Shown here: positions 1-64,000 of the stretch, piece by piece
Layout of the letters: each line of letters starts with the position of its first letter
Numbering within the stretch: position 1 is the first letter of the stretch
NCBI GenBank assembly: GCA_021292105.1
Contig: CM037860.1
Coordinates: 9,566,698 to 9,630,697, forward strand
Direction: 5' to 3'
From: Anadara kagoshimensis
Lineage: Eukaryota > Mollusca > Bivalvia > Arcoida > Arcidae
Length of the DNA stretch: 64,000 bases
Made by a program: the position numbers and the translations under genes
Notes under the pieces: model-generated
What the model was told of the DNA's origin: nothing
The model's input: only the letters and a program-made list of their open reading frames with translations
The model's database searches: none

Positions 1-261
1 CGCGTCCTGGTTAGAGGGGGGGTACTGGGGTTCCTGCCCCGGATTTTTTTTTTTTTTTTTCTTTTTTTCTTTTTTTGTTGAAAAATAAAATAAAATTCAG
101 AATATGCAATTCCCTGCATTAGAAAATTTTCATAAAATCTGTACTCACAACATGATCAAACACATTTTTTTGTGATTTAGATCTGTATTTGGTGCCGGAC
201 AAGAGTTATTTGGTTGAATCTTCTGAAAACACGTGTGCTATTTTTAATGCTTTACATAAAC

Positions 262-304
262 AAAATAGTTCAGGTGAGCGTTAACGCCCATGGGTCTCGT
301 GTTT
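262..304 (+). repeat. 3' end fragment of a dispersed repeat (E1 family)
   Basis: This stretch contains CAGGTGAGCG followed by GCCCATGGGTCTCGTGTTT. It closely resembles the right end of the longer element at 22448-23905, which ends CAGGTGAGCG, then GGCCCATGGGCCTCTTGTTT. The 5' part of this copy is outside the window or too diverged to see. Positions 1-261 hold a poly-T tract and no coding signal. Confidence 0.6.
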
Positions 305-509
305 AAAAATTTGAATAATAATCAATATATTGACAGTTATCGTTAATAATTTGTATGAAATTTTGAACAAAAGAGTATTTTACAATTATGCGTGAGGAAG
401 TAAGTGACTGTCACGACAACTAAGATTCCCGGATCGATTTTTCCGTTTCTCTATTTTAGAATCAGAGTGGGAGTTCCAACTTCCGATTAAATCGAAAGTA
501 GAAAACAAG

Positions 510-2561
510 ATGGCAACAGCAATTGTTAAGAGAGAAATCTTTGATTGTTCGATATGTTTAGAACAATTTAACATTCCCAAATGTTTACCGTGTTACCACA
601 CATTTTGTAAGTCGTGTTTAGAAACATACATAAGTTCTGAAACAAGTAAAGAGTCGAATGAAGCATCAGAAGTTAAGAGTTTTCCTTGCCCTATATGCCG
701 TAAACACGTCAAACAGTTGGACCCCAATTTATCTGTTGAACAGTGGGTAAAAGATATGCCAACAAACAGTTTTATAACTTCTTTATTAGATAACATATCT
801 TGGGTAGACGGGTCTAGTACTCGTATGTGTGATGCATGTAAATTTTCAGGTGATGAGATACAGGCTGTGTCATGGTGTAAAGATTGTTCTGAAAGTTTAT
901 GTGATGCATGTTCAAAATGTCACCGCAAGTCTAAAGCAACACGAAAACACAAAATTGTCCCAATTGAAGACATCAAAGATGACTCATTTAGACTAACTGA
1001 AATTGATGAGCCATGTATGCAGCACAAAGGAAAACATTTGGAAGTTTATTGTGTTGACCATGATGAAATGTGTTGTGTTGTGTGTGTGTCAGCTGATCAC
1101 CGTTTGTGTCCCAATATAAAAACTATTGAGGTAGTGTCTGAACAGACATCCAATGAACAAACCAAAGATTTCACCAAACAACTGAAAGAAGTTGAAACAT
1201 TAGTAGGATGTTTTTCTGATAAAAATCAGAAAAATCTGGAGAAGCTAGATAAGAAGCATGATGACATTTTGACTTCTGTAACAGAAAATGCAGTTTCTGC
1301 AAAGGCAAAGATAGATGAAATGTTAGACAAATTCAAATGTGATTTTAAAAACCACCATATAGTGAAACGAGATCTATGGATAGAACAGAAAGCAAAAATT
1401 GACAGTTTTAGAAAAACAATTGCAAATGGATGCAAACTGGTTGAGGCAGTATCTGACAAAGGGAATGTCAAACAAGTATTTATTGCTATGGCTAAAGTCA
1501 GGTCTCAGTTAAGAAGTCATATTAGTCAGTTATGTAGTGAGCTAGACGATGACTGTACAGTTGCTTATACATTCACTTTGGATGAAACATTTGCCAAGAT
1601 CACCAATATTAATGACATTGGTAAAATAGAAACAGTTCAATCACCTTGTAATGCAGATCCAGTAGAAGGTATCATACTTTCTGTGAAGTCATGTTGTACT
1701 ACAAGTGAAACTGAGGATAAAGACCAGACAAATGCAGACCAAAATGATGTTATATCACAGGCACAAGTTGAAGCTATCCCTCTGGATAATATTGAAGTGA
1801 TTGAAGCAGTTCCAATCTGTGAAATTAAATCTATTGATTCAGATTTTACAGGGGGTGTTTTTCTTGAGGATGATAACATTATGTTTGCAGACAGATGTTC
1901 AGAGAAGCTGAAGATATACAGTCTGACTGGGAAGTGCATAAAGAGTTATCACTTGGACAAGCCACCTTATGATTTGGCATTGGGACTGAAAGGGGAAATT
2001 TATGTAACTTTTTATGAGAGTTGTTTGATCAGAAAATACAGAGTAGAGGAGAATAACCTTGTGAAGGTGGGTGAATTGATGAGTGATGCACCAACTTGTG
2101 GCATTGTTGTAACACACAAAGGTATTCTTTTGTCATCTCAGAAGAAAGTAAGTCTTGTCAGTGAAAATGATGGCAGCATTATCAAGTCTTTTCCACGGTC
2201 TTCAGGTGACTATACATATACATGTGTTTCCAAGTTTGGTCATTTTTATTACAACAATCACAATGAATTGATTTGCTCAGGTTTGGATGGCAACAACATT
2301 TTCTGTCACAAAAATGAGAAACTAGAAAACGCAAAAGGGATAGGTTTAGATTGTTCTGAAAATGTGTATGTTTGTTGTGAAAGAGGCATTTACCTCCTGT
2401 CTAACAATGGTAAAAATGGAAGGTTGTTATTGGCTGAAATTAATGGAATAGAGTGTCCATATGTTATTGTATTTGATAAAACAGGAAGACGTTTTTTTGT
2501 GACATCAAATACAGAAACTGTCACTGCAAAAATTTACAAATTGTGTAAAACAAACTCTTAG
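510..2561 (+). CDS. TRIM-family RING-type E3 ubiquitin ligase, single exon
   Basis: A 683-residue intact protein in one exon. Residues 13-63 are a C3HC4 RING (C13, C16, C28, H30, C33, C36, C60, C63). A first B-box follows at about 107-147 and a second at about 169-208 (starting CMQHKGKHLEVYC). Residues about 212-345 are charged, low in proline and probably coiled coil. Residues about 440-680 have the aromatic and glycine spacing of a beta-propeller (NHL-like) C-terminus. RING domains recruit E2 enzymes, so the likely role is ubiquitin transfer in the cytosol; the propeller would bind substrate or RNA. The start AAGATGG is a strong initiation context, and the RING begins 13 residues later as in other TRIMs. 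Large expansions of intron-poor TRIM genes are typical of bivalves. Orthology to a particular vertebrate TRIM cannot be decided, so no symbol is given. Confidence 0.93.
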   Translation: MATAIVKREIFDCSICLEQFNIPKCLPCYHTFCKSCLETYISSETSKESNEASEVKSFPCPICRKHVKQLDPNLSVEQWVKDMPTNSFITSLLDNISWVDGSSTRMCDACKFSGDEIQAVSWCKDCSESLCDACSKCHRKSKATRKHKIVPIEDIKDDSFRLTEIDEPCMQHKGKHLEVYCVDHDEMCCVVCVSADHRLCPNIKTIEVVSEQTSNEQTKDFTKQLKEVETLVGCFSDKNQKNLEKLDKKHDDILTSVTENAVSAKAKIDEMLDKFKCDFKNHHIVKRDLWIEQKAKIDSFRKTIANGCKLVEAVSDKGNVKQVFIAMAKVRSQLRSHISQLCSELDDDCTVAYTFTLDETFAKITNINDIGKIETVQSPCNADPVEGIILSVKSCCTTSETEDKDQTNADQNDVISQAQVEAIPLDNIEVIEAVPICEIKSIDSDFTGGVFLEDDNIMFADRCSEKLKIYSLTGKCIKSYHLDKPPYDLALGLKGEIYVTFYESCLIRKYRVEENNLVKVGELMSDAPTCGIVVTHKGILLSSQKKVSLVSENDGSIIKSFPRSSGDYTYTCVSKFGHFYYNNHNELICSGLDGNNIFCHKNEKLENAKGIGLDCSENVYVCCERGIYLLSNNGKNGRLLLAEINGIECPYVIVFDKTGRRFFVTSNTETVTAKIYKLCKTNS

Positions 2562-2957
2562 AATAAGAGCATAAACATCGCTTACAAATGTATTTCAAAA
2601 ATGCATTTTGATGGGGAAAAATCAGAGGATTATTTTTGTAATAAGTAATTTTATTGCCCCAGTCTCCCAGACCTTATCTATGAGAAGACAAGTGCCAGAG
2701 TTGGGGTCACTAGGTTCACCCACCAGTTAACCACTGGAAAGTTTTTGGATTCATTTGCGTGAGTTTTAAGTAAGCGTGAGAAGTGACAGGTCGGTGTGAG
2801 TTATCTTCCCTAGACCATGTTACCATAGAAATGTAATTAAGAACAATGTAACACGATTTTGTTATAAAAGTGTATGAAACATTTTTACACAAGAAGGTAC
2901 ATATTTATTGTTATATTTTGTATACAGTAGATTGATTATTAATTAATGAAAATTTTT

Positions 2958-2998
<41 letters not shown>

Positions 2999-4896
2999 CT
3001 TTTCTACTATTCAGATATTTTTTAAATACATGTATATCAATACAGATATTAATCCAGTTTGATGTTTTGAAGCATTGTTTTTCTACAAGCAGTGATGAGT
3101 TTAAATTCCTATATCTTGAGGGATAAATTGTCTGCTTTCAGTGATTTTGTTTGCTTAATACTACCGAGTGAAGGAAGTTTCCCCAAAGGAAAAATGACTA
3201 AAATTTCCAAATTTGTCCACTAAAATCCCCCAAAATAACAGTTATATACTGAAAAATTAGATCTAGTTGTCCTTACCCACAAAATACCAGATAGTACAAC
3301 AATATATTGTCTTTGCAATGAATGCAATAGTTATTACCAGCATATCATAATGCAGTTTACTAAATCTCAGAACTTGATATTCCCAGTCTCAAAGGCAGAG
3401 GTAGTTTTCATTTTTTCAATAAATATGACAAAATCAATTCTGTTTAATGCCTTACTGTTTTGGTTATTTTTTTTTTTTGGGGGGGGGGGACAGTTTAAAA
3501 ATATTGTTAAATGAGAAAATAAACATGCTTTGACGTTTGAAGTCCCTTGTTGTGAATGCTACAAGGATGGTTGATTTATCATTATTCATTTGTAATTTAG
3601 CAAGTATATACTTGTTGATAATCCACATTTGTAATCTTAAGTGGTTTGATAAAATTATACCTGCATACAGTATTAAATGTCGTTGTTTATGAATTTTTTC
3701 TCAGTATTTTAGCCTAGATATTGAAAATACAGTCATATCCAGCTCAGTATTACAGTCCCTTTTGAGTATCTTGCTTTGTACTGCATAATGTACCCAGTCT
3801 GATCTAACAGGCTCATGACAAGGGCATAGTTGAGTAAAGTGGTTGCCTTCAGAGCATTCAATTCAAGTTATTTGAGAATACACACTTAATTTGTTTCTGA
3901 TACCATAAACGTGTATATATCTCCTTCAAGACAGGATTGACTGACAAATGTACATAATTTGTTGTACCTAGTACCTGTTTTAATGATTATTTTTTGTTGG
4001 TTTTTGTTTTGTATATAGTTTGTATATGTCGAATTTACCGGTAGTTGTTATTTAATTAGAAATTTAAAAAATATCTTTTAAAAAATTAAGATAAAAAAAA
4101 CCAGCTTTGACTTTAATATATACTTTTTTCAGAGTTGAGACGTCCAAAAGAGGACACAAGGCGCATCCTCGTTACGCTCTCAGCTAAACATAGATGCAAA
4201 TGCCTGTGGTGTTTAAATATTACATCAGTTATTTTAGCATATGAAAGCACATCTTTAAAGATGGTCATGCTGAGAAAAATACCAGTAAAATAGGACTTTT
4301 TATAAGCAAAAATCTGAAAACTCACATATGATACTATTACTTTTTATTTTTTTAAGTACAAGAATATTAAGACTTTTATTTTATTTATTTTTTTTAAAAA
4401 CCAAAACTGTTCATTTAGGATTAAATACCATAAAATCCACCATACATCTTTCAAGACCAAAATTCATTTTAGTTCAACGGTCAAAATCGTCTTATTGTAA
4501 TGTTTTGATATTATGGATTGTTCTTTGAACGTTTTGTTTAAAACATCATAATTATGTGAATGCGATGTTTCTAAAAAGTGTTTTTTTCGAGTTGGAACAC
4601 CATGGCAGTACAATGCGCATGGGTCTTTGTTACTTATACAGATGCATTCGTTTTGGAAAACTGTGAAAACTTGTTTCAATTTTGTTGACAACTATAACAA
4701 GAAATAAAATTAATTCAATATTTTTTGTTTCTTAGACTTGTTTTTTTTTTCATTTATATCAGTGTTCACTTCAATTTGCGATGACCTCTATTTAATATCA
4801 AGGCGGGTCCAGGAACTGATAGGTTCATCTCCATTCCTCTAATGTTTCTTGTAGGTTTGATTTTTGGGGATCCATGAGTTTGTCATCAATCTTGTG
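2562..4896. other. Intergenic, no gene seen
   Basis: AT-rich DNA downstream of the TRIM gene. It holds a (GT)n run near 2959-2997, a T-then-G homopolymer junction near 3468-3489, and AATAAA-like signals near 3418 and 3518 that could serve the TRIM transcript. The short open frames in it resemble no known family. Confidence 0.6.
2959..2997. repeat. (GT)n microsatellite
   Basis: About 19 uninterrupted GT dinucleotides in the 3' flank of the TRIM gene. Confidence 0.95.
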
Positions 4897-5161
4897 AAAC
4901 AAACACATATGCAAACAACATTGACCTGTCCATTTGACCTTTAATTTAAATAATTATTACAATTTATTATGGATCAGTACATTGATGTAAAGCAAACGCA
5001 CATGTTTATTTCGTTTACAGCCTGGAAAATTTGCATTGTTCATGTATTAACTGCGAATCCTAACACTACCCATGCACTTGATAGGTCATCGTATATAAAT
5101 ATTCTTAATGAAAGGTCAGGCGGACAGGTCAATGTTGTTTACTTAGAACATGTGTTTTGTT
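4897..5161. mobile_element. MITE-like element with inverted arms (family M4, copy 1)
   Basis: The left arm (about 4897-4950) contains AACAACATTGACCTGTCC and the right arm (about 5111-5161) carries the reverse complement GGACAGGTCAATGTTGTT, with similarity extending to about 50 bp. The inner arms include GGTCA/TGACC half-sites. A diverged second copy lies at 20743-20978. There is no coding capacity. Confidence 0.6.
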
Positions 5162-5334
5162 CAATCCATACAAGTAAATGAACAGTGTCTTTGTAAATAA
5201 TTACGTAAAACATGGTATGTGTTTCAGAAATTTTAAATCGAAGTTTGGATGATTCTAATGTGGCAAAGATGAGATTGTCAGTTCGCTGTCCGAACTTTCG
5301 GATGTGTAATTCAACTAGACTATTCCAGAACTAA

Positions 5335-5355
5335 CCGTCTCGATATAAGTGAAAT
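5335..5355 (+). repeat. V-SINE tail fragment
   Basis: CCGTCTCGATATAAGTGAAA is the conserved 3' motif of the SINE copies at 21437-21747 and 27028-27108. Only the tail is present. Confidence 0.6.
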
Positions 5356-6759
5356 AGTAAATACTAGTATTCTTACTGAACATTAAAATGGTTTTGTTAA
5401 GAAAGAAGAGAAGTAAATCAACTGAAGACAAATACGACAAAACTAAGATTGGAATTTGACCGCTTTGTTTTACAACTAACTCTAGATGTCACTGAATAGA
5501 ATCTTTCACCAAATCCCTGATTAGTCTGTGCTGATATTGGGGACGAACCAACGGTGGTGCATAAGTGACATGAAATATATTTTTTTTATTTGACGTGTGC
5601 ATTTAATAGGTATTACGTGCACGCGCACTAACTATTACGCCCGCGCCGTGCGCACGTAATATAAAAATATATTTACGGTAATATAAAATATATCCCATGT
5701 CTCTTCTGTGCCATTGTACGAACCTAGCATTTGTTTTGCACACCATCCTAGAAACAACACTGACCATTTATTTTCCTCAAGACTATAGAGTTCGTGTTAT
5801 TCAGTTTACTCATTGTGAAAGCAAATTGGGCCATGCTTTTGGTAAATTTAATAAAAATATGAGTAATGCCAAATATACTAAAGTCAGCACAGAGGTTGAT
5901 TATGACAAAATAGTTTGGGATTTTTTATGTCACTTGATCAATCGATAAGGTATCTAATGTCATAAATAAGATATTCCGTAAAATTTCAATCGGTATTTTC
6001 AATAAAACTTGGTACAGAGATTCCGTGTCATCAATAAAAAAGAAGTTCGTTCAATAACTTCAGTTCCAACTTTAAGTTTTCAATTAAACTTGGTGCAGAG
6101 GTTGCTTAACTTAAGATCTCGCTTTAGATTTTAAAGCATCAAGATAAAAGTTCAAGGCCACAGATATTTTGAATTGAACATTTAAAATGTAACATCTAAT
6201 GATATTCCCAGTTTCTGATTTTAAGGTCATAAGGCTTTAAATAAAAAAGTAATGTTCATTCAAGCAATAAATAAAGTTCCATTTGAGACTTTAATGGGAC
6301 TTGGTACATAGTAGTAGGTAGCTTATGACAAGATGTGACTTTGGAATAATAACATTTATCATTGGGATTTATTTCTACAGAGCAGTTCCCCAACAAAATA
6401 CTATGGAAAGGTATAGTTAACAGTACAGGTAATGATTTGGAAACTTTTAATTGGAAAGCAAGAATTAATTCTGATACCGACTTCAGTCGTTTTGTTTATT
6501 TACAACCAGAAATCTTCCTTGCAACAGTGTGGTTAATACCAGGTAACATGGAACTCTTAGGATATGTATCAAAACTGGACAACACCCGTTTCTAAAGTAT
6601 TTAAAAGAGCTCCTTGTGTAAAAATAGTTTTAGTGACGTGTATATGTACACATTACATGTGATTACAGTGTAGCTGTCCATTTATATGAAGTATTATAGG
6701 ACAAAATAACAGATATCTATGGGTTACATGTTAATGTTTAAATAATTGAACAAAAAATA
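5356..6759. other. Intergenic, degenerate repeats, no firm gene
   Basis: Around 5980-6330 a loose phrase (AAACTTGGTACAGAG-like) recurs several times, as in decayed tandem repeats. An open frame at 6381-6595 follows a good acceptor (TTTCTACAG) and reads EQFPNKILWKGIV onward, but I recognise no family and no partner exon. Confidence 0.4.
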
Positions 6760-7040
6760 CCAATCCATGTCCAAATCAAAATTCCAAAAGCAAAGTAAAA
6801 CAATCATACCAACACTTGTCAAAATCACAATCCTGAAGCAAAGTAAAAACGTTGAAACTGGCAAGTTAGGTTAAACACGTGCACTTCTACCAGAGAAGTA
6901 AGACCGGGTGCTCCTGAAGGGAAAGCATCTCCTGTTCAGCTAGCCAGCCACACGTGTAATCAAAATTGAGAACAAATGGAACGTGAAAATATGGACATCG
7001 AATACATCCAGTGTAATTTTTGATACAAAGATTTTCTTTA

Positions 7041-8275
7041 CTTATTTAGACAACACAACATTCCGCCATTTTAAACATATCAAGTTTATTTGTCACAACA
7101 TATTTGTGTAATTCTCAAAGGCATTCAAAGTTGGTGACCATCAAACAATGATGGAAAATCAAAATGTTGAGTTTAGGGCAGTAATAAAGTTCCTCACAGT
7201 AGAGGGATCAAATGCCAAAGAAATTCACCGGCGAATGGCCGAGTTGTACGGTGACAGCGGTCCTGCCTATTCCACAGTGGCAAAAGGGTCAGTTGAATTT
7301 CAACGTGAGCGCACCTCACTGAAGGATGACCCACTGTCAGGTCGGCCAGCTGATTCCATCACAAAGGAAATTGTCACGTCTGTGGAGACCCTCATCATCA
7401 TGAACGATCGTCGAATTAGGATTGATAACATAGCTAGGGAGTGTGACATTTCACATTGGAATGTATACACGGTTATCCACGAGCATCTTGGGATGTCAAA
7501 AGTACCCGCAAGATGGGTCCCCAGAAACCTTAATGTGCAGGATCGCTCCCAAAGACTCCAGTCAAGTCGGGAGCTTCTTGGTATTTATAATGATAACCCG
7601 GAGAGCTTCCATTTACGTTTAGTAACTTATGATGAAACATGGATTCATCATTGGGACCCAGAAACCAAAAAAGAGACCATGGAATGGAAACAACCTGGGT
7701 CACCCTCACCAAAGAAATTCAAAACCCAACCATCAGCTGGCAAAGTCATGGCCACTTTGTTTTGGGATTCTAAGGGTGTTCTGTTAATCAATTATAAACC
7801 TGCTGAAATCTTTATCACTGGGGCTTACTATGCTGATCTAATGAAGCAGCTGGAAGCTGCTATTAAATTAAAAAGGAGGGGAAAGTTGAGCCGAGGGGTA
7901 TTGCTTCTTCACGGCAATGCTTTTGTGCACAAGTCAAGGATTGCACAGGCAACGATTCGTGAATGCAAGTTCGAACAACTAAATCACCCACCCTACAGTC
8001 CCGATCTGGCACCCAGTGATTGTTTCCTATTTAGAAATTCGAAATCCAATTTACGGGGAATCATATTTCTTGATGATGATAGACTTAAGGCTACCACCAA
8101 GGCATGGTTTCAGGACCAAACCGAAGATTTCTATTTCAAAGTTATAGACAGTCTGAAAGAAAAGTGGGCTAAGTGCATTGGGAAAAATGGGGACTATATT
8201 GAAAAATAATAATACAATGTATGGTTTGTTGCGGCAATATATACCCCGTTCTATAAACTTTTTGACCTCCCCTCG
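7041..8275 (+). mobile_element. mariner-type DNA transposon, about 1.24 kb, nested in DR1
   Basis: The boundaries are inferred by comparison with an unoccupied DR1 copy. The flanking repeat stops at TA (7039-7040) and resumes with TA (8276-8277), as expected for mariner insertion at TA. The right end (ACTTTTTGACCTCCCCTCG) looks like a mariner terminus, but its inverted partner on the left is not evident, so the left end seems decayed. The 1.2-1.3 kb length fits the family. It carries the transposase frame at 7148-8209. Confidence 0.8.
7148..8209 (+). pseudogene. mariner transposase, full-length frame with a lost catalytic aspartate
   Basis: A 353-residue open frame without stops, the normal mariner length. 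The N-terminal half (about 1-120) is the paired helix-turn-helix DNA-binding region, including the linker segment around residues 60-70. The catalytic D,D34D set is expected at D162 (YDETWIHHW), at the HDNA-type motif, and at D291 (YSPDLAPSDCFLF). The middle motif reads LLHGNAF, so residue 256 is Gly instead of Asp (codon GGC at 7913-7915); 34 residues separate it from D291. Known mariner enzymes need all three acids for metal-dependent cleavage, so this copy should be inactive although its frame is open. The frame may simply be young, or could be kept for DNA binding. Confidence 0.9.
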
Positions 8276-8480
8276 TACTTATCGACAATATTGTGGCGAC
8301 GGCCATAAAACATTTTAAGGCCTTTATAACCTTCAGCTTGCAATATGCCTAAATCAACAATTTATTTGTAACAGTTTGCTTGGTTGCAAGAAGTTCTCGT
8401 AGTCGGAATAAGCATTGAAGGTATACCATAGTGCTATGTGAAAGCGTCATAAGCAGAAGAAGCAGGTATACTGCTGCATA

Positions 8481-8869
8481 GAAAAGCAGAGAGTTGACAG
8501 GACAATAGAAAATAGATTAATAATCGCTATTAAAAGAACATAAGTTATGGTGTTTGATCATTTTTATTTGTCTTTAACACAGATGTTATCTTTGTCTGTA
8601 AAACATATACATGTCATAAAATTTTGCTTAAGAAATAGTCTTGAAAAATAAGTACATGACAACATGCTAATGTTTGAAGCATCGTTTCATAAAAAATTAC
8701 GCATAAAAATTAAATGTATAAATATTGACCTCAATTAAGGACCAAAAATGTACTTTACGATTTAACTAATAGAAAGATAAAAGTCTTTTCAAGTAGGATT
8801 CATTTTGGATTCATCATGATTGCAAACAGACAAACAAAATCATCCAATGGTAAAGTTAAACAATATTAT
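8481..8869. other. Intergenic, nothing recognised
   Basis: AT-rich sequence between the DR1 copy and the LINE remnant. No convincing gene, RNA or repeat was seen. Confidence 0.5.
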
Positions 8870-9421
8870 GTATTTCAAAAAACTCAAATGGCTTAATTTC
8901 CGAATTATAACCCAAATATATGGCACTAATAAATTCCTCCAGATAATTAATATCAAGCAAGATTCAAAATGCACATTTTGCAAATCGTTTTAACAAAATG
9001 TTTCCCATCTTTTCTTCAACTGTGAATATGTAAAAGAAATTTGGAGTAGGGTTGAATCTTGGATAGTTATGAAAACAGGGAAAACCGTTATTATTAATAT
9101 TAAAGATGTAATATTGGGCATACCAACCAAAGATTCACATGCTCTAAATCACATTATATCATTAACCAAACAGTATATTAGTCTACAACGATACCTTAAT
9201 AAAACGTTACATATAAAAGAACTGCAAAATCACATAACAAAATATTATCAGATCGAAAAACATAGGTACAAAGCTTCGGGAAAATCTAATATTTTTTTGC
9301 AAAGATGGGGGGGGGGGGTCTTTAGATCTTTATTTGAATGATAACTACAAAATTAAAACTGGTATAATATGTAATACAAACATGTATATTTTGTACATAT
9401 TGTTATATAGTATATAGTATA

Positions 9422-10440
9422 CAGGTTAATGTCAAAATTAACGTCACCCCTACTGTGTCAAAATAAACGTCACCCCTGCAGCCCTGCAATTCTGCCAGAT
9501 TTGCAGCAAAAATGTTTAAACTAAAGTTCCATAATTTTTTTCTTAAGAATTTGCTCCCCTTAAATTTACAAATTGTCGTTGAATTCTCAATATCCAGCAT
9601 TTCTTTCAGTTGTTGAGGTAAATTTCAGTTCTGCAACATTATTTAAAACATTTTTTATACGAAAATCATAAATGGTCTCAGTTCGTTTCATTTCCAAATG
9701 GATACACCGAAAAATTCCTGGCAAATAAATTAAAAACCGTTTAAAATATGACTCAAATATTTGCAAAATCAGAAACGTTCGTCATCTTTCGCGACAGCCA
9801 AAAGGCACAGTTTAAAGAAGATTGTCGTGTCTAATCAAAGAAGCTATTAAGGCAAGTTAACATCCTTCTTTATTGGTTTCATATATGTTGATTCTGTTGC
9901 TTTTTTGACATTTGATTTTTTTAAAACAACAGTGATTATCCTAAAAGACTATGGCTTCTGTCCATAATTCCAGATCTACCAGGCGTTTCCTAGAGTCTTC
10001 ACAAATTCATATTTTAGATTGGCCATTAAACTCGCCAGATATGAGTCCGATTGAAAATCTGTGGGATGCTTTGAAAAGGGACGTCGCAATGGACAATCCA
10101 AAATCGTGTAATGTATGGGAAAGCGTCAAAAAGCATTGGTACAGAATAAATAAGAACTATCTTGAAAAGTTATACGACAGTCTTCCCAGACGTGTTCAGT
10201 CTGTTATAAGAGTTCGTGGTGCCTCAACTAAGCATAAATGGTGTTTGTTTGGACCAAGGCGATATTAAATACTTAATGATTAGTTTCTTTGTCTTGTTTT
10301 CTATTTTATAATGTCGTTCATTTACCATTCAGCTCCAAATTATTTGCTTTTTAATCAAAGCTAATTTGATAATTGATTTTCGATAGGGGTGACGTTAATT
10401 TTGACACATTAGGGGTGACGTTAATTTTGACATTGACCTG
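9422..10440 (+). mobile_element. Tc1-like DNA transposon, 1019 bp, internally deleted
   Basis: The termini are inverted over about 56 bp: left CAGGTTAATGTCAAAATTAA, right end the complement of CAGGTCAATGTCAAAATTAA. TA flanks both ends (9420-9421, 10441-10442), matching Tc1/mariner target duplication. Each end contains the block AAATTAACGTCACCCCT (or one-base variant) twice, a direct repeat inside the inverted repeat. The interior keeps only the C-terminal part of a transposase (9951-10268). Confidence 0.92.
9951..10268 (+). pseudogene. Tc1-like transposase, C-terminal fragment
   Basis: A 105-residue frame. DWPLNSPDMSPIENLWDALK is the signature around the last catalytic Glu (DD34E) and the third-motif Asp of Tc1-family transposases. 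The upstream DNA-binding domain, the first catalytic Asp and the usual DNAP/DNAR motif are missing; the frame begins ASVHNSRSTRRF just after where that motif should be. The element is therefore non-autonomous and the frame should be non-functional. Confidence 0.88.
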
Positions 10441-10827
10441 TAGTGTATCATGAAAAAACCCGTATGGAGGATGAAAGTATGAGTGAGTGGGTGGTGTCTT
10501 TGTCTTAATATATTATGTAAAATGTTGAAAAAATATAAATTAAAAAAAAATATGTATTTCAACCGTCAAAGAGTGAGAGAGAGAAAGAGAGAGAGAGGGG
10601 GTTAAAGTACAATAACATAAATAAAATCTGAAAGCTATTGTCTCAGTCCTCTTCTTGATGCATAGAACTTTACTGTCTTTGGTATCCCAAATATTTTGTT
10701 TCCTATATTTTCGCAATCAACTGATGACTAAATATGAATAATTCATTGTATTGCACACCAAGAACTTTATACATTGTACAGAGTGTAATAAAAAATCTTG
10801 AATCTTGCTAGCCAAAGCTTAATAGTG

Positions 10828-10888
10828 CTGTCATGTGCTGCTTTTGAATTTCTATTAAAATAGTGCATTCAAAAACAGCACATGACAG
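10828..10888. other. Near-perfect 22-bp hairpin
   Basis: 10828-10849 and 10867-10888 pair over 22 bp with one mismatch (arm CTGTCATGTGCTGCTTTTGA) around a 17-nt loop. It could be a tiny MITE or a small-RNA precursor-like hairpin; sequence alone does not decide. Confidence 0.7.
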
Positions 10889-10992
10889 TGCCATCAAAAA
10901 GTTAAATGTCTCTTTATCGTAAATTATCCTAGATATATTTAACCGTACATAATTCCATGTTCCATGTTTCATTCATTCTCAACTTTGATAAA

Positions 10993-11314
10993 CAACTAGA
11001 TAAACAGGAGGTGCTTACCCTTCTGGAGGACTTATTAACTAAATTTGCCAGTTTTCAATCATTGACCATTAAGTTCAAGATAACAGTCACTCCGGTTAAC
11101 GGATTGATAGTGTCTAGTAAGACAAGATCCCAAAGACTTGGAATCAAACGGGAAAATATTTTTGTTTGTTAACTTTATTATGTCATTTACAATGTTAAAG
11201 TTGAATGTTAAATAAAAGAAAAATAAATAAATCAAAAATAAAATAAAAATTGCCAGTTTTCAAAGGTTTTCTTATTGTGATTTTAACATGAATCGGTATG
11301 TTTGTTTTTTATCG
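10993..11314 (-). repeat. DR1 dispersed repeat fragment, reverse orientation
   Basis: AACAGGAGGTGCTTACCCTT near 11003 is the reverse complement of the DR1 core, and 11247-11312 (ending ATCGGTATGTTTG) is the reverse complement of the DR1 left terminus. The open frame at 10957-11172 is an accident of this repeat. Confidence 0.7.
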
Positions 11315-11509
11315 ATGTTTATATTATGTCTATACATATGTTCTGCTGTTATATTAAACATTTCATATCGCAATATACGAGTGACTGAACGTGCTAATTT
11401 TGTAGGGAAACTAGATAGAAACCTGCCAGAGAAAAACAGCCTTCTATCGTGATGTGTCGCACAACATGCACAAATATTTGATGATAAAACTAATAATTTT
11501 CCTTTACAG

Positions 11510-11863
11510 AATTCTAATTGTATATGTAGTAGATTACTTCAACCAGAAAATCGAAGAGATATTAGTGATTTACCACCTAATGATACGTATGGGATGTACT
11601 GCATTTTGGAACTTATAAGTCACAGATATAAAGCTATCTATGTCGGAATTGGAGACATGAGGACTCGACTCCAACGACATATAAATGGATCTGACGGTCA
11701 GGAAATCGGGGAGCATTTAATAACTGCTGACAAGACAAAAATCAGGATTTCTTGGGAAAGGGCGGAACGAAGATATTTTTCGGAAAATGATGTTTTACAG
11801 TGTATAACCAAACTTCAAGGAATGAAACCACAATACAATCAACGAAATGGGAATAAACAATAA
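11510..11863 (+). CDS. Terminal exon with a GIY-YIG-like nuclease motif (partial gene)
   Basis: An acceptor (TTTCCTTTACAG) precedes an open exon that reads 117 codons to a stop. It begins NSNCICSRLLQPENRRDISD. A region typical of GIY-YIG folds follows: GMY, about 15 residues later YVGIG, then RTRLQRH, which supplies the conserved Arg after the second Tyr motif. GIY-YIG domains are Mg-dependent endonucleases found in repair proteins and mobile elements. The catalytic Glu cannot be assigned confidently. No upstream coding exon is visible on this strand before 11510, where a DR1 fragment lies, so the gene may be truncated or its other exons may be far away. The exon assignment is moderate; the nuclease label is an inference from the motif. 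Confidence 0.5.
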   Translation, partial: NSNCICSRLLQPENRRDISDLPPNDTYGMYCILELISHRYKAIYVGIGDMRTRLQRHINGSDGQEIGEHLITADKTKIRISWERAERRYFSENDVLQCITKLQGMKPQYNQRNGNKQ

Positions 11864-12379
11864 TAAATATAAAAAGTTCTTACATTAAATATATGACAGA
11901 TGAAGATGAAAACAACCCAGTAGAACTATATGTCTGTGCTGATAAATCTGTAGAGTGACTTCTGTAAATCGGGAAATTTTCGCGTTAGTTAATTTTTGCT
12001 AGGATCGTCATTTCAAGATATTCGCGTACTTTCTTTTGGCGTCGTCGGATACAAGTAACTTATATAAAAAAAAAACATTCGCGGATATTTATTTTCGCGT
12101 ATTGTTACTCTGGCGAATTTCCGCGAATATATTAACATTATTAACAAGTTAATTTGTATATCGATGATATATATACCAATTATGTTGTTCAGGAATGTAT
12201 TTTGAATTGGTAGTGCTGTTTTAGTTACTTATTGTAATTAGGTACTAATACAAAGATGTGCTGCTTTAATGTATTATGATTTATTGCAGAAGCTTTTTGA
12301 ATAACCATCTTAAGGAAATGTGTTTGCGTTACACATGTACTTACTTTAAATTTTGCAAGAACAGCAATATGAATAGGGT
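11864..12379. other. Intergenic, no gene seen
   Basis: AT-rich DNA with several TTCGCG/CGCGAA-type motifs between 11970 and 12130 (also seen at about 31815-31985), probably remnants of another dispersed repeat. Confidence 0.45.
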
Positions 12380-12690
12380 TTTAGTCAAGAATATTTCACT
12401 TATATCGATACGTTAACAGGTATGGGTGAAGTGGCAGAAATGTTGAACTTTGCAGTGCGCTCAGGGCAAGGTACAGAGAGGGTTCTTTAACGTGCCACGC
12501 CTGTAGTGACACTGGACATCAGTTTTTAAGGCCTCCTCCGAAGGACCCCGCGACTTTCATTTATAAATGTCGAATGCTCGGCGAAAGAACAGTCACTAGC
12601 TATTTTTTAATCTTGGTCAGACCGACCGGGTCCAAACCCACTACCTCCTACATACGAAGCGAACACTATATCGATTAGGCTAATTTAGTC
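12380..12690 (-). mobile_element. tRNA-derived V-SINE (family S1), reverse strand
   Basis: Read on the minus strand it has a degenerate tRNA-like head with a B-box-like GGTTTGGACCC, the core with GACTGTTCTTTCGCC and AAAGAACCCTCTCTG, and the tail CGATATAAGTGAAATATTC. The same order occurs at 21437-21747 and 47968-48284. It matches the V-SINE/RUDI type known from molluscs. Confidence 0.8.
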
Positions 12691-12829
12691 TGACAAACAA
12701 GAGATATGTGCATATTATTCCATACTCCATTTTGTGTCAATACATATATTCCCAGCATAGCGGTACAACCAGAACCATCAACTAAATAATAATGTCCACA
12801 AACAGAAAATAAAAGGAATAAACCAAAAA

Positions 12830-14547
12830 CTAACACTACACTCTGTTCAGACCAAATCCCAAAAACCAAGTAAAAACTTTCAAGCTTCCAAATTGGGTTA
12901 AACACGCGAACCTTTACCGGGTAAGTGAGGTCGGGAGTCCCGGAATGGTAAGCACCTCGTGTATATAGCTAGATACACCAATCACGCGTGTTTTCAAAAT
13001 TAGGAATGAAAGAAACATGGAATTAAAGGACATAAAATATATCCAGGATAATAGTTGATACAGAGACATCATACTTATCAACAATATTGTGATGGCGGCC
13101 ATAATACTTTTTGATGACCTTGATAACCCCTGGCTTTCGATATTCGTGTGTCAATTTAGTTTAAACCGGCTTGCTTCGTTGTATAAATTTACCGTAGTAG
13201 GAGCAAGTCCTATCATAGAGTATTTATTGTGAAACAAATATACCATAATTAGGCTATTGCTGCATAGAAAACGAAAGTTGACAAGTTGAAAAAAGAAAAA
13301 TTGAAACCATCCCGTTTGCTTTTGTATTTTACTTGAAATAAAATAGAAAGGCATATACTGCAATAAATTTTGTATTACTTTTATTTACAGACACTCATAC
13401 CACTAACAATTAAGTTACATTTTTCATACAAATAACTACAAATTTTTTATACCACAAACATATTAAAAGAATTATACTATTGTCTGAATTTGTTAAATTT
13501 GAAATTCCTAAAAAACTAAGGTATACTCCCTCATGCAAAGTATTTCCTTAGCTAAATTTGGTAAAATATATTTTGGTACTTTGGTAATCTTTTCAACATT
13601 TTGATTTCATAATTATGGTCTAAGCACTACTGATAAGGAATCGTATTCCGAAATGGTCGTCTAGTGGTGTAAAATTAAAACTGGTATAATATGTAATTAT
13701 AACAGCACATTTCTTCCCATAAACATCTTATTAAAATATAAATATCAGGGGCCAGTTACACAAAACAAAAGATAATTAAGTTTATCGACTTGTTAAAGTC
13801 TAATCAAATGATTAACAAATCAGTCGATTAAAAGCTGTCGCTCAAAACAGTTTCACACATTGATTAGTTAATCATTGATTAAAGAGAAATAATGACCAAA
13901 GTACCAGATCCAAATTGGCAGCTTCCATATCGCTACCTCAAAAAGTCAAAGAAAGGCCACCTTTTCACCTGGGGAAATTGATGCCATGAGTGAAGAGATG
14001 GAGTGTAATTTGTAGTTATTGCTCATCTCCAGTCAATGGTTTACTTCTTTCTGTATATTTTTCAACATCCTTCCTGACCAAATGTTTAGTTATATCAATG
14101 CTCTCCTTCCCAAATTTATATCTTTTACAATGTTCCATATTGGTTAAAATGGATGTATGCCTGCAGAATTCATTTTTTTTCTAATTTGTTGGTTGTTGGT
14201 CAATAGACAGCCATTTTAATTACTTTAAATCATTGATTGAATTTTTAATCATGGTCCAAAGGTCGATTTAAAATCTGGACATTTTTAATGAGTCGTTAAA
14301 ACTAACCAAGTTTTGAGCAACAGTCGCTAATTTTAACGACTCGTTCAAATTTAACGAGTCATTTTTTGTGCAACTGGTTCCAGATGTATGCAATTTAAAT
14401 AATGTAAGTAATTCTGCAATAACGTTGCAATATCTTTTGATACATAAATAAAACACATAAACGCTTAACACTTATTTAAATTAATTTGTCAGTTTTCAAA
14501 GTTTTTGGTTTGGGATTGTGATTTGGACATGGATTGATATGTTTTTT
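12830..14547 (+). repeat. DR1 dispersed repeat, near full length, with nested Harbinger-like element
   Basis: The most complete copy: diverged left end near 12830, core with GTGAGGTCGGGAGTCCCGGAA, middle GACATCATACTTATCAACAA, 3' part GGTATACTCCCTCATGCAAA (about 13522), and an inverted right terminus at 14487-14545 (GTGATTTGGACATGGATTGA). Without the 632-bp nested element it is about 1.1 kb. No coding capacity was recognised. Confidence 0.8.
13749..14380. mobile_element. PIF/Harbinger-like non-autonomous element, 632 bp
   Basis: The left end GGGCCAGTTACACAAAA and the right end (reverse complement GAACCAGTTGCACAAAA) are inverted, with looser similarity (GCTCAAAAC) further in. A 3-bp CAG flanks both sides (13746-13748 and 14381-14383), consistent with the 3-bp duplications of PIF/Harbinger. 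It interrupts the DR1 copy. The interior has no intact transposase. Confidence 0.7.
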
Positions 14548-14704
14548 TTAGCTAAATTGAATACTTTTTCTTCCGTAATCAATGAGTGGCTTTTGAAGGC
14601 ACGTTAAATGTCACTTATAAATTTCGTGAGACGAATTTTCGTACAATATTTGGATATTGTTATACAAAATATGCACACCGTGTAACTTTGATTATTTGTT
14701 ATCT

Positions 14705-14842
14705 TCAATATGACACGTCTCGTCTATGAGTCATCACTACCAGATTAGAGTAAGGATTGTCATTGAGTATTAACTTAGCAACAGTTTTATGATTACATCT
14801 GAGTACGTTGATTCCATCCACGGAGTATATATACTGTCGTAC
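14705..14842 (-). CDS. DEPTOR: DEPTOR exon 9 (PDZ, second half, stop)
   Basis: Acceptor CGTTTTAG, then 45 codons and TGA. It contains YIYSVDGINVLRCNHKTVAK and LILNDNPYSNLVVM, the remaining PDZ strands. A short basic tail (THRRDVSY) ends the protein. Confidence 0.94.
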   Translation of the reverse strand, partial: VRQYIYSVDGINVLRCNHKTVAKLILNDNPYSNLVVMTHRRDVSY

Positions 14843-17800
14843 CTAAAACGAAACATAGAATTGAAAACATTAACCAAGTACTACAATGTCACAACAACAC
14901 ATGAGGCATTTGTGCGCGGACATGGCCGAGTGGTACGGTCACTGACTTTCCAAGTCTAGGGTTGGGGGTTCGAACCCAACTCGGGACTTGAACATTTTCT
15001 GAGATAATTTTCATCTCCTGCACATACTAGGGCTGTAAAAAGCTAAATACTAGGATGGTTTTCGGATGAGACTCAAAACCAAGATCACATGCCTCAGCTC
15101 ACGCTATTTAAGACACCTCTGAAGAGTTCGAAAAAGAGTTGCCTACCTGTTGCCACTATAGAGGACGCTTACAATTTAAAAGCGGTTGAAGCAGACTGAG
15201 CAAAACCAATATTACTTCATTTGTTTTGATAAATTTCTATATAAATAAATGTATGTTATCGATAATACGGGTACTTGGCATAGTGGCTAAATGTGAATGT
15301 GAAAAAAAGAAATTAAATAAATTAGATAAGCCGTTAAAATTCTATTAATTGTTATAAATACATAAACTTTTTACTTCCAGAGTTCAATATATACTTCTTT
15401 GAGTTAAATAACTAGTCGTTCTTCATTGGATGAATGTAATATATAACAGTATTATTGCTGATGGGCACACGTGAAGACTATTGTCTAAATGTGCTGCCAG
15501 TTACAATTTGAGATTCCTCAATAGCTAAGGTATACTCCCTCATGCAAAGTGTTTCCTTGGCTTAATTTGGTAAAATAAATTTTGGTTCTTTGGGCATCTT
15601 TTCAACATCATGGAAAACATATTTTGATTTAACCATTTTGGTCCAAGCGCTACTGATAAGGAATTGTATTCCGCAACGGCCGTCTAGTGTTGTAAAATTT
15701 AAACTGGTATATAATGTAATTACTACCCGAATATCTGTAAATTCTTCTGATGGACAGATTTTCAGTGTCTAAACTTGTGATTTACATTTAAATCGCATTA
15801 TTACGGGTTTCAATATGTAATTTAAGTATGTTTTTAAAATCAGCTATTAATTACTAGTAATGTGTCCAAATCGAGCCATGTTTTGTTGTATAGCATAAAA
15901 CGTATTAGCATGTACAGGTCAGTATACAGATACTTGGATTATGTGACGAATAAGCATATAAAATTGGCTTCTGGATTGTGATTCGGACATGGATTAGTAT
16001 GTTTGTTTTTGATTTAAAATATAAGGAAATTTGAAACTCATGGCAATAGTAAATACAAACAAAAACAAGACACACAAAATAAGAAAACTGTACAAAATAA
16101 ACACACGCTAGGACATTAGATTATAAAATAGAATAAAAGGAAAACAAAATGACCATACTAACCTTTATACCAGCTGCTGCCGCGGGACCTGTCGGGTCAA
16201 CAGTTTGAACATATGTAGGCCCGTCTCCTCGAACAACCAACCCATAACCAACAGAATCACTACAAATCTAAAAAGACGTTAAAATACTGGTTTATCAATC
16301 AAAAACCAACATACTGATCCACGCCCAAATAACAATTCAGAAGCAAAGTAAAAACTTTGAAACTGACAAGTCCACCATGGAAGTGAGGCCGGGTGCTCTA
16401 GAAGGGTAAGCACCTTCTGTTTGGATAGCTACACCCGTCATGTGTGTAATCAAAATTGAGTGAAAGGAAAATGGAACTATGGGGTGTCAAATATATTCAG
16501 GGTAATCCTGGAAACAGGGACATCAAGCTTATCAACAATACTGTGATGGCGGCCATAAAACTTTCTGAAGGCGCTGATATGATACTTATATTATAAACTC
16601 AGTAAGCAATACTTTTGTATTGTGAGAAATATACTACTGTTAAATTGTCTGAGAGCTGAAATCTGAAAATCAAAAACTAAGGTATACTCCTTTATACAAA
16701 GTATTTCCTTAGCTAAATTTGGTAATTTATTTTCAAGCCCTTGTAAAAACATTTGGTTTCACAATTTTGATCGAAACACTAATGATGGGGAATTGTAAAG
16801 AAATGGTTATCTAGTGCTGTAAAATCAACACTGGTATAATATTTAATTTACAATAACTACTGCATATCTACTATCAACTATGTTTAACGTTTGAACCGCA
16901 TGCTCACGTGACAGTTTTTGTAACGTCTACAGATCAGGAAATGTTACCCTGTGACGTAAGATTTTCAGAAAACAGATGATTACATTCGATTTATCCAAAC
17001 TCTTACTAACTAATCAAATTTTGAGAAATTCACAAAAGGTATAATAATGATAATAGAATCTTACAATGTTATATAATATTGGTGTAGGATTCTTTAAATC
17101 TCTCACATTTGTAACATAAAACATAATTTGTAAACAAAAATATCAAATGTTAAGCATTTGTAAGTGATTGTGACGTTTAGAAATTTTTGGTTGAGAAAAG
17201 TGATCTCACCCTAAGTTGAAATAATCAAAAATAAACATACTAATCCATGTCCGAATCACAATCCAGAAGCAAAGTAAAAACTTTGGAACTGACATGTTAG
17301 GTTAGACACGTGAACTTTAACCAGGGAAGTGAGGCCGGGTGCTCTGAAAAGGTAAGCACCTCCTGTTTAACTAGCTACACCAGCCACGTGTATAATCAAA
17401 ATTGTGTGAACGGAACATGGAACTATGAGACGTCAAATATATCCAGGGCAATCCTGGACACAGAGACATCAAACTTATACACAATACTGTGATGACTGCC
17501 ATAAGACTTTTTGAGGGCCTTGATCAGCCTAGGCTTGCAATATTCCCGAGTCATCAATTTATTTGCAAGCAGACTACTAATAATAAATTCTCACACATAA
17601 GGCATAGAAATCCCTCGTTTTTACCCAAATTCCTCGACAACACTGGGGACGTATAACCAAATGGCATGTGTCAATAATGTGGTAAGACAGTCAAATTCCT
17701 CGACAACACTGGGGACGTATAACAAAATGGCATGTGTCAATAATGTGGTAAGACAGTCAAATTTCTCGACAACACTGGGGAAGTATAACCAAATGGCATG

Positions 17801-18985
17801 TGGCAATAATGTGGTAAGAGAGTCAAATTCCTCGACAACACTGGGGACGTATAACCAAATGGCATATGTCAATAATGTTGTAAGACAGTCAAATTTCTCG
17901 ACAACACTGGGGACGTATAACCAAATGGCATGTGTCAATAATGTGGTAAGTCAGACTTCTCGACAACACTGGGGACGTATAACAAAATGGCATATGTCAA
18001 TAATGTGGTAAGACAGTCAAATTTCTCGACAACACTGGGGACGTATAACAAAATGGCATGTGTCAATAATGTGGTAAGTCAGATGTCTCGACAACTATGG
18101 GGAAGTATAACCAAATGGCATGTGTCAATAATGTGGCATGACAGTCAGATTTCTCGACAACACTGGGGGTGAATGGCCAAATGGCATGTGTCAATAATGT
18201 TGTAAGTCAGACTTCTCGACAACTCTGGGGTAAATGGCCTGATGGCATGTGTCAATAATGTGGTAAGTCAGACTTCTCGACAACACTGGGGGTGAATGGC
18301 CTAATGGCATGTATCAATAATGTGGTAAGTCAGACTTCTCGACAACACTGGGGATGAATGGCCTAATGGCATGTATCAATAATGTGGTAAGTCAGACTTC
18401 TCGACAACACTGGGGATGTATGACCAAATGGCATGTGTCAATAACGTGTTAAGACAGTCAGTTTTCTTGACAACACTGGAGATATGTGACCAAATGGCAT
18501 GTATCAATAATGTGGTAAGTCAGACTTCTCGACAACACTGGGGTGAATGGCCAAATGGCATGTATCAATAATGTGGTAAGTCAGACTTCTCGACAACACT
18601 GGAGAAATGTGACCAAATGGCATGTGTTATTAATGTGGTAAGACAGTCAGAGTTCTGGAGAACACAACACATTACCTACTTACTACCAGACAAAGTGATA
18701 CGCGTCACTCGACAAGGAATTGTTCGACAATACTTATGAGCAAAGAATAGAAGGTGATAAATGAATGTCAATCAATACTCACCCTAATATGTTGTTTGAA
18801 GTATGGTGTGTCCGATGATTCTAGTTCATTTGCACTTGCTTGTCTGATAAGTACTAAAATAACATGCACATCAATTAACTCAAAATTCTATCCTATAATA
18901 CATTTATATATAGTTTACAGTATTTTGAAAATAAACCTTGATCAAAAATATCATTTTGTTGAATTATATTTTTTTCAATATTTTT

Positions 18986-19016
<31 letters not shown>

Positions 19017-22000
19017 TTATTATTATATTATTATTATTATTATATTTAATCAAGTTCTAGCCGATATTTTTATACAATGTAAGGTTAGTATCATATAAAA
19101 TTACACTCAGTATTTCACTATTAGCAGGATGGCGGTTAATGTTGTAACTATTGTTAATTATTTGCATCATCCAATACTGTCACTGTCAAGGGTTGTGGGT
19201 TCGAAACTCAGTCGAGACTTGGGGATTTTCTGAGATGATTTTCATCTCCTACCCATACTAGAGCTGTAAAAAGCTCGTTACCAGGTAGTCTTTCGGATGA
19301 GACTCAAAACCGAAGTATCGTGTCTTAGTGCACGCTAAAACACCTCTGTAGAGTTTGAAAAATAGTAGGCCAACTGTCCGCTACAGAGGAAGCTTACTTC
19401 TACAAGAGATTGAAACAAACTACCCAAAGTAGAAAGAGTCCAGAGAGGGACTATTATTATACTTGATTTACCTGATCTAGGAGAGGAGGCTGCGTCATCA
19501 CTGTCAGTTTCTTTGCTGGAATCTGGTGAACTAGACAACTCTAAACTTTTATTGCTGAAATCACTACTTCGTCTTTCAGGGTTGAAGAAAGTTTTGTTAC
19601 TAAAGTCACTGCTCCGTCGTCTTTCAGAGTTGAAGGAATTAGAGTAGCTATTATCGAGTTTTTCTTTATGTGAATCATCTATCAAATATCAATATAAAAT
19701 AAAGACATTTACAGTCAAATAATATGTGCTTGGCATTATATAGAAAATCATATCCGAAATAAACATATCAATTCATGTCCAATCCTGAATGAAACAAAAA
19801 ATGGGAACATTTTGGATACATTTGGTAAAATATATTTTGATCCTTCTGTCATATACCATATGATTAAATATGACACTTCTATATTTCTTATTTCAACCTG
19901 TTGGATTTCTACAATTTTGGTCAGAGCACTAGTGATGAGCAATTTTATTCCAAAACGATCGCCTGGTGCTTAATCACACTGACTTTAAAACAGCAATAAT
20001 CCATTGATGTGGTACAATTTGTTGTAGATACAATCTGAATTATCAAACGTAATTTAAAACCAGTGGTTCTATATTCTGTAACAAGTGCTAATATAAAGTA
20101 TTCACATTATTTCATTAAAACAAAAATTAAATGATATTTTGTAACGTAAACAAGAGGTAACGCCACTAGAAATAAGCAATAACAGACAGATAAGAAATCA
20201 ATGTAAATTAAGTGCAACAATGATAACTTATTACTTCTTACTCTGGATAAGCACTAGGCTTTCAGAAGTTATTTTTCCCAAAGTGTAATTGTCCTATTAT
20301 ATATATATTCTAGATATAAAGAAGTAAATATCACAATGCTTGGGGAATGTCTTACGGAATTGTATGATATTTAACTGTTATTTAACTATTAGACCAACAA
20401 TCTTTAGAACTAACCAGGTGTCGGTGACAATCGCCATTTACAAAAACTACCTACTCTGAGAATATGTAATTGTTTTTCCGTTATCTGTATCACATCATGT
20501 TTTGGTTGTTTTAGCTATTGTCAAGTGCATGTTGTTAAAACATACTTGTTTGGTATTTGATCAGAATTTAGATTTTCATCCCATCTTATACTTTGTTTCT
20601 GTGCCCAAAATGTTTCTTGTATCATATTGAAGGGTAACACAATAAATACCACTTTGCTCACATTCGGTGATCATTTAAGCTGCATTGGTGTTTTTTGATT
20701 AAGTAAAAAAATTTCGATGTTGATGTCTACATCCTATGGTATAAACAAACAACATGACATGTCTGCTTGATCTTTCATTAAGAATATTCATAAAGAAGGA
20801 TCTAACCAATTAACGGGTGGCGATAGGATTTCCTGTCAACAGTATGTACTCAATGTACATGATTAGTGTTCATATTAAGTAGACAAAATAAACCCACGTG
20901 CTTCCTAAACATAAATGCACTCGTCTACAAGACATATCTAAATTAAAGGTCAAACGGAAAGGTCAAAGTTGTTTGCCTTTAATTTAAGTAGTTTTTGTTT
21001 CGATACTCTATGTTTGGTAACTGAGCTTATTTGTATACTTACGATTATAAGGATTTGGAGACTTTCTACCAGGTATATATTGACAATCTTGTGAATCGAC
21101 AGATGAAATCGACGAATTCATCGATAATCTATCACTTCGGTCCAATCTAAGCATATCTGAAAGTTTACGCCTCCTTTCATAATCGAGTGTAAATTGGTAT
21201 AAAAGGCTACTGTCGCTTCTAAAATGGTGGTCATCTGTTACTGTAGGGAAAAGACAAATATTTTGTTACCTTGCTAAAATGGTTTGACAACGCGGCAACT
21301 TAATGCATTCAGCCATTCTAATAACGACTTGTCAAGTTGTAAAACAAAGATATATATATCTTAATAGTGAATAGATGCATAATGCTGCCATCTACCAATA
21401 TCCCCCTCTCTCTCTCTCTGAAGAGATTTTTCATATCACTTAAACGTAAGTGGGAGGTCGTGGGTTCGAACCCCGGCCGAGTCTGACCCAAGACTTGAAA
21501 GTGGGTAGTGACTGTTCTTTCGCCAAGCACTTGGCATTACGAAATGAAAGTCACGGTTCTTTCGGATGGGAACTTAAAATAAACGAGGTCCCGTGTCGCG
21601 GTGGGCTTGGCACGCTAAAGAACCCTGCTGTATAATTCCATCAACGCAACGCAGAGGCAAAATTTCTGCACATTCGCCTATAACTGGCGACGTCTCGATA
21701 TAAGTGAAATATTCTTGACTTGGACGTTAAACACCATTACTCAACTCATATGACTTAAACTAGGATAAACACTAGGCTTGGTAATATAATAAAAACTACA
21801 ACAGACCCTATAGACATACATGTAGTGCTTTTCTACAATCCACAAAAATAGAGTTCAGATTTACATATACTCACCATGCCTTATAATATCACTTTCAAGT
21901 AGAAGTCTGCCAATGTTAATAGCCTCGGATTTGTTTAAAGCCTCTTTCTGCCTCACCATCCAATCAACAAATGCTGCCCCCGAAAATGACTGGTGATAGA

Positions 22001-25000
22001 TCTGTCCATTCAATACATTTAGCTGAAAATTTTTCAATATACCAAATTTCTGTGAGGTCATCCTGAAAAAGCAACGTCATATTGTCTTAATGAACAAATT
22101 GGTTACCATAACTAAATGTAGTTATCGCATCGGTGGTGGGCTTTAGACATGATATTGAGACCATCTTCCTAGTCGAACACACACTGAATTCGGTTATTTT
22201 TGTTTTACCCTCGTCAAATCGTTGGAATATAGACGATAAAAATTCTAAATCCATCTAATATGACATACATGAGATGACATGGTTACAGAAAATATATTTT
22301 GCTAGTGTGTGACTGTCTATGTATTGCTCTTTCAAGAATCGATGCCCTTTGATATATTCGGATCTCGATGGTTTATAGATAACGATGTCTCTCGGGCATA
22401 GGTTCAAATCCCACTTGACATAGGTTTGCCACTTCACTTGTTTTTATTAGCTCACCTGACCGAAGGTCATGTGAGCTTATGGCATAGCGCAGCGTGTGTA
22501 TGTGCGTGTGTGCGTGTGTGCGTGTGTGCGTCGTTAACACCTATTTTCGACTTCTCCTCTGAAACTACTGGACAGTTTTTAATGAAACTTAGTCAGAAGT
22601 ATATATGGGCCGGTGCAATTCAGATTTGTTCGTGGCGTTGCCATGGCTACCATAACTAGGTCAAAGTGACCTAGGGGTGCAAAAATCTTAAAAAATCTTC
22701 TTCTCCGAAAGTACTGATTGGAGAAAAAATCTGATGTGATATTTGGCTTCTCTAGGGTCTTAAGCCTATAGTTTGTTCATTTTGTGAAATTCGGATAAAA
22801 AATAGGTTACGCGTTTTTGCGTTTAATTTTGAAAAAATCGTAAAATAGCTTCAAATTGTTATAACTTGACTATTTGACCAGATAATGACATGGGGTTTTC
22901 AGTTTTGACATCTTCTTGTTAGTATCTTCAAAATGAGGTCAAGGTCAATTGTGAAGGTCGTGACCTAATTTTTTTAACCTCTGATTATAATAATTATCTC
23001 GAAAACTATAAACTTTTTGTATAGGCATGTATATTAGAATGTTGTAGGTATCGATACAACGATCATTTTGATGTATAGAAAAAGGTCATGGGTTCAAAGG
23101 TCAAGGTCACAGATGGGAAACAATACCGAAATTGTCAATTATCTAGAAAACTATAAACTTTTTGTATAGGCATGTATATTAGAATGTTGTAGGTATTGAT
23201 ACAACAATTATTTTGATGTATAGAAAAAGGTCATGGGTTCAAAGGTCAAGGTCACAGATGTGAAACAATACTGAAATGGTTAATTATCTCGAAAACTATA
23301 AACTTTTTGTATAGACATGTATATTAGAATGTTGTAGGTATTGATATAACGACCATTTTGATGTATAGAAAAAGGTCATGGGTTCAAAGGTCAAGGTCAC
23401 AGATGGGAAACAATACCGAAATGGTTAATTATCTCGAAAACTATAAACTTTTTGTATAGGCATGTATATTAGAATGTTGTAGGTATTGATACAACGATCA
23501 TTTTGATGTATAGAAAAAGGTCATGGGTTCAAAGGTCAAGGTCACAGATGTAAAACAATACCGAAATGGTTAATTATCTCGAAAACTATTAACTTTTTGT
23601 ATAGGCATGTATATTAGAATGTTGTAGGTATTGATACAACGATCATTTTGATGTATAGAAAAAGGTCATGGGTTCAAAGGTCAAGGTCACAGATGTGAAA
23701 CAATACCGAAATGGTTAATTATCTCGAAAACTATTAACTTTTTGTATAGGCATGTATATTAGAATGTTGTAGGTATTGATACAATGGTTATCATGATGTA
23801 AAGAAAAAAGTCATTGGGGTTTAGTATTTATGTGTTCTTTAAATCTATCAGCTAGCCATTAGTTATCAGGTGAGCGTATCAGGCCCATGGGCCTCTTGTT
23901 TCATTTTTTTGGGGGACTACGGATTTCTTCATTATACCGCCCAGATATAACTGAAAGTGACTGCGACACTATTACGCTCCTACAATCATTTAAATATCAA
24001 TTAATCTATGTACAATTTTATTAATTTTAAGGCAAAAGTTAAATTGCGATTTATGTGCACCACGTGTCATTACACAAGTACAGTCGATCCTGTTTTAATC
24101 ACCACCTCTATGTGTCGCCTGCTTTTAAAAGCCAGTAAACTTTTATCCAATTGCTCTTTATTCATTGTATTTGAACTTGTATATGAGGGCCACCTGCCAA
24201 TAATAACAACCTTTTCTTGTTTCTTTGTTTGGTATCAATAGACAGGATTGACTATATACATACCTTATGAATATCATAGTCAATAAGGTCAAGATATCCC
24301 TTTAATGAAAAATGCTAACCGAAAGACTTTAAAAGAATACTGAAATTCAGCGATTCTATATTTAATTCAAACTAATTGTGAGCTCATGCGCTCAAAATGA
24401 AAAACATAACTTACATCTTGTATAATTTAAGCGCTTTATAAAATGTATTCAGATCTTTATATTCCTCAAACGATTTGTCATCTTTTCTAAATCGATAGAA
24501 CAGCATTTCATCTTTAAATTGATGGTCATCACAGACTAAAATAAAACAGATGTTCGTAACAAAAAACAATTCAGAACTCGCAGTTAGACAGCAAGTCAAT
24601 ATATATAATTTTAATTAAGATATTGATATAGTTGCTTTTGAATTTTGCCATTTATAATGAACGACCACTGGTCGTGAAATACGTAACTCCCTACCATAGT
24701 ACCTGACTAAACCAAGTTAGATAAACATCCGGTCACTTTGTCAATTGTCTGTCCGATATCGTAATCATCAATATCGATGACTTAAATGTACCATTACCGT
24801 TTGTTTTGGTCATTCTTCTATCGCACAAGTGGTTTGTGTGGCGCTAATTATGATAGTTGTTTGTTGGATCATAGCCATATCTACCAATAGTATGCAAATC
24901 AACGAGCTTAGTATATCCCGTTTGATTGGAGATGTTTATCTGGTTGGTCATTATGATATCTATCATTACATTACAAGCTAGGCGTAACGCACATTTCACA

Positions 25001-28000
25001 CAATTGATCATTTTATTTTTTATGTTATGTTCTACCATAAGAATATTCAAAACAAGTCTATAACTAGGCGCAATAATTCTCTCTCTCTCTCTCTATGACA
25101 AATAATAACCCAATGACCGTTCCAATGAACTCTCTACACAGCCTACAATCAACTTTGACAGGTTTTCAGAATTGATTCAGTAAAGTTGCATCATTTATAT
25201 GTGTATCGAATCTGTGAATTTAAAAAATTAAATTAAAATACTAGTACTTGAACATCTAGACCCTTGAAGAAACTCTGGAAGCAATTATCATGATAAAATA
25301 AAAATGCATATAGGACATAATTATGTGCATTCTTCTATCGGGAAACCGTTAATTCCAAACCTTACCATGATGTAGAAATTCACAATCTTGTAAAATTTTC
25401 ATAGCTTGGACAGCAGACGATCGACATTTGCAATGGTGACAATGTAACAACCAATCAATAGCTTCGTAACCGGAAACACAATTCTTATATGTACGGAAAT
25501 GATACTTCCGGTCTTTTATTAATCCAGCTGCATACATTTCTAACCTAAAATACAACATTTTGTCAATAGAAAACAGAAAAGTAAAAGTTTTAACTGTTAA
25601 TCACTGAATGAGCAGACTTCAGTAGATGGACTCAAGTCCTGATTTATATCCAAACCGAGCGTTGATGAGCGGAGTTCAGTAAATGGATTCATGTCCTCCG
25701 TGTATACAAACCGAGTGTTTATTATTTTGAGATTAAAGAAAAGTACATAAAATCAAATAAATAAGTAAAATGAAATAAATAAATAACACAAATAAAAATC
25801 TAAAAACAATATTTTCTTTTGTTACGTAATTGAAAATTTGCTTTTTAAACCGCAAGAAAACAACTGCTGACACACAAAACATGAACTTGACGATATGAAA
25901 CAACACAAAAACACACAACAGACAAACAAAACAAGCGAACATAAACAAAACGTCGTATTAAAAGCATTTATTCTGGCCTTTCACTATTACAGAACCGATA
26001 TTTTACGAAACAAAGTACCAACTAGTACTTGGCAATACAACCAAGAGCACGAAGAATTAGGCACGCAAGCAAGTACACATTTTGGGACCAGCTGTGATTA
26101 TAAAATTACCAACTTTTAGATACTGCAATAAACATCAAATTAAGCCAGGGGTGTGGTTATAGTGATATTTGAGGAACAAAATAAAAAACTAATAGACTAA
26201 TTCATATCCAAATCATAGCATCAAACCAAAGTAAAAACTTTGAAACTGACAAGTTAGTTAGGTTAAACACGTGATCTTCCACCAGGAAAGTGAGAGCGGG
26301 TACTCCAGAAGGGCGAGCACCTCCTGTTTAGCTAGCTACCAAACCATCACAATTTCTTACAACTAGTGGGGTCCATAAATTAGCACTATTAATTTTTTTA
26401 ATAAGCCACATTTACCAATGAATTTTTAATAAGCCATATTTACCAATGAACAATTAAACAAACAACCCTTGCTTGTTAAACCACAACAAGAAACTGTATG
26501 ATATTTATATTATTATCGTTCAATATATTTATTTAGATATTAAGTTGTATAATTTCTATATTTTACACATAGACTTTAATGTCCTTGATTGACGATGCAG
26601 CATGTTACATTTGGACCACATTCAATATTTAAAAAAAAGTATTGTATAAGCTAATAGTAATCAAAATGCTTGATGGCTGCTCACGTTGTTATTCACGTTT
26701 TACAATGGGTCACCGTCAGATATGGTCAAATAAGATAACACACATTATCGGATATAAGATTATTGACGTATCCTATACGATTATCACACTCAAGGGCAAA
26801 CATACAAGGGCCTTCAATTAGAAGGTAATGCGAAATGGTCAATTGCCTATAGATTAGATAAAACCTGCAATACACTGAATTGAATTAAAAATTCAATCGT
26901 CTCCATAGAAAATTTTGAAAGTTTTTTTAAATAAAAGAAATCACAGAAAATAATATTATAATGTTTACCGTCTCTTGTTTTTGGAGTTATCCTTTAATCC
27001 ATAGACACTGCATTCCACAGTTAGTTAATGAAGAAAGATTTCTGCATTTCCGCCTATAGCTGATGATGACGTCTCGATATAAGTGAAATATTAATAACCG
27101 AGACGACTTAAATCCCAATCTTTTTGAAAAATGTTTTTGGGGTTTTTTTGGTTTTTTTGTTTATTTTTTTGGGGGGGGGGGGTTGTATGGTGTTTTCGGT
27201 TATTGTCAAGACATGTCTTCAGTGACATATATCATTCTTCTATCACGCTCAGAAATGCAAATCCACCAAATCAATATACATTGTAATTATTATTAGGAAT
27301 ATCAGCGAAATTCTGTGTATCAACTTGCACTGTGTAGTGTGCTTTCTAAAGTTAATATAATGACTTAGTAATCATAGGAATCTTAGTAGCTAAGTGGTCT
27401 GAAGTACCTGCTGAGGACAAACCGATCTGCTAATGAATTCACCTGGCAATGGAATTATGTGGTCTGTAAGCCAATTGCCTCGATCTGTTTGCGCCAAACC
27501 GAAAAAGTGTTGTTTCATTTGTAATTTTGGTGGATTTGATTTCCCCCTCCTTTTCTCGAAAGAAAGACTCATTTTACCCATTTCCAAATAAAAGCAGTGC
27601 CTTGAGACATATCCCAATAAACGAGGGGAATCTAAAATTTGACCTCGTGACCTTAACCTTTGACCTACATACCTAAATTTAGTATGAGACTCATTGTGTA
27701 ATATTAGTTAACATTTGTGCAAAGCTTGATCAATACCCATCTGTAAATATGGACGTTATGGAACAGAACCGACATTGGGACGGATGGATGGACGGACTGT
27801 GTGATTGCTATTATGTCCTCTAAATTTCGTACGCAAGCCTAGGTACGCAAACATTAATTTCTAGCCAAACAAATTGAGGTAAAATAGGTAATCTTTTATA
27901 TAAGATATTTTACTATTTATTTTTCACATTATTGACTTGGTTCATGGAGAAATGTTTATATTTTGAAATTTTGATCAAATATCAAATTAAGTTACAAGTC

Positions 28001-29558
28001 AACTTTAGAAAGAACAGACAATAAAACTTAGTAAAGTATGTAACTTAAAAAACTCCGTTTTGCGTTTTAGTGAAGGTAGTCATCCAATTGGCCACTTTTT
28101 ATCAAACAATCTTGGACATCCGTTCAAGAAGGTTAAATTTAATATTTATGAGAAACTTGCAATCAGGCCTTTGCAGAAGCTAAACAACAAAAGGGTTTGT
28201 TTTTGGCGAGTACATATAAAATACGTATTGTATTTGTTTTAAAATTGCCCAATAGTCTATTGTTACGTTTTAGTATTCAATATTTTTGTTTTATGTTGTG
28301 AGGTATGCAAAATAGAAAACCCACGTTTCTAGCGATAGCCAAGATCGCTGTAAACAAATCTAATCAAACCAAAACAAACACGACCACAGGATTTCAAAAT
28401 TCCCCCAAGACCCTTTGATTTTACATTGGTACCTTTGATATGTAAACTGTAAAAGTCTAATAGACCTGCCGTTTTGTACCAGGATAATACGACATTTTCA
28501 ATATGATTACTAAATTACACAAGGGTTTTTCAATGTTGATATTGGACTTTCAAAAACTTTTATATGTGACCTGCCAATTACAAAACATGATTTCGAGCCC
28601 CTGGCGCCACAAGAAATACCAAGAGAAGACAAGATGAAAATAACGTCTGAAACAAAGATTTTTGGCGAATAAGTAAATAAAATGGAAACGACAAGACATC
28701 GTAAATATTGTTAATTGATATTGCTCGTATTAATTAACGCAAAAATCAATTGCATTTTAACTTATTATTTTTTAAAAGATAGAACCGGAAGTATATATCG
28801 ATAAACAATTATTGAACCCTTTGTATTTTGTCATATACAGTAAACATGCCTTAAAGGCGACTTCTATATAAGAGCCATCTGCTCGAAGGACGGTAAACAA
28901 TTTGTATTTGATTTTAGGTCAAGTAACTTTGCACATGTGTATTAGCCCACATGCACATAAGGGTTATTTTACTGGTTTCATTAGGTGGCAGTTATACATA
29001 GGTTTGACTGTAGTTAGTAAGTTTAGAGACCCCTGGTAAGTCTTTCCATGGAGAGGGCGAGTAAAATATAAGTTTACATTACAGTCAGGTCTATTCATGT
29101 TCCTATATTCATATTCAATAATATCCACAAATCCAGTATCGTTATAAAATGCAGCTAATCCTACATTTACAATGCGCATGTTGAAGTTCTCTGTCTATCA
29201 TGCCTATCAAATAAAGCACAAACATGCCAATCCATGCTCAAATCGCAATCATAAAAGCATAGTAAAATCTTTGAAAACTGTCAAAATAAGTCAAACACGT
29301 GAACTTCCACGAGGGATACGAGACAAGGAGCTCTGGAAGGAGTAATAACTACACGTATAAAAACGAAAAGTTTGGTTTAAAAGGTATATCTCAAAGGACT
29401 TAGGTTTTGACAGAGCTTTGGAATTGCATCAGAAGAAAAAAAATATTTTATCAACATGGGGATTGTTATTTTCCCTACCTTACTTGTTCCCCAATAAGGA
29501 AAATTTCATATTTATCACTAAAACTTCGTGATCGCTCCCTTGAATGATGTGAATCCAT
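14705..29558 (-). CDS. DEPTOR: DEPTOR (DEP domain-containing mTOR-interacting protein), complete, 9 exons
   Basis: Coding exons on the minus strand are 29479-29558, 25366-25544, 24415-24535, 21875-22062, 21043-21240, 19472-19678, 18783-18853, 16163-16267 and 14705-14842. All junctions use GT/AG with matching phases and give 428 residues (human about 409). The first DEP domain spans exons 2-3 (KDRKYHFRTYKNC, then CDDHQFKDEMLFYRFRKDD) and the second spans exons 4-5 (FVDWMVRQKEAL, then SSLLYQFTLDYERRRKL). Exon 6 is a Ser-rich linker with a doubled RRSSDFSNK. Exons 8-9 form a PDZ domain (VGYGLVVRG, DPTGPAAAAGIK, YSVDGINVL). DEPTOR is known to bind and restrain mTOR in mTORC1/2 through its PDZ domain, with the linker as the regulated, phosphorylated segment; this is inferred here by homology. 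Introns are packed with SINEs, DR1, MITEs and tandem repeats. The 3' end closely abuts a DR1 terminus at 14547. Confidence 0.95.
14915..15212 (+). mobile_element. tRNA-derived SINE (family S2) in DEPTOR intron 8
   Basis: The head has an A-box-like ATGGCCGAGTGGTACGG and a B-box GGGTTCGAACCC, suggesting a Ser-type tRNA source. A core follows with TTTCGGATGAGACTCAAAACC. It lies antisense to DEPTOR. The second copy is at 19174-19432. Confidence 0.82.
15500..16012 (+). repeat. DR1 3' portion in DEPTOR intron 8
   Basis: Starts near GAGATTCCTCAATAGCTAAG, contains GGTATACTCCCTCATGCAAA, and ends with the inverted terminus GTGATTCGGACATGGATTAG at about 15976-16000. The left half is missing. Confidence 0.75.
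16163..16267 (-). CDS. DEPTOR: DEPTOR exon 8 (PDZ, first half)
   Basis: Exactly 35 codons between a TTTTTAG acceptor and a GTTAGT donor. It encodes ICSDSVGYGLVVRG, whose Gly-rich turn forms the PDZ ligand groove, and TVDPTGPAAAAGIK. Confidence 0.95.
16303..16900 (+). repeat. DR1 copy in DEPTOR intron 7
   Basis: It has the left terminus (CAAATAACAATTCAGAAGC), the core (GTGAGGCCGGGTGCTC), GCTTATCAACAATACTGTGA and the 3' part GGTATACTCC. The inverted right end is not present. Confidence 0.8.
17228..17590 (+). repeat. DR1 5' portion in DEPTOR intron 7
   Basis: Left terminus AACATACTAATCCATGTCCG through GGCTTGCAATATTCCCGAGT. It runs into the 66-bp minisatellite where the DR1 3' part would be expected. 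Confidence 0.8.
17632..18655. repeat. 66-bp minisatellite in DEPTOR intron 7
   Basis: About 16 units of CTCGACAACACTGGGG-GACGTATAACCAAATGGCATG-type sequence. The first five units are 66 bp; later ones shorten to about 61-62 bp and vary (GGTGAATGGCC in place of GACGTATAACC). Because 66 is divisible by 3, repetitive frames are open on both strands (for example 17621-17938 minus and 17661-18011 plus). They are artefacts of the repeat, not genes. Confidence 0.93.
18783..18853 (-). CDS. DEPTOR: DEPTOR exon 7 (linker to PDZ)
   Basis: A 71-nt exon too short for routine ORF listing. It reads LIRQASANELESSDTPYFKQ, which lines up with the vertebrate segment before the PDZ domain (VLKRP...TPGAPY). Acceptor TGTTATTTTAG, donor GTGAGT; it ends in phase 0. 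Confidence 0.9.
18984..19052. repeat. (CTT)n / (ATT)n compound microsatellite
   Basis: About ten CTT units followed by ATT units within DEPTOR intron 6. Confidence 0.95.
19174..19432 (+). mobile_element. SINE family S2, second copy, in DEPTOR intron 6
   Basis: A truncated head with B-box GGGTTCGAAACTCAG, then GATGATTTTCATCTCCTACC and TTTCGGATGAGACTCAAAACC. It ends about 40 bp from exon 6 and is antisense to the gene. Confidence 0.8.
19472..19678 (-). CDS. DEPTOR: DEPTOR exon 6 (Ser-rich linker)
   Basis: 68 whole codons plus split codons at each end, acceptor TTTGATAG, donor GTAAAT. It encodes two copies of RRSSDFSNK about 15 residues apart and an acidic, Ser-rich end (ELSSSPDSSKETDSDD). This corresponds to the phosphorylated linker of vertebrate DEPTOR but shares little exact sequence. 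Confidence 0.88.
19755..19985 (+). repeat. DR1-derived fragment in DEPTOR intron 5
   Basis: It starts AAACATATCAATTCATGTCC and jumps to the 3' part of the family (TTTGGTAAAATATATTTTGA, then TGGTCAGAGCACTAGTGATG). It is strongly deleted internally. Confidence 0.6.
20743..20978. mobile_element. MITE-like element (family M4, copy 2) in DEPTOR intron 5
   Basis: The left arm AAACAAACAACATGACATG and the right arm (reverse complement GGCAAACAACTTTGACC) resemble the arms of the element at 4897-5161. It is diverged. Confidence 0.45.
21043..21240 (-). CDS. DEPTOR: DEPTOR exon 5 (end of second DEP domain, start of linker)
   Basis: Acceptor TTCCCTACAG, donor GTAAGT. It encodes SSLLYQFTLDYERRRKLSDM and then a Ser-rich stretch, matching the arginine-rich helix that follows DEP2 in vertebrates. 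Confidence 0.94.
21437..21747 (+). mobile_element. V-SINE family S1 in DEPTOR intron 4
   Basis: B-box GGGTTCGAACCCCGG, core GACTGTTCTTTCGCC and GGCACGCTAAAGAACCCTGC, tail GACGTCTCGATATAAGTG then GGACGTTAAACACC. It is antisense to DEPTOR. Confidence 0.85.
21875..22062 (-). CDS. DEPTOR: DEPTOR exon 4 (second DEP domain, first half)
   Basis: Acceptor GCTTTTTCAG, donor GTGAGT. It contains YHQSFSGAAFVDWMVRQKEA and GRLLLESDIIRHG, aligning with the second DEP domain of DEPTOR. Confidence 0.95.
22448..23905 (+). mobile_element. Dispersed element E1, full copy, in DEPTOR intron 3
   Basis: It begins with a small palindrome (AGCTCACCTGACC-gaa-GGTCATGTGAGCT) and ends CAGGTGAGCG...GGCCCATGGGCCTCTTGTTT. 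The second copy's end is at 262-304. Its interior is a GT/GCGT-rich stretch and a 145-bp tandem array. No transposase was seen. The termini are imperfectly inverted, and the superfamily is not determined. Confidence 0.7.
22991..23815. repeat. 145-bp tandem repeat inside element E1
   Basis: The landmark AAACTTTTTGTATAG recurs every 145 bp (six times, with its C at 23013, 23158, 23303, 23448, 23593 and 23738). Units are nearly identical, and most contain AAAGGTCAAGGTCACAGATG. The last unit is partial. Confidence 0.93.
24081..24254. mobile_element. Tigger/pogo-like MITE, 174 bp, in DEPTOR intron 3
   Basis: The left end CAGTCGATCCTGTTTTAATC and the right end (reverse complement TAGTCAATCCTGTCTATTG) are inverted, with TA on both sides (24079-24080, 24255-24256). 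A related element is at 62048-62225. Confidence 0.7.
24415..24535 (-). CDS. DEPTOR: DEPTOR exon 3 (end of first DEP domain)
   Basis: Acceptor GTTTTATTTTAG, donor GTAAGT. It encodes FKDEMLFYRFRKDD, the beta-hairpin that closes the DEP fold and is nearly identical to the vertebrate segment, then a helix ending ALKLYK. Confidence 0.95.
25366..25544 (-). CDS. DEPTOR: DEPTOR exon 2 (first DEP domain, main part)
   Basis: Acceptor TTGTATTTTAG and donor GTAAGG. It encodes the DEP helices, including KNCVSGYEAIDWLLHC and MKILQDCEFLHH, and ends in phase 1 so that exon 3 restores HHVCDDH. Confidence 0.95.
26180..26345 (+). repeat. DR1 5' fragment in DEPTOR intron 1
   Basis: Contains AATTCATATCCAAATCATAG, AAAACTTTGAAACTGACAAG and GCACCTCCTGTTTAGCTAGC. 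It stops at the TAGCTAGCTAC block. Confidence 0.75.
27028..27108 (+). repeat. V-SINE S1 3' fragment in DEPTOR intron 1
   Basis: TTTCTGCATTTCCGCCTATA followed by GACGTCTCGATATAAGTGAA, the last part of the S1 SINE. Confidence 0.7.
29216..29345 (+). repeat. DR1 5' fragment close to DEPTOR exon 1
   Basis: AACATGCCAATCCATGCTC followed by AAACACGTGAACTTCCACGA and a degraded core. It lies in intron 1, about 130 bp from exon 1. Confidence 0.65.
29479..29558 (-). CDS. DEPTOR: DEPTOR exon 1 (start codon, residues 1-26)
   Basis: It begins ATGGATTCACATC and encodes a short Ser/Arg-rich leader ending FLIGEQV, then splits an Arg codon at a GTAGGG donor. Joined to exon 2 it reads GEQVRLEMYAAGLIKDR, the same spacing as vertebrate GEQLR...IKDR. 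This junction is why I prefer this donor to the one 5 nt upstream, which would create a stop with the same acceptor. Confidence 0.9.
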
Positions 29559-29880
29559 TCCGAAATTTTCAATATAACATCAAAATATGAACTATGTGTA
29601 TATTCAGTATAAAAACGAAATGAGCCAATCCTTCAAGATAAAACTGGGGTGTCGGTAAATTAGGTACAAGGTAAATAGATAAATAGCGTTAAACTTTATC
29701 ATGTTTATCAGAGCAGTGATAATTAAATATGATTTCACGACTACCGTGATTTAAAGCAATTGTTTTATAAGATAACCAGTATATCAATATATATATCTTA
29801 TATATATAGCTTAAATACTAATTCGCCATCAAGTCTATGTAATATTGCATATTTTTCAAAATTGCGAAAAGAGGCTCTGA

Positions 29881-30056
29881 AATGAGGTCCTTTGGAAAAA
29901 AACTATGAAAACAAATGCCACGTGTCACAACAGGCATGGCACGTTAAAAACCCTCCATGCATTTGATTGTCCTTAAGGCATGGCGAAGGTAAAAATTTCT
30001 GTCTGTTCAACTAGCCGGTGACGTGTCGATATAAGTGAAATTTTGTTGATTACAGC
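29881..30056 (+). repeat. V-SINE S1 fragment upstream of DEPTOR
   Basis: ATGAGGTCCTTTGG, GGCATGGCACGTTAAAAACC and GTCGATATAAGTGAAATTTT: core and tail without the tRNA head, about 320 bp 5' of the DEPTOR start codon. Confidence 0.7.
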
Positions 30057-30419
30057 GTAACAATCTGAAAAATGTTTGATAGACTAGAAATAGCTTACAA
30101 TTAAAACCAAATAGCTGGCATGTCCAACTAGTCCATCTAGTCACTCATTGTGAATAATTACAACTACAAAAGTTTCGGTATATACCTGCTTTGTAATTCA
30201 AGTTCAAGTCAGCAAACCTCATAGGTTTGATAAGTGATATGATTTTATTTACAGAAATATCAAAATAAGTACCAATATTACAGTATTTGATTTTATATTA
30301 AAGATAAATCGACTATCTAAGTTACCTGGAACAATAGTAAGTGTAATCCATAGCAAGCATCTAAATATCCTAAGTCTTGCTTGTTAATCAACTTTGGCTG
30401 AAAAACGCAGTACTATATC

Positions 30420-30545
30420 AAAACAAACACACCAATCCATGTCCAAATCAAAGCAAAGTTAAAACTTTGGGGGAAAATTCAAATTACATAAAATACACGA
30501 ACTTCCGCCAGTTGCTCCAAAAAGATAATCATCTGTTTGAGGATT
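30420..30545 (+). repeat. DR1 5' fragment
   Basis: CACACCAATCCATGTCC then CACGAACTTCCGCCAG and a degraded core. Confidence 0.6.
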
Positions 30546-30967
30546 TGTGACTTACGAGCAAAATTCATCAAGAAGCAGCAGCAACAAAGGACAAACAGTA
30601 TATGTTGGGTAATTGTTGTATTATGTTAATATGAGTATATTAGTGTCTTTTAAAATTCCAGAACACTGGATAAGTTTGGTTTATTAAGGCGATTCGTAAC
30701 TGCACTTTTGCTGAATGCCTCATACTGACATGTGACATATACTTACATCTAAAAATTAGTTTAATATTATCTAAAACAAAATCATTTTAATCTTTTGTTA
30801 GAGGAGCATGTATTGTGTAATACCATGCGTGTTTAGGCATGAATCATCGGAAGGGGTCTAGCAAAAACATAAGTATTTTACATGGTAAAATTGTAAATTC
30901 AACATACCCTCAAAATATGAAGAGCTTGAAATGCCATATATCACAAATATATCCGTGAGTGGATGAT

Positions 30968-30970
30968 TGG

Positions 30971-31028
<58 letters not shown>

Positions 31029-31125
31029 CAATAATATTCACTTATATCGGTACATCACCAGCTATAGATTGATCTTTGCAGCGCGCTCAGGGCAATGTGA
31101 ACATAGGGTGGGTGTGTGGAGTAGA
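30968..31125 (-). mobile_element. V-SINE S1 fragment with long (GATT)n tail
   Basis: About 14 GATT units (30968-31025) followed by TTCACTTATATCGGTACATC and CGCGCTCAGGGCAA, the reverse complement of the SINE tail and core. The tetranucleotide run is the SINE's own 3' tail, expanded. Confidence 0.75.
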
Positions 31126-32060
31126 TGAAGGTTGATCCTTAGACAACTCTTGAACCGGTTTTTTTTTCATTAGACCGATTCACAAAATACCACCTGGTAA
31201 CGTTTTGGTGCATACAAATTAATGTTTAGACGTCATAGAAATAAGGAATGATGTCATTATCTCGATAGATAACATTGAGTTACAATTCAGTCGGGCCAAT
31301 AAATATAAAACTTCCTGAATGCTTCATTTGTCCTGATTTGAGCTCATATAATTATCAAGCTAAATATCATTATGCGACTCAACATTTGTAGATAAGATAA
31401 AAATTTCATTTAAATTTTGTATATTTATTCGACATAATAAACAAAACAAAAATTACCTATATTTAAATGCGAAGGTAAAACATGGCAATGTAGTGTTTTC
31501 TGTATACCATTGTGTCGTTTGAACTCTGATGACGCTGTTATTTCATTGTGACCATCTAGATGAACATCTCCAAATGATTTGGAGGTTATTATCATATTAC
31601 GAAATTATTGGACAAAACTACCATTCTATATTTCACCATACATGCAAACTATTAACCTCATTGCTTGCACAAAAATAACGAACATAACAACTTGTGTTTA
31701 ATTTAATTATTATAAATATTGCTAAATTATTTTTAATACACTAATAAAATCCTTGAAATAAATAAATAAATAATCTAATCGTGAATGCCAGAATACTGTA
31801 AACGTATTTAATTTCGCGTGTATTTATTTTCGCGGAATAGGAAATTTAGACATATCCGCGTAGTTAAATTTTCGCGATTTTGAAATATGCACTATAACAC
31901 AAAAAGCATAATATACTTTAGCTTGGTATTAATTTTTGGACAGAACAATTGACCGCGAAATAAGTGGAAATAAGTACACCGCGAAAATAAATACATTTAC
32001 CGTAATGCTGATTAAATTGCTGCTGATACGACATAAAACAAGATTAAATACCAATAAATA
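31126..32060. other. Intergenic, no gene seen
   Basis: AT-rich. It contains a cluster of TTCGCG/CGCGAA motifs at 31815-31985 that also appears near 11970-12130, so it is probably repeat-derived. Confidence 0.4.
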
Positions 32061-32900
32061 CAGTAGAACTTCGATGGCTCAAAGTCCATGGGACTTTGGC
32101 CAAGTATTCGAGCCATCGGGGGGTTCGAGCGACCGAACATCGAGAGGCGATCTTCATTAGACTTTAAAAATATTAAATTCACGATGATATCTCGAAGTTT
32201 TCAAACTTCATTTGTAAATAAAATGTTGAACTTCGAACGGCAAATATATCGATGTCGACAGTTCATTTGAATTAAATTGAAAGAAAAAGTAAATAACAAA
32301 AACTGAGGATATTAAATAAACTTACTTTATTATCGTTACAATACAGAGCACAGTGTATTGCCGGTTATGAATAATCACCGGAACTCATGACCGGTAATAC
32401 ACATTGTCATGCGCATTCCAATGAAATGTAAGAAACAGAATCTGAATATTCAAGGATGAGATATAAAAGTCAATCATCTGGCGTGGGCTCAGGTGTTTTA
32501 CCAAGCACCCGCGGGTCGTTATTAAGAAATTACTGGAATTATCACGGTTAATTACTAATCTTGAGTAACACTCTATGTTCCAGACGAGTTATTTCGTTTC
32601 GCTCTATTACTTTCTGTGAAATCTGCATCATGGCTTCAGCTTGTGTTTTGTTTACAATGACTGACCACATGTCATTCTGATAAAATTGTATTCGAGCGAA
32701 AGAAGTTGAATTTTTACCAAATTTACACCTTCGAGAAATATTTATTGTTCGAGCGAGCGGGGGTATTCGAACTATCGTAGTTCGAGCGATCGAGGTTTAT
32801 ATAGATATAATTTAATAGGGATTTGGAGGGGACCGGCAGATGACTTCGAGTTATCCGGGGTATTCGAGGCATCGACGTTCGAGCGATCGAAGTTCTACTG
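32061..32900. mobile_element. Tigger/pogo-like MITE, 840 bp
   Basis: The left end CAGTAGAACTTCGATGGCTC and the right end (reverse complement CAGTAGAACTTCGATCGCTC) are inverted and flanked by TA (32059-32060, 32901-32902). Both subterminal regions are dense in TTCGAG/CTCGAA motifs. There is no transposase frame. The 530-bp duplication starting at about 32679 begins inside it. Confidence 0.85.
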
Positions 32901-32962
32901 TAGTAAAGAGATCTATATCTACTATTATATCTGTACAATTGTGAAAAATTAATTTGAAAATA

Positions 32963-33174
32963 CAGTACAGTCCTGTCGAAAGTTTAACACTATACTAACG
33001 AAAAAAAGTCGAACCTCGGTTGCCACGTGGCGGCTGGGATATGGATAGCTAGTGACCGAAAACCTACCGAGATTTTGAATCTGCAGACAGGCTAGTTCAC
33101 AAGGAGCTGGATTGAGCTAAATATTTGGTACTAATTTGTTTGATTTGTGTTAAACTTTTGACAGGCTTGTACTG
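32963..33174. mobile_element. 212-bp MITE (family M2), copy 1
   Basis: The left end CAGTACAGTCCTGTCGAAAG and the right end (reverse complement CAGTACAAGCCTGTCAAAAG) are inverted, with TA at 32961-32962 and 33175-33176. Confidence 0.88.
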
Positions 33175-33492
33175 TACTGGACATTATCTACCTACAAAAC
33201 ACAGTAAAGATAAAATTGTATTCGAGCGAAAGAAGTTGAATTTTTACCAAATTTACACCTTCGAGAAATATTTATTGTTCGAGCGAGCGGGGGTATTCGA
33301 ACTATCGTAGTTCGAGCGATCGAGGTTTATATAGATATAATTTAATAGGGATTTGGAGGGGACCGGCAGATGACTTCGAGTTATCCGGGGTATTCGAGGC
33401 ATCGACGTTCGAGCGATCGAAGTTCTACTGTAGTAAAGAGATCTATATCTACTATTATATCTGTACAATTGTGAAAAATTAATTTGAAAATA

Positions 33493-33704
33493 CAGTACAG
33501 TCCTGTCGAAAGTTTAACACTATACTAACGAAAAAAAGTCGAACCTCGGTTGCCACGTGGCGGCTGGGATATGGATAGCTAGTGACCGAAAACCTACCGA
33601 GATTTTGAATCTGCAGACAGGCTAGTTCACAAGGAGCTGGATTGAGCTAAATATTTGGTACTAATTTGTTTGATTTGTGTTAAACTTTTGACAGGCTTGT
33701 ACTG
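33493..33704. mobile_element. 212-bp MITE (family M2), copy 2
   Basis: Identical to copy 1 and created by the 530-bp tandem duplication rather than by transposition. Confidence 0.88.
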
Positions 33705-33850
33705 TACTGGACATTATCTACCTACAAAACACAGTAAAGCTAAAACGAAAATTTAACACAATCACCGTGTACATGGTAATAGTGCAATTTAAAACATCGA
33801 CGTGTTTCTTCGTTGAGGGCAAACCCACGGTGATTCATCGAGGATAAAAA

Positions 33851-33851
33851 G

Positions 33852-33899
<48 letters not shown>
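33851..33899. repeat. (AAT)n microsatellite
   Basis: About 16 AAT units between the duplication and the hydroxylase gene. Confidence 0.95.
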
Positions 33900-34244
33900 T
33901 GGCGTAGACCTTTAATTATTTGAACAATGATAACACATTATATCTGGTTGCGCGGCAGGTTTTAATCACACCATAAGCGCTTACGTGAATCAGCATTTAA
34001 TACACATGTATTACCTCATGATTCAGCAAATAATTCACAATTCAATAATTTAAACTCCCTCAAACCGGGACTGTCTAATTGAGAAACTGTTTTGTCCGGA
34101 ATAAAGGGCAAGTAGAAGAATTTGTTCGGCGTGTGCCCCAAATCGTGCTTTTTTATCGGGGTGATTTTCCGACGTATAAGTACATTGTGGACATTGAATT
34201 AAGGGTATGCTCAGTAACTTTACTAATATTTAGTTAGTAAAACA

Positions 34245-34250
34245 TTTATT
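34245..34250 (-). terminator. AATAAA polyadenylation signal abutting the stop codon
   Basis: On the minus strand the hydroxylase stop TAG is followed at once by AATAAA. If used, the 3' UTR would be only some tens of bases long. It may be coincidental. Confidence 0.4.
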
Positions 34251-35237
34251 CTAGTTTTCTTTTGAGTTTTTCCTGCTAGTTTTCTTGTTTCTATCAATTA
34301 TGCTATCTAGATATGTTAAAAATGGTTGATAATGTCCTCCACCGTGGATATGATGGAGAAAATGTTTCGGAGCGCCACCTACAAGTCCAAATGGAACCAA
34401 TCTGTGTAACCCTACTGGAAGGTCATATCCGGTATGATTTTCAACTAATAACCAAATAAACACTGGGACGAATAAGGCTCTGGTGAGTGGATGGCTGTTA
34501 AACACTTTTAAGGCAAAATTTGCACTCAAAACCAACACAATGCGTTCGATCACCGTTAACTGATTGGTCACGTGCGCATGCATGACGTCATGATTATGGT
34601 GGAACGCATGTAAATATTTATATAAACATATGTTTTTATGCAAAACAAAATGAATTATAAAGAACAGTGCGTCATATAAAAGTATACTAGCTACTAACTG
34701 AAACACAATTTGAAAAACGGTCGGCGGATCTTCCGGCAAAGCACGCGTGATCTGGATTATATCCTTTCGCTTTTCATCCCAAATTTGAGGATCTACTCCT
34801 GGGTACTTCTTTACCATGAAAGTATCAAGTAACATCAAAGGCGTCATATAGAATATAGCATCAACTAAAATACTTAACACTGTCACGTGTTTATAAGTAA
34901 CTGTTTGGTCTATTTTAAATTTATCCAACCATTTTATATAGTGTATCATAAATGGATATATCGGAATTATTATGGCGTAACAGAAAGTAGCATGCCATGT
35001 TTCAAAATATACTGAATTGAAAACATAGGACGACAACAAGTATTCCCAAAGTTCATTAATGAGTTTCTGAATTAAATCCATGTTATATATAGAAATTCCT
35101 GTCGCTAAAAGGAATACACATCGTATAAAAAGTACAACACTGAAGTATTCGTAACTGTCTCCTGCATCCTGTGTTTTTATTTTCCAACCTTTTGCACTGT
35201 GCGCATGCTTGTTAATATACAGGCTCCTATCCGCCAT
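34251..35237 (-). CDS. Cholesterol 25-hydroxylase-like membrane di-iron hydroxylase
   Basis: A 328-residue single-exon protein of the fatty acid hydroxylase/sterol desaturase superfamily. The three His clusters that bind the di-iron centre are intact: HFVLH (196-200), HAFHH (210-214) and HFLHH (292-296). Between them, ENHTGYDLP and HRLVPFG match cholesterol 25-hydroxylase closely. Several hydrophobic segments (about residues 30-50, 80-105, 115-140 and 175-200) point to a polytopic ER membrane enzyme. Known CH25H enzymes oxidise sterols at C25 using O2 and NADPH-derived electrons; the substrate here is inferred. I chose the internal Met at 35237 because its context (ATCATGG) is strong and upstream in-frame residues to 35348 are not conserved. 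It is longer than human CH25H (272), mainly at the N-terminus. The basic C-terminus lacks a KKxx signal. Confidence 0.9.
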   Translation of the reverse strand: MADRSLYINKHAHSAKGWKIKTQDAGDSYEYFSVVLFIRCVFLLATGISIYNMDLIQKLINELWEYLLSSYVFNSVYFETWHATFCYAIIIPIYPFMIHYIKWLDKFKIDQTVTYKHVTVLSILVDAIFYMTPLMLLDTFMVKKYPGVDPQIWDEKRKDIIQITRALPEDPPTVFQIVFQLVASILLYDALFFIIHFVLHKNICLYKYLHAFHHNHDVMHAHVTNQLTVIERIVLVLSANFALKVFNSHPLTRALFVPVFIWLLVENHTGYDLPVGLHRLVPFGLVGGAPKHFLHHIHGGGHYQPFLTYLDSIIDRNKKTSRKNSKEN

Positions 35238-35509
35238 GATATTTATAATTTTTAAAATACAACCTGCAAAATACAAATAACAGAACTGTACGTATGTTAA
35301 CAAGAAATGAAGACAGTGTACCATTTTCGGGTCTTGTATAACACGCAAGATAACTGTGAAACAACAAATGTAATGTCAGCCTAGCAGAACTGTGCATCAT
35401 GTAACATGACCAAGCACTGTAACGCTACAATACAAGCCTGGTGAATGTGTAATACTTCGCTAACGAGTTAGCACCGAACCAGATGCAAATCTCGGCCTCT
35501 TGTTAGCTA

Positions 35510-38500
35510 TATCACGACATTTATCAGCTTTTCTATCACTAGTTTTTTTTTATCTCAGACATTCGGAAGCCTATATCACGACATTTATCAGCTTTTCTGC
35601 CATTACCTTTTTTATCTCAGACATTCGGAAGCCTATATCACGACATTTATCAGCTTTTCTGTCATTACCTTTTTTATCTCAGACATTCGGAAGCCTATAT
35701 CACGACATTTATCAGTTTTTCTGCCATTACCTTTTTTATCTCAGACATTCGGAAGCCTATATCACGACAGTTATCAGTTTTTCTGCCATTACCTATTTTA
35801 TCTCAGACATTCGGAAGCCTATATCACGACAGTTATCAGCTTTTCTGCCACTAGCTTTTTTATCTCAGACCTTCGGAAGCCTATATCACGACAGTTATCA
35901 GCTTTTCTGCCACTAGCTTTTTTATCTCAGACCTTCGGAAGCCTATATCACGACATTTATCAGTTTTTCTGCCATTACCTTTTTTATCTCAGACATTCGG
36001 AAGCCTATATCACGACATTTATCAGTTTTTCTGCCATTACCTTTTTTATCTCAGACATTCGGAAGCCTATATCACGACATTTATCAGCTTTTCTGCCATT
36101 ACCTTTTTTATCTCAGACATTCGGAAGCCTATATCACGACAGTTATCAGCTTTTCTGCCACTAGCTTTTTTATCTCAGGCATTCGGAAGCCTATATCACG
36201 ACATTTATCAGCTTTTCTGCCACTAGCTTTTTTATCTCAGACATTCGGAAGCCTATATCACGACATTTATCAGCTTTCTGCCATTACCTTTTTTATCTCA
36301 GACATTCGGAAGCCTATATCACGACATTTATCAGCTTTTCTGCCACTAGCTTTTTTATCTCAGACATTCGGAAGCCTATATCACGACATTTATCAGCTTT
36401 TCTGCCACTAGGTTTTTTTATCTCAGACATTCGGAAGCCTATATCACGACATTTATCAGCTTTTCTGCCACTAGCTTTTTTATCTCAGACATTCCCAAGC
36501 CTATATCACGACATTTATCAGCTTTTCTGCCATTACCTTTTTTATCTCAGACATTCGGAAGCCTATATCACGACAGTTATTAGCTTTTCTGCCATTACCT
36601 TTTTTATCTCAGACATTCGGAAGCCTATATCACGACATTTATCAGCTTTTCTGCCACTAGCTTTTTTATCTCAGACATTCGGAAGCCTATATCACGACAT
36701 TTATCAGCTTTTCTGCCGCTAGGTTTTTTATCTCAGACATTCGGAAGCCTATATCACGACATTTATCAGCTTTTCTACCACTAGCTTTTTTATCTCAGAC
36801 ATTCGGAAGCCTATATCACGACAGTTATCAGCTTTTCTGCCACTAGCTTTTTTATCTCAGACATTCGGAAGCCTATATCACGACATTTATCAGCTTTTCT
36901 GCCACTAGCTTTTTTTATCTCAGACATTCGGAAGCCTATATCACGACATTTATCAGCTTTTCTGCCATTACTTTTTTATCTCAGACATTCGGAAGCCTAT
37001 ATCACGACATTTATCAGTTTTTCTGCCATTACCTTTTTTATCTCAGACATTCGGAAGCCTATATCACGACAGTTATCAGTTTTTCTGCCATTACCTATTT
37101 TATCTCAGACATTCGGAAGCCTATATCACGACAGTTATCAGCTTTTCTGCCACTAGCTTTTTTATCTCAGACATTCGGAAGCCTATATCACGACATTTAT
37201 CAGCTTTTCTGCCACTAGCTTTTTTACCTCAGACATTCGGAAGCCTATATCACGTTAATTATCAGCTTTTCTGCCATTACCTTTTTTATCTCAGACATTC
37301 GGAAGCCTATATCACGACATTTATCAGCTTTTCTGCCACTAGCTTTTTTATCTCAGACATTCAGAAGCCTATATCACGACATTTATCAGCTTTTCTGCCA
37401 CTAGGTTTTTTTTATCTCAGACATTCGGAAGCCTATATCACGACATTTATCAGCTTTTCTGCACTACCTTTTTTATCTCAGACATTCGGAAGCCTATATC
37501 ACGACATTTATCAGCTTTTCTGCCATTACCTTTTTTATCTCAGACATTCGGAAGCCTATATCACGACAGTTATCAGCTTTTCTGCCACTAGCTTTTTTAT
37601 CTCAGACATTCGGAAGCCTATATCACGACATTTATCAGCTTTTCTGCCACTAGCTTTTTTTATCTCAGACATTCGGAAGCCTATATCACGACATTTATCA
37701 GCTTTTCTGCCATTACCTTTTTTATCTCAGACATTCGGAAGCCTATATCACGACATTTATCAGTTTTTCTGCCATTACCTTTTTTATCTCAGACATTCGG
37801 AAGCCTATATCACGACAGTTACCAGCTTTTCTGCCACTAACTTTTTTATCTCAGACATTCGGAAGCCTATATCACGACATTTATCAGTTTTTCTGCCATT
37901 ACCTTTTTTATCTCAGACATTCGGAAGCCTATATCACGACATTTATCAGCTTTTCTGCCACTAGGTTTTTTTATCTCAGACATTCGGAAGCCTATATCAC
38001 GACATTTATCAGCTTTTCTGCCACTAGCTTTTTTATCTCAGACATTCCGAAGCCTATATCACGACATTTATCAGCTTTTCTGCCATTACCTTTTTTATCT
38101 CAGACATTCGGAAGCCTATATCACGACAGTTATTAGCTTTTCTGCCATTACCTTTTTTATCTCAGACATTCGGAAGCCTATATCACGACATTTATCAGCT
38201 TTTCTGCCACTAGCTTTTTTATCTCAGACATTCGGAAGCCTATATCACGACATTTATCAGCTTTTCTGCCGCTAGGTTTTTTATCTCAGACATTCGGAAG
38301 CCTATATCACGACATTTATCAGCTTTTCTGCCACTAGCTTTTTTATCTCAGACATTCGGAAGCCTATATCACGACAGTTATCAGCTTTTCTGCCACTAGC
38401 TTTTTTATCTCAGACATTCGGAAGCCTATATCACGACATTTATCAGCTTTTCTGCCACTAGCTTTTTTTATCTCAGACATTCGGAAGCCTATATCACATC

Positions 38501-40045
38501 ATTTATCAGCTTTTCTGCCATTACTTTTTTATCTCAGACATTCGGAAGCCTATATCACGACATTTATCAGTTTTTCTGCCATTACCTTTTTTATCTCAGA
38601 CATTCGGAAGCCTATATCACGACAGTTATCAGTTTTTCTGCCATTACCTATTTTATCTCAGACATTCGGAAGCCTATATCACGACAGTTATCAGCTTTTC
38701 TGCCACTAGCTTTTTTATCTCAGACATTCGGAAGCCTATATCACGACATTTATCAGCTTTTCTGCCACTAGCTTTTTTACCTCAGACATTCGGAAGCCTA
38801 TATCACGTTAATTATCAGCTTTTCTGCCATTACCTTTTTTATCTCAGACATTCGGAAGCCTATATCACGACATTTATCAGCTTTTCTGCCACTAGCTTTT
38901 TTATCTCAGACATTCAGAAGCCTATATCACGACATTTATCAGCTTTTCTGCCACTAGGTTTTTTTTATCTCAGACATTCGGAAGCCTATATCACGACATT
39001 TATCAGCTTTTCTGCCACTACCTTTTTTATCTCAGACATTCGGAAGCCTATATCACGACATTTATCAGCTTTTCTGCCATTACCTTTTTTATCTCAGACA
39101 TTCGGAAGCCTATATCACGACAGTTATCAGCTTTTCTGCCACTAGCTTTTTTATCTCAGACATTCGGAAGCCTATATCACGACATTTATCAGCTTTTCTG
39201 CCACTAGCTTTTTTTATCTCAGACATTCGGAAGCCTATATCACGACATTTATCAGCTTTTCTGCCATTACCTTTTTTATCTCAGACATTCGGAAGCCTAT
39301 ATCACGACATTTATCAGTTTTTCTGCCATTACCTTTTTTATCTCAGACATTCGGAAGCCTATATCACGACAGTTACCAGCTTTTCTGCCACTAACTTTTT
39401 TATCTCAGACATTCGGAAGCCTATATCACGACATTTATCAGTTTTTCTGCCATTACCTTTTTTATCTCAGACATTCGGAAGCCTATATCACGACATTTAT
39501 CAGTTTTTCTGCCATTACCTTTTTTATCTCAGACATTCGAAAGCCTATATCACGACAGTTATCAGCTTTTCTGCCACTAGCTTTTTTTATCTCAGACATT
39601 CGGAAGCCTATATTATGACATTTATCAGTTTTTCTGCCATTACCTTTTTTATCTCAGACATTCGGAAGCCTATATCACGACATTTATCAGTTTTTCTGCC
39701 ACTACCTTTTTTATCTCAGACATTCGGAAGCCTATATCACGACATTTATCAGCTTTTCTGCCATTACCTTTTTTATTTCAGACATTCGGAAGCCTATATC
39801 ACGACAGTTATCAGCTTTTCTGCCACTAGCTTTTTTATCTCAGACATTCGGAAGCCTATATCACGACATTTATCAGCTTTTCTGCCACTAGCTTTTTTAT
39901 CTCAGACATTCGGAAGCCTATATCACGACAATTATCAGCTTTTCTGCCATTACCTTTTTTATCTCAGACATTCGGAAGCCTATATCACGACATTTATCAG
40001 CTTATCTGCCACTAGCTATTTTATCTCAGACATTCGGAAGCCGAG
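35510..40045. repeat. 4.5-kb satellite-like array of a 62-bp unit
   Basis: About 73 head-to-tail units containing CTCAGACATTCGGAAGCC, TATATCACGACATTTATCAG and CTTTTCTGCCATTACC or CTAGC. Most units are 62 bp, with 1-2 bp variation in the T-run. Recurrent variants (ACATTT/ACAGTT; AGCTTT/AGTTTT; CCATTACC/CCACTAGC) alternate along the array. It starts about 270 bp upstream of the hydroxylase ATG and ends abruptly at GAAGCC/GAGCC. Open frames within it (35500-35916, 39615-40271) are products of the repeat. Confidence 0.97.
36365..39470. repeat. Higher-order duplication: two blocks of 25 units, about 1553 bp each
   Basis: Rare variants recur at a fixed offset: GTTATTAGC at about 36577 and 38129, CTGCCGCTAGG at 36717 and 38269, CACGTTAATTATC at 37253 and 38808, CATTCAGAAGCC at 37361 and 38917, GTTACCAGC at about 37813 and 39369. 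The order matches throughout, with only a few differences, so a 25-unit block was duplicated in tandem after the single units had diverged. Block 1 is about 36365-37917 and block 2 about 37918-39470. Confidence 0.85.
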
Positions 40046-40921
40046 CCTTGACTCCTTGATCTCAGTGTTGAACTTTGGAATAGTCTGTACTGTAAGCAGC
40101 ATGTTTATGCTACATTGGCCAGCCCGGTATAAATTATTGATCCGATATCGAAACGCTAATACAATGTATAAAACTTTGTATTTTAAATTTTTAAGTACAA
40201 AATCGATTTTCAAATATATGATCACCAAACGTCTTTTGTATCGACCAACGATTAATAATGTCAAGGTCTGAAGGTCTCGATAATACTGTACATCTTTTAT
40301 AAAAACATTCTCTGACTTAAGTCTTCTTTAGTAGCTAACCTAGATGTTTCTAATAATAGATAAATCTTAGATATACCAACTTACCTAAGTGCATCAGTAA
40401 CAATTAGTTTTCCAATTATTCAAGTGTTCATAACTTCTATTACATAATAGGCTGAAAAATGAAATGCGATATATTCAAACTACATTCTACCCAGCAACAC
40501 GTGTAGAATTGTATATCTATGGTACACAGTATTATCTTGATACTAACTACTACTCTAATAATCACGGTAGTCATGAAGATGTTTTTTTTTAACTTAGTAT
40601 TTTAAAAAGAATTTTAAATAATCTTGACAGATATATCCAACCATGCGTTAACAATAAGGTTTTAAATATCAAATAAGTCTATACAAAACTTGACATCGGG
40701 ACCATTTATGTATGGTAAAATTGATTGTGTAACATGTTCTGTTTGGTACCATCCATAGTAACTCACGTCTGGTTTCTATATATGTGTTAAAAGATCGATA
40801 TTTATATTAAGTCGGGTATCAACTACAGGTAAACCGCATTCATAATCTACCAGAACCCCATTTTTTAAAGCGATTGTAGCCACATTTTGCAACAAGAGTC
40901 ATAATTGTAATGCACTAAAAA
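40046..40921. other. Intergenic, nothing recognised
   Basis: AT-rich flank of the satellite array. No gene, RNA or repeat that I can name. Confidence 0.45.
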
Positions 40922-41085
40922 ATCAAACACACCGGTCCATGTCCAAATATCAATCCAAAAAGCAAAGTAAAATCTAGCAAAATGAGTAAAAATTCCACTA
41001 TGGAAGTGAGACGGGTGCCCCGGAAGGGTAATTGCATCTTGACTAGCTAGCTAAATTTGTCATGCGTGAAATCTAAACGTTCTAG
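40922..41085 (+). repeat. DR1 5' fragment
   Basis: CACACCGGTCCATGTCC, GTGAGACGGGTGCCCCGGAA and GACTAGCTAGCTAAAT mark the left end and core. Confidence 0.7.
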
Positions 41086-41399
41086 AACTTTGTTTGTAAA
41101 AAGAAGATGTTCGCCTTTGTAAAATCATTAGGACCTTGAATGAAAGTCTACGGCAGCCAACTTCAGAAATGCGGTAGCCTTTTTAACACGTGTTATATAT
41201 ATAAAGTTTCGAGCTTCAATACATTCAAATTTATGAAAATGAGACCCTTAAAAGTTTTACTATTTTATGTCACTGAAGGTAAAGGAAACGATATTTAAAA
41301 GTAAAAGGTCCGACTCGTCCACTGATGTTATAAAAGAATTTCAAGCTTAAGGTCTATCAATTGGTGACCAAAAATGTTTAAAGTAGTTGTTACTTTAGG

Positions 41400-41900
41400 T
41401 CACTGACTTTGAATGCGAGCCAATGTCAAACATTTTCGCAAACTTAGTAGAGCTTCATCCCATCATGCTATGCTTCTTGGTCATTTGGTTCATGACAAAA
41501 AGAGGGAGTTTTTACTAATATATGTATTTGTGGACTTTAGCCTAGGTCAATGCCAAGCAGCTTCGCAAACTAGCAATCTTGACAGACAACCATCATGTCC
41601 TTATACTAAACTTGAAGATTCCAGGTTTAGGCATTTTGTATCATGACAATATAATACCTATCAAGAGCTTACCACTAGTTTAGATCACTGCGACCTTGGA
41701 TGTAGGTCAATGTCAACCAGCTTCGTAAAATTGCAAACTTGGTGGAGCGCCATGCCTTCATGCTATACGCTCGTATATGATGTCTCACTTTACTGGGCTA
41801 TTCAAATCATGATTTTGATATGTAAAAGCTTTTACTGTTGAAGGTCAATGTTTCCCTGAATGTAGGCCAAGGCCAAACATTTGAAAAATGAAAGGTATTC
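41400..41900. repeat. Degenerate tandem repeat, about 150-bp period
   Basis: GTCAATGTCAA/GTCAATGCCAA followed by a TTCGCAAA or TTCGTAAA phrase recurs near 41420, 41550 and 41710, with a looser copy near 41865. These are decayed units of a dispersed non-coding repeat. Confidence 0.45.
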
Positions 41901-42473
41901 GGCCAACATTAATGTCAAGTATCATTGGCTTATTACCTCTGGAGAACAAGTTGAGAATATAAAAAACGTAAATACCATAACGTGATAACTATAATGTTCA
42001 ATATCGGGCTTTGGTTCATTTTTTGAAATTCAAACTAAAACTTTGATGCCCAGTATCTGTAGAATAAAAAGCGGAGTTTCAGTAATTATGAATACTGTTT
42101 TTTCATCTTCAAAAAAAAAAAGAAAAAGAAATAGTTTACTCAGGTATTGACTGGTGTATTTAAATAGTTTTGTATTGTTTTATTGACTTAGTATGTATAT
42201 TTACGTACATACACAGATTTACATGACTTTAAAGATCAAAGGCAGTAGAGATATTCATAAACTTCTTAAGTAATTAATTGATTTTTAATGTATTCTTATT
42301 TTAACTATATTGTAATTATCAATGCGATAATCAGCGTTTGATCTATGGAATTAGAGTATACCGTCATGCATTTGTATTATTAATTCGTTAATAAATGATG
42401 CACTTGTTATATTTTACACAGCTACAATCTGACTAGGGGTTTCTTTTCAGGATAGAATTTTCACGAGCACAAA

Positions 42474-44866
42474 CACGGGGGGTATACCAATTTCCCGAAA
42501 ATCGCATCCAGCCGATGGATACGCGCTTTATAGCATCCGTCCGATGGTTACTTCATACATTCGTGTGTTACAGCATCCAGCCGAGGAAAATCATCACGAT
42601 CAGATACAGGTAAAGAGAGATTTTTGCGAATTTACAAGGTTTTGATTAAGTTAGGTGATGGAATTTGGTATAAGAATGGTCTTGCACTGTATTGACATCG
42701 TCAGATTGCATATGGCATGCAGAATAATCAAACTAACTCCAGAAATGTTACTCTGAGCAGACAATGTTGATTTTTTTCAATATAAAATGCTTCATCTTAT
42801 GTGTAAAGGTGTAATTTTTTATGTACACACGCACAACACAACGCTCTTTTTGTTCCCTTCCATTTTTGCTTGCAACTATGTAATTAAGTGCAATAAATCG
42901 GACGTTAAAGATTTCGTAGTACGGCATCCGTTCTGCAGTTTACAACAGTGGTACCGCATCCGTTCCTTAATGTTACGGCATCCGTCTTCAGAAATGACAT
43001 TTCGTTTTGCTCCACTTTTGATATATAACCTTGTAAGTAGCATTTGTACGCAATTGATTATAATCAAGCAACACACCTTCACCACTACTGATGTATTAAT
43101 ATTACGATCTGTATATTTATAAAATGAAAAGTGACTTAAAAATAACCAGAGCTACGAATAACAACCACAGCAAAACAAGAAACTTTAGAAAAAAGCACGA
43201 TACATGTTATGAGAACACATGTAGGGACCACTGATTATAAAACTCCCGACTGTGGACGGACAGTGTGTACTTTTGCAGGGCCCCAACTATTTAACAATTA
43301 AAATTATAACCAGTAAACCAACATCCGGCATAAAAATTCATATATGACTGAGTAACTCTTTCTTTCGTTCAGAATTGTCATTATGTATTATTTCATAAAA
43401 ATTCAAAAGTAGCACATGACAGAACATTGCGGTTCAGCTAGAGAGAGAGGGATCATTTTTAGATTTATCAGAGATCCAACGAGAGAAGCTTGTAACGCTT
43501 TTACCACTGACATCAACTCCACTGTGAAGTAGGATTTGCAGTAATTGTGGGAAGATTTCTTGACAATTCCACTCAAAAGTCCCATTTAAATGTACGACAT
43601 GCACCCAATTTTTTTACAGTACAGCTGGTCTCAAGGGTCATGTCAAGGCAAAGCACACTCGACATTGGATGTGCAGCAGCTGTGAAAAAGTCTTTAAACG
43701 GCGATTAAGCTTGAACGAACACACGAAAGTCAAACATTCTGATAAGGGTAAAAGACTCATTTGCAATATGTGTCAAAAGAAGTTTACCCGCCTCGGCCAT
43801 CTGCATGATCATATGAATTGCCATTAATCAAGGACGTCTTACAAAAGCCGATGCAAGCGGAGCTTTGCGAATAAGTGCAGTTTTATGTGGCATGAGCGTG
43901 AGTGTAACGGTCAAGCGAAAAATGTTTGTTCTATCTGCAAACGCAATTTCACTTGCAGCTCATCTCTGAGAGACCACATACAAATAATCCACGGGGGCAA
44001 GAGGAACATATGTGAATTTGGTAACTCCTACATATGGAGATCGGGTCTTCAGAGGCATCTAGGAGGTCTTGCGCATGATCCGGCATACGGGTTCCAACTG
44101 CGTCGGATGACTAACTTTGATGCCTCTGGGATCTTAACCTGGCCAAGAACTGTCAATCAGTTTATGATGTTGGGGCAACTTCACATAAATATATACACGG
44201 GTTTCATGTGCATTTTGTTTCAGTGCTACTGCAATTAGATGTTCTAATATTTCATGGTTTAGATATGTACTAATATTGCAACATATGAGACTTTTTTTTA
44301 TTTTAATCAGACTTTGGTTCCAAATTATTATACTATTCACTGTATACAAACAAAGATGGATGCCGTACCTAATATTACTTAAAATATCTGGATGCCGTAC
44401 CATGTTCCGTCGATGCCGTACTACGAAATCTTTAACGTCCGATTTATTGCACTTAATTACATAGTTGCAAGCAAAAATGGAAGGGAACAAAAAGAGTGTT
44501 GTGTTGTGCGTGTGTTCATAAAAAATTACACCTTTACACATAAGATGAAGCATTTTATATTGAAAAAATCAACATTGTCTGCTCAGAGTAACATTTCTGG
44601 AGTTAGTTTGATTATTCTGCATGCCATATGCAATCTGACGATGTCAATACAGTGCAAGACCATTCTTATGCCAAATTCCATCACCTAACTTAATCAAAAC
44701 CTTGTAAATTCGCAAAAATCTCTCTTTACCTGTATCTGACCGTGATGATTTTCCTCGGCTGTATGCTGTAACACACGACTGTATGAAGTAACCATCGGAC
44801 GGATGCTATAAAGCGCGTATCCATCGGCTGGATGCGATTTTCGGGAAATTGGTATACCCCCCCGTG
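42474..44866. mobile_element. Foldback-type DNA transposon, 2.39 kb, with 456-bp inverted arms
   Basis: Arms 42474-42930 and 44411-44866 are inverted copies with high similarity. They start CACGGGGGGTATACCAATTT and share a frame beginning MLHLMCKGVIFY on opposite strands. A 5-bp ACAAA directly flanks both ends (42469-42473, 44867-44871), consistent with a target-site duplication. Inside and beside the arms the motif GCATCC(A/G)(G/T)CC or CGGCATCCG recurs at least six times on the left, with complements on the right. The 1.5-kb centre carries a broken C2H2 zinc-finger array. I cannot assign a known superfamily. Confidence 0.88.
43530..44140 (+). pseudogene. C2H2 zinc-finger array inside the foldback element, broken by stops
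   Basis: In one frame the sequence reads ICSNCGKIS, stop, KVPFKCTTCTQFFYS...HVKAKH, WMCSSCEKVFKRR...HTKVKH, LICNMCQKKFTRL...HMNCH, stop (about 43827), then CKRSFANKCSFMWHEREC, NVCSICKRNFTCS...HIQIIH and a degraded finger NICEFGNSYIWRS...GGLAH. That makes six to seven C2H2 fingers spaced by short linkers, with two in-frame stops and missing cysteines in the outer fingers. The fingers would have bound nucleic acid, possibly the element's own repeated arm motifs. There is no separate catalytic domain. Host-gene capture and element-encoded DNA-binding protein are both possible. Confidence 0.85.
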
Positions 44867-44871
44867 ACAAA

Positions 44872-46259
44872 GGCTAACCCTATTGCATTTCCTGTTTGAC
44901 AACTTGTTTAGCAAAAATGTTATCCCGTTGACTGGGAATAGCTGTCTGTAACTGGAAAATTGCTTTGAAAATTCCAGTTAAATAAGCGGCAATGTCTGTG
45001 CCATTCAATACATTCAAAAATGCTATTTTTCATTTTGTAATGTATAGATTAATAAAATTGAAAAATGGTAAATGATCCACATGTGTAGCATATGATACCT
45101 TCATAATTTAAACCTATATGAAAAATAAATTTAAAACATCGTTGATCATGGTGAAAATGTTTCACTTATAAAGTCGGTTTCCGTTTGCATTCGTCTTTTG
45201 AGTCAGTAAGTCATCGGTTTGGTAAAAGATTAATAGAAAAATTTTAATAATCATAAATCCACTAATAGTTGTGATATATTCAACCTTTTTGAAATAGACA
45301 CGAGCTTTGGTTTCAGAAAAATACATGTATACAAAATGACAGAAGAAAAAACAGAAACCAAACTGATAACATGTACTCAATAATGAGACGCGCAAATGAT
45401 TAAAAAGTACTCAACTTTAGGTTAAAAACAGTTTCATGTTGCCTTGTCATGACAAAATAAGGATAAGATAGTAAGGTTTGCTTTCTTTATTATATCCCTC
45501 CCCTCACAAACTAGGGGGTTTATAGGAATCACCCTGCCTGTCTCTCCGTGAAAAATCGTGATTTGGACGACTGTCATAAAACTTCACATAAATAATCTCC
45601 ATGGTCCAAAGGTGTGTCCAGATCTTGAACCAATGTCATATCAGAAAGGTCAATGTCGCGGGGAAACATTTAACCATTGTAGTCTGGTAGAGGATTTTGA
45701 AAAAAACCGCTTATTTTTCGATGTAGGGAGGACAACGTGTTCAAAGGTGGCAAGTTATGTCATAACCTTCTTTGAACTTTACTTTGGTAGAATCGGCTTG
45801 TTGCCAAGCAAGATTTCACCCAGGGGCCATTGTGGGGGCAGCTAAAGGTCAATGAGTGCAATGTTCAAGTGAAAATGTCCATATTGACCTATACACAAAT
45901 TCAAGGTGGCTTACAGAAGTTTTTTTTATACATTTTGTCTTATAAATATGTAAGTGGTATCTTCAAATTAATAGAAAGTCATATCCAACTAATTCAGTCA
46001 CTTATTTCCATAAAAATAAGATTAGACGCTTGCACAAATTTGACCTTTACAAATATGATTAATTGTGACAAACAGATACTAGTATAAACCCATTTGTGCA
46101 TTTGAAATTGTTTAACAAAACTTTAGACTTCTGTTAAAATAATTTTACTGAATCATATTGCCCGTATTTATATAAGTATCCACTTTTAAAAAAAAAGAAA
46201 TCAAAGTACTGGTGGTACTGAAAGATTTGATTAGCTATAATGACTGTATCTGTATAATA
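44872..46259. other. Intergenic, repeat-derived phrases, no gene
   Basis: Around 45480-45860 the text resembles common non-coding mollusc repeats (GGGGGTTTATAGGAATCACC, several GGTCAATGT phrases). No coding signal was recognised. Confidence 0.4.
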
Positions 46260-47400
46260 CTATCAAGTGTGTTCTCTTTTTCTGGTGGAAATATTAGTGA
46301 ACTGTTGAAACACGAACTATTCCCAGTGTCGCTTTCTATACCTGACACATCAGGACCCTTGTTATCTGCAGCCGATGAGTCGGATCTTCAAAATATCCCT
46401 GAGGAAGAAGTTTGCATGGAGACATTACTACCAAAATAATTAATGGTCAAACTTTAGTTGTAGCACTGGGAAAACTGAAAGGCATCAGTACATTTGGCGA
46501 GTTAGGAAACCGCAAACTGTTTTTATCCACGCGAAAGATAAATGTATTAAAATTGATGTCATTATGATAGATATGACAACTAATCCATAAAAGGTGAAAC
46601 CATCTAGAGATAAAAGAGGATCAGGTCCCCATTTTGTTTAAAGAATTATTAATAATTAAAATGTCTCTCTGCCATAAATTGGTAAGATTTTATCAGTCAC
46701 CAAGAAAACAAATAGGATCTTGTAGTAATCCAAGACACTTATTACCTTAGCTGAGGGTATCAGGGGGTCCAACAGACAGCATGTTTAATTTATACAGAGG
46801 AAGGAGTGTAACCGTATTTAAAGCTTTACACAAGGAGGCCGATACTAGAATTGTTCCCCATGGTGTTGATGCTTACATGCAAGGCTATAAAAGAACAGTT
46901 GTTGTCTGTTGTGATACTGATGACCTTATTCTTCTGTTGCTTTTAAATGAGGAAGTATGATTCCAGACCGGGACATCTAAAGTTCGTCCCTGTTCATAGC
47001 ATAAAATTATCACCTTTCGAGAGGAATAAGCTCCCAGTATTCCATGCAATTACAGAATGTAAGACTGTTAATTAACTTTCTGGACATTCTAAATACAGCA
47101 TTCCGTGTTTCCAGGGAAAACACAGGTCTTCTTCCCACTCTTGCAAGGGGGAACTTTTCTGAACTTGTGAGTGCAGATGCCTTCATTGAATGTACCTAGC
47201 GAGGATTTCTCATCTACGGTGCAAACTGTTCCTCTCAGGGGAAAAGTACAATTGAAAATTTACTTCCAACATCATATGCAACCGACCTACATATTCAACG
47301 TGCACACTATTAAACTGCTGTTTGGCTGCATTTAGTTATACCTGGTACATGTATTTGTTCCGGATCTCCCGTCACCTATAGGACACGGATGGTGCTAGTC
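46260..47400 (+). pseudogene. Decayed gene of the 'EADTR' family of uncharacterised invertebrate proteins
   Basis: The pieces appear in the expected order but different frames. ELLKHELFPVSLSIPDTSG lies near 46300. An open stretch at 46781-46960 has ALHKEADTRIVPHGVDAY and VVVCCDTDDLILLLLL. FHAITECKTVN then LSGHSKYS lies near 47040, and PDLPSPIGHGW near 47370. I recall families with HKEADTR, DTDVLVLL, FHAITGCDT and LPSP..GW motifs from cnidarians, molluscs and other invertebrates, often in many copies. Function is unknown; the acidic DTD motif resembles a metal site. Several frameshifts and stops make this copy non-functional. Confidence 0.68.
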
Positions 47401-47771
47401 TCACTAACTTGCGTAATGTATGCCTTTAATTCCCAGTGGAGGTAAGTCCATCGACAAAATCCTTCAAACTGGCTCTGTTCTGTGCAATTTTACCCCCTCT
47501 GTTTCATTTCCAGAAACTTGTCTCAAGGTGTCTTTAATTCTTGTGTGTTCCATTTCAAAGTTTTGTGATATTGTTGGCAGGTGTCTTGATGGTGTGACCT
47601 ATCCCTCCCCAATATTAATGTCGCTTTTGTGTTTGTGTTTCAAAACGACCTTGTTTTGTGATCCACCATAAACTTTTCGTTACTAGTTTTGTCTTGTCAT
47701 CTGGCAACAGGACCCCGAACAATACTAGTTTTTATACTTAAATCTGAGTTTTTTTCACAAATTAAACTTAC

Positions 47772-47773
<2 letters not shown>

Positions 47774-47808
<35 letters not shown>
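47774..47808. repeat. Poly-T run (35 nt)
   Basis: Uninterrupted T tract; no LINE or processed copy was recognised beside it. Confidence 0.95.
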
Positions 47809-47811
<3 letters not shown>

Positions 47812-47967
47812 TAAATCTTACTTTGAACTTTAACTTTTCTAAGACAATTACGGATCAAATGATCATGAACAAAACTAAACTTTTTGGACTTAAGTTAAGT
47901 ATTTTCCTGATGTTCACGATTATTCTCGGATAGTGAATGTGACTTAAAACAGTTTTAATGAGAAAAT

Positions 47968-48284
47968 TATAAATTGATTGATTGCATGGGGTTTTACGGG
48001 CTTTTACGTATTTCAGTCATATCAAGACATCACCAGCTATAGGTGAAGCAGCAGAAATTTTGACCTGTGCAGGGTCCTTAACATGTTACACCCGCCTTGG
48101 CACGGGGCATCGGTTTTTAAGATCTCTCAAAGCATCTCGTGACTTTCGTTTCTAATACCGAGTGTTTGGCAAACGAACAGTCACTACCTTATTTCAAGTC
48201 TTGGTCAGACCCAACTAGGGTTCGAACCCAGGACTCACCACATACGGGGAGTGAGAGCTATACCAATTGAGCTACAGTAGGGGT
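47968..48284 (-). mobile_element. Full-length V-SINE (family S1) with 15-bp target duplication
   Basis: TTTTAATGAGAAAAT occurs at 47953-47967 and again at 48285-48299. On the minus strand the element starts CTACTGTAGCTCAATTGGTA (tRNA A-box), has B-box GGGTTCGAACCC, the S1 core (GACTGTTCGTTTGCC) and a CAATCAATCAAT tail. The exact duplication indicates a fairly recent insertion. Confidence 0.92.
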
Positions 48285-48299
48285 TTTTAATGAGAAAAT

Positions 48300-49456
48300 A
48301 ACCTTTACCAAAATCATGTTATGCATTGCTGAAATGTAAACATAAATCATGTTGCACTACAAGATGTACATGTAGGGCATACAATTTAAAGTGGGTGGCT
48401 GTATGCACTTGCAATGGGACCGTTGGACCGTTGATTGGTTAAACCCTTTGAATGATAATGCCACAGAAAGTGATATTGATGAATGAAAAGAAATCGTTAG
48501 ATGTGACTGATAATTTCCAGAGATTCTCGTGACTATGCCTTGTCGATTACAGTACTTGCAGTACTTTGATTTTAAAATTTCAATAAATTTCAAATTACCA
48601 GCTGGGTTTAAACAATATATTTGTTTTAATTATAGTCATGTATTTACAAAAGAATTATATTTTAGCATTTTGATTCATGCTTTGATGTTGAATGCATACT
48701 TTTATTTTATTCTATCTTGAAGCTTGTGTCAGAATTTTGAAAAATAACATTGAAATATTAAAATTTTAGCCTAAACCCTCAATTAGCTTCCTAGTCAATG
48801 TTAAAATACATGAAATCCTATGATTGCATGAGAACAGATTTATTTGATTTATTTAAATCTCAGAAAGTATATATTCGGACAGCTATAAACTAATAAAGAT
48901 AATTTTTGGGGAAAAAAACCACTATCTGACCTTTGACCTTTTATCTACTAAACCAAGGGTCGATCAGCTTGGCAACAGGTTGATTCTTGACCCCTAACCT
49001 ATGATGATATAAGACAGCTATGTTGCCAGCTTTGAACACTCATGTCCCCCTATTGTGAAATTTCATTTTTTTCCACCAGACTATTGCAGGTAGGGGTGGT
49101 ATTTGGCTCTTAAGAGAAAATTCTAGATATTTTATTCTTTAGGATAGGCCAAGACATTTAGGATTTGTATGGAAACGGAAATGTGTATGTCTTTGTTAAA
49201 GAAGTACAGCTAAATTGAGTCTTCGATAACTTGGTGTGTTCTAATTGAATTATCAAGCAAATAACATTGACTTCGAGTTATCTATTACATTTCGCATGTT
49301 TTCTTTTTGAAAATTAATTATTGCACATGACCAAAGTACTCACTTAACGCAAAATCTGGAGTACAAACGAACAGGCTAGTGTTAGATCCCCTTCTGTTTG
49401 ATTCCAACGATTCTTTCAAAGTTTCTAATTTACCGAAAAGCAATTTTTCAACTTAC
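48300..49456. other. Intergenic, no gene seen
   Basis: AT-rich, short accidental frames only. Confidence 0.45.
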
Positions 49457-49471
49457 ATTTTCAGAAGCCAT
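49457..49471 (-). CDS. Possible first coding mini-exon (MASEN)
   Basis: On the minus strand GGGAAGATGGCTTCTGAAAAT is followed directly by GTAAGT. Strong initiation context and a consensus donor suggest a first exon with five codons. I found no second exon, so this may be chance. Confidence 0.2.
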
Positions 49472-49753
49472 CTTCCCGTCAATATGCAGAATATTGGTTA
49501 ATTAATCTATATAAACAACAGCCTAGATACAATGAAAGCGGCCATCATATAACACAAACGCGATATTAAGATCTGCTACATAAGGACTTTATGAATGTAT
49601 CTTCTACTTATATATATTAACTTTATGTCTATCGCTTCCGTATTGCATTATGAGTCGTCAAGAGAAGGACACGAAATGCGGAAAGTCTAATAAGTAGTAT
49701 TTATATACTAGTATATTAACTTTCACAGCTTCTTGTTTGCTCAGTGATATATA

Positions 49754-49965
49754 CAGTACAGACCTGTCGAAAGTTTAACACTGAGCCAACGAAAATGAGG
49801 CAAAGCTCGGATGTCGAGTGACCGAGATATGGACAGCTAGTCACACAACACCTGCTGAATAAGGAGTAGCACCTGTCGCGATATACCTAACGGGGAAGGC
49901 CGAAATGCTGTCGCTGCAACACCAATTAGTTAGCTGAGTGTAAAACTTTCGACAGACCTATACTG
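49754..49965. mobile_element. 212-bp MITE (family M2), copy 3
   Basis: Ends CAGTACAGACCTGTCGAAAG and (reverse complement) CAGTATAGGTCTGTCGAAAG, TA on both sides (49752-49753, 49966-49967), and the same length as the copies at 32963 and 33493. The interior is diverged. Confidence 0.88.
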
Positions 49966-49967
49966 TA

Positions 49968-50439
49968 ATTTTGAGCTTCGGCTTTATTAATACCTACATT
50001 TCACTGTTATAATTCTCAGCTTGCAGCATTGTTGTAAAGTATGTGTCACAAATAAGGCATACTTTGATTCATGTAACTAATGAAATGGTATCAGTGCATA
50101 TATCATTAAGTTAAATCATATTGCGTGAATAATAATTATCGGGACATTAATTAAATGCTAATTTAAAGTCTTGGCTTCTGGAAATCACCTTCCTAATGAC
50201 AATAAGAAATGAAATAACATTAATTACCTAATTAATATAAAGCACTATATTTTAGTGCCGTTCAGGAGAATATAGCAACAAAATTGAATTAAAATTAACA
50301 ATTCCATGAGGCCAAACAAAACCATTTTATGTTTCCATAAACTGAGCCAATCCCAATTTTAATTGGTACCAATAGTGATGGGATGGTGTTTAATCAATAT
50401 CAAGACGGTCAGTTCCAGAAGAGTGTAGGAACTCGGAGT

Positions 50440-50470
<31 letters not shown>

Positions 50471-51899
50471 GAAAATATAAAATTAAAATAAATATAAAAA
50501 ACAAAATACAAAAAAAAACGTCGATCTTTGACTAGCGAGTTTGGCCACTGTACTAAATTAGAAGATGTCCTAAGTTTTGGATTGGCATAGAGATAGGTAT
50601 TGAAATATGTAAGCCATGGAAATATATCAGCTGACTACCAAAAACCCGTAAAGGTTTGGTTGAAAGTACAAGTTAAGAAAAACTTTGTTACATATATCAA
50701 TGTTTTGAAAGCAGAGATGCCGGGACAACCTTCTACATATCGCTATACATACATGTAAATATATTTACATTTGTGGTTATTTATCATATGGTTGTTCCAA
50801 CGATTGTTGAAATTGTCGTACACGACATTATTTTAAATTCATTTCAGGATTTAAATCCAAAAATAAGATTTTCCAAAAATAGAAATAATTATAACTATTG
50901 AACTGTCTACAGTGCTTTTTAACTTCCATTGCCGTGGAAAGCAACTATTAAAATAATCATAACGTGCTAGAGTTTTATTTTACAGTCACTCAGATTTTCT
51001 CCATCATTCCAGAACTGAAGGCCTTGTTTATGGCATAAATCACTATAACTCTATGTAATACTCGTACAGGAGAACTTCCTGTACATGTCTGCAGTAACAC
51101 ATAATTCGTTTTATCAAGCCTAATGATACAGGAAAAACGGATTACGGATTAGTTGATTCACTGAAAAGGAAAGAAAATATTGTTCGATCCTATTCACAAC
51201 CATCTCTATAAAATCACTATCTGCTTTAAACGGTTAAAGAAACTTGAACCCATTAATTAATACCTTGTGTTGTGAGTTGCTTTGATTTATTGTAAAGTCC
51301 TTTAATTAATTAACCAATTTTTTGTAAATGCAAAGTCGGTTATTGTACATACATACATATATATACTTATATAATTTAAACTAAATTTCCTAGAAAAAAG
51401 AATTTCATGTGTTTCGAACAATGAGTTAGAATGGAAGAAGTGGCAAGTACCTTTGTACAATATTCCTGAGGCATCGTTGATGTCAATTTCTAGCAAAATG
51501 AATGTTTCCAAGTTTTATGACATGTTCAGTCCTTCAATATTGTGCTTTGTAAAAACGTAAACAAATACAAACAAAATATCTATTCTTTAGCATCATTTCT
51601 ATACTCTAATAATTCTATTTTTGTTTCAAAAATCCCTACCACGAAAGTCGGGCGTCATTTGTATAAATACAGAGAATCTGCTGTTACATGTGCGTTCTTA
51701 ACCTTTTTAAGACATAATGATTGTCATTTTATTAAATACATATTCAGAAGTGCGCAACCGTTAGGTTAGATCTGAAGCCTTTGTCCCCATACACGCATTG
51801 CATTGGAATTTTATAGATTACCTTACCTTGGTTAGTGTACCTTACCTTGGTTAGTGTTTTAAAGTTCCTTCGTAAGACATTAATGTAACACAAAACAAA
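49968..51899. other. Intergenic, nothing recognised beyond an (AAT)n run
   Basis: An (AAT)n microsatellite lies near 50439-50467. Just before the next feature, TACCTTACCTTGGTTAGTG is repeated twice in tandem (about 51820-51858). No gene was recognised. Confidence 0.45.
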
Positions 51900-52070
51900 A
51901 TGGCGAGGCGTTTCGAAGATAAAATTGCTCTTGTTACAGGATTCAATAAACTAAACATATCTATCCATGTCCAAATCAAAATTCAGAAGCAAAGTAAAAA
52001 CTTTGAAACTGACAAATCATGTTTAATGCGTGAAGTTCCAGAAAGGAGGTCGTGTGCTCCGGAAGTATAA
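51900..52070 (+). pseudogene. Short-chain dehydrogenase N-terminus truncated by a DR1 repeat (chimeric frame)
   Basis: ATG in good context (AAAATGG) encodes MARRFEDKIALVTG, the first strand and start of the cofactor-binding TGxxxGxG loop of classical SDR oxidoreductases. Instead of the glycine-rich loop the frame passes into FNKLNISIHVQ, which is the DR1 left end, and continues for about 40 codons to a stop at 52068-52070. No donor GT follows the SDR part and no downstream SDR exon was found. The DR1 insertion probably destroyed the gene, or this is an exon-1 relic. SDRs need the missing loop for NAD(P) binding. Confidence 0.7.
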
Positions 52071-52115
52071 ACACCCCTGTTTAGCTAGCTACACCCACCA
52101 CGTGTGTAAAAAAAA
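51943..52115 (+). repeat. DR1 5' fragment fused to the SDR exon
   Basis: CTATCCATGTCCAAATC, GCAAAGTAAAAACTTTG, GTGTGCTCCGGAAGTATAAA and CACCACGTGTGTA are the DR1 left end and core. Confidence 0.8.
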
Positions 52116-52214
52116 GATATGACAAATGCAGTACATGCAGTATGCGGAAAAGGAATTTATGCTAACTTTTTCTATTCAAAACATGTGTTTGGAAAATTTG
52201 TCACAATAAATATT

Positions 52215-52605
52215 GTAATCATTAAACAGAAATCAGTCTATGCTCAAATTGCAATTGTAACGCCAAAGTTTAAACTTCGAAAACTGGCAAATTATGTTAA
52301 ACACGTGATCGTCCGCCTGGAAAATGAAGCCGGGTTCTCCGAAAGGTTTAACACCTCCTGTTAAACAAGCTTAACCGGAAACGTGTGAAACAATAATGAT
52401 AGTAACACAGATATCATGGGTCGCTAAATAAATCCAGGATACCTTTGAACAACAAGATATCATACTTATTGTATTGGGCCACTATACAAACGTTTTGAGC
52501 CCCTTGATATGCTTAGTTTTGCAATATCCCATTTGCAAACAGCTTGCGTCGTTTCTCGTTCTCCTTATTGGAACAATCTCTACAATATCGCATAAACTGT
52601 GAAAC
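52215..52605 (+). repeat. DR1 copy, second of three in a row
   Basis: AAATCAGTCTATGCTC, AAGCCGGGTTCTCCGAAAGG, ACCTCCTGTTAAAC, then AAGATATCATACTTATTG and GTTTTGCAATATCCC. It is diverged. Confidence 0.7.
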
Positions 52606-52794
52606 AATTACACCATAAGCAGGAACAGAAGAAAACGAATGTTGACAACAGAAAAATTGAAGTCGTCACGTACTGTATCTCATGTAGTTTCAAATGTAGC
52701 TATTAAAGGCTAATTATTTGATATTACTAAGCACTTGTTTATATGAAAAACAAATCAAATATCTATATTGTGTCGTATATAAGTCATCAATCAA

Positions 52795-53520
52795 ATACAA
52801 ACATAACAATCTATGTCTCCATGTCCAAATCACAATTCCAAAGCAAAGTAAAAACTTTGTAAGTGGCAAATTAAGTTAAACACGCGAACAATCCCAAAGA
52901 AAGTGGGCAAGGGTGCTCCGGAAGGGTAAGCACCTCCTGTTTTGCTAGTACATCCGTCACGTGTGAAATAGAAATTGAGAGGATAGTGTAACTATGGGAC
53001 TTAAAATACTATTGTTTATCTTTATTTTTAAGAGACAGACATTTTCTTAAATAACTTTTATATTTTTTTTATTTTTGAAACCTAATATTCATTGTTTGTT
53101 TTGAAAATAAAAAGGGCATCAAAAAATATTTTTAGCTTTGTTTTTACCTTTTCCGTTATTCTCCTACGTAGAAATAAATTAGAATTTTTACTCAAAATCG
53201 GTTGTAACCTGTTCCCTTTGTGACCCCATATTTACCTTGTTAATATTATTATTTTAAACACACATTGTGGTTATTTCATGAGAAACCAAATGAAATTTCA
53301 CCAATATTAGTTGAGGACTGTCTCCAAGTATATAATAGTATATCCAGAGTCATCATACTTATCAACAATATTGTGATGCGACCATAAAACTTTGTGAAGG
53401 TTTTCATAAGCTTAGGCTTGCAATATTCCTTGTCACCAATTTATTTGTAAGCAGTTTGACAGTTTGTGTATAAAGTTATTGATGTGGAAACAAGCTCTAC
53501 CATAGAGTATTCAACTAAGG
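52795..53520 (+). repeat. DR1 copy, third in a row, interrupted
   Basis: The left part (52795-53008) has GGTGCTCCGGAAGGGTAAGC. The family resumes at about 53331 (GAGTCATCATACTTATCAAC) and continues to about 53520. About 320 bp of T-rich DNA interrupts it; I see no clear termini for that insert. Confidence 0.75.
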
Positions 53521-53529
53521 GGAGATAGT

Positions 53530-54100
53530 TGATTCAATTCAATTCAATTCTTTATTCACTGAGCCACATTGAGCCACATATGTGGTACATCAGGTGATAA
53601 TACAACATACATAAAATTAACTGACAATGACATACTAACAAACTGAGCATGACAAAGATTACATATTAACTTTCTATATAATATTAGATTATCTATGGTT
53701 ATTTAAAGTTTTATATAGGATTTTCAAAAACACTGATATATTTTCTAGTACTCTTTTGTTACAATATGTCAATAAACCTTGAAGTTTTTCTATGTTAAGG
53801 TACTTTATATAATACATTGGTATATATTTAATCTGATAGGTTTGAAAAAAAATCGCATTGAAATAAATAATGCATTTCATCTCCAATTCCAGAGGTACAT
53901 AGAGGACAATTTCTTTCATTTCTGTTTAACCCAGACCATCTTCCAGTTTCAACCGGAAAGTTCATATTGCAAGTCCTCAATTTACAAATCCAAAAGACAG
54001 AAGAGGTATTAAGCTTAATAAAATAATCTTCACATTTAAAATCCCTTTTAAACATATTATAAAATTGACCTTTAGAAGAGTTTTGTAAACTGCTTGACCA
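53530..54100 (-). mobile_element. LINE 3' remnant, reverse strand
   Basis: Read on the minus strand, NERNCPLCTSGIGDEMHYLF then QCDFF is the Cys/His region downstream of reverse transcriptase in many non-LTR elements. A frameshift leads into the next frame (LQGLLTYCNKRVLENIS). The 3' end carries a GAATTGAATTGAATTG tail near 53533-53550. It is truncated and inactive. Confidence 0.72.
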
Positions 54101-54374
54101 AGATTGTACAAACTGGTCACATAGAGACCGTTTAACAATAGATTTTAACCAATTAGTAGGTACAACATAGAGTCTATATCACAATACAGTTGTACCTTTA
54201 ATTTTCAGTCAAATTGCAACGAACTGCACTATTAATATGGTGATGAGGGCAAACAGGCTGGAGGGATAGTTTTTCCTGACTTTTTTTCAAACGCCTGCAG
54301 ATACTGAACTAATATTTGGTATATTTGGTATACCATCATGAATTACAGATCAAGTTTAAGTTTTGTTCTGGTTC

Positions 54375-54560
54375 AGTGATTTTTGATGAAATTTTGGGAT
54401 GTTTCTTTAACATAGCAGTTTTCCACCTGCAGATATTGAACTAATATTTGGTATGCGAGTCTACCACATTACTCGAAAAAAATTCAGAAAACTGCTATTT
54501 TAAAGAATTTTTTTAACTCCATGTCCCATAACTTCATCAAAAATCAGTGAGCAAAGATGA
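54375..54560. repeat. Imperfect foldback/hairpin with nested repeats
   Basis: TCAGTGATTTTTGATGAA (about 54374) pairs with TTCATCAAAAATCAGTGA (about 54533), and AGCAGTTTTC pairs with GAAAACTGCT. CTGCAGATA(C/T)TGAACTAATA is directly repeated at about 54294 and 54428. Confidence 0.5.
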
Positions 54561-54933
54561 ATGGAACAGATGGGCATACAAAGCTCAATCATATGCTCTC
54601 CCTTTGGTGATCATAAAACAATTCATTAATGCAGTTTAGGTAACTGGTACAATTTATTTTTATAAGTGTGTCACTACTGTCATGATCTTCAAAGACAACA
54701 CATTGACTGTTGCTTGAATGTACATCAAACTCTCTGCATCATAATTTTCATATATATAAAATGAAAACTAAACAATAAGCAATCTGATCAGAATGATTTA
54801 AATTATTGAGATGGAATATAAAAAGTCATAATATGAAGGATGAAAGATGAAGTGAAAAATTAAAATCACAGTAAAAGTCAATCCTCTGGCTTTTCTGTGG
54901 AGGATCAGAAGGCTGTAACCTTCCTCCATCAAG

Positions 54934-55132
54934 TTAATCCTCTGGCCTCTCTGGAGGTGGACCACAAGGTTGTAACATTCTCTCCATCAGGTTAAATTTT
55001 ACTCTTGCTCTCCCTCATTTTCTGCTAATGCAAAATAGCTGAGCATATCAGAATGTCCCATGTATGAAGCATAACTGTCTCTATGTTGATTAGTTACCCA
55101 TTCCCATTTGTTTGTTTCAGCATGACCAGTAC
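54934..55132 (-). pseudogene. SF3B5: SF3B5-like last exon with a -1 frameshift near the C-terminus
   Basis: After an acceptor (TTTATTTGCAG) the exon reads TGHAETNKWEW, NQHRDSYASYMGH and LSYFALAENE, close to splicing factor 3B subunit 5, a small component of the U2 snRNP SF3b complex. In the starting frame it ends at EGEQE and TAA (54999-55001). Shifting frame restores VKFNLMERMLQPCGPP and a stop at 54934, the usual C-terminus. Around the shift 11 nt replace the 12 expected. The N-terminal part (normally about 19 residues up to KYIG) is not found upstream, although a phase-1 intron would fit. A second degraded copy of the last 57 nt lies next to it (about 54875-54935). It is either a decayed paralogue or a real gene with an assembly indel. 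Confidence 0.75.
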
Positions 55133-55702
55133 CTGCAAATAAACGAAGAAACAGATGCTTTTAAATTTGTAATTGTTTTTCTCTATTTCATGTGACTGAT
55201 TTTGAACTTTGACCTTTGCAGTGCAGTGCATTTAGAGAACTGTACATTGAAAGTTCTTAAACTAGGATAATGGAGTTTATGTCCTTGTCCAGATCATTTC
55301 AATTGTCATTGATAATTGATGTCACAGCCTATATTAGTGACGTGACAGTGCCACTAAAGGCGTTAAGCTGAGCAACATCCTGCCTGTGTTTGTTATTAAT
55401 GAAGAACTTGAATTTGCTGCTAATACGGCCCAAACAAGTTTGTCAAGGACAACTGTAAAGTTTGTTGTTTGTTTGTGTGTTTTGAGGATGTGATGATGAA
55501 ATTAATAAGTCTACAAAATTAATACAAATTGATGTTTCTTATTGATCTCTTGGTACCAGTTATCTCAGGTTGGCTACAAGTTGTCTTTGGATATAAGATG
55601 TTTTTCTTGGGTAAAGGTTGACTTAGTAGTATGGGTAAAAGTTGTCCAGCAATCAATCCAATCATGAGTCATGACCTTGACTTTTGATTTTGGTTTAATG
55701 TA

Positions 55703-55812
55703 GTAGAACCCTCACTGAACATGTTGTGAAATTCAGTCACTTCACCTGTAGCTGATGATGCCCCAATATAAGTGAAACAATCTTGACTGGGACATCAACC
55801 TTTAATCAATCC
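55703..55812 (+). repeat. V-SINE S1 3' fragment
   Basis: AGAACCCTCACTG, CCTGTAGCTGATGATGCCCC and AATATAAGTGAAACAATCTT then GACTGGGACATCAACC, the diverged core end and tail. Confidence 0.65.
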
Positions 55813-56692
55813 ATTATTTGACTTAAACACTCCTAAAACTGTCTCAATGAGTGACTGAGGGTATTATGAGTCTTTATGTTAACTGTTCACAATGGACTAC
55901 TGTGTACAAAATTCATGAAAGGTGAGGTAAATCCTGAAAACACATCTTATTAACTACTTTGAATTATTGTCAATACATTTGTATTATTATTTTCATAATT
56001 TTTTTAATTTGAATATTATTTGAAAGATATTATTTTAGAAGTTTACTCATTTACCTTCAAGCTTTTTTACATCAGCATAAATTTAAATCCTGTGTGGAAC
56101 AAAGTGAAACACATAGCATTTCACGTTCCTTAGAATTATCGGATTTACACACAATTGCCAAATCAGCTCTTTTTTCAATCTATAGTGAAAATATTTGTGC
56201 TTTATATGATGTAATTACAAAATCGGTCCTAAAAATCAGGAAAAATAAACAATTGGTTTTCAAAATATACTGAACAAAAAAGGTTTGGGACCATTGAAAA
56301 TTAGAAATAAAAATTCAAAAACTGAAAAATGTAAAACCCATCAATATTTTGTTCTTATTCTGTTCTGGTTTCATTCAAATGATGTTATGAAGTTACTTTT
56401 TTGTGCATGAAATTAAATCTCCTTAATGAAATTATGTGAATATAAAATGATATGATTTACCTTCTACCAAAATTAAATAATGTTTTTGATGTGGCCTTTA
56501 ACTTTTTTTGTTGAGTAATACTGTATGTTATATATCTGCATCATATAAAGCACATATATTATCATTATAACATAAAACAAGGGCTGATCCAGTAATCCTA
56601 GGATGTCTAGAATATGAAACGTCCTGTAAGAATCTTACAGTAAGATATCCACACCTGTATTCGCAATCCCAGGCAAGAACGACAGAATTACA
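55813..56692. other. Intergenic, nothing recognised
   Basis: AT-rich; no coding or structural signal that I can support. Confidence 0.45.
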
Positions 56693-57745
56693 GACGTTTC
56701 GTCCCATAGGACTTTTCGTCCCATGCCATTTCGTACCATTTTCGAGACATTTCGTACCATGTTCAGGACTTTTAGCCATAATTATAAGACGTTTCGTACC
56801 ATAGGACTTTTCGTCCCATGACATTTCGTAACATTTTAATGACTTTTTAAAGATATTTTATTAATTAATTACTTATTTATTTTGTTTTTGAACTGTGTTA
56901 TAAATAAAATTTAGGACTTTTGTCCCATGACATTTCGTAACATTTAATGACTTTTTAAAGAGATTTTATTAATTAATTAATTTATTTATTTATTTATTAT
57001 CTGTTGTTTTTTTTACTGTGTTATAAATAAAATTTAGTTACATAGATATATTTAATTTCCCCGTCTTGTCCTTTTAACAGTGTTAAGGGGGATGATTAAG
57101 GTATACATCTTTATTTTTTATATGGATTTAACTAACCACAATTTTATGCCAGTATACTTTCTTTTTTCTCTCGCTTTATCATTAAATAAACTTTAAAGCC
57201 ATAAAGTCTCAGTATTTCATTTTTAATACCAATAAAAGCATGTTTCCACAATTTTTATTGTTCTGTTGATGGAAACGTTCTACAAACATGAGGAAGCGTA
57301 CGTGGATTTACATCACTTGATGTCCTGCTTATAGAAATGTAAGAGTGATATATTGTTGAAAAATGGCAATGTTAAAAAGTATCCATAAAATCTGAAAAAA
57401 TAAGATGCAGAAAAATAGGATGTGCACGTGTCCAATATGTAATAATAATATCATGCAAATTTAGTTTCAGACCGTTAGTGGAGGTGCACATGTTCAATGA
57501 ATATAGCATAACAAATGTATAATGCCAGGACGAAAAGTACTACACGGGTCCAAATATGACATTAAACGTTCTGAACAAATTACTTAATGTAATGGTACAT
57601 CTTAAAAATGGGGAACAGAAAGTCCCCAAAATGTTTAAGAAATATTATGGGACAAAAAGTCTTATGGTACGAAACGTCTTAGAAGTTTGGGACGAAAAGT
57701 CCTGAATATGGTACGAAATGGCATGGGACGAAACGTCTTGCATCC
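56693..57745. mobile_element. Foldback element with repeated GGGACGAAA motifs
   Basis: The left side (56693-56830) has GACGTTTCGTCCCAT, GGACTTTTCGTCCCATG and ATTTCGTACCAT, and the right side (57645-57745) the reverse complements in mirrored order. Each arm is built of short repeats of TGGGACGAAA or TGGTACGAAA plus CGTC/AGTC. A further partial copy is at about 56911-56955. The centre is AT-rich and has no coding capacity. Confidence 0.75.
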
Positions 57746-57761
57746 GAACGACACACACCCT

Positions 57762-57762
<1 letters not shown>

Positions 57763-57792
<30 letters not shown>
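57763..57792. repeat. Poly-C run (30 nt)
   Basis: Thirty consecutive C, then TCCCCC, directly beside the foldback arm. The G-rich complement could form quadruplex structures and the run is a likely place for sequencing error. Confidence 0.95.
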
Positions 57793-57795
<3 letters not shown>

Positions 57796-58459
57796 CCCAT
57801 ATCTATTCAGGAAAAGAAGAGCCGCCCGATATAATTTGTCCAATTGTCACAATCATACCTATATATTTTGACTGCAAATGTTCTAACTGACTGTGAATAT
57901 TGTATCTGTCGCCCATTCTTTCTTGATCTATAATAATTCAGATAGAAATTAAAATTCGATAAGTAGAAAAAGTGTAGGCCAACTGGCAGGATATTTTACA
58001 AGTCCTTTTCGATTAATTTCAAATAAATTTCTTTGTAACTTTCATATTATTACATTCAGTATGAACTATATTTTTTAAATTTGTTTACAAATAAAAAATT
58101 AGTTGAATTCTTTTTATCTTATTTGACAATATTTGTGGCCTACACGTTTTCTTACTAGTCTCAAAATCAACGCTTCTTATTATCTCCCTTTTTCTTCCGG
58201 TCAGTCTCTACCTTATTCTGGCACGTAAATGTTTTAAACTCTATACAAGCGTATTTTCCATTTTAGTATGGCATGTTACGGTAATTAATACTTGTGTTTT
58301 AATGATCTTTTCAAAGTGAATCCGTACTTGCGTACATGAAACTGAAATATCATTCAGATGTTTACATTCGCCGGACCACTTCGTACATGGTAAAGAAGCG
58401 TGCGCAAGTCTGGCGGGTGTTTAAATATCAGTAGGCGACAACAAGAAACATTTGTTACA
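57793..58459. promoter_or_regulatory. Probable promoter and 5' UTR region of RCC1
   Basis: The 120 bp before the proposed first exon end (58460-58462) are less AT-rich than surroundings and contain several CpGs (GCGTGCGCAAGTCTGGCGGG). No TATA box at a convincing distance was seen. The transcription start is not determined. Confidence 0.35.
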
Positions 58460-61400
58460 ATGGTGAGCTGAGCATTATTTTCTAAAATATCATTTTATTT
58501 TGGTGATGATTCTATGAATTTTGGTGTTTTCATTTAATATTTTATATGGTTAATCTTTCATTTTAAAGCAGTTTATATAAGGGGTTTATTTGGTCTCCCT
58601 TCTTGTTCTTCTTGTCTCTGTATAAGCTTCCTGTTTTAGGAACACCCCGAAGGTAACACATGCACGAGATTTAACAGATGATTAAGTTTAAATTTAAAGT
58701 ACATGTTTATTAAACCCCTTGCTTGATGTCGGACTGTGTTAGACGTCTTTTTGTTGACTGATTATAGGACCCTTGGCCTGGTTGCTGACGTGTTTTGTTT
58801 TAGAAGTGTTTCTTCCATGTATCAGGCTATGCGGGGTTTTGTATTTTCATTTTCAGTCTTTATTCTTGAAATATATTGTCCTCTTGTAGTGCACAGTATT
58901 GGACTGTAATTATATCTGTTTTCCACATCAACTGTTGGTTCCGTCACTTTTGACGATTACACAAGGTAACGTATGGTGCTGGTCATAAGAGTAGCAGTGC
59001 TCCAGATAGAGTGCGTAATTACGCAAATCTTTTGGACAAAAATGCATTAAATTAAAAATCCATGCATCTTGGAACGCAAAACTAAAAGCTTGTTAAGAAT
59101 TAGAAATTCACTTTGTGCATATTTTATAATTTATGGTAAATCATCCTGATGGAGAAGCGAGACAAACTCAAATTATATATAGTAGGGCAATGACATTGAT
59201 ATACTAAAAAGTAATTTAGGTATGTAAAAGGGAGATAATTATTTACAGGTCTCCTGTTCTTCTCTAAAATAGCGCACATCCAACTGAAAACACCGACACA
59301 TTCTGTCTATGGTTAATAATAACTAATTCTCAATGTGAATGGAGAAGCATAAATGCAAAATTTAAGAAAATAAACATCAGTTATTGATGTTAAAGTTTGT
59401 GAATCAAACTTATGTAAGCAGCCGCGATAAAATTGACATTTTGTAATTTGTAATATTTGCAATTTTTCCTTCAATTTGTGAAATTAGCAAAAAATTCCAT
59501 CACAAAAAAATTACCACATTTACAGTAAATTAGAGGAGTGCTTTAATGATTTATCCTTGCAGAACGAGTCAAATAAAATAAAAATTAACAAGATATAGAA
59601 TATTTGAAACTAAACAGAATTCTAATAAAAGAAATATTGTTGATTTTTCAGTATTGATTTAACCATATTAAGCATTGCAACAAAAATCTGTGCTTCATTA
59701 AGAATTGTGCCTCAAAAATTATCTGGAGCACTGGAGTAGGAGAGAAAAATTATAGGAAAGTTAGAAACTGATTTACATCTACTGTAGGAACCACTGTGGC
59801 TGTGACAGTGAAATTCTCTTTATATCCATAGAAAATCAAATAAATTTGAATAAAGTTTGATATTTTTCACTTACTTGTACCTAGTCGTAACAGGAACTCT
59901 GTATGCACATCCGCGATTGTCATAAAGTATGTCTGTAAAAAGGAAAATGTTGGAGGTATGGGGATTTTACACATGCGAAAATGACGATGTTTACACCGGA
60001 AGTGATGTCATTGGTGATGTTTTTACATCATATGCGCAACAGAAGCCGCCATTTGCATGGTTTTTCAACATGTTAAATCCCCATAACACCAACGTTTTTC
60101 CCTATGCAGATATATTTTAGGCTAATCGCAGATGCGCATACAGATTTCCTGTTATGACTAGGTACAAGTAAGTGAAAAATATCAATCTTTATTCAAATTT
60201 ATTTGATTTTATATGGATATAAAGAGAATTTCACTGTCACAGTCACAGTGGTTCCTACAGTAGAAGAATAGATAAAAGATAGAATTCCAGCTGTGTTTTC
60301 TCCCCTCAGCCCAAGCCTTCCATTTACAATGGCCATGGCTGGTACAGCCTTGAGAGTATATAGCAGCTACTTACAAGTTACAGCTGCAGACCTACATAAA
60401 GATTAGATGTAGATGGAGCCAAGTCCCCGCTTGAAGGATACCAAGTCAGGGCAATATAATCAGGTAGACTGTTTTATGCTGTCCTGGGAAAGAACAAGCA
60501 TCAATGCCTATGTTACAATATGTCGATATAGTTTGCATTCTGTAGTTCCTAAGTGTGTTAACCTGGTGTAGTTTAGATTTTCAGCAATGTTGTTGATGAA
60601 AATCAGAAACAAGGTTGGTTTCAATACTCAGACTGAGATGGTTTGTACTTTGATGTGCATTAATGTTGACATAATGATTGTTAATATATAAACTACATAT
60701 ATCATGGCATGTTTGCAATAGCTAGAATTCTCATTGTAAGGACTGAAGTTTTGTGGGCCAAGACATAATTAGACAACTGGATGAAATTCATGTAAACATT
60801 TTGGTTTTTGCAACACTAAATGACTAATGTGAATTTTAGTGGGCAAATTTGAAAAAAATGAGTATTGATTTCTCCCAGGAGACACATTTATTCAGTAGTA
60901 ATTAAATTCACACAAAACCAGTGTTATATAAAGCAAGGTGTTCAGTTTTTACAGGTTCTACTGTATAAATAATTAAGATTAAATTATTGTAAATAAGATG
61001 TTTTACATATTGTTAGATGGCTAAAAAAGGAAAGAAAAGATTAAGAGAATCAGAGGGAAGCCCCAAGACAATCAAAAGACATAAAAGTAAGTACTGGTAC
61101 TAGTGTTGTTTGTTGTGAATTATGTGTCTGTTTTGGGGAAAAAAGTGTATGTTATGGTTGGCTTTGCCCATCCAAGAACAGTAACATTCTAGATGAACAG
61201 ACTGGCCTTTATTGGATTCTCTTTAAATTTAAAATATATAATCTAATTAGCAAAAGATGTTGCACAAGTTGTGCCCCGTTTACCAAATAATTAATTTTAA
61301 AAAAATCTGAAACACATGACAGAAATCAATTTAATTTGATGTCCCCATGGTTTTAACCTTATAATTTATAGATTTTGTGAATTTGGTTGAAAAATGGGTC

Positions 61401-62631
61401 ATGTGTTGTGTTTAAATTTGAAAATGTCATAAAACTGCTAAAAATTGTTAAATTATAATTTGATAATTTGAACAGATAATTTTCATTTTTAACATTTTAT
61501 TAATGTTTTACCTTTTACTAGATATTTTTATTATTTTAATCATAATCTACCGGTAATGTAAATTTTGATTTTCAGAAATTCAACAAAGTTCGTACAGGCC
61601 TGGAAAAGTCCTTAAATTTTTAGGTTTGTCCTAAAAAAAGACCCTAAAAACAAGTCTAACCCTAAAAAACCCTTGAATTTATCCTGAAGGCCCTAAAAAT
61701 CCCTTGAATTTGGCCAGTTGGGTGTCTGTAGACTGATATATATAAATAAATAAATTTATAAATTAGTTGCATTGAAATGAGCAATTTAAAGGTACCTGGT
61801 CCTCTCAAATGCCTAACTTTAACCTCCACTTCAAGTGTCGTTACTATGGGCATGTAAGTAATTGTTTGATTGATTTAAATGCCTTTGCACAGTTTTTTGC
61901 TAAAAAATGTCCCTTTGACTAGGCTTTAAATTTGCAAATAAGACCTTTAAATAGACACAAAAAATTCCTAAAATTTGGAGTCCAAATGTCTGTATGAACC
62001 CTGTTCAAGATGATCAACAAAAGTAAAAAGCATCAATAACAAAATTACAGTCAAACCTGTCTATAAAGGCCATCCAAGGGAACCAGTAAAAGTGGTCTTA
62101 ATGGGCAGGTGACCTTTATATACAGGTTCAAATAATATGAATAAAGAACAATTGGGATACAATTCTACTGGCCTTTATAAGCAGGTGGCCCTTATATAGA
62201 GGTGGCTTTAAGGCAGGTTCGACTGTATTTTAAAAAGAACACCAGTAACTAAAGGAAAGAGTAAATGATCATATAAAATATATGATGATGTTCCATGTGA
62301 GCAAACTCTATTTGGGTCTTTTCTTTTGCAAAAGAACAAATGTCATCTACTCACATGTATGACACAAGAAATTTGCTGTAGATATTGTTACAGCAAGTAC
62401 ACACAAACACACATGTATATCATGTCCTTTATTTTTTCAGTACACCACAGATCACACTCTAACTCCGGTGGTGGTCTAGTATTAACATGTGGTGAAGGAG
62501 ATGTTGGTCAGCTTGGCTTGGGAGAAGACATCATGGAGAAGACCCGCCCAGGACTGGTCAAGCTGGATGAGAAAGTAGTACAAGTTTGTGCAGGAGGAAT
62601 GCACACTGTTTGCTTGACTACTGATGGAGAG
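58460..62631 (+). CDS. RCC1: RCC1 (Ran guanine nucleotide exchange factor), 5' exons, continues beyond window
   Basis: Proposed coding exons are 58460-58462 (ATG then GTGAGC), 61017-61086 and 62441-62631. Exon 2 follows a TTGTTAG acceptor and encodes [14 protein letters not shown]...IKRHK, a basic nuclear-localisation tail. Exon 3 follows ATTTTTTCAG and encodes [29 protein letters not shown] and [16 protein letters not shown], the start of the seven-bladed RCC1 propeller with the characteristic GDVGQLG and AGGMHTVCL motifs. RCC1 exchanges GDP for GTP on Ran at chromatin, driving nuclear transport and spindle assembly. Phases match (exon 2 ends phase 1, exon 3 restores Ile). The safest start is 61017; the upstream ATG would add one Met. 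The remaining blades lie to the right of the window. Confidence 0.9.
59779..60263. mobile_element. 485-bp foldback element in RCC1 intron 1
   Basis: CTACTGTAGGAACCACTGTG at the left end is mirrored by CACAGTGGTTCCTACAGTAG at the right. Similarity between the arms continues for about 190 bp (GATATTTTTCACTTAC and GTAAGTGAAAAATATC). The open frame at 59929-60120 is internal to it and not a gene. Confidence 0.85.
61017..61086 (+). CDS. RCC1: RCC1 exon with basic N-terminal tail
   Basis: 70 nt, ending CATAAAA before GTAAGT. Eleven of the 23 residues are Lys or Arg, as in the chromatin-binding and importin-binding tail of known RCC1. Confidence 0.88.
62048..62225. mobile_element. Tigger/pogo-like MITE, 178 bp, in an RCC1 intron
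   Basis: Ends CAGTCAAACCTGTCTATAAA and (reverse complement) CAGTCGAACCTGCCTTAAAG, flanked by TA (62046-62047, 62226-62227). Related to the 174-bp element at 24081-24254. Confidence 0.82.
62441..62631 (+). CDS. RCC1: RCC1 exon, first propeller blade
   Basis: 191 nt, ending GGAGAG before GTAGGA. VHHRSH-like start and [16 protein letters not shown] correspond to the SHRSHS...[17 protein letters not shown] segment of vertebrate RCC1. Confidence 0.93.
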
Positions 62632-64000
62632 GTAGGATCATTTTAGATAAGAAATTAGAATTACCATGTTTGCAGTACTCTTGAACTTTTTGCCATTGGA
62701 CAGTTGAGAATTATTTGCTTTCCTAAAATATTCTTCACAATCATTCCAAAATAAATTGCCTTCATACAATGTTTTTTTTTAAAAAAGATGTATTGCAGTG
62801 GTAGAGCAAAGATACTTTATCTCACATTCTCACATTAGTCCCCAATTTATTTATTTATTTATTTTTATTTTTTTATTTTTTTTTTTTGAACTGACACAAT
62901 TCAGATTTCAAATGAGATACATCTGTCAGTGGATTTTATTGTACATATAAACAGATAGTAGAGGGTAAAGTGACCTTTTAATATGCCACACACATTAGCA
63001 CTATCTATACTTTAGCAATTTCTGTCACATTTATTTCTAAACATTAGCTAAGACATATGACCAAAATTGATTTGTATAATTCTCAGTTTAAAAAAAAAAC
63101 ATTTTTAAACACTCTCAGCTGAGGATGTGGTTATGACCACTGGCAAGTGGCAACTCTTAATGACTTGTTGTGCTGTTTTTGATTTTGGGAATTATTTGTA
63201 CATATTTCTTAATTCATGAATAATACAAATGTAATGATACAAGATCTGGCTATACACTTAATAATTGTAGTACATCAGTTCATCACATATTGTTCTAAGT
63301 CACCTTAATAAGTTTGTAATATAATTGAAATAAAACTGCTTTCAGATATTTCAGTTAAAACACACTATGCATATCTTTTCTCGGGATGAGTCCAAACATT
63401 ATAATCACTACAAAGTGTAAATTAACAATGATCACATATTAATGTATAGCTGATATGAAATCTTAATTGTTATTCCATAATTCCAATCTGAATACTGGTA
63501 ATCTAAAATCTCTATATTCTCTTTTTCTAAAATTCTAAAAATTGAAAAATTGTGTTCTTGTTTTTATATTTAAAAAAATAAAATTAGTTAATATTTTCTA
63601 GACACAACCCATGTTATTGATTTAGTAGGTGTCATGGTCTCAATTAAAGGTAATTAATGAAAGTACTTGATGGTCACTAATGGAAAATATCTGGGTGTTC
63701 TTAGCAATTAACAGAGAAGTGGGAGAAACAGGATGACCCCAAGAGTTTCTATAAGTATTTAAGCTAATTTGAGTTAAGCCCCTTTGAGAGGTGATAAAAC
63801 AGCCATGGGATAATCCCTTGTATAGACTTGGTGAGACAGGAAGTATTTCCTTAATTGCAATAAAATAGCTAAGAATGTTTAGATAAAGAATCTAATGAAC
63901 ATTTGCTCCAAATACATATATCTAAAGTTACATGTAACTTATTTGAAAATCTTGATAAAATAAAATAAGAAATATACAGCATACTGAACAAAATTGTAAT
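62632..64000. other. RCC1 intron 3 (start), no further exon seen
   Basis: AT-rich sequence after a GTAGGA donor. I looked for the next propeller exon (expected to start VYSFG-like) and did not find it before the window ends. Confidence 0.5.

Follow-up and report, generated by a model that had tools for sequence, protein, structure and literature searches.

The window analysed here is a stretch of 64,000 bp (C4:9566698-9630697) from the 1.115-Gb genome of Anadara kagoshimensis, which comprises 36 contigs. It holds a foldback element whose ends, arms, arm-motif sites and finger-gene remnant are listed in Table 1. The initial annotation had described a foldback transposon with 456-bp arms and an ACAAA duplication at this place, and our analysis confirms this. 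Each window arm is made of a 300-nt and a 157-nt block, both 99% complementary to their partners, and the ~456-bp arms are 99% identical overall. The left tip reads CACGGGGGG, and the right tip carries seven G. Having long inverted arms with internal repeats, a target duplication and many genomic copies, the element is confirmed as a foldback-type DNA transposon.

Table 1 Location of the foldback element and its parts, given as positions of the window
Feature	Position	Strand	Remarks
Foldback element	42474-44866		2,393 bp, between two ACAAA duplications; ends CACGGGGG
Target duplication, left copy	42469..42473	.	ACAAA; read from the sequence and from the end comparison of copies
Target duplication, right copy	44867..44871	.	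ACAAA; read from the sequence and from the end comparison of copies
Left inverted arm	42474..42929	+	456 bp, tip CACGGGGGGTATACC
Right inverted arm	44411..44866	-	Tip with seven G
Left outer GCATCC sites	42504..42578	+	Three (42504, 42533, 42573), inward
Left inner GCATCC sites	42924..42983	+	Three (42924, 42956, 42978); second and third beyond the palindrome
Finger-gene remnant, first part	43564..43827	+	Three C2H2 fingers; ends at an in-frame TAA
Finger-gene remnant, second part	43828..44238	+	Same frame; one clear finger and degenerate ones
Right inner sites	44358..44416	-	GCATCC at 44390-44395 and 44358-44363; degenerate site at about 44411-44416, intact in the consensus
Right outer sites	44761..44835	-	GCATCC at 44830-44835 and 44801-44806; changed GCATAC at 44761-44766

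We looked for further copies that share these ends and a 5-bp duplication, as the initial annotation had suggested; it had named a single genomic copy as the outcome that would speak against it. Using a 601-base left-side query and scoring 40 of 177 candidates, we found at least 40 arm matches genome-wide, the window included, at 96-100% identity; this copy number is a lower bound. Thus, the element is not a chance pattern. An exact 5-bp duplication flanks 31 of the 37 two-ended copies, against 4 of 1,332 mismatched pairs, and CAC...GTG stands at nearly all ends of these copies. The 31 duplications are AT-rich, the middle base least so. Among the remaining six copies, L012 and L033 have 6 bp, L010 matches at four of five positions, and L014 (changed tip), L040 (C run) and L042 show no clear duplication. 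Three of the 40 copies were set aside from this count: L016, considered as a long copy, runs into a stretch of N; in L048, the consensus match stops at 924 and the right end was not found; and in L034, the arm type changes at consensus position 1943 and no duplication was identified. A genome search for tips in which TATACC is followed by another base than A gave none, and hence no divergent-tip relatives by that route.

We built a consensus from 20 copies (the window copy and 19 other genomic copies, without L016). Seventeen of them diverge from it by 1.2-2.1%, which suggests fairly recent activity, while L015, L025 and L024 diverge by 3.0-4.6%. Several copies hold inserts of about 0.3-1.3 kb resembling nested repeats; by eye, those of L010, L015, L020, L022, L024, L025 and L026 look so. 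L010 and L026, on different contigs, have one inserted repeat in common, at the same element position (about 713-722), so it probably travelled with the element.

Comparing both arms in 19 elements (L016 and L022, whose right arm is broken, were left out), we find that the left and right majority bases are identical over 456 columns and differ from column 457 on, so that the two blocks behave as a single arm of 456 bp. Since the left arms were picked as best matches to the query, their divergence is biased downward. Private variants were common to both arms of one element 30 times, in counts summed over rows of the same 19 elements, whereas about 3.4 were expected from other elements. Thus, the arms are homogenised within elements.

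The repeated GCATCC-type motifs noted in the arms by the initial annotation also hold up. In the window, GCATCCRNYCGA (at most one mismatch) has seven matches against 1.10 expected, none of 100 shuffles reaches seven, and six of the seven matches fall within the arms. The 20-copy consensus contains exactly 12 GCATCC sites, six per end and all pointing inward, where about 1.2 are expected in that length; the window copy retains 10 of the 12 exactly. Counted from the two ends of the consensus, the outer sites stand at 31/60/100 and 34/63/103, and the inner ones at 450/482/504 and 453/475/507. On each side, two of the three inner sites (the second and third) are outside the palindrome; the left and right sequences differ there, and yet the motif TACGGCATCC is kept. 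This speaks for a putative bound site and against a by-product of the arm sequence.

The two window stretches of the finger gene are split by an in-frame TAA. Pfam zf-C2H2 scores the first above the cut-off (E=2.4e-9) and the second below it (0.00069). In the 20-copy consensus, the gene also carries a stop and frameshifts, so the finger gene was probably already dead when the young subfamily spread. With the window finger protein as the query, 155 matches were obtained (150 scored of 1,099 candidates). Among the matches listed, the best-scoring uninterrupted one is L050, at C15:29751574. Its arms are 91% identical to the young consensus, and near its left arm stands an intact finger ORF of 237 aa with a start codon; by count it has seven finger-like units, and Pfam scores five zf-C2H2 stretches in it. 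The second arm of L050, at C15:29759388-29759844, is 99% identical and gives an element of 9,460 bp. Two other older copies, L052 (about 2.8 kb long) and L053, have arms about 90-93% identical to the consensus. For L050 and the young consensus, dN is 0.066 and dS is 0.138, from 223 codons after removal of gapped and stop codons, which supports past selection on the finger protein.

A second family is represented by L051, at C6:40183341. It has an uninterrupted finger frame of 229 aa that matches the window finger protein at 39% and has the finger layout and N-terminal block of L050. The L050 and L051 proteins are identical at 101 of 221 aligned residues, the N-terminal block included, and Pfam scores five zf-C2H2 stretches in the L051 protein. 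At the first, second and third codon positions, the two differ in 98, 80 and 140 of 221 cases; dS is not estimable for this pair. The L051 ORF shows no in-frame start at the conserved N-terminus, and a frameshift or an unseen exon may account for this. Upstream of the L051 frame lies L054, a sequence that can be aligned to the L050 and L053 interior at about 55-57%. It has no GCATCC and carries GTTACGCTTTCCG, GTTATGCTTTACG and GTTACGCTTTCCG where the first family has three TACGGCATCCG sites. Taking L054 as the query and scoring 40 of 624 candidates, we found a likely second arm of L051 at C6:40193788-40194034; it is inverted and 98% identical, while the other scored matches, except L054 itself, reach at most 91%. 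With this arm, the L051 element has a length of at least 12.4 kb. Elsewhere among the L054 matches listed, there are inverted pairs with spacings of about 3-6 kb, which suggests shorter derivatives in the second family too. Separately, the right side of the young copy L034 turns to the second-family arm type at the inner arm boundary (L034 2106-2306), and a small hairpin lies there; this suggests an exchange between families, or an insertion just there.

Two further checks proposed by the initial annotation concerned copies with intact fingers and copies with a transposase. The former exist as L050, beside the uninterrupted frame of L051. As to the latter, we recognised no transposase in the short copies and no convincing Pfam match in eight ORFs scanned from L050 2650-4401. 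The second outcome that the initial annotation had named as speaking against it, related copies with a known transposase and no fingers, was accordingly not seen in the short copies or in this part of L050.

We propose, at a probability of roughly 0.65, that the window copy is a non-autonomous foldback element with the long elements as its autonomous or ancestral parents, that it is moved by a transposase supplied in trans, and that the finger protein is an accessory protein or regulator acting through the arm sites. The long elements (L050 with 9.46 kb and L051 with at least 12.4 kb) would represent the parents, autonomous or ancestral, from which the 2.4-kb copies would derive by internal deletion, to be moved in trans; the window copy itself is best read as a deletion derivative of long elements such as L050 or L051. 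A transposase, probably encoded within the remaining interior of the long elements, would cut at the CAC tips with a 5-bp stagger. By analogy with the THAP domain of Galileo, the finger protein may be an accessory DNA-binding protein or an element regulator that uses the repeated arm sites. The two arms of an element would stay identical by pairing with, and converting, each other.

The occurrence of long and short forms alike among the older copies (9,460 bp in L050, 2.8 kb in L052) counts against deletion derivatives. One may turn the relation around: the 2.4-2.8-kb form would be the basic element, and the 9.46-kb and 12.4-kb copies the same element with unrelated repeats inserted. The short size of the old copy L052 fits this, as do the nested-repeat-like inserts of several copies and, by eye, a repeat unit in the L051 interior that resembles the L010/L026 insert. 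But the two long copies found are just those with uninterrupted finger ORFs, and L050 2650-4401 matches none of the other element DNA in the small sample compared. We regard the short form as a rather improbable starting point.

The finger gene may instead be a captured host passenger with no role in movement, as foldback and Mutator elements are known to pick up gene pieces. The gene is broken in the window copy and in the young consensus, and host-type finger proteins with long open frames match the window finger protein at 28-37%. Two findings stand against capture: two families that differ in arm motif both have long elements with related, uninterrupted ORFs close to the left arm, and dN lies below dS between L050 and the young consensus. 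A passenger is rather unlikely, and the finger gene seems to belong to the element itself and not to be chance cargo. The cargo of the initial annotation thus stands as a lasting part of the long copies in two families, and not as a working gene in the window copy or the young consensus.

The fingers may read the arm motif, and the initial annotation had proposed such a self-recognising module. We scored the fit of fingers to sites with a crude finger code and the contacts of L050, the repeated sites being not independent of one another. On the six inner sites, the L050 fingers gave a marginal fit, with 28 of 1000 finger orders and 2 of 500 contact shuffles doing as well. There was no fit on the six outer sites (718 of 1000 orders and 339 of 500 shuffles do as well) and no clear fit on all 12 sites (143 of 1000 and 37 of 500). 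The L051 fingers did not fit the motif of their own family either (408 of 1000 and 181 of 500). In cross-checks, 130 of 1000 orders did as well as the L050 fingers on the L054 sites, and 942 of 1000 did as well as the L051 fingers on the inner sites of the first family. Finger binding to the arm motif is thus plausible from the anatomy of the element and weakly supported: the module finds a marginal fit at the inner sites and none at the outer sites or in the second family. A wider form of the idea, which we hold to be improbable, is that large foldback transposons with 9-12-kb parents and 5-bp duplications would form a new group, in which the element's own C2H2 protein would read the arm motif, and the GCATCC-type and CTTTCC-type motifs would co-diverge with their finger arrays, giving a natural series of ends and finger proteins that match.

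Should the finger gene be a working part, this would be a DNA transposon with a C2H2 array as the protein that recognises its ends or controls it. Each family would then pair a finger protein with a matching arm motif, and one could test directly whether a transposon and its own DNA-binding protein co-evolve.

The superfamily of the element was the other question. Transib duplications are GC-rich, whereas those of the present copies are AT-rich, and this weakens the reading that the element is a non-autonomous RAG-like/Transib member moved by a RAG1-like transposase. CAC ends with 5-bp duplications mark that group (PMC7204232), and the window family shares both with RAG-like/Transib elements, ProtoRAG included. 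The window tip CACGGGGGGTATACC, however, departs after CAC from the protostome RAG-like consensus given there, CACTWMCAAACKTYKBB, and shows neither a heptamer-like tip nor an A-rich block at positions 8-10 (PMC7204232). In lancelet, the host C2H2 protein YY1 is reported to bind the ProtoRAG ends (PMC7481187); this would suit a finger protein at the ends, but YY1 is a host protein and the C2H2 gene here lies inside the element. A RAG1-like ORF is present in the genome at C8:56669592 (L029), the one genome-wide match to the RAG1 profile PF12940, a profile that may miss Transib; it lies in neither long element. We examined L029 as an autonomous parent and rejected it. No GCATCC, GGATGC, CACGGGG or CCCCGTG occurs in L029 or the adjoining 3 kb (L030), these stretches show no element ends, and they give only short, chance-level matches to the element consensus. 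On balance, RAG-like membership appears unlikely. The L029 frame stays open over more than 743 aa; its C-terminal half is RAG1-like, and its tail looks SAP-like.

CACTA (EnSpm) elements end in CAC, have arrays of repeated sites close to their ends, encode a DNA-binding protein in addition to the transposase and give 2-3-bp duplications. The present element resembles them in its CAC ends, in its six sites per end and in the separate DNA-binding protein gene of the large elements, but duplications of 5 bp in 31 of 37 copies make a CACTA relative very unlikely. Duplications measure 8-11 bp in Mutator (MULE) elements, 7-8 bp in the P superfamily and 7 bp in Galileo, as against 5 bp here. The initial annotation had been unable to place the element in a known superfamily, and we reach the same result: the CAC ends and 5-bp duplications fit RAG-like elements and the tip does not, and the duplications of CACTA, Mutator and P differ.

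Other foldback elements were compared as well. Tm1 and Tetris are not known to carry a C2H2 gene. Both are foldback elements judging by their titles, Tm1 (PMC3169594) being placed under Mutator by its title and Tetris being described in PMC4079207. Galileo, a P-superfamily element of Drosophila, is reported to have long, foldback-like arms to which the THAP domain of its transposase binds at several sites (PMC3688188). The long arms with several sites are alike; the THAP domain is part of the transposase there, while the C2H2 ORF is separate here. No THAP domain was found among the window element proteins, the eight ORFs of L050 2650-4401 and the L050 and L051 finger proteins. Ginger1 and the related Ginger2/TDD elements were considered from their report (PMC2836005), in which Ginger1 ends in TGTNR, the Ginger2/TDD transposase is Gypsy-integrase-like and TDD-4/5 have 5-bp duplications. 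The present copies have CAC at their ends, not the TGT of Ginger1. Among open-licence papers on DNA transposons with C2H2 genes or such ends, we recognised nothing as this element.

The window has several other repeats. At 35507-40042, a 62-bp unit is repeated in tandem about 73 times, with 94% matching. At 22991-23814 lies a 145-bp tandem array of 5.7 copies, whose unit resembles by eye the L051 repeats and the L010/L026 insert. At 7112-8206 there is a stop-free frame of 365 aa for a mariner-type transposase (Pfam Transposase_1). Identical 300-nt direct copies at 32679-32978 and 33209-33508, 530 bases apart, reflect a recent duplication or an assembly effect. An inverted repeat at 59778-60264 has 194-nt arms, 89% complementary and 99 nt apart, and short repeats of the type GACATTTCGTACCAT lie on both strands at 56692-57737.
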